Part shown: positions 1 through 64,000 of the stretch, piece after piece
Layout: every line of letters begins with the position of its first letter
Position numbering within the stretch: position 1 is the stretch's first letter
DNA from: Bifidobacterium [indicum] DSM 20214 = LMG 11587
Lineage (GTDB): Bacteria; Actinomycetota; Actinomycetes; Actinomycetales; Bifidobacteriaceae
Assembly: GCF_000706765.1 (NCBI RefSeq)
Contig: NZ_CP006018.1
Coordinates: 1,054,001 to 1,118,000 of the forward strand
Length of the DNA: 64,000 nt
Direction: 5' to 3'
Position numbers and translations under genes: made by a program
Notes under the pieces: model-generated
The model's input: the letters and a program-made list of their open reading frames with translations, nothing else
Databases searched by the model: none
What the model was told of the DNA's origin: nothing

Positions 1-302
1 ATCCGCATCCGCAGAGAGCAGGCTGGCGTTCGAATCACTTGACGGAATCATGGGGCCTCGCATGATGACCGGACCACTATGGTAGGTCCTCCCCATATCC
101 TGCTCCTCTTCGAACGCTTTGCCGCCCTTGTTCAGCATCTTCGCCTGTTCCCTCATGTTTTGGTCTTCCATCATCGCTCTCCCCATCTTCTGTATCTCTT
201 CGTCCCGATTCACCTGCAGAAGTTGATTCTGCGTGGGTTCCAGACCCTCCCGGCCGCCAACATCCGGGTACCTGCCTCATATACTTCAGCAATATCATCC
301 AT
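1..302 (-). pseudogene. Partial, probably frameshifted ORF of unknown function
   Basis: Reading leftwards, an open frame runs from about base 213 (GTG) to the window edge without a stop. It encodes a hydrophilic, Glu/Met/Lys-rich, probably helical segment with motifs such as EEIQKMGRAMMEDQ and LNKGGKAFEEEQ. Upstream in a second frame (ATG at 302) the peptide MDDIAEVYEAGTRMLAAG reads plausibly into the first frame if one base is gained or lost near the G-rich run around 252-262. I see no Shine-Dalgarno sequence before the ATG. I do not recognise the family. It may be a decayed gene or an intact gene starting at GTG 213; the rest lies outside the window. Confidence 0.35.
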
Positions 303-341
303 CAGGAGCACGACTCAACCAGTCGAATACCCCACCTTACT

Positions 342-372
342 TTAATGGACCAGACCATATCCGGTCCATTAA
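342..372. promoter_or_regulatory. 31-bp perfect dyad, possible operator
   Basis: Two 10-bp arms (342-351 TTAATGGACC and 363-372 GGTCCATTAA) are perfect inverted repeats around an 11-bp spacer. Neither side is followed by a T-run, so an operator for a dimeric regulator fits better than an intrinsic terminator. It lies between the broken ORF at the left edge and the small gene pair at 525-991. The regulator is unknown. Confidence 0.45.
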
Positions 373-524
373 GCTCGATCGGCAGTCAAAGGCGGGGACG
401 AACACCCACTTAGCACAATGGAATATCCTATAATCGGCAGGTGCGCAGACGGTAATCGCCCTGACATGCCGCACAGCCAGGTCCCGCCCAAGAAACCCGC
501 CAAAATACCAGCAGGGAGCAATCC

Positions 525-806
525 ATGGAATTTCAGCCCATGATCCATCCGAGGATTCATCGTACGCATCCCGACATTGACCAGCAGGACATCTTGGAGG
601 TCTGGCGCAATGCCCTTGTTTCAGCACCGGTCATCAACAGCCAGGGAAGCCGAAAGGTCTGGCTGACCCTGGGCTTCGACGGGCAGGGAAGGCTGATGGA
701 GCTGGCCTCCGTCAACGACGACGCCAGGCTCTGGATGGTCTTCCATGCCATGACTCCCCCTTCACGCAAAACCCTACGGGAGTTCCTCACGAGGGGAAGG
801 GATTGA
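525..806 (+). CDS. Small toxin-like protein of a putative two-gene toxin-antitoxin pair
   Basis: 93 aa, start ATG after an AGGGAG ribosome-binding site. The pattern HPRI..(H)PDI...DILEVWRNAL, then GFDGQGRLMEL, then VFHAMTPPSRKTLREF resembles small actinobacterial proteins of about 90 aa with a RelE/BrnT-like layout: a strand with a Gly-Arg turn, then a conserved HAM.PP..KTL motif. Its stop overlaps the next start (TGATG at 804-808), so the two genes are probably translationally coupled. A toxin role is inferred from size, layout and coupling; no activity is established by the sequence. Confidence 0.55.
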   Translation: MEFQPMIHPRIHRTHPDIDQQDILEVWRNALVSAPVINSQGSRKVWLTLGFDGQGRLMELASVNDDARLWMVFHAMTPPSRKTLREFLTRGRD

Positions 807-991
807 TGGCCACCAACGAAGGCAAGGACTGGAATACCCTGTCAGGAATCAGCGAAGAGGAACTGAACCTGCTGAGCCGACCCTTCCAGGATGGAACCTG
901 GTCAGGCGAGTTGGGTCAGGTTTGGCCAGAGCACCCTCGTCTCCACCCCGGTTACCCCACCTCCTCGGACTGCATCTGCCACAAGGACTGA
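806..991 (+). CDS. Short ORF coupled to the toxin-like gene; possible truncated antitoxin
   Basis: 61 aa from the ATG overlapping the upstream stop (TGATG); a TTG three bases earlier is in frame but less likely. The N-terminus (GKDWNTLSGISEEELNLL) looks like the start of a small antitoxin partner, but the C-terminal half (Pro/His/Cys-rich, ending ICHKD) has no antitoxin character and may be read-through after a lost frame. No DNA-binding motif is visible. Either a short partner protein or a decayed antitoxin. Confidence 0.4.
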   Translation: MATNEGKDWNTLSGISEEELNLLSRPFQDGTWSGELGQVWPEHPRLHPGYPTSSDCICHKD

Positions 992-1041
992 TGGGCGAAA
1001 TAGACAACAAGGCAACACCATGAGTCGAACCTCGACTCTCC

Positions 1042-2799
1042 CTATAAGGACCAGTCTGCGCTCTCGCCCTGCAAGCGAACCATCCGCGCAAACTCACCAT
1101 CTGCGGCCATAAGCTCCTGCGGAGAACCCTGCTCGACCACACGCCCATGGTCAAGAACGACAATCTTGTCGGCCTGCTCAACAGTACGCATCCGGTGGGC
1201 AATGACCATGACGGTCTTCCCCACCAGTAATTGCGACAGGGCTTCCTGCACCTGCGTCTCGTTCTCCACATCCAGGGAGGCAGTGGCCTCGTCAAGCAGG
1301 ACAATCGGGGCGTCCTTGAGAATGGCTCTGGCAATGGAGATTCGTTGCCGCTCACCTCCGGAAAGTCTGGAACCGTTTTCACCAATCATCGTTTCGTACC
1401 CCTGTGGCAGACGTGAGACGAACTGGTCGCAGTTGGCGGCCCTGGCCGCAGCCAGCACCTCCTCGTCACTGGCACCGCACCGCCCCATTCGAATATTGCC
1501 CATGACCGTGTCGTCAAAGAGCATCACGTCCTGGAAAACCACGGCATAGTCTCGCAGGAGAACCTCCGGATCCACCTTGCTCACATCCACCCCTCCTACG
1601 GTGATGGAACCTGAAGCGGCATCCCAGAAACGAGCCGCCAACCGAGCGCAGGTTGATTTCCCTGATCCCGAGGGGCCAACCAGGGCCGTGATCTCCCCTT
1701 CTTTGGCAGTGAAACCGACATCTTCAAGAACTGGCTCACCTGCCGCCTTACCCGCAAGGCCAGGATAGGAGAAGGCAACATGGTTGAAGACGATATCGTG
1801 CCCTACGGGATGGAATTCCATACTCCCCTCAGCTACGGGTTCCTCGGTGATGGAGCGAATCCGTCGGGCCGAACCCTGGGACTGAAAGAGCTCCGAAACC
1901 AGCATCAGCGCCTGATCAAAGGGCGAGTAGATCCGTGAGACCATCAGGAGGAAAAGGAACATGACCATGAAGTCGATCCTGCCCTGAATGATCAATCCGG
2001 CAGCCACCAGGAAGGTCGTCGCCACACCCAACCTCAAAACCACCATCGCGGAGTTCATTATGAGACCATTGGTCATCTCGGTTCGGACCGTAGTGGCTTC
2101 GGTGTCGTCGATGGTCGAGAAGAGCCTCTCCAGATACCTGCCTTCCTGGTTGGTGGCGTGAATCTCCCGAACGCAGTCAAGCGCCTCCTGAATACCGTCG
2201 CTAACACGAATCTGGGCCTGTCTCGTACGCTGTGACGCAGCTTCGACGAATCGCCGAGTGGCAAAGATGATGGCGAAGGCCACCGGCACACTCCAGAAGG
2301 CAGCCAGATCAAGAGCCCAATTGATGGGCAGAAGGGCCAGGAAGACCAGGACGGATGAGACGACCGCACCGTAGAGCTGGCTCAGCGCATGGGCGTAGGC
2401 ATGTTCCATGGTGGCCACATCACCCAGAATGGTATCGGTCAGATCAGCCAGGTCACGCCGCCCGAAAAAGGAGAGCGGCAGTTTACGCAATCGCTCGGCA
2501 AGGTCGATCCGCTGGGTTCCGGTCTGACTGAAAACCGCACCGTAGGAATAACTGTACTGGAACCAGGAGGTGCCGAAGAGGATAAGCGCAAAGACCAGGA
2601 GACCGGCCAGATAGGGCAGGACTTTCGGCAGAGGCGCCCCTGCCGTCAGATGCTCAACAAAAGCGTTCATGACCAGCAGAAGGGAGGCCGTTCCCGCCAT
2701 GATAATCAGATTGGTCAGTGTGGTCCACAGCGTTCCCAGAACTACGATCTTCATGCCTTGGTCGGACAGGGCATACTTCTTCTTGAATGAGGCGAACAC
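1042..2799 (-). CDS. ABC transporter, membrane-ATPase half-transporter (second subunit)
   Basis: 585 aa. The N-terminal half is an exporter-fold membrane domain with hydrophobic segments from about residue 20 to 290; the C-terminal half is a nucleotide-binding domain with Walker A GPSGSGKST, signature LSGGERQRIS, Walker B VLLDEATASLD and a switch His in AHR. Its start directly abuts the stop of the upstream half-transporter (2799/2800), so the two are co-translated and should form a heterodimer. The pair plus the divergent AraC regulator resembles YbtPQ/IrtAB-type siderophore importers, which use the exporter fold, but drug or peptide export cannot be excluded. Confidence 0.9.
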   Translation of the reverse strand: MFASFKKKYALSDQGMKIVVLGTLWTTLTNLIIMAGTASLLLVMNAFVEHLTAGAPLPKVLPYLAGLLVFALILFGTSWFQYSYSYGAVFSQTGTQRIDLAERLRKLPLSFFGRRDLADLTDTILGDVATMEHAYAHALSQLYGAVVSSVLVFLALLPINWALDLAAFWSVPVAFAIIFATRRFVEAASQRTRQAQIRVSDGIQEALDCVREIHATNQEGRYLERLFSTIDDTEATTVRTEMTNGLIMNSAMVVLRLGVATTFLVAAGLIIQGRIDFMVMFLFLLMVSRIYSPFDQALMLVSELFQSQGSARRIRSITEEPVAEGSMEFHPVGHDIVFNHVAFSYPGLAGKAAGEPVLEDVGFTAKEGEITALVGPSGSGKSTCARLAARFWDAASGSITVGGVDVSKVDPEVLLRDYAVVFQDVMLFDDTVMGNIRMGRCGASDEEVLAAARAANCDQFVSRLPQGYETMIGENGSRLSGGERQRISIARAILKDAPIVLLDEATASLDVENETQVQEALSQLLVGKTVMVIAHRMRTVEQADKIVVLDHGRVVEQGSPQELMAADGEFARMVRLQGESADWSL

Positions 2800-4818
2800 T
2801 TATGCCTCACCTCCTTCCCTCTGGATGTCGGAATCATCGGTAGACAAGTCCGCAACGAATGGCCCTGTACCGGGAACGGTGTGCTCCTCATCCGCAGTGG
2901 AGTCTGCGGGATTTCGCCCCGCTTCACCGGCAGCCTTCGGAGAGTTGTCGACCTTCCAGGAGACCGCCCGTTCGTAATCAGACCAGATACGGGCATAGGT
3001 ACCCTGCGCGTCAAGAAGCTGGCGATGAGTACCCTGCTCAACCAGGCGGCCCCCATCCAGCACCAGGATTCGATCGACATCAGCCACAGTCGATAGACGG
3101 TGGGCAATCATGAGCACGGTTCGCCGACGGTCTCCTTCGGCCCGGGTCAGCTTGGTCAGAGCCTTCTGTATCAAGACCTCGTTCTCGGGATCAGCAAAAG
3201 CAGTCGCCTCATCCAGGACCACAATGGGAGACTCCTTGAGAATTGCCCTGGCCAGGGCCACGCGCTGGACCTCTCCCCCGGAAAGGTAGATTCCACCTGA
3301 ACCGAGCATGGTGTCAAGCCCATCGGGAAGCTTGTCAACGATGTCCATGCACTGAGCCGCTCTCAACGCGTCCATGACCTGCTCGGGAGTGGCTTCCGGT
3401 CTGGCTGCGCGAACGTTCTCCAGGAGGGTGGTCGAAAAGAGTCTGTTGGTCTGAAAGACAAAGGCGACCTGCCCCATCAGATCGTGTGGATCGATGGATC
3501 TGACATCAATACCACCCACGGCGACCCTACCCGAATCCACATCCCAAAAACGCGGCAACAGACTGGCACAGGTCGATTTGCCGCCTCCTGAAGGGCCGAC
3601 CAGGGCCACGGTTTCACCCTCCGGCACCTCGAAATCGATCCGCTCCAGTGCCGGGTGATCGGCACCCGGATAGGTATACGACACCTGATCCAAGGAAGCA
3701 TCCGCAGACTTCGGATGTTCCGGTTCGGCAGACACCGCGAGGGGATCAATGCTGAGCACACCAGTGATTCTGTTCAAGGCGTCATCGGCCTTGCTGAAGG
3801 ACTCGCTGGAGAACTGGAGACGGGTCATGGCAGTAGGAACCATACCCGAGAAGACTGCATAGAAAGCGAAATCAGTCAGGAATGAAGTGAAGTCACCCTG
3901 CCCAGAAGCCAGCAGGATGGCCACAGGAATCAGGAAGATCACGGTCCCGTTCAGGGCAGTCATCTGAATGGTCTGGGGCAGGTGACAGACCTTCATGGAA
4001 TAGGTCCTGGCTATTCGGCTGTAATGCTCGATGGCCTCATGGAACGCCTTGAAGGAGTACACCGTCTGTTGGAAGACCTTGACGACCGGAATACCGCGGA
4101 CATATTCGGTCCCGGTCTTCGACATCCGCACCAGCGCATCCTGGTATTCCGTCATAAAGGACTGTCCCTGATCGTTCATCATCATGCGGATGCAGACCAG
4201 GGCAATCAGAATGGGGAAGAGGCAGGCCAGGCCCATACGCCAGTCGAAGACCAGCATCAGTATCGGCATGCCCAGAATCATGGCGAAGGATCCAGCCGCG
4301 TCGGGGAGGATATGGGCGAGAAGATTCTCGGTATCACCCGCCGAGCCATCAATGGTTCGGCGCAGCTCGCCGGAGGCATGGAGGTCGAAATATCCCAGAG
4401 GAAGGCTCAGCAAGTGGCCTATGGCCGCTTTGCGCATGTTGGATGCGCTTCGGAAAGCCGCCAGGTGCGCCATCAGCAGCCCTGCACAATACAGAATGAC
4501 GGAAGCCGCCGCAAGCCCTAATCCTATCCATCCGTATGCGGCTATTCCCGTAGCTTGCGACCACCCCGGAGCAACAGCGAGAAGGTCCTTTACCGCCAAC
4601 CATATGCAGATGTATGGCCCAAAGCCGGCAATCGTGGAGAGGGCAGACAAGCAACAGCCGAGATAGGAGAACACCTTACGCGGGCCGGCGAAATCCAGCA
4701 ATTGCATCAAGGAGCTACGCCCATGCAGTCTCTCACGGTCAGGCGCACCTCCCCCGCCTTGTGCCCTGCCTTCTACAGGATTCGGTTCGCTTCCCGAATC
4801 CGACTGGTCTGTGGTCAT
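2800..4818 (-). CDS. ABC transporter, membrane-ATPase half-transporter (first subunit)
   Basis: 672 aa from the ATG at 4818, chosen because an AGGAGG ribosome-binding site precedes it at the right distance; a longer frame continues to 5073 without one. A polar, Gly/Glu-rich N-terminus (about 40 aa) precedes the exporter-type membrane domain. The ATPase domain has Walker A GPSGGGKST, signature LSGGEVQRVAL and Walker B VVLDEATAFADPENE. The AFADPENE form of the D-loop region is, in my recollection, common in the siderophore-type YbtPQ/IrtAB half-transporters. An acidic tail follows the ATPase domain. Divergent from the AraC gene at 4997. Confidence 0.9.
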   Translation of the reverse strand: MTTDQSDSGSEPNPVEGRAQGGGGAPDRERLHGRSSLMQLLDFAGPRKVFSYLGCCLSALSTIAGFGPYICIWLAVKDLLAVAPGWSQATGIAAYGWIGLGLAAASVILYCAGLLMAHLAAFRSASNMRKAAIGHLLSLPLGYFDLHASGELRRTIDGSAGDTENLLAHILPDAAGSFAMILGMPILMLVFDWRMGLACLFPILIALVCIRMMMNDQGQSFMTEYQDALVRMSKTGTEYVRGIPVVKVFQQTVYSFKAFHEAIEHYSRIARTYSMKVCHLPQTIQMTALNGTVIFLIPVAILLASGQGDFTSFLTDFAFYAVFSGMVPTAMTRLQFSSESFSKADDALNRITGVLSIDPLAVSAEPEHPKSADASLDQVSYTYPGADHPALERIDFEVPEGETVALVGPSGGGKSTCASLLPRFWDVDSGRVAVGGIDVRSIDPHDLMGQVAFVFQTNRLFSTTLLENVRAARPEATPEQVMDALRAAQCMDIVDKLPDGLDTMLGSGGIYLSGGEVQRVALARAILKESPIVVLDEATAFADPENEVLIQKALTKLTRAEGDRRRTVLMIAHRLSTVADVDRILVLDGGRLVEQGTHRQLLDAQGTYARIWSDYERAVSWKVDNSPKAAGEAGRNPADSTADEEHTVPGTGPFVADLSTDDSDIQREGGEA

Positions 4819-4996
4819 CTCTTTCCTCCTGATTTTCATCCAAAACCCTTGTCGTCCGCTGCCATCGAACGTAATCTGAGAAGCCACTGGTCGAAAGACC
4901 GTCACCGAGCGGCGGATGAATCCATAAAAGGTGGGGACGAAAGCGAAAGTCTGCCGAGATTGTCGTAAAAGCCGGCAGGATGAAACCAGGTGAGCA

Positions 4997-5971
4997 ATGA
5001 CAGACCACGCAATACGCTCCGAGTCCCGCGAGCTACAGACCCTGTACCGCCCCCAGGCGGAGCAACTCGGCATGGAACTCCATCACCGATCGGCAGGACT
5101 GGTGGGGCAGGTTGATAACGACATCTGCCGAGGTAGGTTCCAAGCCAATCCGGCGGGTCCATATTGCCTGGTCATATGGCACGACATCACCTTCCTGCGC
5201 GAGGTGAACTTCAGCGAGTACTCCATGACCGATTACGCCTGCCTGACCATGGACGAGAGCCCGGCATCCAATGCCTCCCCTTATGGAGTGCAGCCATTTA
5301 CGATGCAGGAAGGCAATATGGTTTCTCTGGTCCAGCAGGCGGGATCAGTCACCTACCGCATACCGGCGGGCTCACGCTCGCTGACCCGGAGTATCTGCAT
5401 CCTGCCCGAGTATTTCATGGAGCTGGAAAGCCAGTGGCCCGGCCAGGTCAAGGGACTTTTCGACACCTTCGTCCAACCCTGGCCGTCCGATATTGCCCTG
5501 GCAGCTTCAACCGCCCTGTCAACACTCGCCCCCGGAAGACCGGACCAGACGGAGTTCCTCATAAAAGCACACATCGACCTCCTCCTGGCAAGGCTGGCCC
5601 AAACTTCCTCCGCCTTTGCGCATGGCCACGAATCGTCACGCGACCAGGACCTGGTCCAACAGGTCAAAACCCACATCCAAACCCACCTGGGCGGCGACCT
5701 CTCCCTCGAACAGATAGCCCGATCCCTGTATGTAGGACGAACACGTTTATGTCTCGCCTTCAGGAGTCAGACCGGCACAAGTCTGGCCAAGTACATCAGA
5801 GAGCGAAGAATGAACCGGGCCCGCCGTCTCCTCTCGTCCACCGATGAGGACGTTGCCTGGATTGGACGGCAGGTCGGATACGAGCGCCCCAGCTCATTCA
5901 GCGCGGCTTTCACCCGGGAAACCGGAGTTGCCCCGATCGTTTGGCGCGAGTTGAGCAATCGTAGCGATTGA
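4997..5971 (+). CDS. AraC-family transcriptional regulator
   Basis: 324 aa, ATG preceded by AGGTGAG. The C-terminal ~100 residues form the double helix-turn-helix: DLSLEQIARSLYVGRTRL, then VAWIGRQVGYERPSSFSAAF and the family-typical FxRETGxxP ending. The N-terminal ~200 residues are an uncharacterised ligand-sensing region. It is divergent from the ABC pair across a 178-bp intergenic region, the usual arrangement for a regulator of the adjacent transporter. By analogy with YbtA/PchR it may respond to an iron-siderophore complex; this is inference. Confidence 0.88.
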   Translation: MTDHAIRSESRELQTLYRPQAEQLGMELHHRSAGLVGQVDNDICRGRFQANPAGPYCLVIWHDITFLREVNFSEYSMTDYACLTMDESPASNASPYGVQPFTMQEGNMVSLVQQAGSVTYRIPAGSRSLTRSICILPEYFMELESQWPGQVKGLFDTFVQPWPSDIALAASTALSTLAPGRPDQTEFLIKAHIDLLLARLAQTSSAFAHGHESSRDQDLVQQVKTHIQTHLGGDLSLEQIARSLYVGRTRLCLAFRSQTGTSLAKYIRERRMNRARRLLSSTDEDVAWIGRQVGYERPSSFSAAFTRETGVAPIVWRELSNRSD

Positions 5972-6210
5972 GCTCGCTGCAAGCGCTGCATCCGCTTGGC
6001 AGAGGGGAATCATCTCACGTTCCTCCTCCCTGTAGAGCAGGTTCATGTTGCTCTGCATGGAAACAAGGGGGCCATCCGTGGACTGCCGCAACGAACTGGG
6101 CTTTCTCGAACTGCCAGGCGTACGTGGCGCTCACTCCCAGGTAGCGCGTATCTTTGCCCGCCTTCACCCGATCCCACGGTCTCTTCTTCTGCGCATAACA
6201 GCTGTGCTTA

Positions 6211-6894
6211 TTAGTGCTTATCCGCGATAACCGAGCTCAGCCCCTGCCAGGTTCTCGCGCTTTTCAAAATGAGCGCACGGCCTGAGAAACTCGACCAAAA
6301 TCTGGTCCGCTCCACTTCATCGACGATGGCTCCCTGGGTCGAGGGATCATCGCAATAGCAGACTTCACCTTTTGCGTTCGATACTTGAGTGCCACGGAAT
6401 ACGACCAAGTGTCCGCCTTTTGCACTTGGGGTCATTGGGAAGTTGCAGGACACGGAAACAATCGGAGTGATTTGGACTGCAGGTAGACTCTCCAAAAAAC
6501 CAATCGATGCTTCCGGGAAAACCTCACCATCCAAGCCATAGGAACGTCCCAATTCAAGAAGACCCTGCAGTATCCACCCTTTCGCAGCATCATAGGCTCC
6601 GCTCTCAATCCCCTCAGCCAACAAGGTATCAAGAGTCGGTACAGAGAGTCCTTCGGCATCCAGAATCGTCTGGATACATGCCAGACCGCAACAGTTGTCT
6701 TCCCACTCCAGTCGCGACAGCGTCGCTCCGCCGGGCAAGACGATGTCTCGAAGCAGAGCATGTTGCGGATATCGATGAGACTCCAAAACCGTACCGGGTA
6801 TGGTCACTTCGTACTCCTTTGCCAGGTCCCCTCTTCGCCCCACAAGCCTGGACCGAAATACAGCGTGCCAGTGCCAAACAGCTGCGAACAACAT
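6211..6894 (-). CDS. C39-like papain-fold cysteine peptidase
   Basis: 227 aa, with GGAG 8 nt before the ATG. The candidate catalytic residues are Cys in EDNCCGLACIQTIL (about residue 68), His in GGHLVVFRG and Asp in CYCDDPSTQG, in the order and spacing of C39/peptidase C39-like domains. No signal peptide, membrane segment or ABC domain follows, so it is not a full bacteriocin exporter-peptidase; it acts alone in the cytoplasm or on a small local substrate. The first ~40 residues are basic and hydrophobic without clear homology. A 25-codon ORF with its own strong ribosome-binding site lies 18 bp upstream. Confidence 0.72.
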   Translation of the reverse strand: MLFAAVWHWHAVFRSRLVGRRGDLAKEYEVTIPGTVLESHRYPQHALLRDIVLPGGATLSRLEWEDNCCGLACIQTILDAEGLSVPTLDTLLAEGIESGAYDAAKGWILQGLLELGRSYGLDGEVFPEASIGFLESLPAVQITPIVSVSCNFPMTPSAKGGHLVVFRGTQVSNAKGEVCYCDDPSTQGAIVDEVERTRFWSSFSGRALILKSARTWQGLSSVIADKH

Positions 6895-6912
6895 GTAGGC
6901 GTCTCCATTACT

Positions 6913-6990
6913 TCACCAATTCAATATCATTATTGCCTGTTTCACGACAACTTGGCATAAATACACAAATCCTACGGATCCGTGAAGCAC
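6913..6990 (-). CDS. Possible 25-aa peptide upstream of the C39-like peptidase
   Basis: GTG start at 6990 with AGGAG (7001-6997) six bases upstream; stop TGA at 6915-6913, 18 bp before the peptidase start. The product is hydrophobic (motifs GSVGFVYL, CQVVV, IMILNW) with one Cys and one Trp. It could be a peptide precursor, a leader peptide controlling the peptidase, or a chance ORF. There is no Gly-Gly processing motif. Confidence 0.3.
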   Translation of the reverse strand: MLHGSVGFVYLCQVVVKQAIMILNW

Positions 6991-7220
6991 CTTGTACTCC
7001 TACTAGCAAGACCAAGCTAGGCAGTGAGTTCAGAGGCTGGTCGAATCGCAATCATGCGAAAGACATTTTAGAGCCCCTCCTCAGCTCAGTTCCCGGAAAC
7101 CTCACTGAGCCAGACCGGGGCTGGACAGGTACACAACTCTTGCGATACTGAAGATATGACACGGAAGACCAGGCCAACCGACAATGGTCACAGACTCCAA
7201 TCGCAGGGTAAGGCTCAACC
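6991..7220. other. Gene-less spacer between divergent peptidase and ADP-ribosylglycohydrolase units
   Basis: No convincing ORF on either strand. It should contain the divergent promoters of the peptidase (minus) and the 7221-11397 cluster (plus). A perfect 10-bp palindrome ACGGATCCGT lies just left of it (6974-6983). Short inverted arms CTCAGT/ACTGAG occur at 7085-7090 and 7104-7109. I could not identify a strong -35/-10 pair. Confidence 0.4.
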
Positions 7221-8261
7221 ATGACAACATGTGACAGTCAGACCATGGACCGGGCGCTGGGGGCGCTGTCCGGCCTTTCGCTTGGCGACGCCCTGGGTAT
7301 GCCCACCCAGAGCATGAGCGACCAGGACATCAAAACGACCTACGGGCGCATCTCGACCCTGCGCGATGCGGTGCACGAGCAACCCATCGCTCCTGACATG
7401 CCAGCCGGGTCAGTTACGGACGACACCGATCAGGCCCTCATCGTGGCTGACCTGCTCATCCAGGGCGAAGGCCATATCGACCCCCAGACCTTTGCTCAGA
7501 GCCTGCTGCGCTGGGAAGACAGCATGCGAGCCCGTGGATCCCACGACCTACTGGGCCCATCCACCAAGCTTGCCTTGGAGGAGGTACGGGCCGGAGCCGA
7601 CATTGCGGGCACCGGCAAAACCGGCTGCACCAACGGTGCCGCCATGCGCGTGACACCCGTGGGCATCGCCACACCAATCAAGGGCGACACGGACCGATTC
7701 GCCCGGCGCGTATACGAGTCCTGCCAGGTCACCCATGACACTCTCCCCGGCTTCCAAGGAGCGGCCCTGGTCGCCGCAGCCGTAAGCTACGGGATGAATG
7801 GAGCGGATACTCATCAGGCGCTCCAGTCGGCGCTCACCGCAGTGTCCGGTATGCAGGTTCCGGCAGCATGGAGCCCCAAGGCCAACGTACTGACCCGTGC
7901 ACGAATTTCCATAGACCTGGCCCAGGCCAGCGCTTCGATCAGCAACGACGAGTTCGAGGACCGGCTACGCGCGGAGTGCGGCAGCTCCGTGGAAGCCAAC
8001 GAGTCCGTGCCGACGGCCTTCGCGCTGGCATGGAGGTTCGCGGAAAAGCCCACGGAAGCACTTCTTAGCGCAGCCAACCTGGGCGGCGATACGGATACCA
8101 TTGCCGCTATGGCAGGTGCCGTACTCGGGGCCTGCAACGGTATCGGCGGTTTCCCCAAAGATCTCCTCGACCAGGTGGCATCCGTGTCCAAGCTCGACCT
8201 GGCACCCATCGCCCGGCGGCTGGTGAACCTGCGGAATCGCCAGGACAGGCGGGCACAGTAA
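7221..8261 (+). CDS. ADP-ribosylglycohydrolase (DraG/ARH) family protein
   Basis: 346 aa, start ATG after GGTAAGG. It begins with the family opening ALGALSGLSLGDALGMPTQ and carries the two metal-binding signatures GSVTDDTDQ (about residue 75) and GGDTDTIAAMAGA (about residue 290), whose Asp residues bind the dinuclear Mg centre in DraG/ARH enzymes. The family cleaves N- or O-glycosidic bonds of ADP-ribose or related ribosides. Two bases separate it from a PfkB sugar/nucleoside kinase, and an NCS1 nucleobase permease follows. A role as riboside-hydrolysing enzyme in salvage is therefore more likely than protein de-ADP-ribosylation; this is inference. Confidence 0.85.
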   Translation: MTTCDSQTMDRALGALSGLSLGDALGMPTQSMSDQDIKTTYGRISTLRDAVHEQPIAPDMPAGSVTDDTDQALIVADLLIQGEGHIDPQTFAQSLLRWEDSMRARGSHDLLGPSTKLALEEVRAGADIAGTGKTGCTNGAAMRVTPVGIATPIKGDTDRFARRVYESCQVTHDTLPGFQGAALVAAAVSYGMNGADTHQALQSALTAVSGMQVPAAWSPKANVLTRARISIDLAQASASISNDEFEDRLRAECGSSVEANESVPTAFALAWRFAEKPTEALLSAANLGGDTDTIAAMAGAVLGACNGIGGFPKDLLDQVASVSKLDLAPIARRLVNLRNRQDRRAQ

Positions 8262-8263
8262 CC

Positions 8264-9235
8264 ATGGGCAATGTCATATCCTTGGGTCAGATCGTGGTGG
8301 ATACCACCCTGCGAGTGCCAAACGTTCCAGTCGCAGGCGAAGACATCTTCGCCTCCAGTTCCTCCCAGCTGGTGGGGGGTGGATACAATCTCCTCCACGC
8401 TGTACGACAGATGGGACAGCAGGCCTGCTTCGCCGGACTCTTGGGAACCGGACCCAATGCCGCACTCATCCGTAAGACCTTGAAAGACGAGGGCATCAAG
8501 CATATTGGCGCAACCCGCCTTGACTGCGACAACGGTTTCTCCATCGCCCTCACAGACAATCAGGCAGAACGCACCTTCATCTCCGTGCGCGGTGCCGAAG
8601 CGGAGGGCGACCCCGAAGCCTTCGACCAGGTAGACCCCGAGCCCGCGGACGTGGTGTATCTCAGCGGGTACACCTTGGTGCACCGTACTGCCCAGGCGCT
8701 GCTCCGATTTCTTCAATCCCACCCAGGCCCAAGGCGTTTCACAACGATTTTCGATGCCTCACCCGTGTTCGGGCAGGCCGAAGACAAGGCAGTGGTGCGA
8801 GCCCTGGTGGGCTACTCCCCCATCTGGTCCTGCAACCTTCGAGAAGCGCCAATCATCGCACGGAAAATCGGGATGGAATGGCCTGACGATACAGACGGAG
8901 GGGAAGACGGCGCCCCGGAGGCCTACCTGCGCCTGTCCCAAGCCCTTGGATCGACTCTGATTGTGCACGTCGGTCCCCACGGTGCCTGGCTCTGTCAGGA
9001 CGACCAGGTCCGACACATACCCGGCTTCCCCGTCACTCCGGTGGACACCAATGGGGCAGGCGACTGCCATGCTGGAGTTCTCTGTGCGCTACTGAGCAAG
9101 GGGGTGCCCCTGTCCGACGCAATCTCCTACGCCAATGCAGCCGCGGCCTTGTCCGTGACGAAAACCGGCCCGGCCACCTGCCCCACACCACAGGAAATCC
9201 AGGACTTCACCAATACCAACACGACATGCGCCTGA
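8264..9235 (+). CDS. PfkB-family carbohydrate/nucleoside kinase
   Basis: 323 aa. Ribokinase fold: N-terminal GQIVVDTTLRVP and the substrate-binding GGGYNLLHAVRQMG, C-terminal DTNGAGDCHAGVLCALL with the catalytic Asp of the GAGD anion hole. Starts three bases after the previous stop (TAACCATGG), so it is co-translated with it. The expected reaction is ATP-dependent phosphorylation of a sugar hydroxyl, probably ribose or another pentose released by the upstream glycohydrolase, or an intact nucleoside. The sequence does not reveal substrate specificity. Confidence 0.88.
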   Translation: MGNVISLGQIVVDTTLRVPNVPVAGEDIFASSSSQLVGGGYNLLHAVRQMGQQACFAGLLGTGPNAALIRKTLKDEGIKHIGATRLDCDNGFSIALTDNQAERTFISVRGAEAEGDPEAFDQVDPEPADVVYLSGYTLVHRTAQALLRFLQSHPGPRRFTTIFDASPVFGQAEDKAVVRALVGYSPIWSCNLREAPIIARKIGMEWPDDTDGGEDGAPEAYLRLSQALGSTLIVHVGPHGAWLCQDDQVRHIPGFPVTPVDTNGAGDCHAGVLCALLSKGVPLSDAISYANAAAALSVTKTGPATCPTPQEIQDFTNTNTTCA

Positions 9236-9273
9236 CAATCCGGCAACGAACACCACACGAATAAGGAAGCAAC

Positions 9274-10767
9274 ATGAATGAGCGCAATGCATCAAGAGAA
9301 GGGACCGGCAAAGCCTCAGCCCTAAGCGTTGAGGCCCAAGGCATCGACACCATCGCCGAGTCCGAGCGCAAGGGCAAGCCCTCAAGCCTCTTCTGGCCCT
9401 GGTTCTCCGCCAACATCTCGGTGCTGGCCATGTCCTATGGAGCCTGGGCGCTGGGATTCGGCATCTCCTTCTGGCAGGCCACATTGACCACCATCGCAGG
9501 TGTCGTCATCTCCTTCCTGCTTGTCGGCATCATCTCCATTGCAGGCAAGCGCGGCAACGCTCCGACCATGGTCCTCACCCGGGCCATTTTCGGCGTGGAG
9601 GGCGCCAAGGTGCCGGCCGCCATGTCATGGATAGCGACACTGGGCTGGGAGATATCCTTGACGACCACGGCTGTGCTGGCATCGTCTTCGACCGTCGAAA
9701 AGCTGGGCTGGGGTTCAGGGTCAGGCCCCAAAATCATCTCAACCTTGGTAATCACCGGGCTGGTTGTGGTTGCGGGCATCTACGGATATGACCTGATCAT
9801 GCGTCTTCAGCAGGTCATCACCATCGTCACCGCCATCGTGATTGCCGGCTTCTTCATCATCGGCTGGGGCAATATCGACTTCTCGGCAATCTCCTCCGCC
9901 CAATCCGGCTCACTGCCCGCCATGCTGGGCTGCTGCTTCTTCGTCATGACAGGCTTCGGCCTGGGATGGGTCAACATCGCAGCGGACTACTCCAGGTACC
10001 TGCCTCATAGCGCCTCCAACACCGGAATCGTCGTCTGGACAACCTTCAGCGCATCCATCGCCAACATCTTCCTCATCGTCTACGGCCTGCTCCTCGCCAT
10101 CTCCAACGGGGCCCTGTCCGAAAACGTAGGCAACGATCCCATCGGCGCCATGGCCAGTGTATTGCCCACCTGGTATCTGATCCCATTCACCATCGTCTCG
10201 GTGCTGGGGCTGATGTCAGGGGCCATCATGGATAACTACTCCAACGGTCTGGCCCTGCTCTCCTTCGGCATCCGGCTCCCCCGGACACTCGCGGCAGCCA
10301 CCACCGCCGTACTCACCGTGATCGGCGTAGTCTACGTGACCTTCTTCTCCTCCACGTTCATCGGCCCCTTCCAGGGCTTCCTGATTACACTCGGCGTACC
10401 CATGGCCGCCTGGGCAGGCATGTTCGTGGCCGATGTTCTGCTTCGCCGAAAGGACTATGACACCACCGACCTCTACCGCCCCGAAGGACGATACGGCTCG
10501 TGGAGCATCACCGCTTTTGCCATCCTTGCCATCGCCACATTCCTTGGATGGGGACTTGTGGTGAACTCTGCAGCCAGCTGGCTCAACTGGCAGGGATACC
10601 TCTTGGGCCCCATCGGAGGCAAGGACGGAACCTGGGCGGCAGCAAACCTGGGTGTCATCGTAGCCTTGGTTGTCGGATTCCTGGGGACTCTCCTCTTCCA
10701 GAAGGCCAGCATCCGCCGGCAGGAGGGCATCCGGGAGCCGGCCAAATCCACTAAAACCACCGACTGA
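9274..10767 (+). CDS. NCS1-family nucleobase/purine-cytosine permease
   Basis: 497 aa; start ATG preceded by AAGGAAG. After a ~35-residue polar N-terminus, about 12 hydrophobic segments follow. The N-terminal SLFWPWFSANISVLAMSYGAWALG and the stretch AGKRGNAPTMVLTRAIFGVEG match NCS1/CodB transporters, and GFGLGWVNIAADYSRYLP is the family signature region. It should import a nucleobase or related heterocycle with a cation. It is third of four co-directional genes, 38 bp after the kinase. Confidence 0.88.
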   Translation: MNERNASREGTGKASALSVEAQGIDTIAESERKGKPSSLFWPWFSANISVLAMSYGAWALGFGISFWQATLTTIAGVVISFLLVGIISIAGKRGNAPTMVLTRAIFGVEGAKVPAAMSWIATLGWEISLTTTAVLASSSTVEKLGWGSGSGPKIISTLVITGLVVVAGIYGYDLIMRLQQVITIVTAIVIAGFFIIGWGNIDFSAISSAQSGSLPAMLGCCFFVMTGFGLGWVNIAADYSRYLPHSASNTGIVVWTTFSASIANIFLIVYGLLLAISNGALSENVGNDPIGAMASVLPTWYLIPFTIVSVLGLMSGAIMDNYSNGLALLSFGIRLPRTLAAATTAVLTVIGVVYVTFFSSTFIGPFQGFLITLGVPMAAWAGMFVADVLLRRKDYDTTDLYRPEGRYGSWSITAFAILAIATFLGWGLVVNSAASWLNWQGYLLGPIGGKDGTWAAANLGVIVALVVGFLGTLLFQKASIRRQEGIREPAKSTKTTD

Positions 10768-10775
10768 AGCTGAAA

Positions 10776-10807
10776 ACGCAGAGGGATGTGTTCCGCACCC
10801 TCTGCGT
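10776..10807 (+). promoter_or_regulatory. Intercistronic hairpin
   Basis: Perfect 10-bp stem ACGCAGAGGG (10776-10785) / CCCTCTGCGT (10798-10807) with a 12-nt loop, between the permease stop and the hydrolase start. No T-run follows; instead AAGGAAA, the ribosome-binding site of the next gene, comes directly after. It probably stabilises or processes mRNA, or partly attenuates the last gene. Confidence 0.55.
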
Positions 10808-10821
10808 GAAAGGAAACAGCC

Positions 10822-11397
10822 ATGATCAATGACGACGAATGGCTGGTGGTCATTGACCGCCAGGAGGTATTCGCCCACAATGAGTGGTCCCGTTGGGCCT
10901 GCTCCGACGGCGCCTACTATCAGACCGACAAGAACTACACTCGCCTCGCCAAGGCATACGGCAACCGCGTTGCCTACACCAGATACATTGCGCCGCAACC
11001 GCCAAAAGGTGCCTGGGTGGAATACATGAAGGACTGGTCGGAATTTCTGGTGGCCCCCGACGATCCCATGTACGACCTCACACCAGAGACCGCTGAACTC
11101 GCCAAGGGGCACCCAATCGTCTCACTCAGCACTTACGGCAAGTGGGGGCCGGAATTGCAGACGGCAGTGGAAGGATCCCAGAGGATAGCCCTTTGTGGTG
11201 TTGCCACCGATGCCTGTGTGTTGCAGACAGCCTTGGCGGCCGCAGACCAAGGCATTGCCGTTCGGTTGGCAGCCGATGCCTGCGCCGGATCTACGTTGGA
11301 GAATCACAAGCTGGCAATCGATACGATGGCTCTGTTCACACCGTTAATCACCATCACAGATACCGACTCGCTGCTGAGGGAGCGCCAAGCAGACTGA
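10822..11397 (+). CDS. Isochorismatase-fold cysteine hydrolase
   Basis: 191 aa. The catalytic triad is readable: Asp in LVVIDRQEVF (about residue 12), Lys in LSTYGKWGPEL and Cys in CGVATDACVLQTA. This fold includes nicotinamidase, N-carbamoylsarcosine amidase and ureidoacrylate/biuret hydrolases. It sits last in the cluster with ADP-ribosylglycohydrolase, PfkB kinase and NCS1 permease, suggesting amide or carbamoyl hydrolysis of the imported compound or of a nicotinamide-like base. The ribosome-binding site AAGGAAA directly follows a hairpin. The exact substrate is unknown. Confidence 0.85.
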   Translation: MINDDEWLVVIDRQEVFAHNEWSRWACSDGAYYQTDKNYTRLAKAYGNRVAYTRYIAPQPPKGAWVEYMKDWSEFLVAPDDPMYDLTPETAELAKGHPIVSLSTYGKWGPELQTAVEGSQRIALCGVATDACVLQTALAAADQGIAVRLAADACAGSTLENHKLAIDTMALFTPLITITDTDSLLRERQAD

Positions 11398-11684
11398 CCT
11401 TAGACACTTCTTCATTTATCCGTGAGTTGGGCTCTTCTCGTCGCGAGATAGAAAGGACGCAACTGCACCAACTCACCGCACTGCCGCTACCTGATACAGA
11501 TAAATCAGCCAGATAGTCCATTCCCCTGACTCGCCGCGCCAGCCCTATTACCATCGACATCAATGGTCTGAACGATATCGCCAGTTATCGTTTGTATACC
11601 TACATTGGGACCATGTAATTCTGGCTAACGTTCGCATGCCAGTGGTGGACGACAACTTTATGATTCCTTCAGACTCTCGCTCTA

Positions 11685-12369
11685 TCAACTATCCCTTTCT
11701 AAGCGCTTAGAGTAAGCATCGAAGATATGCCTATCCATAAGAAAATGGGCTCTTTTAAAATAGGGATTTTCCTTGGCCTCAAAACCATCTTGGAGGGTCA
11801 ACGGAACGGTGTACACGTAAAAACGGAAGCAATTGACAATCATGCTCCAATATAGGAGCCTGTAGTCCACTTTGCTGCGTTCATCTTCATAAGCATGCAC
11901 CACTTTCGCAGCACGATTCCAGTTAGGTTTGCAGGCAGACTCGAAAGAGAAGGACATTGCAGCTATAGACAAGTCAAATAGAATTGATCCGTAATAGCAA
12001 TCATCAAAATCGATAACACCTTTCAGGTCCCCGTCTTCAGAAACAACTACATTGCCGGGATGAATATCAGCGTGTACGACTCCCTTCTCAAGCTCAGGCG
12101 AACCTTGTGCATCCCTAAGCATGATCCACGAATCGTATATATCACTTTGGCCAGGTATCGATTCCTTTAATCTACTCATTTCGGACACGCTGACTACGGA
12201 TCAGCAGGTTGTTTCTCTCTCTGAGGAGCAAAGCGCTTCAATCCAATATGCAGTCGAGCAATAAAGGAGCCTGTTTGCGCCGCAATCTTGTCATACGGCT
12301 GCTCGATTACCATTTCGTCGAAGGAATTCAGGAAAACAAAACAACAATCATCTTTCTGCTCTTTCAAGC
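11685..12369 (-). pseudogene. aph-like phosphotransferase, interrupted by a tRNA-derived 23-bp insert
   Basis: The C-terminal part (frame from GTG 12188 to 11685, 167 aa) has the APH/choline-kinase motifs VVHADIHPGNVVV (Brenner motif) and GVIDFDD. The N-terminal part lies upstream in another frame (about 12369 to a TAG at 12196-12194) and contains FDEMVIEQPYDKIAAQTG and FIARLHIGLKRFAPQ, the segment that normally precedes the Brenner motif. The frames are separated exactly at 12189-12211, a 23-bp copy of part of tRNA-Arg. Removing those 23 bp joins the halves in frame (...PQREK-VSEMSRLK...). The extreme N-terminus (ATP-loop region) is also missing. Base composition is AT-rich. Confidence 0.75.
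12189..12211 (+). repeat. 23-bp copy of the tRNA-Arg(ACG) anticodon arm, inside the aph-like gene
   Basis: Identical over 23 bp to the minus-strand tRNA at 21732-21754. It covers the complete anticodon stem-loop (stem GCTGA/TCAGC, loop CTACGGA) plus the first bases of the variable region. Flanking bases differ on both sides. Its orientation is opposite to the tRNA gene, so the two copies form an inverted pair 9.5 kb apart. It sits exactly at the frame break of the aph-like pseudogene, consistent with an attachment-site scar. Confidence 0.85.
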
Positions 12370-13035
12370 CTATAAAATTTCCACTCTTGAATTATCGCTT
12401 TCAACTACATATAAAGGCGATCCTGTTTTTTCCTTAACTACGGTTCCAGGAAAACGCTGAGCCCCTAACCGCAACGATCCATTATTCGACCTTATCTGAT
12501 ACCCGTTTTCTGGTTGAAAGCTGTCAGTTAAAACTACTCTTGACGATGAAGCGGAAACGGAACACTCTTCTTTCACCTTTAACGATTTTGAGACGACGCT
12601 GCTATTTGTAACTGAAAATGTCGCAAACTCGCATGAACTGTACTGTATCCGCAAGGACCCGGCAGAAACCTTGCAACCGAGTTTCCTGACATCTATGCCA
12701 GCGATACGAGCCGAACCGGATGAGACCTGTACATTCAACTCACAAAGTGCGTTTTGTTCCCGTAAAGCAATCACCAGCAAGGGATCAGCCCACAACCAGG
12801 GCAGTGAAGGTCTTCCCTTCCTGAATTCACTATTCCAGAAGGGAATCCGCTGAGTGATGGCCAGAGCATCTCCACGCGTCTTAGTCGCGGTGAAACTGCT
12901 TTCGTCGCAAGAACGGAAATAAATCCCAGGATATTTCGAAGATAATACAAGAACTTGTATATCGCCGGTAGACACCGATATCGAGTTAATCTGATCCAAT
13001 TCCATGTACTTGTGGAGGCTTCTTACATCCATCAT
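12370..13035 (-). CDS. DUF4097-like beta-repeat protein
   Basis: 221 aa from the ATG at 13035, which overlaps the permease stop (ATGA); a longer frame to 13209 lies inside the permease and is not expected. The product lacks a signal peptide and membrane segments and consists of regularly spaced short strands (NVQVSSGSARIAG, CKVSAGSLRIQYSS, SVSASSSRVVLTD, IRSNNGSLRLG), the pattern of DUF4097/LiaG-type beta-helix proteins. These are often found with ABC transporters in cell-envelope stress operons. It is third in the minus-strand operon ATPase-permease-this gene. Confidence 0.7.
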   Translation of the reverse strand: MMDVRSLHKYMELDQINSISVSTGDIQVLVLSSKYPGIYFRSCDESSFTATKTRGDALAITQRIPFWNSEFRKGRPSLPWLWADPLLVIALREQNALCELNVQVSSGSARIAGIDVRKLGCKVSAGSLRIQYSSCEFATFSVTNSSVVSKSLKVKEECSVSASSSRVVLTDSFQPENGYQIRSNNGSLRLGAQRFPGTVVKEKTGSPLYVVESDNSRVEIL

Positions 13036-13817
13036 GTTCTTCTCTTCCCCTTGAAGGCTTGTGCCGCCGCCCCGAAACAGATGACTGCAAGGATGAAAGC
13101 GACAATTATGGACACTGCTGTCCCTTTGCTCATTCCGACGCCTACTGCCTGCCTGGCACCTTCGACAATGTAAGTAAGCGGGTTGAATCTTGATAAGATT
13201 CTCAGCCAATGGGGGCCGAAATCTACAGGTATGAGGATGCCTGATAGCAGGATAAGCGGAAGCAGCACGGCATTAAAAATGGACGACAAAGCATCCTCCT
13301 GCTTGGTGAGGATTGCCACAAGGTAGGACAGGGAGGAAAAGCTGACTGCTGTAAGGAATACCAGGAGCATATCGACAACAAGCCCCAATCCACTGGTTCT
13401 ATAGCCGAGGGGATAAGCCAGCAGGAGCACAATAATCATTTCCGCTACTACAACCAGGGAGTCCTTCACCACTTTCCCCGCCAGCATTGCCGACCGGCTT
13501 ACCGGCGTGGCGAACAAGCGTTCAAAAGCTCCCGACCGGTACTCCGTAACCAAGGAAATACCAGCGAAGGAACTGCTGAAGATGGCCAGCTGGACGAACA
13601 AAGCTGGAACGAATACCCCATATGCACCCCCCGCACCCCCTGAGCTTATTTCCGGTATACCGGTCAATGTTGGCCCAAAGAGGAAAAGATACAGCACAGG
13701 CTGTGCAAGAGATCCAATGACAAAATAAGGACTTTTCAATGTCGCTTTCATCTCATGGGCAAAGGTAAAGAACATACTCCGTAGCCAGTATTGTTGAGAC
13801 ACTCCGGTGGTATTCAT
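13032..13817 (-). CDS. ABC-2 type transporter permease
   Basis: 261 aa with about six hydrophobic segments and the ABC-2/DrrB signature region ERLFATPVSRSAMLAGKVVKD. NPLTYIVEGARQ near the C-terminus is typical of drug or polysaccharide export permeases. It overlaps the ATPase gene by ATGA (13814-13817) and the DUF4097-like gene by ATGA (13032-13035), so all three are translationally coupled. AT-richer than the arginine region. Confidence 0.87.
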   Translation of the reverse strand: MNTTGVSQQYWLRSMFFTFAHEMKATLKSPYFVIGSLAQPVLYLFLFGPTLTGIPEISSGGAGGAYGVFVPALFVQLAIFSSSFAGISLVTEYRSGAFERLFATPVSRSAMLAGKVVKDSLVVVAEMIIVLLLAYPLGYRTSGLGLVVDMLLVFLTAVSFSSLSYLVAILTKQEDALSSIFNAVLLPLILLSGILIPVDFGPHWLRILSRFNPLTYIVEGARQAVGVGMSKGTAVSIIVAFILAVICFGAAAQAFKGKRRT

Positions 13818-14788
13818 ACTGCAGTCTCTTTTCCAGTGATCGTTAGAAAAGCCTTGTTTAGGCTGCCTTTTTCCATATCGACCGACTCGATGTTGATCTT
13901 GCGACTTTCCAAAAAACTCGCCACAACGGGAATGAGTTCTGCAGCCGCATTGGTTCGATAGCGAATAAGATAACGCCGGTTTTCTGTATGCTCCCAGGTA
14001 ATTGAAGCCACATCAGGGAACGTTGCAATGCCCGCAACCGCTTTTTCAATACCCATGCCAAAGACGGTAAATGTCACCGTACTCAAGGCGTACTTACGCG
14101 AGAGTTCATGAGGCGTGCCCTCCTCGATCTTGATTCCACCATCAATAATCGTTATTTGGTCAGCAAGCTGCTCAGCCTCTTCTATATAGTGGGTCGTCAC
14201 CACAAATGAGGTCCCGCGAGTATCCCTAATACGTAGAATCAAATCGATTAACTCCTGGCGCGCATCTGGGTCAAGTCCTACAGACGGCTCATCCAAAAAG
14301 GCGATGATCGGTTCGTTCATCAGCCCCATAGCAATATCGACGCGACGCCTCTGACCTCCTGACAAGTCGCCGGCCTTCTTATTGAAGAGATCAGGGATAC
14401 CAAGTTGGTCCAAAAGCGCACAGGCCCTAGACCATGATTGCGTCTTGTCTAGCCCAAAGCACCTTCCCTGCAAAATCATCTCGTCAGCCACTACTGATTC
14501 ATCCATCAATGTTCCAGCCTGAGGAACATAACCAATCTTTTGGCGCACTTGGCGGACCTGTTTCAAGACATCGTACCCACCTATGACAGCATTTCCTTGG
14601 TCTGGCTTCAACAACGTCGTCAAAATCCTCAACGCTGTACTCTTCCCCGCCCCATTGGGCCCCAACAAGCCCAATATCTGTCCTTGAGAAAGCGAAAAAG
14701 AAAGATTCGAGAGAGCTATTTTCTCGGATCCTCTATACCTATATCTCTTCGAGATATTGTCGACTTCCACTACGAGTTCTCCGGTCAT
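13814..14788 (-). CDS. ABC transporter ATP-binding protein (DrrA/daunorubicin-resistance type)
   Basis: 324 aa. Walker A GPNGAGKST, signature DLSGGQRRRVD, Walker B IIAFLDEPSVGLD, switch His in VVTTHYIEEAEQLAD. After ~220 residues a C-terminal extension typical of DrrA-like ATPases follows. It should energise the permease encoded next to it to export a drug, lipid or peptide. It is divergent from a PadR repressor gene across a 256-bp AT-rich region. Confidence 0.9.
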   Translation of the reverse strand: MTGELVVEVDNISKRYRYRGSEKIALSNLSFSLSQGQILGLLGPNGAGKSTALRILTTLLKPDQGNAVIGGYDVLKQVRQVRQKIGYVPQAGTLMDESVVADEMILQGRCFGLDKTQSWSRACALLDQLGIPDLFNKKAGDLSGGQRRRVDIAMGLMNEPIIAFLDEPSVGLDPDARQELIDLILRIRDTRGTSFVVTTHYIEEAEQLADQITIIDGGIKIEEGTPHELSRKYALSTVTFTVFGMGIEKAVAGIATFPDVASITWEHTENRRYLIRYRTNAAAELIPVVASFLESRKINIESVDMEKGSLNKAFLTITGKETAV

Positions 14789-15044
14789 ACGAGTTTCCCT
14801 CTTACTTCTTCAGTGAACAATCGCACGGTTTCTTCCATGGACTCCCTGGATGCTGATCCGAAATCCAATTGGAACAGGGTCCTTCTTGTTTCTTTCGAAG
14901 ATTCCATTGGTCCTAACACGGTCTCATTTATATTAGGCAAAATTGACTATACGCTTATTTTTTATAATAGCAATGCGGAGAAAGATACACTCAATGTTAG
15001 CTTTTGTTATTAGAGCAGCCGACTATTAGATATATGGAGATAAA

Positions 15045-15602
15045 GTGGGCGCAAACAGCACAAAACTGCTGGTTCTCGGCGTGGTTACTCTGCGAGAACC
15101 GACATACGGATACGAGATTGAAAAAGAGCTAAAAAACTGGAATGCGGATAAATGGGCCGGCATTGCAAGAGCTTCTGTATACAACCAGTTAAAGAGCCTG
15201 ACAAAAAACGGTATGTTGAAGTTTGATTCAACCATAAAGCCGGAAAATCGGCCTACACAGTATCTATATCGCATAACAGAACAGGGAAAGAAAGAGTTCT
15301 ATTCCCTTCTACGAGAACAGCTCAATGATCATGATCCACAGCCGGGCGACCTTATGCCAATACTGTCATTTATCCCTTTTCTACCCCAAGAAGAAATATC
15401 AAACGCCTGTCTAAAACGAATACGGTACTATTCTTCGTTTATTGAATCATTCGACAGTGAAATGGGGAAATGGTTTCCACCGGAGACAGCGAGAATATCG
15501 TACATAAAAGAAATCTTCTATCGCGAAAAAGCTGCCATAGTTGCAGAAAAAACCTGGCTGATGGACTTTCTCAACAGGCTTCCGTCATATTACAACGCAT
15601 AG
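15045..15602 (+). CDS. PadR-family transcriptional regulator
   Basis: 185 aa, GTG start with GGAG spaced 5 nt. The N-terminal winged helix reads LVLGVVTLREPTYGYEIEKEL, then ASVYNQLKSLTKNGML and YRITEQGKKEFYSLL; the C-terminal half is helical, as in the longer subfamily (VirR/PadR-s1). Divergent from the ABC-2 exporter operon, so probably its local repressor, relieved by a drug or envelope signal. TTGACT and TATAAT elements occur at 14943 and 14963, but their 14-bp spacing is short. Confidence 0.88.
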   Translation: MGANSTKLLVLGVVTLREPTYGYEIEKELKNWNADKWAGIARASVYNQLKSLTKNGMLKFDSTIKPENRPTQYLYRITEQGKKEFYSLLREQLNDHDPQPGDLMPILSFIPFLPQEEISNACLKRIRYYSSFIESFDSEMGKWFPPETARISYIKEIFYREKAAIVAEKTWLMDFLNRLPSYYNA

Positions 15603-15657
15603 TTCTCCCGATAGAGTAACGAGTCAACGGCCGATGCCTTGCTCGTAGGAGCCAAGA

Positions 15658-15834
15658 ATGAGGCTTACCGGTGAAGGAGATTCCGGCATGAAACACCAAC
15701 TGATATTCCAGGCGGCCTGGCTCACGGCCGTGTTCGCGGCCTACATGCTGCTCAACTGCCTACTGGGCGTGTGCCTGGCCTTGCTGTGGCGATGGGTGGA
15801 CGCCCCCCTTCTTAACGCCATCCAGCCATCATGA
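15658..15834 (+). CDS. Small single-pass membrane protein
   Basis: 58 aa from ATG 15658 (AGGAG upstream), or 48 aa from the in-frame ATG 15688, which also has AAGGAG in front. One long hydrophobic stretch (AAWLTAVFAAYMLLNCLLGV and CLALLW) follows a short polar N-terminus, and the end is DAPLLNAIQPS. Composition is GC-rich, unlike the AT-rich PadR gene upstream. No family recognised. Its stop overlaps the next ATG (TCATGACC). Confidence 0.5.
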   Translation: MRLTGEGDSGMKHQLIFQAAWLTAVFAAYMLLNCLLGVCLALLWRWVDAPLLNAIQPS

Positions 15835-15917
15835 CCAAGGTCATCAACCTTATTGCCGTAGCAGGCCTTGTTGGCTCGTGGATCAAACCCGCACACCACC
15901 CCGCTTCGTTGATGTAG
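15831..15917 (+). CDS. Tiny ORF overlapping the small membrane protein
   Basis: 28 codons, starting at the ATG that overlaps the previous stop. The first half is hydrophobic (VINLIAVAGLVGSW), the second basic and His/Pro-rich. Overlap suggests coupling, but the length makes chance likely. No family recognised. Confidence 0.2.
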   Translation: MTKVINLIAVAGLVGSWIKPAHHPASLM

Positions 15918-15988
15918 CGAGGCATATTCGTTAAAGGCGATTTTCCTCCCGCAAATCCTGATCTCCGGTCAGCAACTCTTGTTTGTGC

Positions 15989-16516
15989 TCATCGACCATG
16001 TTCACGAAGATAGTCCTCTGCCTGCCGGTCATCGACCGCTAAAGCTGCAGTCAAGGTAAGAGCCAGGTTTTCGGGCGTCTGAATCCTGGCCTCGATGGAG
16101 TTCCACGGCATACGGACCGGGGCGGAGGTGGAACCTGGCCGCAGTTTCTCACAGGCTCTGACCATCGCTGTAATCTGATTTTCGGTAACTGCCAGGCTCA
16201 GGCCTACTGTCGACTGTATAGTGGTCTGGGAATTGCCTGGGTTGGAATCACTTTTGCAGATAAGTACATCCTGGAAGGCCCAGCGGCGCAAATGGATCAG
16301 AACGCCCGGCATAGCGTACAGGCTGATGAAGCCCAGTCCCTTGGTCCAGAATTCCTCTGATTCCTCTAGACTGCCACTTTCCAAGGTCATAAACATGGGC
16401 ATGGAGTAGATGCCTCGATACGGTTCCGGTGGCGCGACAGCCGCACCCGGATGCGGAACAGGACTGATACTTGCAGCATCATATGTTGAATTTGCTGATT
16501 GAATATAGCTAGACAT
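15989..16516 (-). CDS. VOC (glyoxalase/bleomycin-resistance) family protein
   Basis: 175 aa; GGGGG ribosome-binding site before ATG 16516. After a ~40-residue polar leader, the VOC beta-alpha-beta-beta-beta pattern appears: MPMFMTLESGSLEESEEFWTKGLGF, then VLIHLRRWAFQDVLI and VGLSLAVTENQI. It lies 70 bp downstream of the MerR/TipAS gene on the same strand, so a co-transcribed antibiotic-binding or sequestering role is plausible. Classical metal-binding residues are not evident. Enzymatic function unknown. Confidence 0.75.
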   Translation of the reverse strand: MSSYIQSANSTYDAASISPVPHPGAAVAPPEPYRGIYSMPMFMTLESGSLEESEEFWTKGLGFISLYAMPGVLIHLRRWAFQDVLICKSDSNPGNSQTTIQSTVGLSLAVTENQITAMVRACEKLRPGSTSAPVRMPWNSIEARIQTPENLALTLTAALAVDDRQAEDYLREHGR

Positions 16517-16586
16517 GGTTGCCCCCTTTTATGGTTAGGTTTGCGAAACAGTTAGTGAGGTAGGGAACTGCTATTGCGCCTCTCCG

Positions 16587-17357
16587 TTATTCCCATTTAG
16601 CGGTGGCAGGGTCTATTCCGTGAACACGCGCGGCTGTTTCGATGGCGGTCAGCATCCACTCGGCTAAACCAGGCTCGAACTGTTCATAGTGGCAATTGAA
16701 TCGAGGGTCAGCCACATACATGCGCCCTAGCATCAGATGCATGGATGGGGTCACATGGAACCATGCCAAAGCCCGCCGGTGCTCCTCAATCAGCTCTAAA
16801 GCTTCATCGCCAGTCGGATCGAGGCCGTTCCGCTTGGATTGCCCGAGTCTTGCTTCCACTTCTCCCAGGTGGGCCATATCCCGTTGCCACCGTGCCCGGT
16901 TGCGAGAGGTTTTCCTCTCTGCATACTCCAACCACTGCTGACTAACGCCCCAACGTTGCCAGGCTTCCTGGAGCTGATGGCTCTGCTGCTTCCCCTCTGC
17001 GATGGCAACTAGACGGTCCACCCCACCTAAGGATCCTTCGAGGCGACGAATCTTCTTCTCCATTTCGGAACGTTGGTTTCGTAGTTCCTTCAACGCCAAG
17101 GAAGTTGAAGAGCTCAGCAGACTCTTAATCTGTCGAGTATCGAATCCCATTTCTCGATACGTCAACACCCGTTCGAGACGTGCGATATCCTCCTGCCGGT
17201 ACTGCCGGTAACCGGCCGGCCCACGCATCGGCGAAAGCAACCCGACCGCCTCCCAATGACGCAGCATCCGTTGGGTGACCCCCATCAGTTCAGCGGTCTC
17301 ACCGATACTTAGCCACGGTTGGCCGTAATCGCCTTCATAATCGTCATCTCGCGTCAT
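16587..17357 (-). CDS. MerR-family regulator with TipAS-like antibiotic-recognition domain
   Basis: 256 aa. N-terminal winged helix: LSIGETAELMGVTQRMLRHWEAVGLL, then GYRQYRQEDIARL. A dimerisation coiled coil follows at about residues 85-110. The C-terminal part, LIEEHRRALAWFHVTPSMHLMLGRMYVADPRFNCHYE and LAEWMLTAIETAAR, matches the TipAS/albicidin-binding helical domain that traps thiopeptide-like drugs. Its own promoter has the distinctive MerR 19-bp spacer (17364-17394). The ATG lies 6 nt after the -10, so the mRNA is probably leaderless. The downstream VOC gene is the likely co-regulated effector. Confidence 0.85.
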   Translation of the reverse strand: MTRDDDYEGDYGQPWLSIGETAELMGVTQRMLRHWEAVGLLSPMRGPAGYRQYRQEDIARLERVLTYREMGFDTRQIKSLLSSSTSLALKELRNQRSEMEKKIRRLEGSLGGVDRLVAIAEGKQQSHQLQEAWQRWGVSQQWLEYAERKTSRNRARWQRDMAHLGEVEARLGQSKRNGLDPTGDEALELIEEHRRALAWFHVTPSMHLMLGRMYVADPRFNCHYEQFEPGLAEWMLTAIETAARVHGIDPATAKWE

Positions 17358-17363
17358 ATTCCG

Positions 17364-17394
17364 ACCCTAAACCCTGACATCTTGTCAAGGTCAA
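17364..17394 (-). promoter_or_regulatory. MerR-type promoter with 19-bp spacer and operator dyad
   Basis: On the minus strand: -35 TTGACC (17394-17389), a 19-bp spacer, -10 TAGGGT (17369-17364). The spacer contains the dyad TGACA-AGA-TGTCA. A 19-bp spacer with a centred dyad is the hallmark of promoters twisted open by activated MerR proteins. The start codon follows the -10 by 6 nt. Confidence 0.75.
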
Positions 17395-17694
17395 ATTGGC
17401 AGGGAACCATACTCTTTATTGAAGAACCGGCAAGTACTGAGTAAGCACAGATTGCACTCCTGCTCAATAGCAATCGGAATAATCTGACTCTTAGCACTAA
17501 TCGAAGGCAAACCGCTCTCGAACCTCGTAGTAGTGGAGAGTCCTCGACGGTCAAATCCGCACACCCATGCCACAGATATGCTCGATGGCAAAATTCGGAC
17601 ACTCGCACTTCTTGTATTGAGATTACTGGTTTCTCATAACACAAGGGGAAGGCAGCAATTACGGACCTTGGCCTTCAAACCCGCAGGCAGTCTA
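17395..17694. other. Gene-less spacer between MerR promoter and hamB 3' end
   Basis: Short frames on the minus strand have no ribosome-binding site and no recognisable similarity. Composition shifts from GC-rich to AT-rich across it, marking the left edge of the Hachiman block. I see no transposase or integrase fragment. Confidence 0.35.
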
Positions 17695-20217
17695 CTATCC
17701 AAGTAGAATACGGCTGACGGCCTGCTCTGTCTCGTGCGAGAAACTAATTGCGGCGAGCTTTTCCTTAGTCACACCAGCAATTTCACTATTCTCCGACATT
17801 ACGAATGCATCCTCGGCTTTCTTTTGAAGTTCAATAGCGACGTATCTCTCAAAACCTAATTTTTCCAGTTCTATGATTAACGGGTCGTTAGTTCCGTAGT
17901 TCAAGTAGTCTCCCCACCCACTTGAAGCCTGATCAGTCAGCTGCATGTAGTTACTAACGTATGTCTTAATGGTAAAGCGGACGATATTTTCCAGATCTCT
18001 CATCACATCATTGATAACCGAGTTAACATGTACAGAATTACTGCCATCGAATTCTACCCAGTTGATATAATCCGTGCATATCTTTTTCTTTGTTTTACTG
18101 TAGAAGTTTAAAGTACTTTGTATAATTAGATTCAGCGGTCGAGAATTGAGCCATTCGCTCATTAGAACTGTGTAATAAGGAAGATTCTGTCGGTTTCCCA
18201 GTTTTTTTGAGTCCTCTTCCTCTGACCAGTTATAGTAATCAAACATTGCGTGCAAAACTTTTGAACACGATTCGTAATCGTACGTAGTCGGCAAGCTATA
18301 TCGATCACCAGATACATAAATTTGTTGCTGATACTTGGGCTTAATCGAAATAGCAGACATAAGAATACTGCTTGGCACATCAATTGCCTCAACCTTGCGA
18401 AGGACCTCGGGCATGTCCGGGTTCTTCTTTGCGAAAGTCGTATGGAGGACAGAATCAACTCGCGCATTCTGCTGATATGCAAAAATCGTGGCATAACTTG
18501 ACAGCTGTCGTTTTTCTTTAATCGACACTTTCTTTCGGGTTAACGGTTTATCTAGCAACACGTTACCGATATTCTGATAAAACCGATTGTCGCCAGTAAT
18601 TATAGCGGTTTCTAAAGGACACACCTCTTTCGTAAGCAAATCACTGACCGTTTTTTCAGACCAGTCGTCTTCCTTACTCCGAACAACAATAACGTTCCCA
18701 GACAGTTCTTTCGACAGTCTCCCGGCTCTACCAATTAAATTCCTAAAGGAAAGTTGATCCATCCTGCTTCGGCCAACTTTTTTTGAGAGCACAAAGAGAT
18801 TCTTGGCAGGTAAGTTGACCCCTTCAAGCAACGTCGAGGTAGTAAATAGGGAATGAATAACTCCGCTCTTAAAGGCATCTTCAACCCTATTACGCACCAA
18901 TTGTGGCAAGGCACCGAAGTGAACAGCAACACCCTTCTCTACGTAGTTAGCTAAATCATACTGCTCATGGATTGTCTCACGGATAAATTTAGCTAGACGG
19001 ACTCTATCTGGTGACTTATCAGCAGGAAGTCGTTTCGCCTCGCACTCTGCTTCACGTAGAGTCGTCCCTACAGAATTACAATATACTAGCGATTGTCCTT
19101 TGTTCGAGAAGTGGTCAAAAACCTCATTTACTCCCGACCAAGGAAGGGGCAACTCAGCATAGCTACTTTCGTTCTCGGATATGAAGTCAAAATACTGCCA
19201 TGCTTTACCTTTAACAAAATCTAAAAAGAAAACGTTTTGCGTGACACTCAAATCCTGCACGCGTGATACTTCCTCAGCCGAGTTTCCTACTAGAGATAAG
19301 AAGATATCAGGGTTTGGCACGCAGGGCGAGGCAAAGAATAACTTGACGCTTTTTTGTTTCGCCAATGAAATTGCATGGTAGAACAGTGGCGATCTTTCAT
19401 CATCGGATATGGTCTTTTGCGCCTCGTCCACAATCAAGATATCAATTACCGGATTTTCCTTACTGAAGTAGGAAACTAATCGCTCAGGCGTAAATACAAA
19501 AATAAACTTGTTCTTCGCAAATAGCAAGGGCACTTCTGGACTGGTTATAATCTTATACTGTCTGTCTTTGCTCCCTCTATTAAGCAATTCAACCTTTTCA
19601 TTCAAGTCATTCACCACCTGCGTTATCAATGCTCGAGTGGGAACTAAAAAGGCGAAATTCTGGCTAGAATTCGCTCCGTGAATCATGCGTTCCACATATT
19701 CATCAAAAAGAAATGACTTTCCAAATGATGTGCCAGCAGAAAAGCTGAAGTGGTTCGAGTTCATCATTTTATTCAGTATCTTGAATTGCTGATCGGTTAA
19801 AACATGCTTACCATCTGCTGTCTTTTGGATTTCTCTTTTGATGCCGCCATCAATCACAAACTCTAAATCTTGGGCGTCGTTCCCTTTTTCCTCGACGAAC
19901 GAAATTGAAGGAAATAAACCCAGTTTTGTCAGAACACTCTTCGAAAATAGCTTGAAGGCATTATTGTTCATATATTCGTCGTAAAGAACAGAAATGATTT
20001 TTAGTGCCACATTTTTGTTGATTGGAGTCTTTGACCGGGACAAGATATCAGCAAACCGCAAAATATCTGCGAACTCTTTATCTTCCAATCTTGCAGGTTC
20101 TTCTCCAAACAGTTGGGAGCCATAGTTCTTTTGAGCTTTTTCCAACAACTCATAAAGATAGACATCGTTCATAGCCTGTTCATTAAGCAAATCGGTTACA
20201 GTTTTTTGTGCATTCAC
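17695..20217 (-). CDS. hamB: Hachiman anti-phage system helicase HamB
   Basis: 840 aa superfamily 2 helicase. Walker A-like motif I FSAGTSFGKS (about residues 159-168), motif Ia FLVPTRALI, motif II as VDEAQ (about 263-267), motif V STLLEGVNLP, and motif VI as FRNLIGRAGR (about 491-500). About 340 residues of helical C-terminal region follow. The gene overlaps hamA by ATGA (20214-20217). In Hachiman, HamB surveys DNA and holds the HamA nuclease inactive until it meets damaged or phage DNA, then releases it to degrade DNA. AT-rich, unlike the housekeeping genes, so acquired by transfer. The partner gene makes the assignment firm. Confidence 0.88.
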   Translation of the reverse strand: MNAQKTVTDLLNEQAMNDVYLYELLEKAQKNYGSQLFGEEPARLEDKEFADILRFADILSRSKTPINKNVALKIISVLYDEYMNNNAFKLFSKSVLTKLGLFPSISFVEEKGNDAQDLEFVIDGGIKREIQKTADGKHVLTDQQFKILNKMMNSNHFSFSAGTSFGKSFLFDEYVERMIHGANSSQNFAFLVPTRALITQVVNDLNEKVELLNRGSKDRQYKIITSPEVPLLFAKNKFIFVFTPERLVSYFSKENPVIDILIVDEAQKTISDDERSPLFYHAISLAKQKSVKLFFASPCVPNPDIFLSLVGNSAEEVSRVQDLSVTQNVFFLDFVKGKAWQYFDFISENESSYAELPLPWSGVNEVFDHFSNKGQSLVYCNSVGTTLREAECEAKRLPADKSPDRVRLAKFIRETIHEQYDLANYVEKGVAVHFGALPQLVRNRVEDAFKSGVIHSLFTTSTLLEGVNLPAKNLFVLSKKVGRSRMDQLSFRNLIGRAGRLSKELSGNVIVVRSKEDDWSEKTVSDLLTKEVCPLETAIITGDNRFYQNIGNVLLDKPLTRKKVSIKEKRQLSSYATIFAYQQNARVDSVLHTTFAKKNPDMPEVLRKVEAIDVPSSILMSAISIKPKYQQQIYVSGDRYSLPTTYDYESCSKVLHAMFDYYNWSEEEDSKKLGNRQNLPYYTVLMSEWLNSRPLNLIIQSTLNFYSKTKKKICTDYINWVEFDGSNSVHVNSVINDVMRDLENIVRFTIKTYVSNYMQLTDQASSGWGDYLNYGTNDPLIIELEKLGFERYVAIELQKKAEDAFVMSENSEIAGVTKEKLAAISFSHETEQAVSRILLG

Positions 20218-21143
20218 GATGTAAGTTCTTTCGTTAGTTCTCTTCTTGTCTTAGCCAAGTCCGTAAACGGCATCAAGTAGACATAAAAATGCTTCCCTTT
20301 CAGCTTCTGGTTCTCAATCTGTTTTTGGATTGTGCCCACTAGTCCCCTTATCTGCTCAGACACAAATGATTTAATCCAAGTCTCAAACTCATCTTCGTCC
20401 AAGTTCTCTTTTTCTTTATCAACCTTTATTTCAAATCCAATAAAAATCCCGAAAGTCCTGGTAAATTTGATGCCCTTCAATTTCTCAGCACCTCGCCGAG
20501 AAGGATAGATTACTTGCTTAATTGCTTCAACAGCATCTTTTTCACTGAGCTTTTCATCATCAATATGCTGGCTGATAAGCTGCCCTTCCCAGTCTTTTTT
20601 CTCTTTTAAAGGGCCACTGCCAAGGAAACTATTGATTGACTTAAACGCTGCGCGAAATCCAGCAGTCAGATTCTTGTAGAGCTTTGACTCTCCGAATATC
20701 AGGTGATATCTGCCATTATCCAATTTAAGAAGATGTACCCCATCACAGCCTTTAATATAATCTTGAGAAGAAGTCTTCAATGACATCTTAGAGAGGATTT
20801 TTGGTGCTTTAAGGTGTCCCTCGAGAAGAACATAAAGGATAAGCTCTCCCAATTCCCCTTTATTGCGCGCATAATCTTTGAAAGCCCTCCTAGCAGCCTG
20901 CGTCATCTGCTGATACTGCTTATGCTCAAGATACTCGTCTACGCTTTTACGACTGAGGACATAGTAGGTCAACGGGTTAAAAAGAACATCCTTCATCCCT
21001 GAGTAGTCAAATTCATGTCCATCCAGCTTTGGCATGAATATCCTCATTTTTGTGGGTTTTAGTTCATTTTCAAATAAACTAATGTCCTCTAATTGCTCGA
21101 ACCAATTCACCGCAGCCTGGGCATCTTCCGAGAACTCGACCAT
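20214..21143 (-). CDS. hamA: Hachiman anti-phage system nuclease HamA (DUF1837)
   Basis: 309 aa, start ATG 21143. The DUF1837 core reads RNKGELGELILYVLLEGHL (about residues 93-111), KGCDGVHLL with Asp134, and FGESKLYK with Glu152-x-Lys154. This Glu...Asp...ExK arrangement is the PD-(D/E)XK-type nuclease site of HamA. The C-terminal Lys/Glu-rich region is family-typical. Coupled to hamB by a 4-bp overlap. HamA is the effector of Hachiman and degrades DNA on activation, causing phantom-cell or abortive defence. Strongly AT-rich. Located about 560 bp from the 3' end of tRNA-Arg. Confidence 0.88.
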   Translation of the reverse strand: MVEFSEDAQAAVNWFEQLEDISLFENELKPTKMRIFMPKLDGHEFDYSGMKDVLFNPLTYYVLSRKSVDEYLEHKQYQQMTQAARRAFKDYARNKGELGELILYVLLEGHLKAPKILSKMSLKTSSQDYIKGCDGVHLLKLDNGRYHLIFGESKLYKNLTAGFRAAFKSINSFLGSGPLKEKKDWEGQLISQHIDDEKLSEKDAVEAIKQVIYPSRRGAEKLKGIKFTRTFGIFIGFEIKVDKEKENLDEDEFETWIKSFVSEQIRGLVGTIQKQIENQKLKGKHFYVYLMPFTDLAKTRRELTKELTS

Positions 21144-21704
21144 GAGGAATCCTTCGCAAACAGTATATGCTACAAATATCTAGATAATCATAAACTTTGT
21201 TCTCGTATATCACCGTATTTAGATTCATCTCATGAGCACATCTAACAGCTCTCCTAGCACCTACAACTGTGCCATCCGTCGACAGAATCAGGCCTGCACA
21301 ACCGGAAGCAGGACAGTGCGCAAACCGGTCTATCTCAGAGGCTCAACCGATAGTTCGGATAGTAGCGCTTAGCAGACGGATTTAATGCTCCAGTCCTGAC
21401 CCTAAAAAAGTCTAAGTAGACAAGACCTTATTCAGAGTCGTTCCTGAACAAATTAACCGAACTACCCACAGACGAATATCTTCCTAAGGGATTAATTGGA
21501 GCAGCCAAGACACACCAGGCAGAATCATCTTTGGCACCCCGCCAGAGGAATCCTATCTCACTTCAAATTCGGAAGGGAGGTTCGTTAAGTAAGGCCTGTT
21601 TCGGTGGGCTTTTGTCACACAAATGTCACCAAAAATCAGCTCCCGGAAGAACCAACGTGATAAGAGAGAAGCCCTACAGCCGTTGTAGCCGTAGGACTTC
21701 CGCG
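21144..21704. other. 561-bp gene-less stretch between hamA and tRNA-Arg
   Basis: No supported ORF. The part next to hamA is AT-rich and should carry the ham promoter. The part next to the tRNA (about 21530-21660) is mixed in composition and contains sequence such as GTCACACAAATGTCACC, reminiscent of remnants left beside tRNA-integrated elements. An imperfect stem (21671-21693, arms CCTAC/GTAGG) lies just past the tRNA 3' end and may terminate its transcript. I found no integrase. Confidence 0.4.
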
Positions 21705-21781
21705 TGGTGCGCCAGACAGGATTCGAACCTGCAACCTGCTGATCCGTAGTCAGCTGCTCTAATCCATTGGGCTACTGGCGC
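21705..21781 (-). tRNA. tRNA-Arg (anticodon ACG)
   Basis: On the minus strand the 7-bp acceptor stem GCGCCAG/CTGGCGC pairs 21781-21775 with 21715-21709. The discriminator is A (21708) and the CCA end is encoded (21707-21705). The anticodon arm GCTGA-CTACGGA-TCAGC gives anticodon ACG. The T arm contains GGTTCGAATCC. It reads CGN arginine codons after A34-to-inosine editing. Its 3' end faces the Hachiman block, the usual side for islands inserted at tRNA genes. Confidence 0.95.
21732..21754 (-). repeat. tRNA-Arg copy of the 23-bp repeat
   Basis: Anticodon arm of tRNA-Arg(ACG), identical to 12189-12211 but in inverted orientation. See the repeat entry at that site. Confidence 0.85.
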
Positions 21782-21906
21782 ATGTCATCTCGAACAAGCT
21801 GCTTGCTTTTGACAACTCATATATATTACCGCATTTGGCGCTGTCGTCCAGCCTGGTGTGTCGCCGCAATTCGATCCGTCAAACTGCGGCGACACCCGGT
21901 CGGCTG

Positions 21907-24327
21907 TTATGCAACAGTCAGCACCACTTGTCCGTTCTGGGAGCGCACGCCCTCTCCCTTGCCCAGGCATCCGGTGAAGTCGCGGCCATCGGAGGAGACG
22001 ATGGTCACTTGATCACCGCTACGTTCAGCGGTGAAGACCACATCATCGCCGACCTCGTCACGAACGCGGGCCTCGGCCTTGCCATCCTGAGCCAGGAAGA
22101 CGGAGACGGTGACATCCGTTCCGTAGGCATATTCAGTACTGGTTTGCCCCTGCCGGGCAACCAGTACGGTTCCGTCACGGATCCAGAGCGGTACGGTATC
22201 GAAGCCTTCCCGCCCGCTCATCCAGTGACCTGCCTCTCGGCAATCCTCCTGCTCACCGGTGAACCAGTTGGTCCACACACCCTTGGGCAGGTAGTACTCC
22301 ACGTCTCCGGAGTAGGAGAAGACCGGGGCCACCAGGAGGGAGGGTCCCAGCATGTACTGCCTGTCGCAGTCCAGAGCGGTCCTGTCGTCGGGGAATTCCA
22401 TGAACATGGACCGCATGACGGGCTGCCCAGCCTCATGTGCCTCAAGTCCCAGCTGGTAGAGATACGGCATGAGTGAGATCTTCAGCCTGGTGAACTTCCT
22501 CAGCACGCTGACGGCGGTCTGCTCGGGCGGGTTGACCACACCGCGCCGCTCATCCTCCTGGTCAAAGAGCCAGGGCACCCGGTAGACGGTGGAACCGTGC
22601 AGGCGGGAGTGGGACGACAGGAGACCGAAGGCGATCCAACGCTTGTAGACCGCCGGATCGGGATGGGCACCTTCGAAGCCACCGATATCGTGACTCCAGA
22701 ACCCGAAACCCGAGCTGACCAGGGACAGCCCGGCCCGCAGAGTCTGGGCCATGCCGTTGAAGGTCGACTCACAGTCGCCTCCCCAGTGGACCGGCTGCTG
22801 TTGCCCGCCGACGGTCGCCGACCTGGCGTACAGGCAGGCCTGCCCCTTGCCCTTCACTTCTTCTATGGCCTCGAAGACGGTCTGGTTGTAGAGCTGGGTG
22901 TACCAGTTGTGCATGGAGGCCGAGTCCGATCCATCGAACCAGACCACGTCCGAGGGAATGCGTTCGCCGAAATCGGTCTTGATGGCGTCGACCCCCTGGG
23001 CGAGGAGGGTCTTGACCTTCCCCTTGTACCAGTCGCGGGCGGCAGGGTTGGTGAAGTCCACCAGTCCCATGCCGGCCTGCCAGAGGTCCGTCTGCCAGAT
23101 GTCACCGTCAGGCTTGCGCACCAGGTAGCCCTTGTCCGCTCCCTCATCGAACAGGATGCTCTCCTGCCCGATGTAGGGGTTGATCCAAGCGCAGACGTGC
23201 AATCCCTTGTCCTCATGGAGACGACTCAGGGTCCCCTCGATGTCGGGGAAGAAGCGCTTGTCCCACTGGAAGTCCGTCCAGTGGAACTCACGCATCCAGT
23301 AGCAGTCATAGTGGAAGACGCTGAGCGGTATGTCCCTTTCGGCCATGCCGTCGATCATGGAGGTGACCGTCTGCTCGTCATACTTGGTGGTGAACGAGGT
23401 GGTCAGCCACAGCCCGTATGACCAGGCCGGAACCTCGGCGGGCCTGCCGACCAGGGCGGTGTACCGTTCCAGGATCCGCTTGGGGTCCGGCCCCGAAATC
23501 AGGTAGAAGTCGATGGCCTCACCGGGGACGCTGAACTGGACGGTCTCCGTGTTTTCGGAGGCCACCTCGAAGGAGACATGCCCCCTGTTGTTGACCAGGA
23601 CCCCATACCCGTTGCTCGTCATGTAGAACGGGATGTCCTTGTATCCCTGCTCGCTCGCAGTGCCGCCGTCCTCATTCCAGATGTCGATAGTCTGGCCGTT
23701 CTTTACATACGGGCCGAAGCGTTCTCCGAAGCCGTAGACCCGCTCCCCCACCTCCAGTCCGAGCTGGATGGAGGTGAAGACCGGTGACTCGTCGTAGGCA
23801 TGGGCCGTGGGCGAGACGCCGAACTCCCCCACCGGCTGTGTGGACACCGCAGCATCCGGGGTAAGGAGAAACCTGGCCAGGGACTTGCCCCTGGCGTGGG
23901 TCAGTTCCTTCTCGCCGCATCTGAAGGTCATGTCGAAGGAGTCGCCCTTGGTCATGGTCAGGCTCAGGTCGCCGCTGGTCAGGCGGACGGTGGACCCGTC
24001 CTGACCGATCTCCCCGTCTCCGGGGCCCTGCGCGCTGGCGGTTATGATCCCCTCATCCGCCTCCTGCTCATTGACAGGGAAACCCGGGCAGACCCTGCTC
24101 CCCTTCCAGTGTGAGGCCTGGACACGTATGACCCCCTCGGCCGGTGACGATGCATGAATTCGGAAGGTGGGAAGATTGAGCGTATCAGCCCGGTCATGAA
24201 TCACCCTCGTGGTGGCCAGCACGTCTATGCTCTTGCCGTCATCGCCCACCGACAGTTCGTAGGGCGAACGGGCGTACAGAGCTTCGACCCCCGGCCTGGC
24301 CAGCCAGTATCCATTGGTGAATTTCAT
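21907..24327 (-). CDS. GH31 glycoside hydrolase, alpha-xylosidase-like (YicI type)
   Basis: 806 aa, cytoplasmic (no signal peptide). The nucleophile Asp lies in AIKTDFGERIPSDV (about residue 450) and the acid/base Asp in HWGGDCEST (about residue 516). The KTDFGE(R/H)IP form and the preceding GLWLTTSF.T.YDE segment match YicI-type alpha-xylosidases rather than alpha-glucosidases. N-terminal beta-sandwich residues 1-270 include VYGFGERFGPYVKNGQ. It follows the MalG-like permease by one base, so it acts on the oligosaccharide imported by that transporter, probably an alpha-xyloside such as isoprimeverose from plant xyloglucan. Substrate is inference. Confidence 0.9.
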   Translation of the reverse strand: MKFTNGYWLARPGVEALYARSPYELSVGDDGKSIDVLATTRVIHDRADTLNLPTFRIHASSPAEGVIRVQASHWKGSRVCPGFPVNEQEADEGIITASAQGPGDGEIGQDGSTVRLTSGDLSLTMTKGDSFDMTFRCGEKELTHARGKSLARFLLTPDAAVSTQPVGEFGVSPTAHAYDESPVFTSIQLGLEVGERVYGFGERFGPYVKNGQTIDIWNEDGGTASEQGYKDIPFYMTSNGYGVLVNNRGHVSFEVASENTETVQFSVPGEAIDFYLISGPDPKRILERYTALVGRPAEVPAWSYGLWLTTSFTTKYDEQTVTSMIDGMAERDIPLSVFHYDCYWMREFHWTDFQWDKRFFPDIEGTLSRLHEDKGLHVCAWINPYIGQESILFDEGADKGYLVRKPDGDIWQTDLWQAGMGLVDFTNPAARDWYKGKVKTLLAQGVDAIKTDFGERIPSDVVWFDGSDSASMHNWYTQLYNQTVFEAIEEVKGKGQACLYARSATVGGQQQPVHWGGDCESTFNGMAQTLRAGLSLVSSGFGFWSHDIGGFEGAHPDPAVYKRWIAFGLLSSHSRLHGSTVYRVPWLFDQEDERRGVVNPPEQTAVSVLRKFTRLKISLMPYLYQLGLEAHEAGQPVMRSMFMEFPDDRTALDCDRQYMLGPSLLVAPVFSYSGDVEYYLPKGVWTNWFTGEQEDCREAGHWMSGREGFDTVPLWIRDGTVLVARQGQTSTEYAYGTDVTVSVFLAQDGKAEARVRDEVGDDVVFTAERSGDQVTIVSSDGRDFTGCLGKGEGVRSQNGQVVLTVA

Positions 24328-24328
24328 C

Positions 24329-25186
24329 TTATTTCACTGCTCCTGTCGTAATACCCCTGGAGAGGGTGCGCTGGAATATGAGGTAGAAGATCAGCGTGGG
24401 TACGATGCTGATCAGGGAGGCCGCCGCCGTGGTGGTCACATCCATGAGCCTGTCTCCGGTCAGCGAGGCGATGGCGATGGGGACGGTCTGCTTGGAGTTG
24501 TCAATCAGGAAGGCCATGGGAATCATGTACTCGTTCCATGTCCAGATGAAGAAGAAGACCAGCATGACGCTCAGTGTAGGCGTGGATATGGGGAAGACGA
24601 TGTCCTTGAGAATCTTCCACCTGCTGGCCCCATCGATGGTCGCGGCCTCCAGGATGGCCTTGGGGAAGGTTCCATAGACCGAGGAGAGCAGATAGGTGCC
24701 GAAGGCGCTCTGGATAACGGTGAATATAATGACTATGGCCCATTGGGAGTTGTATAGCCCCATGCTCTTGAACATGATGTAGAGCGGGTAGAGCAGGGCC
24801 TCCTGGGGCATCATGTTGGCCAGCATGATCAGGAGGACGATCCAACGCCGCCCTTTGACCCGGCCGATTCCGAGCGCAAAGGAGTTCAGCACTGAAAGGA
24901 CGACCGCCAGAACCGACACCAGACCGCTGATCCAGATGCTGTTCCAGACCTTCTGGGGGAACCTGACCCTGGTCCAGAACTTCTCCAGTCCGGCCAGACT
25001 GAATTCACTGGGCCATGAGAGCGGACCCGAGGCGTTGTAATCCGCCGCGGTCTTGAAGGCGTTGAGGAGGAGTATGAAGAAGGGGAAGAGCATGATCAGT
25101 CCACCGACGATCAGCAGGGCCAGGATGACCCAGTCCCCTACCGTCCGGTTCTTCCTTGCCTTGGGAACGGTGATATGTGCACTCAT
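24329..25186 (-). CDS. Carbohydrate ABC transporter permease (MalG type)
   Basis: 285 aa with six hydrophobic segments and the EAA-loop region ILEAATIDGASRWKILKDIVFP, the ATPase-docking site of CUT1 permeases. Three bases separate it from the MalF-type gene upstream, and one base from the GH31 gene downstream. No ATPase gene is in the cluster, so a shared MsiK-like ATPase elsewhere must drive it, as usual in bifidobacteria. Confidence 0.92.
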   Translation of the reverse strand: MSAHITVPKARKNRTVGDWVILALLIVGGLIMLFPFFILLLNAFKTAADYNASGPLSWPSEFSLAGLEKFWTRVRFPQKVWNSIWISGLVSVLAVVLSVLNSFALGIGRVKGRRWIVLLIMLANMMPQEALLYPLYIMFKSMGLYNSQWAIVIIFTVIQSAFGTYLLSSVYGTFPKAILEAATIDGASRWKILKDIVFPISTPTLSVMLVFFFIWTWNEYMIPMAFLIDNSKQTVPIAIASLTGDRLMDVTTTAAASLISIVPTLIFYLIFQRTLSRGITTGAVK

Positions 25187-25189
25187 GGC

Positions 25190-26158
25190 TTACTCCTCAT
25201 CCTCTTTCTCAACCCGCTGCTGAAGGTTGGTGAAGACTATCGATATGACGATGATGACCACCGTCAGGGCCGTAGCTATGGCCGCTCCGTACCCCACCTG
25301 CTGGGATTGGAAGAACTGGGTGTAGGAGTAGTAGGAAGGCACGATGGTGCTGTCGCCAGGACCACCCTTGGTCAGCATGTACACAGGGGCGAAGACCTTC
25401 AGGGCCGCGATGGTGCAGGTGAGTGCGACCACGAAAATCTCGGGCTTGATGGCCGGCAGGGTGATGACCTTGAACCTCTGCCACCAGTTGGCCCCATCCA
25501 GGCTAGCCGCCTCATAGAGTTCCGGATCGACCCTCTGCAGACCCGACATGAAGATAACGAGCGGGTAGCCCAGCTGGATCCAGATCATGATGACCATGAG
25601 GAATATCAGCGCCGTATCAGGAGACCCCAGCCAATTGTGCTGGAAACGGCCCAGGCCCACCCCCTCAAGAATCGCGTTCAACGCCCCGTTCTCCGGCCGG
25701 AATATCCATCCCATGACCAGGGCCGCCACGGAGATGGGCAGGAGCTGGGGGAAATAATACACAGCCCGCATGGTCGAGGCGGTCTTTGCCCCAAAGCGCT
25801 TCTGCACCACGTCGAATACCAGGGAGGCCAGAACCAGACCGACCAGGATGGGAATGACCACCATGGCCACAATCATCCAGATTGAATTTCGGAAGGAGGC
25901 CCAGAAGGTGGCATCCCTCATCAGCCTGGACCAGTTGTCGAGTCCGATCCAGCGAGGCGGCCGTATGCCGCGGTAGTTGGTGAAGCTCAGATAGATGTTC
26001 CACAGGGCCGGAATGATGATGATCCAGAGCAGGACCGCCAGGCCCGGTATCAGGTACCACCAGAAACGGCTTGACGGATTGCCCGGTATCCGGGACATCC
26101 CGCGCTCTTCGTCGGTCCTGGAGGGGGCCGACTTCGCGCCTTTCTTTCGAGATCGCAT
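25190..26158 (-). CDS. Carbohydrate ABC transporter permease (MalF type)
   Basis: 322 aa. A basic N-terminus (MRSRKKGAK) precedes six membrane segments; the EAA motif is ELYEAASLDGANWWQRFKVITLP. GAGGAAG ribosome-binding site before ATG 26158. Pairs with the MalG-type permease and is fed by the solute-binding lipoprotein encoded upstream. Confidence 0.92.
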   Translation of the reverse strand: MRSRKKGAKSAPSRTDEERGMSRIPGNPSSRFWWYLIPGLAVLLWIIIIPALWNIYLSFTNYRGIRPPRWIGLDNWSRLMRDATFWASFRNSIWMIVAMVVIPILVGLVLASLVFDVVQKRFGAKTASTMRAVYYFPQLLPISVAALVMGWIFRPENGALNAILEGVGLGRFQHNWLGSPDTALIFLMVIMIWIQLGYPLVIFMSGLQRVDPELYEAASLDGANWWQRFKVITLPAIKPEIFVVALTCTIAALKVFAPVYMLTKGGPGDSTIVPSYYSYTQFFQSQQVGYGAAIATALTVVIIVISIVFTNLQQRVEKEDEE

Positions 26159-26287
26159 TTCTCACTTCCTCTTGCACGATTGCTGCTCGGATACTGGCCC
26201 GCAAGGCCGAGGACCCGCTCCCTTGCGGAGGCAGGCCCTCCGGCCGAATGCTGCGGAATGGTCCGGCGAATAAACCAGACTCTTGTT

Positions 26288-26312
26288 GGCGGTTCAGCTG
26301 GTCTGAACCGCC
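26288..26312 (-). promoter_or_regulatory. Intercistronic hairpin after the solute-binding protein gene
   Basis: Perfect 10-bp stem (GGCGGTTCAG 26288-26297 / CTGAACCGCC 26303-26312) with a 5-nt loop. No T-run follows on the minus strand. It lies in the 160-bp gap between binding-protein and permease genes, the usual place for a stabiliser that keeps binding-protein mRNA more abundant than permease mRNA. Confidence 0.6.
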
Positions 26313-26318
26313 CAGCGA

Positions 26319-27635
26319 CTACTGCTGCTTCACACCTGACGTTTCAACACCCTTGTCGTACTTGCCCTGGAGTTCCTTAAGCACGTCCTTGGGGGCCTTG
26401 GTCCCGTTGACCAGCTCCTGCAGACCCGCGTTCAGCTCGTCGTACAGGGTGGACGTGGGCCAATCGGGATAGTAGCCCAGCCGATCATCCTTGATGACCT
26501 CGTTGAACCCGGCTATCAGCTCCTTGCTCTTGGGATCGGTGATCTTGTCGGGGTCGGCGGCAATGGGCAGACCACCGGCATTGCCCATCAGGTTCTGGTT
26601 TTCCTTGGTCAGGGTCATGTTGATGAACTCCGCGGCGGCGTCCTTCTTCTTGGAACGCTCGGGAATGACCCAGATGTTACCGGATCCACCGGGGATCTTC
26701 TTGGACTCCGGGAAGAGACCGACCTGCCACTTGAGATCGGGGACATCACTCTGGAAGCGTCCGAACCACCAGGATCCGGAGAAGAACATGGGATAGGTGC
26801 CCTTCATGAAGTTCTGCCCGGCATCCTCGGCCTTGAGACCGGTGGAGTCCTTGCTGATGTACCCCTTGTCGACCCAGTCCTTGATGGTCTCGGTGGCGTA
26901 GGTCATGGCAGGCCCTTCCCAGTCGACCTCGCCGTCATAGCGCTGGTAGGCGTCAATCAGCTTGGAATCCGCCTTCTGCAGGACCAGCTGCCACCACAGG
27001 TGCTGAAGGGGATATTCGGCCACACCCTCGGACAGGGGCGTCACGCCATTCTCCTTGAACTGCTGCATGGCCGATTCCAACTCGGCCATGGTCCCGGGGA
27101 TGGCGATGCCGTACTTGTCGAACATCTCCGTGTTGTAGTACATCATCACCTCTTCGCCGTAGGTGGTGATGCCGTACCAGTCGCCGGACCCCATGACTCC
27201 CTTTTCGTCATACTTGCCCGGCACGGCCAGGGAACCGGTGATCTTCTTGTCCCAGTTGTACTTCGTGACGTAATCATCGAGGTTGGACAGAAGCCCCTGG
27301 CTCGACAGCAGACCTGCCGTGGCGTTGCCCTTGTTGTACTCCATGACATCGGGGGCGTCATCGGAGTTCAGAATCTGGCTGGCATTCTGCCTGATCTGTT
27401 CGAAGGTCTTCTTTTCGAAGTTGACCTTCACGCCGGTCTTCTTCTCGTAGTCGGCTATGGCCTGCTTCCAGGCCTTGCCCTGGGAGCCGTTGTCCTCCTC
27501 GTAGTACCAGATCTTGATGGAGTCCGGGTGCTCCTCCTGGGCGCTGTCACTGCCGCCGCAGCCAGACAGTGTTGCGAGTCCCACGAGACTTGCCACAGCC
27601 GTTGCCGCCGCCATGATTTTCTTAGACACCTTCAT
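26319..27635 (-). CDS. Extracellular solute-binding lipoprotein (family 1, sugar)
   Basis: 438 aa. The lipoprotein signal peptide has a lysine-rich N-terminus (MKVSKKIMAAA), a hydrophobic core and lipobox LSGC, with the lipidated Cys at about residue 26. IKIWYYEEDNGSQGKAWKQA begins the mature binding fold, and the mid-region has FMKGTYPMFFSGSWWFGRF. AAAGGAGAGG ribosome-binding site. It captures oligosaccharide outside the cell for the downstream permeases. Palindromic sites at 27715-27747 precede it and probably bind the adjacent LacI regulator. Confidence 0.92.
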   Translation of the reverse strand: MKVSKKIMAAATAVASLVGLATLSGCGGSDSAQEEHPDSIKIWYYEEDNGSQGKAWKQAIADYEKKTGVKVNFEKKTFEQIRQNASQILNSDDAPDVMEYNKGNATAGLLSSQGLLSNLDDYVTKYNWDKKITGSLAVPGKYDEKGVMGSGDWYGITTYGEEVMMYYNTEMFDKYGIAIPGTMAELESAMQQFKENGVTPLSEGVAEYPLQHLWWQLVLQKADSKLIDAYQRYDGEVDWEGPAMTYATETIKDWVDKGYISKDSTGLKAEDAGQNFMKGTYPMFFSGSWWFGRFQSDVPDLKWQVGLFPESKKIPGGSGNIWVIPERSKKKDAAAEFINMTLTKENQNLMGNAGGLPIAADPDKITDPKSKELIAGFNEVIKDDRLGYYPDWPTSTLYDELNAGLQELVNGTKAPKDVLKELQGKYDKGVETSGVKQQ

Positions 27636-27714
27636 AGGAGTCCTCTCCTTTCAGCCTCTTTGCTTGATGGTCGTTCGCCATGAACAACCAGTACTTAATT
27701 TATTCATTGCACTA

Positions 27715-27747
27715 TTATCGACCGACTATTTCGATAATTTTCGATAA
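27715..27747. promoter_or_regulatory. Candidate LacI-family operator cluster
   Basis: TTATCGA at 27715-27721 is inverted against TCGATAA at 27731-27737, and a second TCGATAA lies at 27741-27747. This ATCGAT-type half-site repetition sits in the 139-bp gap between the LacI gene and the solute-binding protein gene, about 80 bp before the latter's start codon. Confidence 0.55.
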
Positions 27748-27774
27748 GGTGCTTCTATTTGACCGCCGAAAGGC

Positions 27775-28803
27775 TCATCCTCTGGTGGAAACAGGCCCGA
27801 CAGACCCCCGCCGCAGGTAATTCGAGGGAATCAGTTCAACGGACCCAAGGCTCAGATTGCGCCCCTCAAGCCGATCCATGAGCATATCCACCCCACGCGA
27901 GCACGTCTTGTTGGGCTGCATGGGGATTTCATCGATGGGCCGCTCCATAACCGACGCATTGCCGAAGGTGCTCAGGGCCAGAAGCGACACATCGCCGGGG
28001 ATGGACTTCCCGCGCCTGGATAAAGAGCCGATGACGTTATTCATATGGCTGATGTTGGTCTGGGCCATGATCGCAGTAATCCCTGGTGTCGCTTTATACG
28101 CCTCAGCGATGACCTCCTCTACGTGCCTGGCGTCATCCCCGGTGGAATACCTGAAATCCAGGTGCACCCCCAGTACCTTTGCGCGCGACTCGATGGCCTC
28201 CCTTGTCCTGACGAGGAAGTTGGAACCGAACCGGTAGCTCTCCTCACTGGCACCGATAAAAAGCACCTCCCTGTGCCCCAACCGGTAGAACTCATCCATG
28301 GCCATCCTGCCCATGGACTCAAAGTCCATGTCCACGGAAACGACATCGGCATGATTCTCGGCACAACCGATCGAAACATAAGGCACCATGGAGGTCCGAG
28401 CATGCGCCACCCGTTCATCGTCGGTGTTGACGTCCAGCAGGAGAACCCCATCAACCATGCCGCTGTACGACATGCGCAGAAGCTCATCCTCCTCGTTCTC
28501 ATCCGTCAGCAGGACCACGTTGTAGTGATATCGGCGAGCCCTGGCCACGACGGCGAAGAAGAAGGTGGCGTAGTTGCTGTAGTCGGTATAGCTGTGCATG
28601 GGGGAACTCAGGGCGATCAACCTGGTCCGCGCCCCCTGCCGAAGCATGGCCGCCCCCTTCTTCGGGCGGTAGTCCAGAAGACGTACAGCCTCCAGGACCC
28701 TCAGCTTGGTCTCGTCGCTGACCCGACGCTTTCCTGAGAGAGCATACGAAACGGTGCTGATGGAGACTCCAGCTTGAGCGGCAACGTCTTTGATTCCGGC
28801 CAC
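27775..28803 (-). CDS. LacI-family transcriptional regulator
   Basis: 342 aa from GTG 28803, chosen because AGGAGG lies just upstream and the HTH starts at once; an in-frame ATG 13 codons earlier has no such site. N-terminal HTH: GIKDVAAQAGVSISTVSYALSGKRRVS, hinge LLDYRPKKGAAML. A periplasmic-binding-protein-like sensor domain follows. Located directly upstream of, and co-directional with, the ABC importer and GH31 gene, so it is probably their sugar-responsive repressor. Confidence 0.9.
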   Translation of the reverse strand: MAGIKDVAAQAGVSISTVSYALSGKRRVSDETKLRVLEAVRLLDYRPKKGAAMLRQGARTRLIALSSPMHSYTDYSNYATFFFAVVARARRYHYNVVLLTDENEEDELLRMSYSGMVDGVLLLDVNTDDERVAHARTSMVPYVSIGCAENHADVVSVDMDFESMGRMAMDEFYRLGHREVLFIGASEESYRFGSNFLVRTREAIESRAKVLGVHLDFRYSTGDDARHVEEVIAEAYKATPGITAIMAQTNISHMNNVIGSLSRRGKSIPGDVSLLALSTFGNASVMERPIDEIPMQPNKTCSRGVDMLMDRLEGRNLSLGSVELIPSNYLRRGSVGPVSTRG

Positions 28804-28925
28804 GTGACCTCCTGCAACAAGGGGAAACTGGGCATGAACCAATATAGCATTGGTTACCAGCGACCTTTCCGGCCCGCCTCAGCCGGGTATGCGGCAGGCC
28901 ATCAATCAATCAGGCTACCGATGTA

Positions 28926-29735
28926 TCAGGGCCTGGGACCGTTCGAAAGCCAGAGCAGGTATTCGATATTGCCGTGTGCTCCGGTAATGGGCGACGGTAT
29001 CCGCCCCCTGACTTCGAAGCCGGACTCCTCGGCACACCTGGTCACACGCTCCACAGCCTGGACACGACGATCCTCCTCGGTGACCACGCCATGGTGGCCG
29101 AGGAGTGTTCTGCCGACTTCGAACTGGGGCTTTATCAGGAGGATGCAGTGGGTATCCGGGGCAATGATGGCCGGCAGGACGGGAATCACATAGGTCAGGG
29201 AGATGAAGGAGACATCAGAGACCACATAGTCCGGCCGGTAGGGCAGATCGTCAGGTCCGACATCGCGGATATTGACGCCGCTCATCTCAAGGACTCTGGA
29301 ATCCCGGGCAATTCGGTCAATCAGCTGGTCCTGCCCCACATCCAGGGCAACCACCCTGCTCGCCCCCCTGCGTAGAAGGAGATCTGCGAAACCACCGGTT
29401 GAAGCACCAATGTCCAGACAATGACGGCCTTCCGGCCCCGGTAGCCCCATGGGTTCGAAGGCTTCAAAGGCGCCGGCCAACTTATAGGCACCACGGGAGG
29501 CGTAGTCGGGCCCCTTGTCGACCTCGATCAGGTCGCCTGTCTTCACCTTGGTCGATGGCTTTGTGCAAACGGTGCCCGAGAGGCGGACCGATCCATCCTG
29601 AATCAACCTTTGGGCCCTGGAGCGGGAATCCGCAAGTCCCAGATCCTGGATGACACGATCCAGACGGCCCGGCTCTACGACCTGGGCACCCGACCCTGCG
29701 TCTTCCATGGATTCGGGGGAATCAGTCCTGTCCAT
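28926..29735 (-). CDS. tlyA: TlyA-family rRNA 2'-O-methyltransferase
   Basis: 269 aa from ATG 29735 (AAGGAG in front); the longer frame to 29915 overlaps the neighbour and lacks a site. N-terminal S4 domain: RLDRVIQDLGLADSRSRAQ and DGSVRLSG. The FtsJ-like methyltransferase has the SAM loop CLDIGASTGGFADLLL and VSDVSFISLTY. TlyA methylates cytidines in 16S and/or 23S rRNA, and its loss gives capreomycin resistance in mycobacteria. Its start overlaps the small gene's end by 14 bp. The usual downstream partners nadK (ppnK) and recN are absent here. Confidence 0.9.
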   Translation of the reverse strand: MDRTDSPESMEDAGSGAQVVEPGRLDRVIQDLGLADSRSRAQRLIQDGSVRLSGTVCTKPSTKVKTGDLIEVDKGPDYASRGAYKLAGAFEAFEPMGLPGPEGRHCLDIGASTGGFADLLLRRGASRVVALDVGQDQLIDRIARDSRVLEMSGVNIRDVGPDDLPYRPDYVVSDVSFISLTYVIPVLPAIIAPDTHCILLIKPQFEVGRTLLGHHGVVTEEDRRVQAVERVTRCAEESGFEVRGRIPSPITGAHGNIEYLLWLSNGPRP

Positions 29736-29985
29736 GCAACTCCTTCTGGAGTGCGGCAAGGGCACTCTGATATGCCTTGACCTGGTCCTCAAGACCCAGG
29801 TCATCAATGTGGTCCAACTCGGGGAATCGCCCGACAAGCTCCTTGATGGCCGCAGCATTCTCCCCGCGGGCCGTCGGCTCCTGCGATGAGGAGGCATCGA
29901 CCCGTCCGGCTTCACCAGCAGCTCGGGCCATCATTTTCAAGGGGGTGGCCTTGCTGCCACCCTGGTCGGTTCCCTGGTTGTCCAT
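29722..29985 (-). CDS. Small conserved-position protein between HAD phosphatase and TlyA
   Basis: 87 aa, start ATG 29985, four bases after the HAD stop. Acidic and Gln/Ala-rich, with a helical C-terminus (ELVGRFPELDHIDDLGLE, QSALAALQKELH). Position matches the small ORF between the HAD phosphatase and tlyA in actinobacteria (Rv1693 in M. tuberculosis). Function unknown. No strong ribosome-binding site, so translation is probably coupled to the HAD gene. Confidence 0.65.
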   Translation of the reverse strand: MDNQGTDQGGSKATPLKMMARAAGEAGRVDASSSQEPTARGENAAAIKELVGRFPELDHIDDLGLEDQVKAYQSALAALQKELHGQD

Positions 29986-29989
29986 ATGG

Positions 29990-31066
29990 TCAGGCACCGA
30001 TTCTGAATTGGGGAAGACGCAGGTCGTGCACATCGTGCCCCTGGTCCATGTACTCCCAAACGGCGCAGGCACTGGCCCGAACGGCGTCCAGATCCGTCCT
30101 GGGATCATAGGTGCTCTCGACACCATCGTGCACCTCGGAGGAGTGCAGTTCAACGGTCCCATCCCTCAGAACAGCCGTGGCGCGCCCGCAATGCCAGATC
30201 TGGTCGGCGGACTTCTCGGGGGCTGCGTGTGGCGTGACCAGCCCGAGTAGGTCAGCGCTGATGTAGGTGGGACGATATTTGGGCTCAGCCAGGATGATGG
30301 ACTCGACACTGGCCACGCCGGTCAGAACCACCAGGGAATCATACCCGCCCCGATTGGCCGCCTCGATATCGGTATCCAACCGGTCACCGACCGGTAGGCA
30401 CTCCTTGACGGGAATCGGCTCGGCTCCATCGGCCAGCATCTGTCGGGCCTCGTCATACATGGCGGACTCGGGCTTGCCGGCCGAAGCCTCCGGTGACTTG
30501 CCACTGGCGATTGCCACCGTTTCGACCATGGCACCGTTCCCCGGTGCTATACCCCCCTCCCGGGGGATGGTCCTGTCCATGTTGGTCGCGAAGAAGCGGG
30601 CACCCTGCCCGACGGCATAAGCGGCTTCTGCCAGATCTTCCCAGTTCTGTTTCGGGTTCCAACCCTGAATCACGGCTTCGGGATGGTCGCTTGCCGCACC
30701 CACCACTTCCAGCCCGTTGGCCCTGACCTCTTCGCGGAGATGGTCTGCGCCGATGACCAGGACCTTGGCCCCCGCATGGAGGTTATGGCGAAGCATCCTG
30801 GCGGCGACAATGGAGGAGGTGACAATCTGATGGTCATCGAGCTCCAGCCCGAATCCACGCAGCTGGTCCGCTACGACTTTCGGGGTCCTTGACGCATTGT
30901 TGGTGGTATAGGAAATGGTCATCCCCTGCGACTCAGCCTGGGATATACCCGTGGCCGCATTCCTGATGGGGTTGGCACCGCGGTAGACCACACCGTCCAG
31001 GTCCAAAAGGGCCAGACGGTAGGTCCGGGACAGCGAGGTCTCGATACCCTTCAGGAATGCGGTCAT
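29990..31066 (-). CDS. HAD-IIA family sugar/glycerol-phosphate phosphatase
   Basis: 358 aa. Motif I is ALLDLDGVVYRG with the nucleophilic Asp, motif II SYTTNNAS, and motif III/IV LPVGDRLDTDIEAANRGG. The cap domain is of the NagD/IIA type. In mycobacteria the positional homologue (Rv1692) is a glycerol-3-phosphate phosphatase, so a small phosphate ester is the likely substrate. A C-terminal extension of about 80 residues after the HAD core is unusual. Three bases separate it from the TPR gene upstream. Confidence 0.85.
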   Translation of the reverse strand: MTAFLKGIETSLSRTYRLALLDLDGVVYRGANPIRNAATGISQAESQGMTISYTTNNASRTPKVVADQLRGFGLELDDHQIVTSSIVAARMLRHNLHAGAKVLVIGADHLREEVRANGLEVVGAASDHPEAVIQGWNPKQNWEDLAEAAYAVGQGARFFATNMDRTIPREGGIAPGNGAMVETVAIASGKSPEASAGKPESAMYDEARQMLADGAEPIPVKECLPVGDRLDTDIEAANRGGYDSLVVLTGVASVESIILAEPKYRPTYISADLLGLVTPHAAPEKSADQIWHCGRATAVLRDGTVELHSSEVHDGVESTYDPRTDLDAVRASACAVWEYMDQGHDVHDLRLPQFRIGA

Positions 31067-31069
31067 CGA

Positions 31070-33196
31070 TCAATCCTCCCAGGTCTGGTCCATTTGGCCT
31101 GCATTGTCTGAGGCCTGATCTTCCAGGACTTCATCGGCAACCGGAGCCTGGGTGGCGCCCAAGCGCTCAGGATTGCCGTCAAGCTCTGCATCGTTCTGTT
31201 TCTTGCCCTGACCGGCAATGACCGAAGGGATCCAGCCGACCTGGGCCGGGATGACCTCTGGTCGGACGGTATCCTGACCCCAGACGAAGGTGCCGGACCG
31301 CTGCGAATCCAGCTCATCCAGATAGTCGCCCTCGCTTGGATCGATGGAGAGTTCCTCCATCATCGAGTCATCCAGATGCTCCAGGTCATAGTCGATCAGA
31401 ATCTCCTTGGGAGGAGCGTCCGGATCCTCTTCCTCATCGGCATACTGTGCTTCGAGTTTCTCCAGGAGGGGCTCAAGCTTCAGGGCATCTTCGGACCGCC
31501 CGGCCTGATCCAGGAAATTCTGCTCAGCCTGGACGGCGCGCATCCGGTAGTCCCCGCTCAGCCCCCTGGCCTTGACCAGTGCCTGGACGGTTTCAATGGC
31601 CTTGTCCCACAGACCCAGATCGCCAAGGGCACCGGCGTAGACCAGGAACATCTCGACCTTTGACTCACCCGTCAGCCTCTGCGCCTCTTCCGAGGTGGCT
31701 TCTTCAATGGCCTTGCGGGCATTGCCCAGTCCCCGCTCACAGTCCGCTATGAAGGGGAGATAATCCTGATACCCGTTCATCCGATAGGCTGTGCGGAACT
31801 CCTTCAGGGCCAGCTTGTAGTCGCCCTGCCTGTATGCCACCAGGGCCAGGGTCTCCCGTGCCAGGTCAATCCTGGAAGCCTGCCTGGCAGCCCACTTGGC
31901 GTGGTCCAGCGCACCCTCCGGATCGCTTTCCTCCAGGGCGTAGGCGGCCAGGACATGCAGGCCTATGTTCTCAGCATGCTCCTTGCTCAGACCGCGCAGA
32001 CGCTCACGTTCATCCTTGGAGAGCATGGACCACTCAAGGCCCTTGGGCATTTTCGGCTCGCCCGGACGTCGGTCCGTATACGGATTCTGCGAGGGATAGG
32101 AGATGGTTCCGTCCGAATTGCGGCGGGCCTGGTCATATCCCTCGTGGCGGTCCCGCTGATAGAAGCCCCTGCGGTTGTCGCCGCGATCGTTTCTCCGATC
32201 ATAGCCACGGTTGCCGCCACGGTCGTCGCGCCTGTTGTAGCCGCGCTGGTCCCTGTGGTCACCATGGCGGTCGAAGCCGTTGTCGCGGCGCCGATCGTCG
32301 TTTCGATCCCGGCGACCCTCGCCGTAGCCGCCGGACCTGCGATTGTCGTAACGATCGTCGCGGCGCTGATACCCACGGTCATCACGACGCTGGTGGTTGT
32401 CATCCCTGCGACCATAGGTACGGCCATTCCCATGCCTGTCATCACGGCGGTCGTTGCGGCGATCATTGCCCCGTGAATATCCGCGGTTGTCGTCCCTGCG
32501 GAATCCACCCCGGTCATCACGACGCTCGAACCTGCGGTCCTGGCCCTGATGCCCGTCTTCACGGCGCCTGTCATCCTGACGCCGATCGTCTCGGCGCTGA
32601 TACCCACGATCCTGACCCTGTCGACGGTCATGGAAGCCGCCGCCACGGTTGGAGCCGTACCCGCCACGACCACCGGAACGGCCACGGTATCCGTCGCGAT
32701 CCCTGTTGTCGGAGCGGTAGCCCCCGCGGTCATCACGATTATCCCTGTTCCGGAAGTCCCGACGATCGTCACCATCGCGGCGGTCGTACCCCCTGCGATG
32801 GTCGTATCCGCCATGACCGTTGCCATCGTTACGGCGACCCTGGTAGCCACCACGGCGGTTACCATCCTGCCGGCGGTCACCATACCCGGAGCGCCGATCA
32901 TCACGACGGTCATGGTCGTTATGGCGGTACGAACCCTGCCGGTCGTCGCGCCTGCGGTCACCGCCCTGGCCCTCCTGCCGGTCACGATTGCCGTGGAAGT
33001 CATCCCTGCCGTGACGGAACCCGCCTGAACGGGAACCCCCGCGATAGCCGCCGCCCCTGGAATCCGAGGACCCGTGGCCCTTGTAGCCGCCCTTGCCGCG
33101 GTAGCCCGAGTGCTGGCCGCCGGAGCGGAAACCTCCCGAGCGAGGGCCGTCGGAGTGGCCCCGGTCGTTGCGGGAGTGATTGTATTCTTCTGCCAT
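31070..33196 (-). CDS. TPR protein with long Arg/Asp/Gly-rich N-terminal region
   Basis: 708 aa. Residues 1 to about 360 are low-complexity, with RGG, DRR, GYDRR and RRDDR blocks and almost no hydrophobic residues except Tyr/Phe in the RGGY pattern: an intrinsically disordered RNA-binding-like region. Residues about 375-600 contain TPR-like helices (HVLAAYALEESDPEGALDHA, LALVAYRQGDYKLALKEF), then an acidic tail (EEEDPDAPP, SIDPSEGDYLDELD). The TPR part is in the position of Rv1691, next to tyrS and the HAD phosphatase, suggesting a link to translation. The expanded N-terminus is the odd feature. Function unknown. Confidence 0.8.
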   Translation of the reverse strand: MAEEYNHSRNDRGHSDGPRSGGFRSGGQHSGYRGKGGYKGHGSSDSRGGGYRGGSRSGGFRHGRDDFHGNRDRQEGQGGDRRRDDRQGSYRHNDHDRRDDRRSGYGDRRQDGNRRGGYQGRRNDGNGHGGYDHRRGYDRRDGDDRRDFRNRDNRDDRGGYRSDNRDRDGYRGRSGGRGGYGSNRGGGFHDRRQGQDRGYQRRDDRRQDDRRREDGHQGQDRRFERRDDRGGFRRDDNRGYSRGNDRRNDRRDDRHGNGRTYGRRDDNHQRRDDRGYQRRDDRYDNRRSGGYGEGRRDRNDDRRRDNGFDRHGDHRDQRGYNRRDDRGGNRGYDRRNDRGDNRRGFYQRDRHEGYDQARRNSDGTISYPSQNPYTDRRPGEPKMPKGLEWSMLSKDERERLRGLSKEHAENIGLHVLAAYALEESDPEGALDHAKWAARQASRIDLARETLALVAYRQGDYKLALKEFRTAYRMNGYQDYLPFIADCERGLGNARKAIEEATSEEAQRLTGESKVEMFLVYAGALGDLGLWDKAIETVQALVKARGLSGDYRMRAVQAEQNFLDQAGRSEDALKLEPLLEKLEAQYADEEEDPDAPPKEILIDYDLEHLDDSMMEELSIDPSEGDYLDELDSQRSGTFVWGQDTVRPEVIPAQVGWIPSVIAGQGKKQNDAELDGNPERLGATQAPVADEVLEDQASDNAGQMDQTWED

Positions 33197-33211
33197 CTGT
33201 GTCCTTTATTC

Positions 33212-34543
33212 CTACTTGGCGGCCTGGCGTTCGAGAGCGCCCAAGGCCTTCTTTCCTCTGCGAATCAGGGCAAAGCGCCCATGCAGAAAGTCATTCTCGT
33301 CCAGGACCATGTCCTGGTCCTCCACCCGCTGATTGTTCAGGTAGAGACCACCCGACTTGATGGTCTTCCGGGCCTCGGATACCGATTTGAAAAGGCCTGC
33401 ACCAACTCCGGCCTCCGCTACGCGCTGTCCAACCTGAGCGGCGGCGAAGATCCGACTACCGTCGGCTCCCTCCACCTTGAGGCCGTCCAGGGCGCTGTCG
33501 AGCACATCTTCGTCCAACTCCTCCAGGGTCTTTCCACGGCCAAAGAGGGCACCGGAGGCATCAATGGCCCCCTGGGCGGCATGATCGCCGTGTACGTAGC
33601 TGGTGACCTCCCAGGCCAGGACCTTCTGGGCCTCGCGGGCTCCAGGATTGGCGGCCACCTCACGCTCCAGTTCCTCGATCCTGGTCTTGGAGAGGAAGGT
33701 GAAGGTCTTCAGAAGCTTGACCACCTGGTCGTCGGGCTGGTTGAACCAGAACTGATAGAAGCGGTAGGGACTGAACATGGTCGAGTCCAACCAGACGGCG
33801 TTCCCTTCGGACTTGCCGAACTTCTTGCCCTGGGAATCCGTAATCAGTGGGCTGGTCATGACATTGACCGAGGCTCCACGAACCTTGCGGATCAGGTCGA
33901 GCCCGGAGGTCAGATTCCCCCACTGGTCGCTTCCACCCAGCTGAAGGGTGCAGTGGTAGCGATCGAAGAGCTCCAGGAAGTCGTTGCCCTGCAGAACCTG
34001 GTAACTGAACTCGGTGAAGGAGATCCCCTCGTCGGAGTTGAGCCGGCGCGCCACAGTGTCCTTGGCCAGCATGGTCCCCATGCGGAAGTTCTTGCCCACG
34101 TCACGCAGGAAGTCGATGACGCTCATGGACCCGGTCCACTCGAAGTTGTTGACGAAACGGACAGCCTGCTCGCCCTCGGTATCCAGGAAGCGGCCAATCT
34201 GCCTGCGCAGGCGCTCAGTCCACTCGGAAACGGTCTCCTTGGGGTTCAGCGTCCGCTCCCCCGACTGGCGGGGATCGCCAATCAGCCCGGTGGCACCGCC
34301 GACCACGGCTATGGGATGGAGACCTGCGGCTTGGAGGTGACGCATGTTGAGCAGCTGGACAAGATTGCCCACGTGAAGGGAGGGGGCGGTCGGATCGAAT
34401 CCGCAATAATAGGTCACCGATTCATCGCTCAGGGTCTTCTTGAGCTCGGCCTCATCCGTGCACTGGGCTATGAGACCGCGCCACTTGAGCTCGTCGAAGA
34501 GCGAGTCGAAGCCCGCTTCCTTGAAATCAGTGACCTGCGCCAT
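33212..34543 (-). CDS. tyrS: Tyrosyl-tRNA synthetase
   Basis: 443 aa from ATG 34543 (GGGAG upstream). Class I motifs: [17 protein letters not shown] (HIGH-like) and KFGKSEGN (KMSKS-like). The C-terminal S4 domain has [13 protein letters not shown] and [12 protein letters not shown]. Charges tRNA-Tyr in the cytoplasm. It is the first gene before the TPR/HAD/tlyA block on this strand. Confidence 0.97.
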
Positions 34544-34676
34544 ATGAGGCAACTCCCTATCAAATTATCGTGAATGTAGTCGTAACCTATCCATTCTTGC
34601 AAATGAGGGCGACACCGAGACCCGCTTTCAGGCCTGATATTTCACCCAAAAGCATGACGGGACGTCGGAGGTCCGA

Positions 34677-35420
34677 TCAGGCGGCACGGAGCTCATCTAT
34701 GAAGGACTCGGGCAACTTGCCCACCACACAATCAGCCATGCGTCGATAGCCTTCACGCCCAGGATGGAAGTGATCGATACCCCAGAAGTCCTCCTGGTCC
34801 GTACCGACATCGTCATGAGTGGCATCCACGTAGGTCACACCCGCCCGGGCACAGACCTCCTTGCTGATCGCGGTCTGCCGGTCGATCCGCCGCTCCACCT
34901 CAGCCCGCAGGGCCTTGCCCAGGGCGGGATCGCGATAGAGCTGGCCCGAACTGAGGACCAGGACCCGGTTCCCCTTGGACTTGGCCTCTTCGATGGTGGC
35001 GTCCAGATCGGTCCGCCATTCATCCCAGGACCTATTGGCCATGATGTCATTGGAACCGGCGCAAACCACCAGAAGGTCGGCATGGCCGGTGAAGCCCGGA
35101 AGAAGCCGGTAACGCACCCGCCGGATGGTGGCCCCCAGCCGACCGTGAGCCGACCATTGCACCGATCTGCCCATACGTGATGCCAGTGCCTGTGCGATGG
35201 CGGGAATGAATCCCTGGTTTTGATCCGTAACGCCACATCCGACCGCCATGGAGTCTCCAATGGCGACCAAGGTCAGCGGACCGGCCCCGGAATGGTGGAT
35301 ATCCGACCCCTCCGGCACCGAACAGATCCCTTGGCGTTCCCCCGCCGGTTCCGCCGCCAACTTCACATGATGCTTGGCCCACCAGGCCTCGACCAGCACC
35401 ACCGGGTTCATACCTACCAC
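34677..35420 (-). CDS. SGNH/GDSL-family hydrolase
   Basis: 247 aa. Block I AIGDSMAVGCG (Ser nucleophile), block III CAGSNDIMAN, and block V WGIDHFHPGREGY (Asp-x-x-His) are all present. No signal peptide is evident, so it is probably cytoplasmic, acting as an esterase or lipase-like enzyme. A GTG (35420, after AGGGAAGG) or ATG (35411) may start it. It lies between argH and tyrS on the same strand. Substrate unknown. Confidence 0.85.
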   Translation of the reverse strand: MVGMNPVVLVEAWWAKHHVKLAAEPAGERQGICSVPEGSDIHHSGAGPLTLVAIGDSMAVGCGVTDQNQGFIPAIAQALASRMGRSVQWSAHGRLGATIRRVRYRLLPGFTGHADLLVVCAGSNDIMANRSWDEWRTDLDATIEEAKSKGNRVLVLSSGQLYRDPALGKALRAEVERRIDRQTAISKEVCARAGVTYVDATHDDVGTDQEDFWGIDHFHPGREGYRRMADCVVGKLPESFIDELRAA

Positions 35421-35533
35421 TGCCTTCCCTTGAAAATCAAGGAATCAGCGGACCCACAGACCACACAGATGGCCGGAGCCCGCCTCACCTTATATACCGA
35501 GATGGCATTGTATCTCAGGCGACAGGCCCAGAC

Positions 35534-37024
35534 TCACCGGGGAGAATGGTGGACGGGGCCATCCGAAGTCGACCTGGCGAATTGTTCAAGGTCATCCAGG
35601 AGCTTCCCGGCCTCCCCCATCTGCTCCGCCACACGTCCGGGCGAGGTGCCACCGCGACCATTCCTGGCCTGTACGGAACCAGCCGCGGAGAGAACCTCGC
35701 GCACCTTCGGAGCCTGGTCGTCCGGCAGGTAGTTCCGGAATTCCCGGATGAAGTCCTGATCGGTCAGATCCCAAAGCTCGCAGCCCCTCCCCTCTGCCAG
35801 CTTGACGCAGGCCCCGGAGAGTTCGTGGGCATGCCTGAAGGGAACGCCCTGCTTGACCAGCCATTCGGCCAGGTCGGTGGCCAAGGCGAACCCTGTGGGA
35901 GCCTGGTCCTCAAGCCTGTTCTTGTTGAAGGTCAGGGTGGCGATCATCCCCGTGAAGGCCGGCAGGAGCACCTCCAAGGTATCGACCTGGTCGAAGACCG
36001 CCTCCTTGTCTTCCTGAAGGTCCCGGGCATAGGCTGTGGGCAGCCCCTTCAAGGTGGCCATAAGACCTGTCAGATCACCGATCAGACGGCCGGCCTTCCC
36101 CCTGGCCAACTCTGCGATGTCGGGGTTCTTTTTCTGCGGCATGATCGATGAACCGGTCGAGTAGGCATCGTCCAGGCGGACGAAGGCGAACTCCTGGGTG
36201 TTCCAGATGATGACCTCCTCTGCCAGACGGGAGACATCCACCCCAACCATGGCTGCGATGAAGGAGAACTCGGCCACGACGTCCCTGGCGGACGTTCCGT
36301 CGATGGAGTTGGCACTGACCCTGGAGAATCCGAGCTCATGTGCCACGGCCTCGGGGTCCAGGCCGAGGGTGTTTCCGGCCAGGGCACCCGACCCGTACGG
36401 ACTGGCATCAGCCCGTTTATCCCAGTCCACCAGTCGTTCCAAGTCGCGAATCAGGGGCCAGACGTGTGCCAGGAGCTGGTGTGACAGGAGGACGGGCTGG
36501 GCATGCTGCATATGGGTCCGTCCAGGCATGACCGTGGATCCGGCCTTTCGGCACTGGTCCATCAGAGCCCGGGCCAGTGCCAGAATCTGCCCGGCCACGA
36601 TACGGGCATGACGGCGCAGCCAGATGCGAATCAGGGCCGCTATCTGGTCGTTCCGCGAGCGGCCGGCACGCAGTTTCCCACCCAGCTGGTCGCCTGCCAG
36701 GGCAATCAGACCACGTTCAAGGGCTGTGGCCTCGTCTTCATCGGACTCGTTGGGGGTGAAGGCTCCTGAATCAACCTGATCCTGGAGTCGGTCCAGTACC
36801 TCCTCCATGGTCTTCAGCTCTTCCGAGGTGAGGAGACCGGCTCCGGCCAAGGCCCTGGCATGGGCACGTGAACCTGCCAGGTCGTCATCGGCCAGCCGCC
36901 AGTCGAACTGGGTCGACTTGCTGAGTCTGGCAAGCTCCGGCGAAGGCCCGGAACTGAACCGCCCGCCCCAAAGGGCCATTCCCTGGTCCTGGGGACTCTT
37001 CGCGTCCTGATTAGCCTCTTGCAT
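35534..37024 (-). CDS. argH: Argininosuccinate lyase
   Basis: 496 aa from ATG 37024 (GAGGAG in front). [18 protein letters not shown] opens the enzyme proper, and the fumarase/lyase superfamily signature is [11 protein letters not shown]. Cleaves argininosuccinate to arginine and fumarate, the last step of arginine synthesis. Last gene of the arg cluster, 77 bp after argG. The ~15-residue Gln/Asn-rich extension before MALWGG is short and probably untemplated by function. Confidence 0.97.
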
Positions 37025-37101
37025 CTCTTCTCCTCTTCCCTGCACCCGCAAGCCATGACCACCCTCCTGCGAGCGCACCCCTGTTCCTGTTCCGGGTCCC
37101 T

Positions 37102-38340
37102 TTACTCGACGGCTTGCCCGGGCACCTCAACACCCTTGCCGAAGCGTACGTCCCTGGCGGCGGCGACCCTGTCAGGCAGACCGTAGATCTCGATGAACCC
37201 GTTGGAGGCGTTCTGGTCGAAGCTGTCTCCGGATTCGTATGTGGCAAGGCTGTAGTCGTACAGGGAGGTGTCGGAGCGCCGCCCGGTCACCACAGCCCTC
37301 CCGCCGTGCAGAATCATACGAATCTGGCCGCTGACATACTCCTGGGTCTCCTCGATGAAGGCGTTCAGGGACCTGACCGCAGGCGAGAACCACTGCGCAT
37401 CGTAAACAAGCTCTCCCCACCGCTTGTCGATGTCGCGCTTGATCCGGTGCTGCTCACGTTCGAGGCAGCAGTTCTCCAACTCCTGGTGGGCGGTAATCAG
37501 GGCGATGGCGCCCGGTGCCTCATAGAGTTCCCGGGATTTGATACCGACCAGACGGTCCTCGATCAGATCGACCCGTCCGATACCCTGGGCACCTGCACGT
37601 CGGTTCATCTCCTCGATGGCCTGAAGGGGGGTCACCTCCCTGCCGTCAATCCTGACCGGAATGCCCTTCTCGAAGTCGATGGTGACCTCATCCTCGACCG
37701 GGGGGAAGGCCGGATCCTCGGTGTATGAGTAGACGTCCTTGGTGGGACCATTCCAGGGGTCCTCCAGATAGCCGGTTTCGATGGCCCGCCCCCAGACGTT
37801 CTGGTCTATGGAGTAGGGGCTCTTCTCGGTCTGCTCGATGGGAAGGTTGTGCTCCTTGGCGTAGGCAATCTCCACATCTCGCATCAGCCCCAGATCCCGA
37901 ATCGGGCTGATGGCCTTGATGGTCGGGTCTATCGACATGATCGATACCTCGAAACGGACCTGGTCATTCCCCTTGCCGGTGCAACCGTGGGCGATGGTGT
38001 CGGCCCCGAACTGGTGGGCGGCCCTGACCAGGTGCTTGGTGATCAGGGGCCTGGAAATGGCGGATACCAGCGGGTAGACGCCCTCATACATGGCATTGGC
38101 CTTCAGGGCCATCATGCAGTACTCCGAGGCGAACTCGTCACGGGCATCGACGATGTAGGACTCCACAGCCCCACAGTCCAGGGCCCGCTTCTTGATGGTC
38201 TGGAGGCGCTCCCCGCCCTGACCAACATCCAAGGAGACGGCCACCACGTCCTTACCGGTGCGCTCCTTCAGGTAGGGGATGGCCACCGAGGTGTCCAGAC
38301 CGCCCGAATAGGCAAGTACAATGCGGTTTTTCTCACTCAT
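37102..38340 (-). CDS. argG: Argininosuccinate synthase
   Basis: 412 aa from ATG 38340. ATP-pyrophosphatase P-loop [16 protein letters not shown], then [14 protein letters not shown], the citrulline/aspartate-binding signature. Joins citrulline and aspartate using ATP. A longer frame to 38406 has no ribosome-binding site. It lies 109 bp downstream of argR and 77 bp upstream of argH. Confidence 0.97.
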
Positions 38341-38449
38341 GACTCTGCTTCTTTCCTTGGTGCTTGTTTGGCTTGACGATTCTTCTGCGCGCACGGTTCC
38401 CTGCATCGACCTGCCGGCCGCGTGGCTCGGTCACTGCTCCGATGCCCCC

Positions 38450-38983
38450 TCAGGCGGAGGGAGAGTCCTCACCCGAGGTGATGGAGAGAAGCCAGTCTGC
38501 ACGACTCTTGGCGCTGGCCTCATCCGCGGCGATGATCAGGACCGTATCGTCCCCTGCGATGGTGCCCAGGATGCCCTCCAGGGGCTGCCGATCCAAGGCG
38601 GAGGCCGCATACTGGGCCGCACCCGCCGGCGTTCTGACCACCAGGAGGTTCTTGGCCTGCACCACCGAAGTAATCAGACCGGTCAGGACCTTGGAGAGAT
38701 AAAGGTCGGTCTTGTTCTCCGATCCGGCATCAATTCCGACCGGCACCCCCGCCTCCAGGGCGGACTGGTCTGTGGCGTCGGGAATCCAATAGGCCATGGT
38801 TCCGTCGGGGTAGCGCAGTTTGGTGGCATGCAGGTCATCAAGATCACGACTCAGGGTTGCCTGGGTCACATCGATCTGCTGCTCCTCAAGAATGTCGGCC
38901 AACTGTTGTTGGGAATTGACACGGGTACGGGCCAGAGCCTGCCGGATGGCATCCAGGCGGGCCACCTTGGAAGTCGGCCTCAT
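38450..38983 (-). CDS. argR: Arginine repressor
   Basis: 177 aa from ATG 38983, overlapping the argF stop (ATGA); a GTG at 38989 is also possible. Winged HTH SQQQLADILEEQQIDVTQATLSRDLDDL; the C-terminal arginine-binding and hexamerisation domain has GTIAGDDTVLIIAADE, with the Asp pair that contacts L-arginine. It binds ARG boxes, two of which lie before argC (44641-44674), so the gene is under its own feedback. Confidence 0.95.
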   Translation of the reverse strand: MRPTSKVARLDAIRQALARTRVNSQQQLADILEEQQIDVTQATLSRDLDDLHATKLRYPDGTMAYWIPDATDQSALEAGVPVGIDAGSENKTDLYLSKVLTGLITSVVQAKNLLVVRTPAGAAQYAASALDRQPLEGILGTIAGDDTVLIIAADEASAKSRADWLLSITSGEDSPSA

Positions 38984-39957
38984 CGGCACACCCCCTCAAT
39001 CAGGTCCATCCGCCCGGTGGACTGGGCCACCAGCCAGGTCAGGAGCGCTTTCTGTGCATGGAGCCGGTTCTCCGCCTCATCCCAGACCACGGATCTTGGG
39101 CCGTCAATGACATCGGCGGTCACCTCCTTGCCCCGATATGCCGGCAGGCAGTGCTGGAAGAGGGCATCCGGTTTGGTCTTGTCCATCAGCGAGGCATTGA
39201 CCTGGTAGTCCCAGAAAGGCTTGGACCTGGTTGCGGCCTGGTCCTCCTCCCCCATCGACACCCAGGTATCGGTGAAAACGCAGTCCGCCTGGTCGACAGC
39301 CTGGACCGGGTCGGTGGTGACCAGGATGGATCCCCCGTTCTGCTCGGCCAGGGCGCTGGCCTCTTCGACGATGCCCGGGTCAGGCAGGAAACCGTTGGGA
39401 CCGGCCACCCTGACATGCATCCCGGCGACCGCCCCACCGAGCAAGTACGAGTTGGACATGTTGTTGGCAGCGTCGCCCAGATAGGCAATGGTCATCCCTG
39501 GCAGGGCATCCACCCCACCCCGGTGCTGGGCCAGGGTCAGGAAGTCGGCCAATATCTGGCAGGGATGGAAGGAATCGGTCAAGGCGTTGACCACGGGCAC
39601 GGTGGATTCCGCCGCCATGGTCTCCACCCGATCCTGCCCGAAGGTGCGCCAGACGATGGCGGATGTCATCCGGGTCAGGACCCGGGCCGTATCCGCCACA
39701 GGTTCGCCCCTACCCAGCTGGGAACCGTCCTTGTCGATGACCAGGGGGTATCCACCCAACTCGGCAACCCCAACGGAGAAGCTGGACCTGGTACGCGTGC
39801 TGGGCTTGTCGAAGATGACGGCCACGGCCTGGGGGCCTTCGAATGGGCGGGCCAGATACCTGTCCTGACGGAAGGCCAGACCCAGTTTCAATACCTCCGC
39901 CTGCTCGTCATGGCTCAAATCGTCGTCCCTGAGCATGTGCCTCAGTCTGTCTGCCAT
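38980..39957 (-). CDS. argF: Ornithine carbamoyltransferase
   Basis: 325 aa; GGAGGAAACC ribosome-binding site. Carbamoyl-phosphate site FDKPSTRTRSSFSVG, ornithine site DSFHPCQILADFLT, and the C-terminal HCLPAYRGKEV with the catalytic Cys. Converts ornithine and carbamoyl phosphate to citrulline. Its stop overlaps the argR start. A 102-bp gap separates it from argD. Confidence 0.97.
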   Translation of the reverse strand: MADRLRHMLRDDDLSHDEQAEVLKLGLAFRQDRYLARPFEGPQAVAVIFDKPSTRTRSSFSVGVAELGGYPLVIDKDGSQLGRGEPVADTARVLTRMTSAIVWRTFGQDRVETMAAESTVPVVNALTDSFHPCQILADFLTLAQHRGGVDALPGMTIAYLGDAANNMSNSYLLGGAVAGMHVRVAGPNGFLPDPGIVEEASALAEQNGGSILVTTDPVQAVDQADCVFTDTWVSMGEEDQAATRSKPFWDYQVNASLMDKTKPDALFQHCLPAYRGKEVTADVIDGPRSVVWDEAENRLHAQKALLTWLVAQSTGRMDLIEGVCR

Positions 39958-40059
39958 CGGTTTCCTCCGTTTCCTTTCCGCATGTTTCCATTAGCCTTGA
40001 TGCACCTGCAGCGAACGGCGGGCGCTGCCCGCCCTTCCTGAAATGCCGGTCGGCACCAA

Positions 40060-41379
40060 TCAATCATCAGGTAAATCACCGGGTACCTGGGCCAGAATAC
40101 CGACAGCCTGGTCTATATCGCCCGGACCGATGATCAGGGGCGGTGCCAGGCGTATGGCATCGGGAGCCACGGCATTGACAATCAGCCCGTGGTCAAGAGC
40201 CCAGGATGCCAGGGCATGAGAGCAGGGATGGCTCAGCTGGACCGCATCCAAGAGCCCCCTCCCCCGGGTGCCGACGTAGAGTGGGTTCCCCGTATCCGCC
40301 ATTCCCTGACGCAGCCGATTGCCGGCCGCCCGGGCATTCTCAAGAAGACCCTCGTTCTGAATCGTATCGAGCGTGGCCAACCCCAGTGCTGAGGCCAGGG
40401 GGTTTCCGGCGAAGGTGGACCCATGCAGGCCCGGAGCGAGCAGATCGGACAGCTCCTGCCCGAAGGCGATTACACCCCCCATGGGAAAACCGCCGGCCAC
40501 CCCCTTGGCGAAGGTCACCAGGTCCGGTCTGACTCCTCCGGACAGGGTCGGGTCCTGGAAGGCGAACCAGTATCCGGTTCTACCCATGCCTGTCTGGACC
40601 TCGTCAACAACCATCACGGCTTGGTGGTCATTGCAGAGGCTGCGCACCGCGGAAACATAAGCCGGGTCAAGTGGCCTGACCCCGGCTTCGCCTTGGATCA
40701 GCTCCATGATGACGGCTGCGACCGGTCCCCCGGCCGTGTCCGCGAAAACCGACTCCATGGCATCGATGTCTCCGGCAGGAACGAACTCCACACCTGGGAC
40801 CAGGGGGGTGAATGGCTCCCGGATACCCGGTTTCCAGGTGACGCTCAGAGACCCCATACTGCGCCCGTGAAATCCCCTGGTCAGGGCGACGATTCTGCCT
40901 GGCCCGCCGCCTTTCCCGGACAGCATGCCGACGCCATGGAGCCGGGCCATCTTGAGTGCGGCCTCATTGGCCTCGGTTCCCGAATTGGCGAAGTAGACAT
41001 GGGAACCCTCCGGCGCCCCGGATATGGCCAGGAGGCGTTCGGCCAGCTCGATCTGCGGCCTGGAGGCGAAGTAGTTGCTGATATGGGCCATGCGGGAGGC
41101 CTGGTCCTCCAACGCCCTGTTCCAGGCGGGGTGGGCATACCCCACGGAGTTGACGGCGATCCCGGCCATCATATCCAGGTAGCGATTCCCATCCAGGTCC
41201 CAGATGTGGACACCTTGACCATGGTCCATGACCCTTGCCGGACTGCCAAAGACATTCATGTGGGTATGGCCGTAACGCTCCAGCCAGTCCCGGCTGCAGG
41301 GACCGACCGGGGTTTCAACCAAGGCACAGGCGGCCTTCCCCGTCTGCCCTGTTCCGGCCTTACTCGCCCCGGTGGTCAT
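40060..41379 (-). CDS. argD: Acetylornithine aminotransferase
   Basis: 439 aa. Class III aminotransferase: [16 protein letters not shown], the signature [19 protein letters not shown] and the PLP-binding Lys in [16 protein letters not shown]. Transfers the amino group from glutamate to N-acetylglutamate semialdehyde. The start lies within the last 20 bp of argB, so it is translationally coupled to it. Confidence 0.97.
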
Positions 41380-42316
41380 GGGTCCCCCTCATTCTTATGC
41401 CGTCGCCGGGAACCACCATGGTCCCGATGCCGTTCTTGGTGAAAATCTCATTGAGAATGGAGTGGGGTCGGCGCCCGTCAATGATGTGGGCCTCCTCCAC
41501 CCCGCCCCGGACCGCCTGGACACAGGCTTCAAGTTTCGGCCTCATTCCGGCCTGCATCCGGTCCATCACCTCTTCAAGATAGTCGGTGCCGATGCTGGAG
41601 ACCAGGGATTCCTTCTTGGGCCACTCCCGGTAGAGCCCCTCCACATTGGTGAGGATGACAAGCTTCCGCGCACCCAGTGCCGAAGCCAGGGCACCTGCCG
41701 CTGCATCGGCGTTGACGTTCAGTACCTGGGTCGGATCGTTTTCATCGGGAGCCACCGAAGAGACCACGGGAATTCTCCCGGCCTCAATCAGGTCCTCTAC
41801 GGCGGAGGCATCCACACCAACCACCTCACCGACCAGTCCCACGTCGACGGGCTTACCGTCAACCAGGGGCCGGCACCGGCTGGCCGAAAAGAGGGAGGCA
41901 TCCTCTCCGGAAAGTCCCACCGCAAGGGGACCGTGGGTGTTTATCAGACCGACCAGATCCCGAGAGACCTGCCCGGTCAGGACCATCCGCACCACTTCCA
42001 TGGTCTCAGGGGTGGTGACCCGCAGACCACCGCGGAAGACGGATTCGATTCCCAGAGCGTCAAGCATCCGGGTAATCTGCGGGCCTCCTCCATGGACGAC
42101 CACGGGATGCATCCCTACCTGGCGAAGGAAGACCATGTCCTGGGCGAAGCACCGTTTCAGGTGCTCGTCCACCATGGCGTTCCCGCCGTATTTGACAACA
42201 ATCCGCTGGCCACTGAACTCCTCCAGCCAGGGCAGGGCCTCTATCAGGACCTCCGCCTTCCGGTCATCATCCAGATCGGCATGGATTCCGGTCTGCAAAT
42301 CCGGCAGTCCACCCAT
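41360..42316 (-). CDS. argB: Acetylglutamate kinase
   Basis: 318 aa from ATG 42316, chosen for the strong AAGGAGG directly in front; an in-frame ATG at 42367 overlaps the argJ stop (TGATG) and would add 17 residues. [19 protein letters not shown] and the [19 protein letters not shown] segments are family signatures. Phosphorylates N-acetylglutamate and is usually feedback-inhibited by arginine in organisms with a cyclic pathway. Confidence 0.96.
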
Positions 42317-42366
42317 CGCCCCCTCCTTCGATTCGGTGATCGTCCCCAAGGTTCCGCCCTCCACCA

Positions 42367-43536
42367 TCAGCTGGTGTAGTCGGCATTGATGGCAACATAA
42401 TCGTGTGTCAGGTCATCGGTCCACACATCGGCCTGGGCCGACCCCTGGTGCAGGTCGATATCGATGTGGACCTCGGGGAGGGTCAGATCCACCAGGTCGG
42501 GGTCCTGACCCGGCTTGCCCCCGTCACATACCCTGATGCCGTTGAAGTCCACACTGACCCGCGCCGGATCGTAGGCCGCCTCGGATTCGGGAACGGTACC
42601 CAGGGAGGAGACCACCCTGCCCCAGTTCGGATCGTTTCCGGCAACGGCACACTTCAGCAGGTTGGACCCCGCCACAGCCCGGGCGCAGGCAAGGGCTCCA
42701 TACTCATCGTCGGCCCCCTGGACACGGATACGTATCTGGTGATGGGCGCCCTCTCCGTCACCGATGATCTGACGGGCCAGGTCGGAGCAAGCGTGGTCGA
42801 GAAGGGCCTGGAACTCCTCCATGTCGGGCCGGACGCCCGAAGCGCCGGATGCCATGAGGAGAACGGTGTCGTTGGTGGACATGCACCCGTCCACGTCTAT
42901 CCGGTTGAAGCTGGTATCGCAGGCCCGTCTGAGGGCGGTCCGCGCCTGGCCTGGATCGAGGACGGCGTCGGTGGTAATCAGGCAGATCATCGTGGCCAGC
43001 TGCGGAGCTATCATCCCCGACCCCTTGACCATGCCGCCCAGCCGGTAGCCCGCCCCGTCGAGGGTGACGGTCTTGCTGGTGGTGTCGGTGGTCATGATGG
43101 CCTTGGCTGCATCGGCGCCGGCATGATCATCCCCGGCCAGGTCGGCATGGGCCTGGTCCACTCCGGAGAGGATGGCATCCAAATGGAGCAGATGACCGAT
43201 GATGCCGGTGGAGCAAATCGCCACCCGTTCCGGTTCCAGCCCCAACAGGCCGGCAGCCTTGATGGCTGTGTTCCTGGTCTGTTCAAGCCCCTCCTGCCCT
43301 GTGCAGGCATTGGCGTTCCCCGAGTTGATGACCACAGCCCCCGCATGGCCGTCGGTCAGGATGCGTTCGGTCCAGATGACCGGTGCCGCCCGGAAACGGT
43401 TCGGCGTGAAGACTCCCACCGCCGTATCCATGGGCCCCTGATTCACAATCATGGTCAGGTTCTTCCGTTCCGATCCGCCTGTCCGATGGGCCTTGGCGGT
43501 CCCTGCCTGGAATCCTGCCGCATACGTCACGCTCAT
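42367..43536 (-). CDS. argJ: Bifunctional ornithine acetyltransferase / N-acetylglutamate synthase
   Basis: 389 aa. [15 protein letters not shown] contains the self-cleavage site; the Thr in ATM becomes the N-terminal nucleophile of the beta chain. [12 protein letters not shown] and CMSTNDTV are family motifs. Transfers acetyl from acetylornithine to glutamate, giving the cyclic arginine pathway and explaining the absence of argE here. Start overlaps the argC stop by ATGA (43533-43536). Confidence 0.96.
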
Positions 43537-44609
43537 GGTGCCACTCCTATGGTCGTCAATCCCGTCTGTTCAGGTAGGCCCAGGGCCAGATTCATGGATT
43601 GCAAGGCTTGACCGGCGGTTCCCCGGGTCAGGTTGTCAATGGAAGCAAAAGCGATCAGTCGTTGCGCCCGCTTATCCAGCACAACCTGTATCTGGGCCGC
43701 ATTGGATCCCAGCACATCCGCCGTCGAAGGCAGGACCCCCTCAGGCAGGAGCTGGACGAAGGGCTCTCCCGCATAGGCTTCAATCCAGATGGATCGGACT
43801 TCCTCCTCCGACAGGGATGACCCCCTCTCGGTCAGAGGGGCCGATACCGTGGCGAGTATCCCCCGCGACATGGGCACCAGAATCGGGGTGAACCCTAGCT
43901 TGAATTCGGTCCGGACACCATCGGAACCTGCGGCATGTCTGAGGTTCTGAATTATCTCGGGAATATGCCGATGCGCCCCGCCGACCCCGTAGGGATGGGC
44001 TGAATTAAGCGCCTGCGCGGCCAGAAGATCGACCCTGCCCGGGGTCTTCCCCGCTCCGGAATAGGCCACAACCAGATCGGCAACCAGGTCATCGGTCCGA
44101 ACCAGCCCGGCCGATACGGCAGGCTGTATGGCCAGGGTCACTGCGGTTACGTTGCATCCAGGGCCGGCAATCCGGTGGGTCCCGGCCAGACGATCACGCT
44201 GCTTCACGCCTCCGCCGAGCATGAGTTCAGGAAGGCCGTATGACCAGTGATCATGGAAGGGGCCACCATAGTAGTCATTCCAGTCCCCACTGCTTTCCAG
44301 TCGATGGTCAGCCCCCAAATCCACCACCAGGGCTTCAGGATCCAAATCCTCGGCCAGGGCTCCTGAGCGTCCGTGTGGCAGGGCCATGATGATGATGTCG
44401 TGCCCGTTGAGAACGTCGGCCCGGGTCTCCTGTATGGGCATATCAGCCAGGGCCGGGATATGGGGCGAGTGGGATGCGAAGGAGTCCCCCACCGAGGATG
44501 CCCCGGTCAGGGTATCGACCCTGAATGCAGGATGACCACAGAGCAACCGGACCGCTTCGGTTCCGGCATAGCCCGTGGCTCCAGCCACCGCCACCGAGTA
44601 TTCCTTCAT
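43533..44609 (-). CDS. argC: N-acetyl-gamma-glutamyl-phosphate reductase
   Basis: 358 aa from ATG 44609 (GAGGGGGG upstream). NADP fold VAVAGATGYAGTEAVRLL; active-site Cys in IAGPGCNVTAVTLAIQP. Reduces acetylglutamyl phosphate to the semialdehyde. First gene of argCJBDFRGH; two ARG boxes lie 32 to 65 bp upstream of its start codon, so it is the main point of ArgR control. Confidence 0.97.
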   Translation of the reverse strand: MKEYSVAVAGATGYAGTEAVRLLCGHPAFRVDTLTGASSVGDSFASHSPHIPALADMPIQETRADVLNGHDIIIMALPHGRSGALAEDLDPEALVVDLGADHRLESSGDWNDYYGGPFHDHWSYGLPELMLGGGVKQRDRLAGTHRIAGPGCNVTAVTLAIQPAVSAGLVRTDDLVADLVVAYSGAGKTPGRVDLLAAQALNSAHPYGVGGAHRHIPEIIQNLRHAAGSDGVRTEFKLGFTPILVPMSRGILATVSAPLTERGSSLSEEEVRSIWIEAYAGEPFVQLLPEGVLPSTADVLGSNAAQIQVVLDKRAQRLIAFASIDNLTRGTAGQALQSMNLALGLPEQTGLTTIGVAP

Positions 44610-44640
44610 ATCCGCCCCCCTCACCGATCACCAACCATAC

Positions 44641-44674
44641 TACATATTCATGCACGTTATTGCATATTTATGCA
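44641..44674. promoter_or_regulatory. Two ARG boxes (ArgR operators) before argC
   Basis: TACATATTCATGCA (44641-44654) and TGCATATTTATGCA (44661-44674) are near-palindromic ARG-box cores repeated with a 20-bp period, two helical turns, as needed for one ArgR hexamer. They lie immediately upstream of argC, in an otherwise GC-rich region. Confidence 0.85.
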
Positions 44675-44711
44675 GTTCGGCGTGTCGCCCTTGAAATCGG
44701 AGGAATACGAA

Positions 44712-44744
44712 AGGACCGCCCGAACATTGCGTTCGAACGGTCCT
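44712..44744 (-). terminator. Terminator between the DUF4190 gene and argC
   Basis: Arms AGGACCG-cc-CGAAC and GTTCG-aa-CGGTCCT fold with a small internal loop and a 5-nt loop. On the minus strand TTTCGT follows. It should end transcripts coming from pheST/DUF4190 before the arginine operon. Confidence 0.6.
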
Positions 44745-44799
44745 CATCATCACGAACAACCTGCTTAAGGCCGCACCGTGTCGATACGCCTCCGGCCCT

Positions 44800-45441
44800 T
44801 CAGGCGCTCACCCCGTCTGCGCCGCCGGTTCCGACGGTACCACCGGAATCACCTGGCAGGGACGGTATGGCCGACTGAAGCATCTGCCTGGTCAGATCAT
44901 CCACGGAAACCCCGGAAACAACCATCCACAGCCAACCCAGGGTATACAGCACGTTGAGGATGATGGCGGCAAGAGCCAGACCGAATCCCTTCATATGCAG
45001 AACCCGCGTCCGGTAGATGGAGATTCCCCCCAAGACGGCCGACAACAGTGGAACCGGCAGGAACAGGGCCATGACGAAGGAAATAATGGCGTACGGGTCC
45101 CAATGACCATAGCTGGGATTCTGGGCAGGATCATCAAGATCGATACCGTTGACCACATGTCTGGGCCCATTCCCGGGATTGCCCTGGCCATTCATCGTGG
45201 GATACCCGGGTACCCCCTGTCCGACGGATGGCTGACGACCCGCACCCGATGGAGACCCGCTTTCAGACTTATCGGGTTCAGGGTCGGGCTTCCCGAAGAC
45301 ATAAGGGTTCCAGCCCGGGTACTGGTCGGCACGTGCGCCGTATGCCGGCTCCACACGCTGCCCGTACTGGGGCTGGGTCTGGTCGGTCTGACCGGCTTCG
45401 CGGAAGTTCTGACTTCCCTGCTGGTCTTCCATGTCCATCAT
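44800..45441 (-). CDS. DUF4190-type membrane protein
   Basis: 213 aa, AGAGGGG before ATG 45441. Residues 1 to about 110 are a Gln/Pro/Gly/Tyr-rich disordered region (QPQYGQRV, DQYPGWNPYVFG). Two hydrophobic segments follow (IISFVMALFLPVPLLSAVLG and GFGLALAAIILNVLYTLGWL) around RTRVLHMKG, the DUF4190 pattern. A short Gly/Thr-rich tail ends it. Function unknown. It sits between pheT and argC on the same strand. Confidence 0.7.
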   Translation of the reverse strand: MMDMEDQQGSQNFREAGQTDQTQPQYGQRVEPAYGARADQYPGWNPYVFGKPDPEPDKSESGSPSGAGRQPSVGQGVPGYPTMNGQGNPGNGPRHVVNGIDLDDPAQNPSYGHWDPYAIISFVMALFLPVPLLSAVLGGISIYRTRVLHMKGFGLALAAIILNVLYTLGWLWMVVSGVSVDDLTRQMLQSAIPSLPGDSGGTVGTGGADGVSA

Positions 45442-45465
45442 GTCCCCTCTTATCCGTGCTCAGGC

Positions 45466-48072
45466 TCAGGCGCGCAACTGCGCGCCAAGCTCCGAGGCTT
45501 TCGCCACGATGGCACCCCTCAGCGCCTCGCTGTCCTCCGATGTCAGGGTCTTGTCCGGAGCCCTGAAGGTGACCGCGAAGGCCAGGGACTTGGCATCCTG
45601 ACCGATTTGGTCGCCGGTAAAGACATCGAAGAGCTCAATGGACTCAAGACTAGTCCCCGCGGCTTCTCTGATGGCGGAAGTCAGTTGATCGGCCGTGACC
45701 GATTCGGGGACCGTGAAGGCCAGGTCCTGACGGACCGGCGGGAAGGTCGAAATGGGCTTGGCCTGAAGTGGTTCGAAGTCCAGATGATCGAAGATCTCAT
45801 CCAGGTCCAGCTCGAAGGCCGCGGAGTGATCGGGGAAGTCCAGGGCCGCAATGACATGCGGGTGGAGTTCTCCGACCATGCCCACGAGCGTTCCATCATC
45901 AAGCACCACCCGCGCGGCGCGGCCAGGATGCCACTGGACGGGGACCTGGTCGGCATCCGGCTGCTCCAGGTGGTACCGGGCACCAAGACGGTCCAGGACT
46001 CGGCGGGCCGATTCGACACCGTCGGTCCAGTCCACCTGGCGCCTGTCCTTGAGCCACCCATCCTCCTGGGCCAGACCCGTCAGCAAGGCGGCTACGTGCA
46101 GCCGCTGCACTGGCAGTCCGGCATCCAAACCGGCCAGCTGCTCGTCACTGGGACGGGTGCCCCCAGGCAGGGTCGGCACAGCCGGAGCCTTGGGGTCGCG
46201 GGTGAAGGTGTATCCAACCTCGAAGAGCGAGACGTTGGTGTTGCCCCGCCGCAGGTTCCGGGCCACGGTATTGGCCAGGGGCAGCATGAGGAATCGCCTC
46301 AGGAATGGACGGTCAGCGGCCATGGGATTGGCCAGTTCGACACTGACCGCCTCCTCCTGGTCGGGATCGTAGCCGAAGGCCGTCAGGTCCTGCCTACCGA
46401 CGAATGGATAGTCCAGTACCTCGGTCAGCCCATATTCAGCCAGGGTATCGGCCACCCAGCGCTTCCGGAGCTGACGGCCCGTCAGACCCACTTCACCCGT
46501 GACCTTGGCAGAGGGGATGTTGGTCGGAATCCTGTCATAACCGACCAGACGGGCCACCTCTTCAACAAGGTCGCATGCCTCGCCCAGGTCGGGCCTCCAT
46601 GAGGGCGGCGTAACGGACAGGGCCCGGTCATCGACAGACTCGACCCGACAGCCGATATCCTCCAGAATGGCGGCGATCTGGTCACGGTCCGTATCCAGAT
46701 CCGTCAGTCGGGCCACCTGGGCAGGATCGAAATCAATCGCCGGCGCGGAACCGGTCCGATTCACATCCACGGGCCTGGCGTCAATCCTGGCGCCTCCGAA
46801 TTCCTGCAAAAGCCCGGCCGCCATCTGCGCAGCAGCAGGCTGCATCTGGGGGTCCACCCCACGTTCGAAGCGCTTGGAAGCCTCGGAGGGCAGCTTGTGA
46901 CGACGGGCCGACCGGGCGATGGTCACCTGGTCGAAGTGGGCCGATTCGATCAGGATGTTCTGCGTCTGGTCGGTCACCTCCCCGTAGAGACCGCCCATGA
47001 CACCGGCCAGTCCAAGGATTCGGGAACCGGCCTCGCCCTTGGGCGAATCGGTAATCAGCAGGTCCTCGGTGCTCAGCTCACGGTCCTTGCCGTCGAGGGT
47101 GGTCAAACGTTCTCCCTGCCTGGCCCTGCGAACCACAATAGGACCTTCGATCTTGTCCGCATCATAGGCATGCAGGGGCTGGCCCAGGTCCAGCATGACG
47201 TAATTGGTCACATCCACGGGAAGTGAAATGGAGCGCATCCCGGCCCTGGTCAACCGCCTACGCATCCAAGCGGGGGTGGCGGATCCGGCTCGGTAGCCCT
47301 GGACCGGACGAACGTAGTAGCGGTCGCATCCCGGCACACCGTGAATGGGACCGTCATCCTCGATCCGCACCTCGACGGCTCCCTGGTCACCCTGGTCGAC
47401 CGCCTGAGGCAGGGCCTTGTTCAATTCCATGACCGGATCCGTATAGGCGGCACCGGTTGAGTGATGATACTCGCGAGCCACTCCACGGTAGGAGAAGGCA
47501 TAACCCCGGTCTGGGGTGATATTGATCTCCAGAACCGGATTGTCCATGTGGAGCAGGGCCATGGCATCATCGCCCGGTTTGAGGTCCTCGTACTCCTGGT
47601 CGGTGAACCCATACTGCCGCAGGAGGATGATGCCGTTGTGGTCCGAGCCGAGACCCAACTCGCGCTCCGAGGCACACATGCCATCCGAGATGTGGCCATA
47701 CGTCTTCCGCGGCTCGATCCTGAAATCACCGGGAAGGACCGCACCCGGCAGGGTCACGACGACCTTTTCACCGGCGGCCATGTTGGGGGCACCGCAGACA
47801 ATGCCCCGCGGAACCTTCTTCCCGTCTTCATCAACGACGTTGTAGGCCTCACCCACGTCGACATGGCACCAGTTGATGACCTTGCCGTTCTTCTGGGGTT
47901 CGGGGGTGGCATCGACCACGTAACCGACCACGATGGGTCCGGTCACCGTGGACTGGTGGATCTCCTCCTCCTCAAGACCAACCCGGACCAGGTCCTTGGC
48001 CAGTTGCGGATAGGTCAGATCACCGGGAACCTCGACATGTTCCTTGAGCCAGTCAATATCTACCATCGGCAT
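45466..48072 (-). CDS. pheT: Phenylalanyl-tRNA synthetase beta subunit
   Basis: 868 aa. Domains in order: N-terminal MPMVDIDWLKEHVEVP, tRNA-binding EMAP-like region (about 40-155), B3/B4 editing region, B5 (about 440-510), core, and C-terminal ferredoxin-fold anticodon-binding domain (PPVRQDLAFTVPESVTADQL). The start codon lies 6 bp after the pheS stop with a site inside pheS. Forms the alpha2-beta2 enzyme with PheS. Confidence 0.97.
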   Translation of the reverse strand: MPMVDIDWLKEHVEVPGDLTYPQLAKDLVRVGLEEEEIHQSTVTGPIVVGYVVDATPEPQKNGKVINWCHVDVGEAYNVVDEDGKKVPRGIVCGAPNMAAGEKVVVTLPGAVLPGDFRIEPRKTYGHISDGMCASERELGLGSDHNGIILLRQYGFTDQEYEDLKPGDDAMALLHMDNPVLEINITPDRGYAFSYRGVAREYHHSTGAAYTDPVMELNKALPQAVDQGDQGAVEVRIEDDGPIHGVPGCDRYYVRPVQGYRAGSATPAWMRRRLTRAGMRSISLPVDVTNYVMLDLGQPLHAYDADKIEGPIVVRRARQGERLTTLDGKDRELSTEDLLITDSPKGEAGSRILGLAGVMGGLYGEVTDQTQNILIESAHFDQVTIARSARRHKLPSEASKRFERGVDPQMQPAAAQMAAGLLQEFGGARIDARPVDVNRTGSAPAIDFDPAQVARLTDLDTDRDQIAAILEDIGCRVESVDDRALSVTPPSWRPDLGEACDLVEEVARLVGYDRIPTNIPSAKVTGEVGLTGRQLRKRWVADTLAEYGLTEVLDYPFVGRQDLTAFGYDPDQEEAVSVELANPMAADRPFLRRFLMLPLANTVARNLRRGNTNVSLFEVGYTFTRDPKAPAVPTLPGGTRPSDEQLAGLDAGLPVQRLHVAALLTGLAQEDGWLKDRRQVDWTDGVESARRVLDRLGARYHLEQPDADQVPVQWHPGRAARVVLDDGTLVGMVGELHPHVIAALDFPDHSAAFELDLDEIFDHLDFEPLQAKPISTFPPVRQDLAFTVPESVTADQLTSAIREAAGTSLESIELFDVFTGDQIGQDAKSLAFAVTFRAPDKTLTSEDSEALRGAIVAKASELGAQLRA

Positions 48073-48078
48073 ATCGGG

Positions 48079-49143
48079 TCACTCCCCCATCTCAAACTGC
48101 TGGCTGAACCGCACGTCACCCTCGACCAGGTCGTGCATGTCGTTGATGTCATGGCGGAGCAGGAGGGTCCGCTCCATACCCACGCCGAAGGCGAACCCCG
48201 AGTACTTCTCGGGATCCACACCGGCGGAACGCAGGACATTGGGGTTGACCATACCGCAGCCGCCCCACTCAATCCATCCGGGTCCACCCTTCTTGTCGGG
48301 GAACCAAAGGTCCATTTCAGCACTGGGCTCGGTGAAGGGGAAGTAGGAGGGACGCAGCCTCGTCCGGGCCTCGGGACCGAACATGGCCACGGCCAACTTG
48401 TCCAGGGTCCCCTTGAGGTCGGCCATGGTCAGATGCTCATCGACGGCAAGGGCCTCGCACTGGTGGAAGACGGGGGTATGGGTGGCATCCAGTTCATCGG
48501 TGCGGAAGACCCTGCCCGTGCAGGCCACATAGAGCGGTACGCCACGGGTGATCAGGGATCGTGCCTGGTCCGGGGAGGTATGGGTGCGCATGACCATGTT
48601 GGACCCGACGAAGCCAGCGGCGTCCTTGGCCTGGTTTCCCTTGACATAGAAGGTGTCCTGCATCTGGCGGGCCGGGTGATCGGGGCCGAAGTTCAGGGCA
48701 TCGAAGTTGTACCACTCGGCCTCCAGCTCAGGCCCCTGGGCGATGCGCCAGCCCATGGAGACGAAGAAGTCCTCCACGTCCTCCATCAGCTTGGAGAGGG
48801 GATGACGTGCGCCCTGGGGCTTGCGCTCGACCGGAAGGGTCATGTCAACCCGCTCGGCCCGTAGACGACGGGCCTCCTCCTCCTGGCGCAACTGACCTTC
48901 CTTGAGGCCGTAGGCCTTACCGAAATCGGCCTTGAGCTTGCCCACGAGCTGCCCGGCCGTCTTTTTCTGGTCTGCGGGCAGGACACCGATGGCCTTGCTG
49001 GCCCTGACCATGGCGGAGTCGGCACCCGAGTAGCGGGACCTGAGCGCCTTCAGCTCCTCCAGATCGGAGGCCTCCCGTATCTTCCCAATACCCTCGCTGA
49101 CCTCATCCGTCACTGCTGTAGGGTCGAACTCTACCTCTGCCAC
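48079..49143 (-). CDS. pheS: Phenylalanyl-tRNA synthetase alpha subunit
   Basis: 354 aa from GTG 49143 (AAAGG in front; VAEVEFDPTAV matches the usual family start); a GTG five codons earlier (49158) is the alternative. N-terminal coiled coil, then class II motif 2 PVFHQCEALAVDE and motif 3 GFAFGVGMERTLLL. Catalytic subunit charging tRNA-Phe. Co-transcribed with pheT. Confidence 0.97.
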   Translation of the reverse strand: MAEVEFDPTAVTDEVSEGIGKIREASDLEELKALRSRYSGADSAMVRASKAIGVLPADQKKTAGQLVGKLKADFGKAYGLKEGQLRQEEEARRLRAERVDMTLPVERKPQGARHPLSKLMEDVEDFFVSMGWRIAQGPELEAEWYNFDALNFGPDHPARQMQDTFYVKGNQAKDAAGFVGSNMVMRTHTSPDQARSLITRGVPLYVACTGRVFRTDELDATHTPVFHQCEALAVDEHLTMADLKGTLDKLAVAMFGPEARTRLRPSYFPFTEPSAEMDLWFPDKKGGPGWIEWGGCGMVNPNVLRSAGVDPEKYSGFAFGVGMERTLLLRHDINDMHDLVEGDVRFSQQFEMGE

Positions 49144-49202
49144 CTTGGGACCTTTCACCTTGTAAGAGCCTGAAAACAGTGTTATATCGGTCTTTATAAC
49201 CT

Positions 49203-50141
49203 TTACATTCTTTCAATACGACTCGACATGGCCAGGCCATAAAGAAGGACCGCCGCTGAGGTGGCCAGGTTGAGTGATTCCGCCCGGCCATAAATCGGTA
49301 TGGAAACGATGGAATCCACCCGCTGCAGAAGCTCCGGAGGTAGCCCGCGAGCCTCGTTCCCGAATAGAACGACCCTGCCCCGGGCTGGCCCTCCGGTCGT
49401 GCTGCCGGATCCGGATTGCGCACCTTCCCGGGCCAGCAGGTCCGGCAGATCGGTGGGCTTGCGATCAGGCGTGCCGTAGACATCCGCGGCAGTGATTCCA
49501 TCTCCCCGGCCATGCACCCAGTCAAGGAAGTCATCGGTCCCCATGGTCAGAATCGGAATGTGGAAGGCCGAACCCGCAGTGGACCTGAGCACCTTTGGGT
49601 TGAGGGGGTCCACACAGTCGTCCACCAGGACCAGGGCCCTGCAACCTGCAGCATCGGCCGTTCTGATGACGGTCCCCGCATTGCCTGGGTCACGCACCTG
49701 CCAGAAGGCGGCAATGAGGTCCGGGGCTCCCGTGTCCTGCCGCTCACCGTCATCGCCTGGCACCATCAGATCGGCATGGTCGACCGCCATCCCCCGGGTA
49801 TCACCCTGGGCGACAATCCCCTGGGCATCCGTGCTGATAGCCTTCATGACACGCTCCGTTACCGGGTGTACGTATATGTTGTCGTGCTGCAGGGCATTCT
49901 CGGCAATGGCTGCCACGACCGGATTCAGAAACCCGATACCCTCCTGGCCCGATGCATCCCCGGTCTGCACATAGAGGTCCGTGACCAGGTCGGATCGGCA
50001 ATCCACTGCCTCCCGGACGCTTTGCGGTCCTTCGATCAAAAAGCGCTCATGACGCTGCCGGGCCCTTCTTTCCTTGAGCTCGGCAAGCCGGCGTATGCGC
50101 TGCGAACGCGGGTTATCCATCAGGGTTTCTGTCAGGGGCAT
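49203..50141 (-). CDS. SpoU/TrmH-family RNA 2'-O-methyltransferase
   Basis: 312 aa from ATG 50141 (a GTG 50150 is also in frame). N-terminal substrate-binding domain RRLAELKERRARQRHERFLIEGPQ... and the SPOUT knot motifs QVRDPGNAGTVIRTADAAG, VVLFGNEARGLPPELL and SIPIYGRAESLNLATSAAVLLY. Corresponds in position to the tsnR-like gene upstream of pheS in other actinobacteria; it probably methylates 23S rRNA. Confidence 0.92.
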   Translation of the reverse strand: MPLTETLMDNPRSQRIRRLAELKERRARQRHERFLIEGPQSVREAVDCRSDLVTDLYVQTGDASGQEGIGFLNPVVAAIAENALQHDNIYVHPVTERVMKAISTDAQGIVAQGDTRGMAVDHADLMVPGDDGERQDTGAPDLIAAFWQVRDPGNAGTVIRTADAAGCRALVLVDDCVDPLNPKVLRSTAGSAFHIPILTMGTDDFLDWVHGRGDGITAADVYGTPDRKPTDLPDLLAREGAQSGSGSTTGGPARGRVVLFGNEARGLPPELLQRVDSIVSIPIYGRAESLNLATSAAVLLYGLAMSSRIERM

Positions 50142-50322
50142 ACCCACCACTCTAACTCTCTGTAATCAAGTTCACTGAACTGACCCCTGCAAATGCCTTG
50201 GCACACTGCTTCCCCGGGGATATTCTGAGTAGACAAGCCAAATCGACTTGGTATTCCGAGCCTGCCGTTCGGGTTTTCCATCAAGGGTTGATGCCCTGCG
50301 GAGGCGAATGTAAGGAGACACC

Positions 50323-50943
50323 ATGCCCGTATATACACTTCCTGAACTACCTTATGACTATTCGGCCCTCGAGCCCTACGTGTCCGGCAAGATCATGGAA
50401 CTCCACCATGACAAGCACCATCAGGCGTATGTCAACGGCGCCAACCAGGCACTGGAACAAATTCACGACGCTGCCGAGTCCGGCAATGTGGCACAGTCCA
50501 ACCTCCTGGAGAAGAATCTGGCCTTCAACCTGGCCGGTCACAAGAACCACACCATCTTCTGGAAGAACATGGCCCCGTCCATCGGACAGGAACCCACAGG
50601 CGAACTCAAGGCGGCCATCGAGGACCAGTTCGGTTCCTTCGAGGGCTTCCAGCGGTACTTCGAGTCCATGTGCGCTGGCATCCAGGGTTCCGGCTGGGCC
50701 GTCCTGGCATGGGATTCCCTGGGTGAGCGCCTGGTCACCCTGCAGATGTACGACCACCAGGGCAACCTGCCCGTCACCATCTTCCCGCTGATTCTTCTGG
50801 ATCTCTGGGAGCACGCCTACTACCTGGATTACCTGAATGTCAGGGCAGACTATGTCAAGGCCTGGTGGCACATCGTCAACTGGGAGGATGCCTCCAAGCG
50901 CTTCGACGAGGTTCGCAACCTGAACACCAACCTGGTCAAGTAA
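50323..50943 (+). CDS. sodA: Superoxide dismutase [Fe/Mn]
   Basis: 206 aa; AAGGAGA before ATG. Metal ligands in order: His in MELHHDKHHQAYV, His in NLAGHKNHTIFW, Asp and His in LLDLWEHAYYLDY. DHQGNLPV carries the second-sphere residues. Dismutates superoxide in the cytoplasm. No signal peptide. SOD is absent from most gut bifidobacteria and is a mark of the oxygen-tolerant insect-associated ones. A strong terminator follows. Metal choice cannot be told from sequence alone. Confidence 0.96.
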   Translation: MPVYTLPELPYDYSALEPYVSGKIMELHHDKHHQAYVNGANQALEQIHDAAESGNVAQSNLLEKNLAFNLAGHKNHTIFWKNMAPSIGQEPTGELKAAIEDQFGSFEGFQRYFESMCAGIQGSGWAVLAWDSLGERLVTLQMYDHQGNLPVTIFPLILLDLWEHAYYLDYLNVRADYVKAWWHIVNWEDASKRFDEVRNLNTNLVK

Positions 50944-50978
50944 CCTTCCTCCCCGTGCCGCCCTGGGCGTGAACAGGG

Positions 50979-51045
50979 AAGAGATCCGGATACCCTTACG
51001 CAGAACCGCCGAGTATGGCGGGCGGAAGCGGTATCCGGATCTCTT
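50979..51045. terminator. Strong terminator after sodA
   Basis: A 16-bp perfect stem (50979-50994 with 51030-51045, arms containing AGATCCGGATACC) encloses a loop that itself has CCGCC/GGCGG arms. TTTT follows on the plus strand. It separates sodA from the convergent ECF transporter operon and may work both ways. Confidence 0.8.
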
Positions 51046-51128
51046 TTCATATATGACCGCTCATGTGTGCTGTCCAGGAGTCTGAGAACTACCGGATCGA
51101 CACCGCCGGAACGGGGAGCGGACTACCG

Positions 51129-53735
51129 TCAATTGCCGAAGTAGGAGATGGCACCCGTCAATCCGGCCACGGTCAGGGCCACCACCGGAACGGCAAGGCA
51201 GATCGATAGGTAGCACCAATCCCTGAGGCTGACTTTCGAAATCCGGGCATGGGTGCGTTCCACACGTCCACCGAACCCTCTGGCTTCCATGGCCGTAGCC
51301 AGGGTGGTCGAGCGCCTGATGGACAGGACCAGAAGGGCGAAGGCCTGCGGGAAGAAGGCCTTGAACCTGTTCTCATCACCCAACCCCCTGCTCCGCCTTG
51401 AAGCCGCAAGAGCGGTCCAGTCATCCCGCAGGACCGAGAAGAGTCGCAGCCCCGCCAACCCCCCGTACACGAACCGCTCAGGCAGGTGGAGAACCTGACT
51501 GAAGGCATCGGCCAGATCAGTGGCATCAATGCCCAGGACAGTGATGATGGCGGGTATTCCGATGGCGAGGATGCGCAGGGCAGTGGCAAGGGCCAGGTCC
51601 ACCGAACGCTGGGTGACGTGAATCATCCCCCAGGTCCAGTACGTGGCTCCTCCGGCCTTCCCATACAGGATGATGGCCAGGGCCGACCCCGGAGCCCCCA
51701 GGAAGATGGGCCAGGCGGACCTGACAATCCTCCACGGGGTGAAGCCGGCCGCCATGAGGAGAATCAGCTCAAGTCCCAGAGCCACCGTGGCGGAGACCCA
51801 ATCCAGACTGATCAGGAGGGGAAGGGCGGTCAGGAAGGCCCCCAGCAGGCGAAAAGCCGGATTGATGGAGGCGATATAGGCCGAGCGGCTTGACATTCTC
51901 GGAGGCTCGTCGCGTTGATTCATGGCCGCAACCGGCAGGACGACCGTATCCGGCACGTCCCGCCCACCCTCAGGGGCGGTCTTCGCCTGTGCGGCAGCGG
52001 TCACCGGTGTTTGCCCGACTTCCCGCCGCGCCGATGCACAGACCGTTGCCCGCGAAGACCTCCCGACCGATTCGCCCGGCACCAGGCGTACCACACGGGC
52101 ACCCAGGGCCTTGACCAGGTCCATATCATGAGTGACCACGATGATGCAGATCCCGTCGGCGCGCAGGGAATCGATCAACTGGGCCATACTGGTCCAAGTG
52201 ACCCTGTCCTGCCCGAAGGTCGGTTCATCGAGTATCAGCACGCGGGGGGCCGCCGCCAGAGCGGCAGCCACCGTCAATCGGCGCTTCTCCCCCCCTGAGA
52301 GGGTATAGGGATTGGCACTGGCGTATTGGTTCAGGTTGAACCGCTTCAGAAGACTTCGGGCCCGTTCCCTGGCCTCTTCCTCGGTGGCTCCGGTTCTGAG
52401 CGGGGCCACCATGACCTCTTCAAGCACAGAGCCCCGGGCGAACTGATGCTCCGGATTCTGGAAGACATAGGAAATACGTGAGGCCAGGTCGGTGGATTTC
52501 CAAGCCGACGGAGCGGATCCGTCCGCCATCGGCTGGTCGGGACCGTCACCTCCGACCAGCTCGGCCGAGGCGACCACACGACCGGAGACGGGTTCCATAA
52601 GACCTGCCAGAGTCATGGACAGGGTTGATTTACCAGCCCCGTTGGCTCCGACCAGGGCCGTTACCTCCCCCGTATGAAAGGCCAGATTGATACCGGAGGC
52701 GATGGCCCTGCCGTCTCGCCCGACGGCAAGATCGACCGTCTCAAGAATCGGGTCGCCGGAGGTGGAACGCGGGTCTTCACCCAACCGGGGCCGGCTCGAA
52801 ATGCGGTCCACCTGGTCCGCCGGCCCCTTATAGGGGTCGGGCACCCATATCCCCAAAGCGGCCAGGTCGAGACTTCTGTCGGAGAAGACCTGCTCGGGCG
52901 TGCCATCGGCCATAACGATGGTGCGACGGAAACCGTCCCCCCCTGCCCTGCCTTCCTGACCTTCCACAGGCCCCAGCCCCAGCACGATGACCCTGTCGAT
53001 CATTTCCATCCAGGGCTGCGCCCGGTGCTCCACCAGAATCATTGTGGAATGACGGCGGTCGAGAACCTGTCGAACCGCTCCGACAATCTGATGGACCCCG
53101 TCAGGATCCAGGTTGGCCGTGGGCTCGTCAAGAAGCAGAAGACCCGGTTCCATGGCCAGGGCTCCGGCAAGTGCCAGGCGCTGCATCTGTCCACCACTGA
53201 TATGCATGGTGGACCTGGTCAGTTGCAGGTCCTGCAGTCCCACGGCACACAGGGACTCCTCGACCCTCCGCCATATCTCCTCCCTGGGGACCGCCATATT
53301 CTCGGGACCGAAGGCGACGTTATCGCCAAGCCGCTGGAAGATGGCCTGAGCATCGGGATCCTGCAAAACAAGCCCCACGCGGCCGCCGACCACACCGGCT
53401 GGTTGACCATCGACCAGTATCCTCCCCCTGGTCACTCCCCCATCGGCGTCCTCCACCTCGACGGGCTGACCGCCAGAGGCACCGGCGTTCTGGACTCTGA
53501 GGGCTCCTTCCTGGTCACCCAGAATCCCGGCGATGCCCTCGAGGATTGTGGACTTTCCTATGCCGGAGGCCCCCAGGAGGAGCACACGCTGCCCGGCAGG
53601 GATGGACAGGGAGAGGTCACGGACCGCAAAATGACTCCGATAGGCGTGACGATACCCCCAGTGATCCAGGTCCAGACCTGCCGGTCTGGTCAGATCCGAT
53701 CCATCCCTGGGCTGTGCTGAATCGGCTTGGGTCAC
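51129..53735 (-). CDS. Fused ECF transporter: two ATPase domains plus T component (YkoD-YkoC type)
   Basis: 868 aa. ATPase 1: Walker A GASGIGKST, signature HISGGQMQRLAL, Walker B LLLDEPTANLD. ATPase 2: GANGAGKST, TLSGGEKRRLTV, LILDEPTFGQD. From about residue 600 a membrane T component follows with GIDATDLADAF and the Ala-Arg-Gly motif EARGFGG. GTG start overlaps the S-component stop (GTGA). YkoD and YkoC are normally separate; here all energy-coupling parts are in one chain. With the S component and the TPP riboswitch, it imports a thiamine precursor (HMP) or thiamine. Confidence 0.92.
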   Translation of the reverse strand: MTQADSAQPRDGSDLTRPAGLDLDHWGYRHAYRSHFAVRDLSLSIPAGQRVLLLGASGIGKSTILEGIAGILGDQEGALRVQNAGASGGQPVEVEDADGGVTRGRILVDGQPAGVVGGRVGLVLQDPDAQAIFQRLGDNVAFGPENMAVPREEIWRRVEESLCAVGLQDLQLTRSTMHISGGQMQRLALAGALAMEPGLLLLDEPTANLDPDGVHQIVGAVRQVLDRRHSTMILVEHRAQPWMEMIDRVIVLGLGPVEGQEGRAGGDGFRRTIVMADGTPEQVFSDRSLDLAALGIWVPDPYKGPADQVDRISSRPRLGEDPRSTSGDPILETVDLAVGRDGRAIASGINLAFHTGEVTALVGANGAGKSTLSMTLAGLMEPVSGRVVASAELVGGDGPDQPMADGSAPSAWKSTDLASRISYVFQNPEHQFARGSVLEEVMVAPLRTGATEEEARERARSLLKRFNLNQYASANPYTLSGGEKRRLTVAAALAAAPRVLILDEPTFGQDRVTWTSMAQLIDSLRADGICIIVVTHDMDLVKALGARVVRLVPGESVGRSSRATVCASARREVGQTPVTAAAQAKTAPEGGRDVPDTVVLPVAAMNQRDEPPRMSSRSAYIASINPAFRLLGAFLTALPLLISLDWVSATVALGLELILLMAAGFTPWRIVRSAWPIFLGAPGSALAIILYGKAGGATYWTWGMIHVTQRSVDLALATALRILAIGIPAIITVLGIDATDLADAFSQVLHLPERFVYGGLAGLRLFSVLRDDWTALAASRRSRGLGDENRFKAFFPQAFALLVLSIRRSTTLATAMEARGFGGRVERTHARISKVSLRDWCYLSICLAVPVVALTVAGLTGAISYFGN

Positions 53736-54418
53736 GCCTTGGTTCCTTTACGGCTTCCGTTCCTGGGCAGGCGGCCCGACTCGAAGCGATCGAGGGCACC
53801 GGTCCTGGCTATGGCCAGATAGAGATACCAGACCAGAACCCCCGCCAGGAGGGCACCGGAGACCAGGGTGGCCACCAGGTAGATCAGACCATAAGGGCCG
53901 GTCAGACTGATGGCTTGGAGATGGGTGCAGAAGGTGTATACCCAGCAGCCCAGCCCGGCAGCCATCCCCGACAGGGTGACCGTGGGCAGATTCCAGCGGC
54001 GATACCGGCACAGGGCGAAGACCAGCTCGGCCATGGCACCCTGGAGAAGTCCTATCAGGAAGGTTTCGACCGGAACCCATTGGCTGCCCAGGAGGGATTC
54101 CAGAACGGCGGCGACGACCTCGGCATAGATGGCCGCTCCGGGTCGACGCACGATGAGAATGGCGAGAGGGGCCGCAAAGAGATACAGACCATTGAGGATT
54201 CCGCCCAGGCCCGGGATAACACCATCGAGGAGAGACCAGGGCACCGACGTGACGATGGCCACCACCCAGTAGATGAATGCGCTGGCCACACCGATGACCG
54301 AAGCCACGGCGATATCTACCACCCGCCAACGATTGGAGTGCCTGATATGGGTGACTTCCCCGTCACCTCTGGATCTGTCATCCTCGCCTTGGAATGGGGT
54401 CTGATTCTGACTGTTCAT
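53732..54418 (-). CDS. ykoE: ECF transporter S component, YkoE family
   Basis: 228 aa from ATG 54418. A polar N-terminus of ~35 residues, then about five to six hydrophobic segments, including VVDIAVASVIGVASAFIYW and PLAILIVRRPGAAIYAEVVAA, the YkoE signature region. It binds the substrate and pairs with the fused energy-coupling subunit. The TPP riboswitch directly upstream supports thiamine or hydroxymethylpyrimidine as substrate. Confidence 0.88.
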   Translation of the reverse strand: MNSQNQTPFQGEDDRSRGDGEVTHIRHSNRWRVVDIAVASVIGVASAFIYWVVAIVTSVPWSLLDGVIPGLGGILNGLYLFAAPLAILIVRRPGAAIYAEVVAAVLESLLGSQWVPVETFLIGLLQGAMAELVFALCRYRRWNLPTVTLSGMAAGLGCWVYTFCTHLQAISLTGPYGLIYLVATLVSGALLAGVLVWYLYLAIARTGALDRFESGRLPRNGSRKGTKA

Positions 54419-54440
54419 GATTACTGTGCCTTTCCGTAAG

Positions 54441-54458
54441 CACACCCTTGGGTGCGCA
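54441..54458 (-). promoter_or_regulatory. Hairpin between TPP riboswitch and ykoE start
   Basis: GCACACCC/GGGTGCGC stem (54441-54448, 54451-54458) with a 2-nt loop, 22 bp before the ATG, just upstream of the ribosome-binding site. No T-run, so it is likely part of a translation-control expression platform rather than a terminator. Confidence 0.5.
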
Positions 54459-54481
54459 TCCTGTTCAAGGCACGGGTTGAG

Positions 54482-54582
54482 TGACATCCGTGCGCCGGCA
54501 TTACCCGGTAAACGTTCGTCCGGTCGAGGCTGAGCCTCCTCTCAGCCACACGCTGCTCTGCAGCATGCGGCCCCCGTGTCAC
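54482..54582 (-). promoter_or_regulatory. TPP riboswitch (THI element)
   Basis: On the minus strand the outer stem GTGACAC...GTCAC closes an element with GGGGGCC, then CTGAGA, then ACCGG, then GAACG followed by CCGGGTAATGCCGGCGCACGGA, the conserved 3' half of the TPP aptamer (consensus GAAC..GAUCUGG.UAAU.CCAGCG..GGGA). Thiamine pyrophosphate binding should lower expression of the ECF transporter. Confidence 0.9.
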
Positions 54583-54606
54583 CACCTACTTTAGGACCAG
54601 CCTTGG

Positions 54607-55974
54607 TCAATTCCCCAGGCTGTCCAGGAGCAGCGCCTCAGTGACGATGTTGCGTTCCAGACCATAGAGGGAGATGGACTCATTCGGACTGTGGGCGTTG
54701 CCCTTGGGATCCTCCGGCCCTGTGACCAGAACCTGGGCCTTGGGGAAGAGACGCTTGAGCTCCGGTATGAACGGGATTGAGCCACCCTCGCCCTTGTTGA
54801 CCGGGTCGCATCCGAAGGCCTGGCGCATGGCCTCCTCGGCGTTCCTGACCACCTGACTGTCGGGATCCATGGCCCATCCCATCCCGTTCTCTCCGCAGGA
54901 GAACTCGACCTGGGCACCCAGGGGGGCATGCGAGCGCAGGAAATCGACCAGGGCCTTCTGAGCCTCCTCCGGACGCTGAGTGGGGGCTGTTCTCAGCGAG
55001 ATGCGGAAGCGGGTCTGATCCGCCAGGACATTGAAGGATCCTTCGACAGGGTGGGCATCGAATCCGATAATCGACGCCGAGGGCTTGGTCCAGAGCCTGG
55101 AAGCCAGGGAGTCGGTGCCCGCCAGACGGTAGGAGTCCACCACTCCGGCATCCTTACGCACCTGGTCGGGATCCAGGTCGCGCTGGAGCCCACCTACGGG
55201 CTGTCCTCCCTCAATACCGGGGACCGCCAGCTCGCCCTTGTCGTTGTACATGGAGGCGATCAGCATGGCCGCCAGGGTGTTGGAGTCCAGGATGGGACCG
55301 CCGAACTGCCCGGAATGGACCGGGTGTTCCAGGACCTTGACCGTGACATCCAGATCCGTATTGCCCCGCAGTGAGGTGGTCAGGCTGGGAATCCGGTCGG
55401 ACCAGTTGCCGGAGTCGGCCACGATGATCAGGTCGGAGTCGAACTCCTCCTTGTGGGCTTCAATGAAGGGGATGAAGCTGGGCGAGCCCATCTCCTCCTC
55501 CCCCTCGATGAAGACCTTGATATTGACCTTGAGGTCGTCGCCCAGGGCATGCAGGGCACCGGAGTGGATGGCGATGCCGCCACCGTCATCGGCCGATCCA
55601 CGTCCGTAAAGCCTCCCATCACGCTCCACACCGGTGAAGGGGTCGGTTTCCCATGCCGTCGGGTCGGGAACGGGCTGGACATCGTGATGGGCATAGAGAA
55701 GGACCGTAGGAGCGGTTTCGTCGACGATTCTGGAACCGATCACTTCGAAGGCACCAGGCGTGCCATCCGCATTGGTGGACTGCACCACCCTGGCATCGAT
55801 GCCCACCTTCGTCAGCTCCTCGGCCACGAATTCAGCCGAGTTGCGCATATGTTCCCCCGTGATTCCCTTGGCGGAAACCGAACCCAGGGCTATTTTCCCC
55901 TTGAGCAGATCGATAATCCTGGCCCAGTCGGCCCCTACCCGGCCCTGAATCTCTTCCAAGCCCAAACCTGTCAT
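54607..55974 (-). CDS. M20-family metallopeptidase (dipeptidase)
   Basis: 455 aa from ATG 55974 (AGGAGG in front). Metal ligands: His in LLYAHHDVQPVP, Asp in GRGSADDGGGIA, and Glu-Glu in FIEGEEEMGSPS. The C-terminal GEGGSIPFIPEL carries the last ligand region, and a dimerisation lid lies between. It probably hydrolyses cytoplasmic dipeptides. It is divergent from the DUF3043 gene, a pairing common in actinobacteria. Confidence 0.92.
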   Translation of the reverse strand: MTGLGLEEIQGRVGADWARIIDLLKGKIALGSVSAKGITGEHMRNSAEFVAEELTKVGIDARVVQSTNADGTPGAFEVIGSRIVDETAPTVLLYAHHDVQPVPDPTAWETDPFTGVERDGRLYGRGSADDGGGIAIHSGALHALGDDLKVNIKVFIEGEEEMGSPSFIPFIEAHKEEFDSDLIIVADSGNWSDRIPSLTTSLRGNTDLDVTVKVLEHPVHSGQFGGPILDSNTLAAMLIASMYNDKGELAVPGIEGGQPVGGLQRDLDPDQVRKDAGVVDSYRLAGTDSLASRLWTKPSASIIGFDAHPVEGSFNVLADQTRFRISLRTAPTQRPEEAQKALVDFLRSHAPLGAQVEFSCGENGMGWAMDPDSQVVRNAEEAMRQAFGCDPVNKGEGGSIPFIPELKRLFPKAQVLVTGPEDPKGNAHSPNESISLYGLERNIVTEALLLDSLGN

Positions 55975-56027
55975 GTTCAACCTCCTGAAAATGCTGATGA
56001 GTCTAGGCGTCACCGTAACCTGTTCGC

Positions 56028-56666
56028 ATGACATGGAACCCCTTCAAAGGCAAGGACAAGAAGGTACAGGACCAGGAATCGGACACCAAGGAGATTCAGG
56101 ACCGTACCGGCGGCAAGGGGCGTCCAACCCCCAAACGCAAGGTGGCAGAGGCCCAGACTCTCCGTCCTCTGGTCCCCAAGGACCGCAAGGCAAGCCGTAA
56201 GGCCGCCAAGGCCCGCATCAGGGCCAGGGAGGATGCCCAGTATGAGGCCATGAGGACCGGCGATGTCGCCCACATGCCCAAGTCGGAAAGGCTCCCCTGG
56301 CGAATCTACATCCGCGACTACGTGGATGCCCGGTTCAACCTGCTTGAATGGACCTTCCCGGCCATCATCGTCATGCTCGTAGGGATGTTTGCATCCATGT
56401 TCGCCACTTCCGTGGTCGATCCGGTGACCGCCAACAGCATCTACATGATGCTGATTGTGGTCGTCTACGCCTTCATCATCGTCGGCATCATCGATACCTG
56501 GCTGATGTGGCGCAGGCTCAAGGTGAAGCTGATCGAGAAGTTCGGCGAACGTTCCGTGGCCAAAGGCTCCCGCTCGGCCAGCTATGCCTGGCAGCGGGCC
56601 ATGATGGTACGGCGCTGGCGGGTCCCCAAGCCGACCTCTCCCAAGCGCGGCAACTGGCCCAAGTAA
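56028..56666 (+). CDS. DUF3043 membrane protein
   Basis: 212 aa. The N-terminus is highly charged (KGKDKKVQ, GRPTPKRKVAEAQ), then MPKSERLPWRIYIRDYVDARFN, two membrane segments (PAIIVMLVGMFASMFA, MMLIVVVYAFIIVGIID) and a basic tail ending KRGNWPK. This order is the DUF3043 pattern. Function unknown. Divergent from the M20 peptidase. Confidence 0.82.
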   Translation: MTWNPFKGKDKKVQDQESDTKEIQDRTGGKGRPTPKRKVAEAQTLRPLVPKDRKASRKAAKARIRAREDAQYEAMRTGDVAHMPKSERLPWRIYIRDYVDARFNLLEWTFPAIIVMLVGMFASMFATSVVDPVTANSIYMMLIVVVYAFIIVGIIDTWLMWRRLKVKLIEKFGERSVAKGSRSASYAWQRAMMVRRWRVPKPTSPKRGNWPK

Positions 56667-56710
56667 AAGCAACATCTTCGGTCGCGAAAGAGACCCTGCA
56701 AGCAAGCACT

Positions 56711-56750
56711 GCCGTCCTCCCCGTCCGGGGCAGGGCGGCTTTCCTTTTCC
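56711..56750 (+). terminator. Terminator after the DUF3043 gene
   Basis: GCCGTCCTCCCCG (56711-56723) pairs with CGGGGCAGGGCGGC (56726-56739) with small imperfections, followed by TTTCCTTTT. Confidence 0.7.
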
Positions 56751-56855
56751 CAACCGGATTCGGAAGAATCAAGGAGCGAAATCGGACGTTGGGAAGCGTT
56801 CACAGTGTGCAAACACTCAAGCCTGCTCCTCCTCTCTTCGCTAGCATGGGCAACT

Positions 56856-58343
56856 ATGAAACACACAGAGGATGGCATTGACCCCGCTTCGTCGGACCCC
56901 CTGGACAGTTCCAAACGTCAATATGACGTCATCATCATCGGCTCGGGACCGGGTGGATACTCCGCGGCCCTGCGCTCGGCCGAGCTCGGCGCCCGGGTAG
57001 CGCTGATCGAGCGTGATCCCGTACCCGGTGGGACCTGTCTGAACCGGGGATGCATACCCACCAAGGCCCTACTGACGGCCACACAGGTACTGGAGCAGGC
57101 ATCCCTTGGTGAAGCCATGGGAATCCAGATGCAGGCAAAGGGCATCGACTACCAACGCCTGGCCGCCTACCAGGATGAGATGGTCGAAGCCATGACCAGT
57201 GGACTTACCCAGCTGTTGTCCCAGCGAAAAGTGGACCTTATTCAAGGAGAGGGCTCCATCGTCGGCGATGGACTGGTTTCGGTCAGGACCCCTGACGGCA
57301 CCGTCCGCCGGTTGACCACCTGCGACACGGTTCTGGCCATGGGTTCCCGCTCACGTGCCCTGCCCGGCATACCGTTCAGCGATCGTGTCATCGATTCCGA
57401 CCGGGCACTTCGCCTCAAGCCCTTCCGCAAACGGGCCCTGGTCATCGGATCCGGGGATGTGGCCTTGGAATTCGCCACCATATGGCATCAGGCCGGAACG
57501 GAGGTGACGCTGATGATCAGGCGTGACCGGGTCCTCTCCCATTGGGGGCGCCGTACCGGACTGGTCATGACGCGTGAACTGAAGCGGCAGGGCATCAACG
57601 TCATAACCGATTCCACCTGCCAGGCCATCACCGAATCATCTCCCGACAAACCCCTGACCGTCACCTATGGCCCCACCCAAGGTGGGGTTGAGACGTCTTC
57701 CCTGGAGACCGACCTGGTTCTGGCAGCCATCGGCAGGGATCCCCAGACCGACCAGGATTGGATGGAAGGACTTGGAATCGACACCGATGATGCCGGGCAG
57801 ATTCTGACCGATTCCCAGGGCCGGACCAGCCGGGAACGTGTCTGGGCTTTGGGTGACATCACCCCAGGTAACCATCTGGCCCACCGGGCCTTCCAGCAGG
57901 GCATCACGCTGGCCGAGGCCGCGGCAGGCTTGGATCCCGAACCCGTCAAGGAATCCACCATTCCCCGGGTGGTCTATTCCTCCCCCCAGGCGGCCGCCGT
58001 GGGATACACCAAGCAGGAGGCACAGGACGACCCCACCCTGAACCAGGTGGAGGAGACCATATACCCCATGCAGGCCAATTCCCGAATGAGAATGAGCGGG
58101 TATCAGGGCACTTTGAGCCTGGTTACGGCCTGCCTCTCCTCCGATCTGGACACCCGAATCGTGGTGGGACTGGAGATGGTCTCCCCACAGGCATCGGAGA
58201 ACATCGCCGAGGTTCAGCAGCTGGTGGGCAACAGGGTTCCACTGGACAGGGCGGCGGGCCTGATTCACCCCCATCCGACCTTTAGCGAGGCGATTGGTGA
58301 GGCTCTGCTCAAAGCCGATGGGCGCCCCCTGAACTTGCGGTAG
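56856..58343 (+). CDS. lpd: Dihydrolipoyl dehydrogenase-like flavoprotein
   Basis: 495 aa from ATG 56856; no ribosome-binding site, but TAGCAT lies 8 nt upstream, which fits leaderless translation. FAD fold DVIIIGSGPGGYSAAL; redox-active pair GGTCLNRGCIPTK; NAD fold ALVIGSGDVALEFATIWHQ; GDITPGNHLAHRAF; C-terminal catalytic His in IHPHPTFSEAIGEA. Transfers electrons between dihydrolipoamide-like thiols and NAD. No pyruvate or oxoglutarate dehydrogenase or lipoyl protein is in the window, so the partner is unknown. Followed by DUF4191 and glnA, as is usual in actinobacteria. Confidence 0.88.
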   Translation: MKHTEDGIDPASSDPLDSSKRQYDVIIIGSGPGGYSAALRSAELGARVALIERDPVPGGTCLNRGCIPTKALLTATQVLEQASLGEAMGIQMQAKGIDYQRLAAYQDEMVEAMTSGLTQLLSQRKVDLIQGEGSIVGDGLVSVRTPDGTVRRLTTCDTVLAMGSRSRALPGIPFSDRVIDSDRALRLKPFRKRALVIGSGDVALEFATIWHQAGTEVTLMIRRDRVLSHWGRRTGLVMTRELKRQGINVITDSTCQAITESSPDKPLTVTYGPTQGGVETSSLETDLVLAAIGRDPQTDQDWMEGLGIDTDDAGQILTDSQGRTSRERVWALGDITPGNHLAHRAFQQGITLAEAAAGLDPEPVKESTIPRVVYSSPQAAAVGYTKQEAQDDPTLNQVEETIYPMQANSRMRMSGYQGTLSLVTACLSSDLDTRIVVGLEMVSPQASENIAEVQQLVGNRVPLDRAAGLIHPHPTFSEAIGEALLKADGRPLNLR

Positions 58344-58380
58344 ACTGGTCAACCAGTGAACGTTTCCGAGTGAGGATCAT

Positions 58381-59112
58381 ATGGCACAAGAGGACAAGGC
58401 CAAGAAGCCGAAAAAGAAGAATGGCACGTTTTCCCAAATCTGGAAAATCTACCAATTCACCCATGCAGAGGACAAGGCCCTGCCTTGGTTCCTTCTGGTG
58501 GCCATCCTGGTGCCCATCGTGATGGCTGTTGCGGTCTGCTTCATCTTCCATGTCGGCTGGCTGAGCTGGATACTGTTCGTCCTCCTGGGCATCATGGTGG
58601 GTCTCCTCCTGGGAACCATGACCCTGACCAGGCGCTCCGACAAGGTAGGATACGCCAAGATGGAGGGTCGCCCCGGCGCTGCGGCCGCAGTGCTGAGCAA
58701 CATCTCCAAGGCCGGGTTCAGGTTCCCCCAGGATCCCGTCTGGATTGACGCCAAGACCAAGGATGCCATCTGGCGCGGCACCGGTCGGACCGGTGTCTAT
58801 CTGGTTGGCGAAGGCGACTATGCCAGGGTCACCAAGGCCATGAAACGCGAAGAGGACAAGATTCGCCGCATCACCAAGGGTTCGGACATCCCGATCTACA
58901 AGATCAGCGTCGGCCAGGGTCCCAACCAGGTGCCCCTGAACAGGCTCCAGAAAGAGGTCATCAAGAAGAAGGTCAAGATGACTGCGGACGAGTTGGCCAT
59001 CCTCAACGAGCGTCTGATCACCCTCCAGAAGCGGCAGAGCGCCTTGGGCATGCCGAAGGGCATCGACCCCACCAAGGTCCACGTCAGCCGCAAGGCCATG
59101 CGCGGCCGCTGA
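58381..59112 (+). CDS. DUF4191 membrane protein
   Basis: 243 aa. Basic N-terminus (KAKKPKKKNGTF), two membrane segments at about residues 38-85 (WFLLVAILVPIVMAVAVCF, WILFVLLGIMVGLLLG), then a soluble domain with GRPGAAAAVLSNI and a Lys-rich C-terminus. Matches DUF4191 in order and length; the gene typically stands before glnA. Function unknown. A strong terminator follows. Confidence 0.85.
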   Translation: MAQEDKAKKPKKKNGTFSQIWKIYQFTHAEDKALPWFLLVAILVPIVMAVAVCFIFHVGWLSWILFVLLGIMVGLLLGTMTLTRRSDKVGYAKMEGRPGAAAAVLSNISKAGFRFPQDPVWIDAKTKDAIWRGTGRTGVYLVGEGDYARVTKAMKREEDKIRRITKGSDIPIYKISVGQGPNQVPLNRLQKEVIKKKVKMTADELAILNERLITLQKRQSALGMPKGIDPTKVHVSRKAMRGR

Positions 59113-59128
59113 TTCGCCCATGCTTCCA

Positions 59129-59167
59129 CCCCGACACCGAACCTCCAGGCTTAGTGTCGGGGTTTTT
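59129..59167 (+). terminator. Intrinsic terminator after the DUF4191 gene
   Basis: 9-bp stem CCCCGACAC (59129-59137) / GTGTCGGGG (59154-59162), followed by TTTTT. Confidence 0.9.
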
Positions 59168-59211
59168 CCGTATCAGGACTCTTCACGCCCGTGTTACCGC
59201 TTCGGCAGTAC

Positions 59212-59238
59212 GAAACAACCCCGTAACTTAAGTTGCGG
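59212..59238 (+). promoter_or_regulatory. Possible GlnR-like site upstream of glnA
   Basis: GAAAC (59212-59216), 6 nt, GTAAC (59223-59227), 6 nt, TGCGG. The first two elements match actinobacterial GlnR half-sites at the right spacing; the third is poor. An imperfect dyad (AACCCCGTAACTT/AAGTTGCGGGTT, 59217-59241) overlaps. Tentative. Confidence 0.3.
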
Positions 59239-59303
59239 GTTGGCGAAAACTCGGGTCTTTTAGACTGTATGACCATAACGGTTCTCATGAAAGGAGCGGT
59301 TCA

Positions 59304-60740
59304 GTGACAGAACTGAAGTCAAAGGCCGATTGCGAAGCTTTGATCAACCAGGAGGGCGTGGAGTATGTCTCCGTCAGGTTTACCGACCTGATCGGGGTTC
59401 AGCAGCACTTCACCGTCCCGGCAAGCGAGTTCCTCAATGACGCATTCACGGACGGCATGGCCTTCGACGGCTCTTCCGTACAGGGCTTCCAGGCCATCAA
59501 TGAGTCGGATATGAAGCTGATTCCCGATCCGGAGACCGCCTACCTGGATCCGTTCCGCAAGCACAAGACCCTGGATGTTGCCTTCTCCATCGTCGACCCG
59601 CTGACCGATGAGCCTTATTCCCGCGACCCCAGGCAGATTGCAGCCAAGGCAGAGGCCTACCTGAAGTCGACCGGAATCGCCGACACCGCTTCCTTCGCCC
59701 CCGAGGCCGAGTTCTTCATCTTCGACAAGGTCCGCTTCGAGAACAGCATGCAACGCTCCTTCTACGAGGTTGACACCATCGAGGCCCCTTGGAATACCGG
59801 GGTGGATGTCGAGGAGGACGGCTCCCCCAACATCGGTTTCAAGAACCGTATCAAGAAGGGCTATTTCCCAGTCCCCCCCATCGACCACTACCAGGACCTG
59901 CGCGATGACATGGTTGCCAACCTGCAGAAGGTGGGCCTGATCCTGGAGCGTTCCCACCACGAGGTCGGCGGTGCCGGACAGCAGGAGATCAATTACCGCT
60001 TCAACACCCTCCTGCATGCGGGCGACGACCTGATGAAGTACAAGTACGTGGTCCACGAGACCGCTGCCCTGGCAGGCAAGGCTGCAACCTTCATGCCCAA
60101 GCCCATTGCAGGCGACAACGGCACGGGCATGCACTGCCACCAGTCCCTCTGGAAGGACGGCAAGCCGCTCTTCTACGATGAGAAGGGTTACGGCGGCCTT
60201 TCCGACATCGCCCGTTGGTATGTGGGCGGTCTGATCAAGCACGCCTCGGCGGTCCTGGCCTTCACCAACCCCTCGATGAATTCCTACAAGCGTCTTGTGC
60301 CCGGATACGAGGCACCGGTCAACCTGGTCTACTCGGCCAGGAACCGCTCCGCCGCCATCCGTATTCCGCTGGCCGGCACCTCGCCCGCCGCCAAGCGCAT
60401 CGAGTTCCGTGCACCGGATCCCTCCTGCAATCCCTTCCTGGCATTCTCAGCCCAGCTCATGGCCGGACTGGACGGAATCCTCAACCACACAGAGCCTCCG
60501 GCACCCGTGGACAAGGATCTCTACGAGCTGCCCCCGGAGGAGCACGACCAGATCAAGCAGGTCCCCGGTTCCCTGGAAGAGGCCCTGAACGCCCTGGAAG
60601 AGGACCACGACTTCCTGAGCGAGGGAGACGTCTTCACCGACGATCTGATCGAGACCTGGCTGGACCTCAAGCGCGGTGAGCTGGCCCAGGCCCGCCTGGC
60701 CCCCACCCCCCTGGAGTACGAGCTCTACTTCCATATCTGA
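59304..60740 (+). CDS. glnA: Glutamine synthetase, type I
   Basis: 478 aa, GTG start after [22 protein letters not shown], metal-site [14 protein letters not shown], and [16 protein letters not shown] are GSI signatures. The adenylylation Tyr lies in [11 protein letters not shown], so activity is probably controlled by GlnE. Makes glutamine from glutamate and ammonia. Confidence 0.97.
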
Positions 60741-60792
60741 CCCCTATGCGCCGGACAAATCGATAAAGACTCGGTTCTTCCGGTATGGGTTC

Positions 60793-60837
60793 AAGCCCCC
60801 GGCCCGACGCCTTGGCGCCCGGTCGGGGGCTTGTTTT
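60793..60837 (+). terminator. Intrinsic terminator after glnA
   Basis: AAGCCCCCGGCCCGACGC and GCGCCCGGTCGGGGGCTT pair with small mismatches around a CTTG loop (60793-60832), then GTTTTT. Confidence 0.85.
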
Positions 60838-60926
60838 TCCGCATAGGCGATGCGACCCAACACACCTGGTCCCTCCCCAATGATGAGATTGAAGTGAGAA
60901 GAAATCCATGACCGATGGAGGTGGCG

Positions 60927-62240
60927 GTGCGCTGGGTGCGCGAGTTCATGAGTCTTCCGGACTACCTCCGGACCATGCTGATAGTCGACCTGATGTGTTC
61001 CTTCGGCATCGGCCTGGTCATGCCCATCGAACTCCTTTTCGCCACCCACTCGCTGGGAGCCACCATGAGCGAGGCTGCCCTGCTGGTCACCATCAGCTCC
61101 ATCGGCTCGCTGATTTCCAACCCGATCATCGGTTGGGTCTCCGACCGTCGATCCTCCTGGCTGGCCATGCACACGGCGATGATCTTCTCCGTGATAGGGC
61201 CACTGATTTTCACCCTGGCCCATGACTTCACGATGGGGGCCGTCGGAGCCTTCGTCTCCGGTCTGGGGATGGGCATGCAGACCTCCTGGTCCAGCATCCT
61301 GACGCAGATATCGACACGTGAACAGCATCGAATCGTCTACGGAATCAACCAGGCTGAAGTGAACCTGGGTATCGGCCTGGGAGCTGCGGTCGGCGGACTC
61401 CTGGCGGCAGGCGGCCAGGACTACCTCTACCGGTGGGGATTCGGCGGCCGCGCACTGGGGTTCGCCCTGCTCAGCCTGACCCTGCTCGTCATTGAGCGGC
61501 ACTACGACCTGCGCGCGCTGACAGCCCGGCTCAAGGTCGAATTCCAGGAAGAGGACGAGAAGGACTCACCTGCCTCCGCGAGCGCAGAAGACGGCAGCAC
61601 AGCTGAGAGTGCCCAAAGCGGCACCTATGGCGGCTCGACCAGGTCCCTGACCTACGTACTGGTGACCATGGGACTCCTGGTCTGCGGGAGCTTCTTCATG
61701 GACCTTTTCGGATACTCCCAGTTCGACGCCGGCCTCGTCACCACGCTCATATCCGATCAGCACATCCCCCGGTGGTCGCTCTCCGTGGTCGATGTGGTCA
61801 ACACCTTCTCGGTAGTCATCCTGAACATCATCCTCCTCCCCAGGCTGAAGGACCACAACCATGTACGAATCCTGCGCACGGTCCCGGTCTTCTGGGCCGC
61901 CGCCTGGATCATCATCGTCCTGGGCCTGAGATTGACCACCACCTTCGGAGCCCTGACCGTGGCCTCCCTGGGAATCATCGTCTTCGGACTGGGCGAGGTC
62001 ATGATGGGGATATCCCAGCCCGTGGTTGCCGCAGAACTGGCTGGGCCCGCCTACAGCGGCAGGATGTTCGGTCTGCTCAATACGGCGGCATCGCTGGGCT
62101 ACATCTTCGGCCCCATGTTCGCGTCATACATACTGGCCGGCCATGAGACCATACCACTCCTTGCCATGTGCGCCATCGGCTTGATTGTGGTCAGTCTGCC
62201 CTGGCTCCTCTTCATCCCCTCGGGTGAACGTCGCGCTTAG
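60927..62240 (+). CDS. MFS transporter, sugar-efflux (SetA) type
   Basis: 437 aa from GTG 60927, chosen for GGAGG five nt upstream; ATG 60915 in the same frame is possible. About 12 hydrophobic segments with a charged central loop (residues about 200-240, EEDEKDSPAS). IGWVSDRRSSWLAM is the MFS loop 2-3 motif (GxxxDRxG). The topology and N-terminal segment resemble sugar-efflux permeases (SetA/SotB). Substrate unknown. Confidence 0.85.
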   Translation: MRWVREFMSLPDYLRTMLIVDLMCSFGIGLVMPIELLFATHSLGATMSEAALLVTISSIGSLISNPIIGWVSDRRSSWLAMHTAMIFSVIGPLIFTLAHDFTMGAVGAFVSGLGMGMQTSWSSILTQISTREQHRIVYGINQAEVNLGIGLGAAVGGLLAAGGQDYLYRWGFGGRALGFALLSLTLLVIERHYDLRALTARLKVEFQEEDEKDSPASASAEDGSTAESAQSGTYGGSTRSLTYVLVTMGLLVCGSFFMDLFGYSQFDAGLVTTLISDQHIPRWSLSVVDVVNTFSVVILNIILLPRLKDHNHVRILRTVPVFWAAAWIIIVLGLRLTTTFGALTVASLGIIVFGLGEVMMGISQPVVAAELAGPAYSGRMFGLLNTAASLGYIFGPMFASYILAGHETIPLLAMCAIGLIVVSLPWLLFIPSGERRA

Positions 62241-62361
62241 TCAATAATCCCTATATTCACCCGTCTTCGATTCCCGCTGTCTGACGGCCGAAGACCTCAT
62301 GTAGACCTTCCTGGCCTGGATTGCAAACCGATTGCAACCGGGCGTCATGCCGGCCGATCCA

Positions 62362-63549
62362 TCAGGAAGTGGCGGACATCAGGGTCTTGGCCAGGTCCAC
62401 AAAGCGGCGCGCCAGGTCGGAATCATCCAGTGAGCCATCCGGCTTGAGCACGGCAGGCCGGCCGGATTCTCCCACGGTCCGAACCTCTGGCTGCAGGGGC
62501 AGCTGGGCAAGGAGGGGAACCTGGTACCCCAGGGCCTCGGTCAGTTGGTCGGAGACCCGTTGCCCACCGCCACTGCCGAATATCTCCAGGTGTTCATCCT
62601 GATGGTCGTACCAGGACATGTTCTCCACGACCCCACGGACCCTGGTGGGCACCTGAAGCGCCACCAGACCGGACCTGACCGCCACATCAGAGGCACTGGG
62701 CTGGGGGGTGGTGACGACCACCAGCTCGCTGTTGGGCAAGGCCTGGGCCACCGAAAGCGCCATATCCCCGGTCCCGGGAGCAAGGTCCAGCAGGAGCACA
62801 TCCGGGTCACCCCACCAGACATCCGAGAGGAACTGTTCCAAGGAACGTTGCAGCCGTGGACCCCGCCAGAGGATGGCCCGGTCGGACCCTGCGAACATGC
62901 CGATGGATATCAGTTTGACACCCCAAGCCGTGACAGGCATGAGCATCCCGTTCAGATTCGTGGGCTGGGTGTCCACACCGAAGAGGTTGGGCAGGGAGAA
63001 CCCATAGATATCCGCATCAATGGCGGCGGTGTCGTACCCCAGAGCTGCCAGGGTGGCTGCCAGGTTGACCGTGACCGAGGACTTGCCCACACCGCCCTTC
63101 CCCGAGGCAATGGCGAAAATTCGGGTCTTGATACCCGGCTTGGTGAAGGGGTTGCTTCGCCTGGCCGCCTTGAGATCCGCAACGAGGTTATTCAGTTTCT
63201 CCTTGCTCATGGATGCTACATCAATCCGGGAGTGCAGCCTGGCCCGGGGGTAGGAGGAAACGGCCCCGTTGATCTGGTTGGTGATGGTTTGGGAGAGGGG
63301 GCATCCCTTGATGGTCAGCTCCACCCTGACCGTCACATCGTAGTCGGCCTCGGTGGTATCACGGCGTGGTACCACCACGATGTCGGTTATCATGCCCAGG
63401 TCCGTGATGGATCGGCCCAGTTCGGGGTCGATGACCTTGCTTAGACGTTCGAAGACCTCGCCCTTGATGCGGCGAGGGAAATCCTCCCAATCCGTCTGGT
63501 CGTTCACTCCGCTACCACCGTTTTCCGTTCCAAACTGCTCTTGACCCAT
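62362..63549 (-). CDS. mrp: Mrp/ApbC-type iron-sulfur carrier ATPase
   Basis: 395 aa from ATG 63549 (ATG 63561 also in frame). The N-terminal DUF59 (MIP18-like) domain, about residues 20-100, has KVIDPELGRSITDLGM. The deviant Walker A is ASGKGGVGKSSVTVNLA. Mrp motif: WWGDPDVLLLDLAPGTGD, and VVTTPQPSASDVA. It carries or assembles Fe-S clusters. The canonical CxxC pair near the C-terminus is not visible, which is worth noting. On the minus strand, beside ligA. Confidence 0.9.
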   Translation of the reverse strand: MGQEQFGTENGGSGVNDQTDWEDFPRRIKGEVFERLSKVIDPELGRSITDLGMITDIVVVPRRDTTEADYDVTVRVELTIKGCPLSQTITNQINGAVSSYPRARLHSRIDVASMSKEKLNNLVADLKAARRSNPFTKPGIKTRIFAIASGKGGVGKSSVTVNLAATLAALGYDTAAIDADIYGFSLPNLFGVDTQPTNLNGMLMPVTAWGVKLISIGMFAGSDRAILWRGPRLQRSLEQFLSDVWWGDPDVLLLDLAPGTGDMALSVAQALPNSELVVVTTPQPSASDVAVRSGLVALQVPTRVRGVVENMSWYDHQDEHLEIFGSGGGQRVSDQLTEALGYQVPLLAQLPLQPEVRTVGESGRPAVLKPDGSLDDSDLARRFVDLAKTLMSATS

Positions 63550-63620
63550 GCCGCCCACCATAGCCCGAGACCAGGGCGCACCTCCAGAGCGGGACTGGTC
63601 GGATATTGCGAAGAGCCTGG

Positions 63621-64000
<380 letters not shown>

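What the first reader, a model, noticed from the sequence alone, without database searches (positions are those of the whole stretch)
12189..12211. 23-bp piece of the tRNA-Arg anticodon arm inserted in an aph-like gene; its removal restores the frame
An exact 23-bp copy of tRNA-Arg(ACG) (21732-21754), containing the complete anticodon stem-loop, sits precisely at the frameshift of an aph-like gene. Deleting just these bases joins the two halves in frame. Anticodon loops are crossover sites of tyrosine integrases. The two copies are inverted relative to one another, so they do not simply flank an excisable island. Either a scar of an element using tRNA-Arg as attB or an unusual tRNA-fragment insertion. 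The in-frame fit has a one-in-three chance of being accidental.
Basis: seen in the sequence. Interest (0 to 1): 0.75.

Follow-up and report, generated by a model that had tools for sequence, protein, structure and literature searches.

The report
Inverted tRNA snippet in dead gene
In a small Bifidobacterium-like genome, a 23-letter piece of an arginine tRNA gene lies backwards inside the wreck of a kinase-like gene, within the stretch beside that tRNA where mobile DNA keeps landing; it is probably a small copying scar rather than a working landing site.

Summary
Window 12189-12211 is an exact inverted copy of tRNA-Arg(ACG) nt 28-50. It is the only exact repeat of 18 bp or more in the window and one of two copies in the 1.73-Mb genome. 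The aph-like gene, however, looks like a relic: its first part is short, hits no family, and the start of the kinase domain seems to be missing.

tRNA-Arg is a real island hotspot in this genus. The window's island DNA is not found at the same place in four relatives that share both flanks. One of them holds a 39.8-kb integrase-bearing insert with direct tRNA repeats. The window copy fails three published tests for an island end: orientation, internal fragment, integrase.

I favour a short illegitimate copy, by template switching or repair, of the neighbouring anticodon hairpin. A G025 island end has this same loop inverted, a published template-switch signature. An unrelated protein gene matches the same tRNA over 21-25 nt, so coincidence is not excluded.

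The parts
12189..12211 (+). 23-bp exact copy of tRNA-Arg(ACG) nt 28-50 (anticodon arm, variable loop, start of T stem), inverted relative to the tRNA gene
   Evidence: 2 copies in own genome at up to 2 mismatches
21732..21754 (-). the same 23 bp inside the tRNA gene (presumed source)
21705..21781 (-). tRNA-Arg(ACG) gene, target of island integration in this genus
   Evidence: ARAGORN; islands in relatives
11685..12188 (-). C-terminal part of an APH-fold phosphotransferase relic (167 codons, HADIHPGN and IDFDD motifs)
   Evidence: Pfam APH E 9.4e-16, profile 160-217 of 239; best NCBIfam model homoserine kinase, 46.5 bits, far below its cut-off 271
12212..12391 (-). 60-codon open stretch, putative middle part of the same relic
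   Evidence: weak: 58th of 5002 and 34th of 1691 in a profile test; only PDB hit a kinase, E 0.47; no Pfam/NCBIfam hit
11376..21658 (.). variable island between isochorismatase gene and tRNA-Arg, replaced by unrelated DNA in same-species genome G014; G+C 0.38-0.57 in 500-bp windows
   Evidence: shared flank may run to 11504, judged from G010
20214..21143 (-). hamA of a Hachiman defence system in the island
   Evidence: PF08878 E 6.2e-59; PADLOC HamA E 1.5e-108
17695..20217 (-). hamB helicase of the Hachiman system
   Evidence: PADLOC HamB E 8.1e-286
10822..11397 (+). isochorismatase-family gene, left flank of the hotspot
   Evidence: PF00857 E 2.8e-27; same flank in G003, G008, G010, G014

Best explanation
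The 23 bp are a short inverted copy of the neighbouring tRNA-Arg anticodon arm that landed in a decaying, apparently 5'-truncated phosphotransferase gene. The setting is the island hotspot beside that tRNA. The likeliest mechanism is one illegitimate copying event about 9.5 kb away from the source: a nascent strand or broken end at the relic used the hairpin-forming anticodon arm as template, then returned. It left no target duplication and no detectable junction homology. Shown: identity, orientation, uniqueness, hotspot, absence of an integrase in the island. Inferred: that it was inserted rather than native, and the template-switch mechanism. I expect no function.
For: Only exact repeat of 18 bp or more in the window. 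The source is the tRNA at the edge of the same hotspot. Each reading frame is closed by a stop inside the 23 bp. No target duplication or shift homology of 1-8 bp at the junctions. The 23-nt strand folds as a hairpin, z -2.9, although its 63-nt context does not stand out, z -0.55. In G025 the same anticodon arm, next to a broken integrase at an island end, has its 7-nt loop inverted between 7-bp arms, against 5 bp in the tRNA. Spacer inversion with arm homogenisation is described for polymerase template switching at short inverted repeats; the one case there that combined both began from a 5-bp arm (PMC8604942, passages). This suggests that the hairpin is prone to strand-switch copying in the genus.
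Against: No junction microhomology, which template switching usually needs. The G025 case is an in-place loop inversion, not an insertion in trans, and its form was found in 1 of 189 genomes. Its two extra arm bases may be chance, since that flank of an att site comes from the element. [quoted passage not shown] No sister strain without the 23 bp was available; the only same-species genome held, G014, lacks the whole island. Relatives have about 70 residues between the two motifs flanking the break, the window about 50 (inference), so loss of sequence at the site is possible. A coding gene matches the same tRNA over 21-25 nt.
Confidence: 0.5

Rival explanations
1. Attachment-site remnant: the 23 bp are the core of an old att site of an integrase-bearing element that used tRNA-Arg(ACG), moved into its present inverted position by later rearrangement and deletion in the island.
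For: Elements with this target exist in the genus: G010 insert with att nt 26-77 beside an integrase, and displaced 3' halves in G011 (nt 39-77), G012 (nt 39-75) and G025. The copy starts at nt 28, close to where the G010 identity block starts (nt 26). On the tRNA-sense strand the window and G025 distal copies share the same 19 nt and both lie about 10 kb downstream of the tRNA.
Against: Inverted and internal, no integrase in the island. It fails the orientation, internal-fragment and integrase filters of Islander (PMC4383910, passages). The flank does not resemble the G010 element arm much beyond chance (434 and 69 of 4000 random island stretches as good under two scorings), and apart from the core nothing near it matches G025 by blastn at E 1 or better.
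Confidence: 0.25
2. Chance: a run of native bases of a decaying gene happens to equal the tRNA anticodon arm, and the frame change comes from other small lesions.
For: In six genomes of the genus (G008, G012, G018, G020, G022, G025) one 1671-aa protein gene holds 21-25 nt identical to the same tRNA, read in frame as QQLTTDQ. A weak self-alignment of that protein (E 0.018) shows no gap there, so long coincidences with this sequence seem to occur.
Against: Expected 2.7e-7 for this tRNA in the window by composition. The copy lies in the island next to the very same tRNA. Stops of two frames fall inside it. A native reading would need two further indels (inference). That the protein-gene string itself came from a tRNA is not excluded.
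Confidence: 0.13
3. Recombination junction: the 60-codon stretch is not part of the aph relic; the 23 bp mark a junction between two unrelated acquired pieces.
For: The stretch has no family hit, no credible plasmid hit (best E 4), and its profile rank is only 58th of 5002 and 34th of 1691.
Against: Its best alignment falls in the expected region before the catalytic motif, and its only PDB hit is a kinase. The C part of known identity scored even lower in the same test (157th), so the test has little power.
Confidence: 0.1

Closest known systems
tRNA-targeted genomic islands of tyrosine integrases (Islander type, anticodon-centred attP sites)
   Same: Same kind of target and hotspot; the copied block starts at the anticodon arm; such islands are found at this tRNA in relatives
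   Different: Window copy is inverted, internal, without integrase, and inside a gene relic
Template-switch mutations at short inverted repeats (spacer inversion and arm homogenisation; PMC8604942, yeast)
   Same: Hairpin-forming source; the G025 att core shows a spacer inversion with longer arms
   Different: Window event is a 23-bp copy in trans about 9.5 kb away without junction homology
APH-fold kinases: homoserine kinase (NF003558) / Pfam APH
   Same: C part has the catalytic and IDFDD motifs
   Different: Truncated and broken; below the cut-off of every NCBIfam model listed, resistance enzymes included

Membership tests
tRNA-gene island attachment fragment (Islander criteria) | fragment in the same orientation as the tRNA gene | tested here: not met
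   inverted; criterion
tRNA-gene island attachment fragment (Islander criteria) | fragment reaches an end of the tRNA (3' half displaced) | tested here: not met
   nt 28-50 of 77 only; G010 26-77, G011 39-77 and G012 39-75 reach the 3' end or nearly so
tRNA-gene island attachment fragment (Islander criteria) | integrase gene in the interval | tested here: not met
   own PF00589 matches only at 634776, 643358, 812867 of the genome; no tblastn match of the G010 integrase or the G025 integrase fragment in the window's 17.8 kb
tRNA-gene island attachment fragment (Islander criteria) | length of the interval 2-200 kb, fragment on the 3' side of the tRNA | tested here: met
   about 9.5 kb, 3' side
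templated insertion by template switching | inserted bases copied from a nearby sequence | tested here: met
   exact 23 of 23, possible source about 9.5 kb away; copying itself is inferred
templated insertion by template switching | short homology at the switch points | tested here: not met
   0 bp at both junctions as they now stand; the pre-insertion sequence is unknown
templated insertion by template switching | ancestor without the bases | not testable with these tools
   no strain or close homologue with this gene found
IS200/IS605 or RAYT hairpin mobilisation | Y1 transposase in the genome | tested here: not met
   0 matches in own genome; controls rang in 5 of 14
aminoglycoside or macrolide resistance phosphotransferase | score over a resistance-family cut-off | tested here: not met
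   best resistance model MphL 24.6 bits against cut-off 612; only the C part could be tested

The most novel reading that the evidence does not exclude
The anticodon hairpin of a tRNA gene used as integration site is itself a hotspot of strand-switch copying. It inverts its own loop at island ends (G025) and is copied backwards into neighbouring island DNA (window), seeding inverted att-like cores that an integrase could later recognise.
Probability: 0.15. Interest if true: 0.5.

Novelty: new member of a known kind. Interest (0 to 1): 0.3.

Why it matters
If it is a templated copy, it shows how tRNA attachment cores can be scattered in inverted form near their gene, where island finders discard them as false positives. 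The G025 loop inversion gives a second, cleaner case at the same hairpin. Otherwise it is a small scar in a dead gene, with no functional consequence to be expected.

Tried and rejected
Rejected: (1) simple excisable island between the two copies: they are inverted, and inversion between them would split what looks like the genome's only tRNA-Arg with this arm (inference). (2) Shared att arm with the G010 element: flank similarity not significant. (3) Wide scatter of the arm in the genus: of 37 places of the 17-mer in 27 genomes, 28 are tRNA genes by flank or ARAGORN, 6 are one orthologous protein gene, and 3 are displaced copies (window, G010, G025). (4) Multi-copy 23-mers elsewhere in the family: 54 places in 43 of 189 genomes. 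I looked at 50: 47 lie in tRNA genes by flank or ARAGORN, 1 (G079) in a tRNA stretch next to Ns, and 2 do not (window, G010 distal); 4 places (G088, G162, G163, G164) were not fetched. (5) Y1 transposase. (6) The 23-mer in viral contigs: one hit, by its flanks inside a tRNA gene. The G010 integrase has 3 relatives in viral contigs, which begin within 10 bases of the integrase, so no att site could be seen. (7) Homologues of the aph relic on plasmids, phages and viral contigs: none. (8) Papers: seven searches; no listing described such a copy. PMC10259446 (passages) reports that the sole B. indicum prophage region it called holds an isochorismatase and a purine-cytosine permease, which fits the left flank here (PF00857 and PF02133). 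That link is inference.

My test of the first part of the relic has low power: the known C part scored lower still. One search's search step gave no output and was rerun. One search listed no ORF at the length asked; one search translated the frame instead.

Full report
Setting. The window is part of a single-contig genome of 1,734,546 bp. No call names its organism. A held paper on bee-gut prophages reports that its sole B. indicum prophage region contains an isochorismatase and a purine-cytosine permease (PMC10259446, passages), and both genes form the left flank here. This identification is inference.

The observation. 12189-12211 equals nt 28-50 of the tRNA-Arg(ACG) gene at 21705-21781 and is inverted relative to it. 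It is the only exact repeat of 18 bp or more in the window, and the genome holds no third copy at up to two mismatches. There is no target duplication and no 1-8 bp shift homology at the junctions.

The gene. The C part (11685-12188) is a clear APH-fold fragment (Pfam APH 9.4e-16). Its nearest curated model is homoserine kinase, at 46.5 bits against a cut-off of 271, and the resistance models listed score far below theirs. The first part (12212-12391) is weakly supported as the same gene: in a profile of 21 relatives' segments it ranks 58th of 5002 sequences (itself, the C part and 5000 shuffles) and 34th of 1691 (itself and 1690 partly overlapping window translations), aligning at the expected place. 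Its single PDB hit is a kinase at E 0.47. The same test ranked the undoubted C part only 157th, so it decides little. The beginning of the kinase domain seems to be absent: the frame is closed by TAA at 12392-12394, next to the end of an ORF with a sub-threshold DUF4097 match. So the gene looks like a relic whatever the 23 bp did. Beyond the window itself no close homologue was found in the genus: the DNA search returned only the 23-mer and, in G010, its 43-bp extension, and the protein search returned distant matches in 6 other genus genomes. Elsewhere I saw 15 loci in genome contigs, 45 of 189 family genomes at E 0.001, own included, and 4 of 394 class genomes at E 1e-7, own included. There were none on plasmids, phages or viral contigs. 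An empty-site comparison was therefore not possible.

The hotspot. In same-species genome G014 the flanks are 97-99% identical but 11376-21658 is replaced by unrelated DNA. I examined about 18 kb downstream of tRNA-Arg (55 kb for G010) in 20 of the 27 genus genomes. The isochorismatase gene lies beyond the island in 5 of these 20 (G000, G014, G003, G010, G008), 4.8 to 50 kb from the tRNA; in the other 15 it was not in the stretch held. The window's island has no blastn match at the same place in the other four. Displaced tRNA 3' halves in direct orientation occur in G010 (nt 26-77), G011 (nt 39-77), G012 (nt 39-75) and, degenerate, G025 (nt 28-75). In G010 a 39.8-kb insert carries a tyrosine integrase next to the displaced copy. 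Integrase fragments of a second type lie beside the tRNA in G025, with relatives in G008, G011 and G012. G010-type integrases occur in 19 of 189 family genomes, some beside what look like 3' halves of other tRNAs (by eye).

Is the window copy an att site? By the published Islander filters (PMC4383910, passages) it fails three: orientation, internal fragment, integrase in the interval. The flank on the C side resembles the G010 element arm slightly, but 434 (or 69 with another scoring) of 4000 random island stretches do as well. I keep this as the main rival at 0.25.

A second odd copy. In G025 the displaced site next to a broken G010-type integrase (four stops inside) has the 7-nt anticodon loop inverted between 7-bp arms, against 5 bp in the tRNA, followed by a degenerate direct tRNA 3' half. 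The two extra arm bases may be chance, because that flank comes from the element. Spacer inversion with arm homogenisation is what polymerase template switching does at short inverted repeats (PMC8604942, abstract and passages). [quoted passage not shown] A search for this loop-inverted, right-flanked form found it in 1 of 189 family genomes, up to one mismatch, so it is rare. The window and G025 copies share 19 nt on the tRNA-sense strand and sit 9.6 and 10.1 kb from the start of the tRNA, but nothing else near them is alike.

A warning control. The 17-nt arm search of 27 genus genomes gave 37 places. Six of them are one orthologous site in a 1671-aa Ig-like protein gene, where 21 (three genomes), 23 (two) or 25 nt (one) equal the tRNA, read in frame as QQLTTDQ. 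A weak self-alignment of that protein (E 0.018) shows no gap there. The name Ig-like is mine, from reading the sequence, not from a call. Long identity to this tRNA can thus arise without visible insertion, against naive odds. I set the chance rival at 0.13 for this reason.

Verdict. A real, inverted tRNA-arm copy in what looks like a dead gene within a tRNA island hotspot. The best reading is an illegitimate templated copy; an att remnant and chance are not excluded; no function is expected. The hotspot also carries a complete-looking Hachiman pair.

Noticed in passing
17695-21143: Hachiman defence pair hamB and hamA on the 3' side of tRNA-Arg, in the variable island (PADLOC E 8.1e-286 and 1.5e-108).
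   Followed up: partly
L180:2262-2312 (G025; also L115): Displaced tRNA-Arg 3' half next to a broken integrase whose anticodon loop is inverted between 7-bp arms: looks like a template-switch spacer inversion at an att core.
   Followed up: partly
L030:15079-16731 with L032:14884-14960 (G010): 39.8-kb insert in tRNA-Arg(ACG) with direct att repeats (nt 26-77) and a 496-aa tyrosine integrase beside the distal copy.
   Followed up: partly
L144-L149, position 2501 on the coding strand: A 1671-aa protein gene shared by six relatives holds 21-25 nt identical to tRNA-Arg(ACG) in frame (QQLTTDQ); a weak self-alignment shows no insertion there.
   Followed up: partly
L028:7154-18324 (G014): Same-species genome has different DNA at the hotspot, with ORFs that look like phage antirepressors and a LysM-like protein (by eye).
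   Followed up: no
12370-17357: Island also carries an ABC transporter pair, a PadR regulator and a MerR regulator with TipAS domain, perhaps a drug-responsive export cluster.
   Followed up: no
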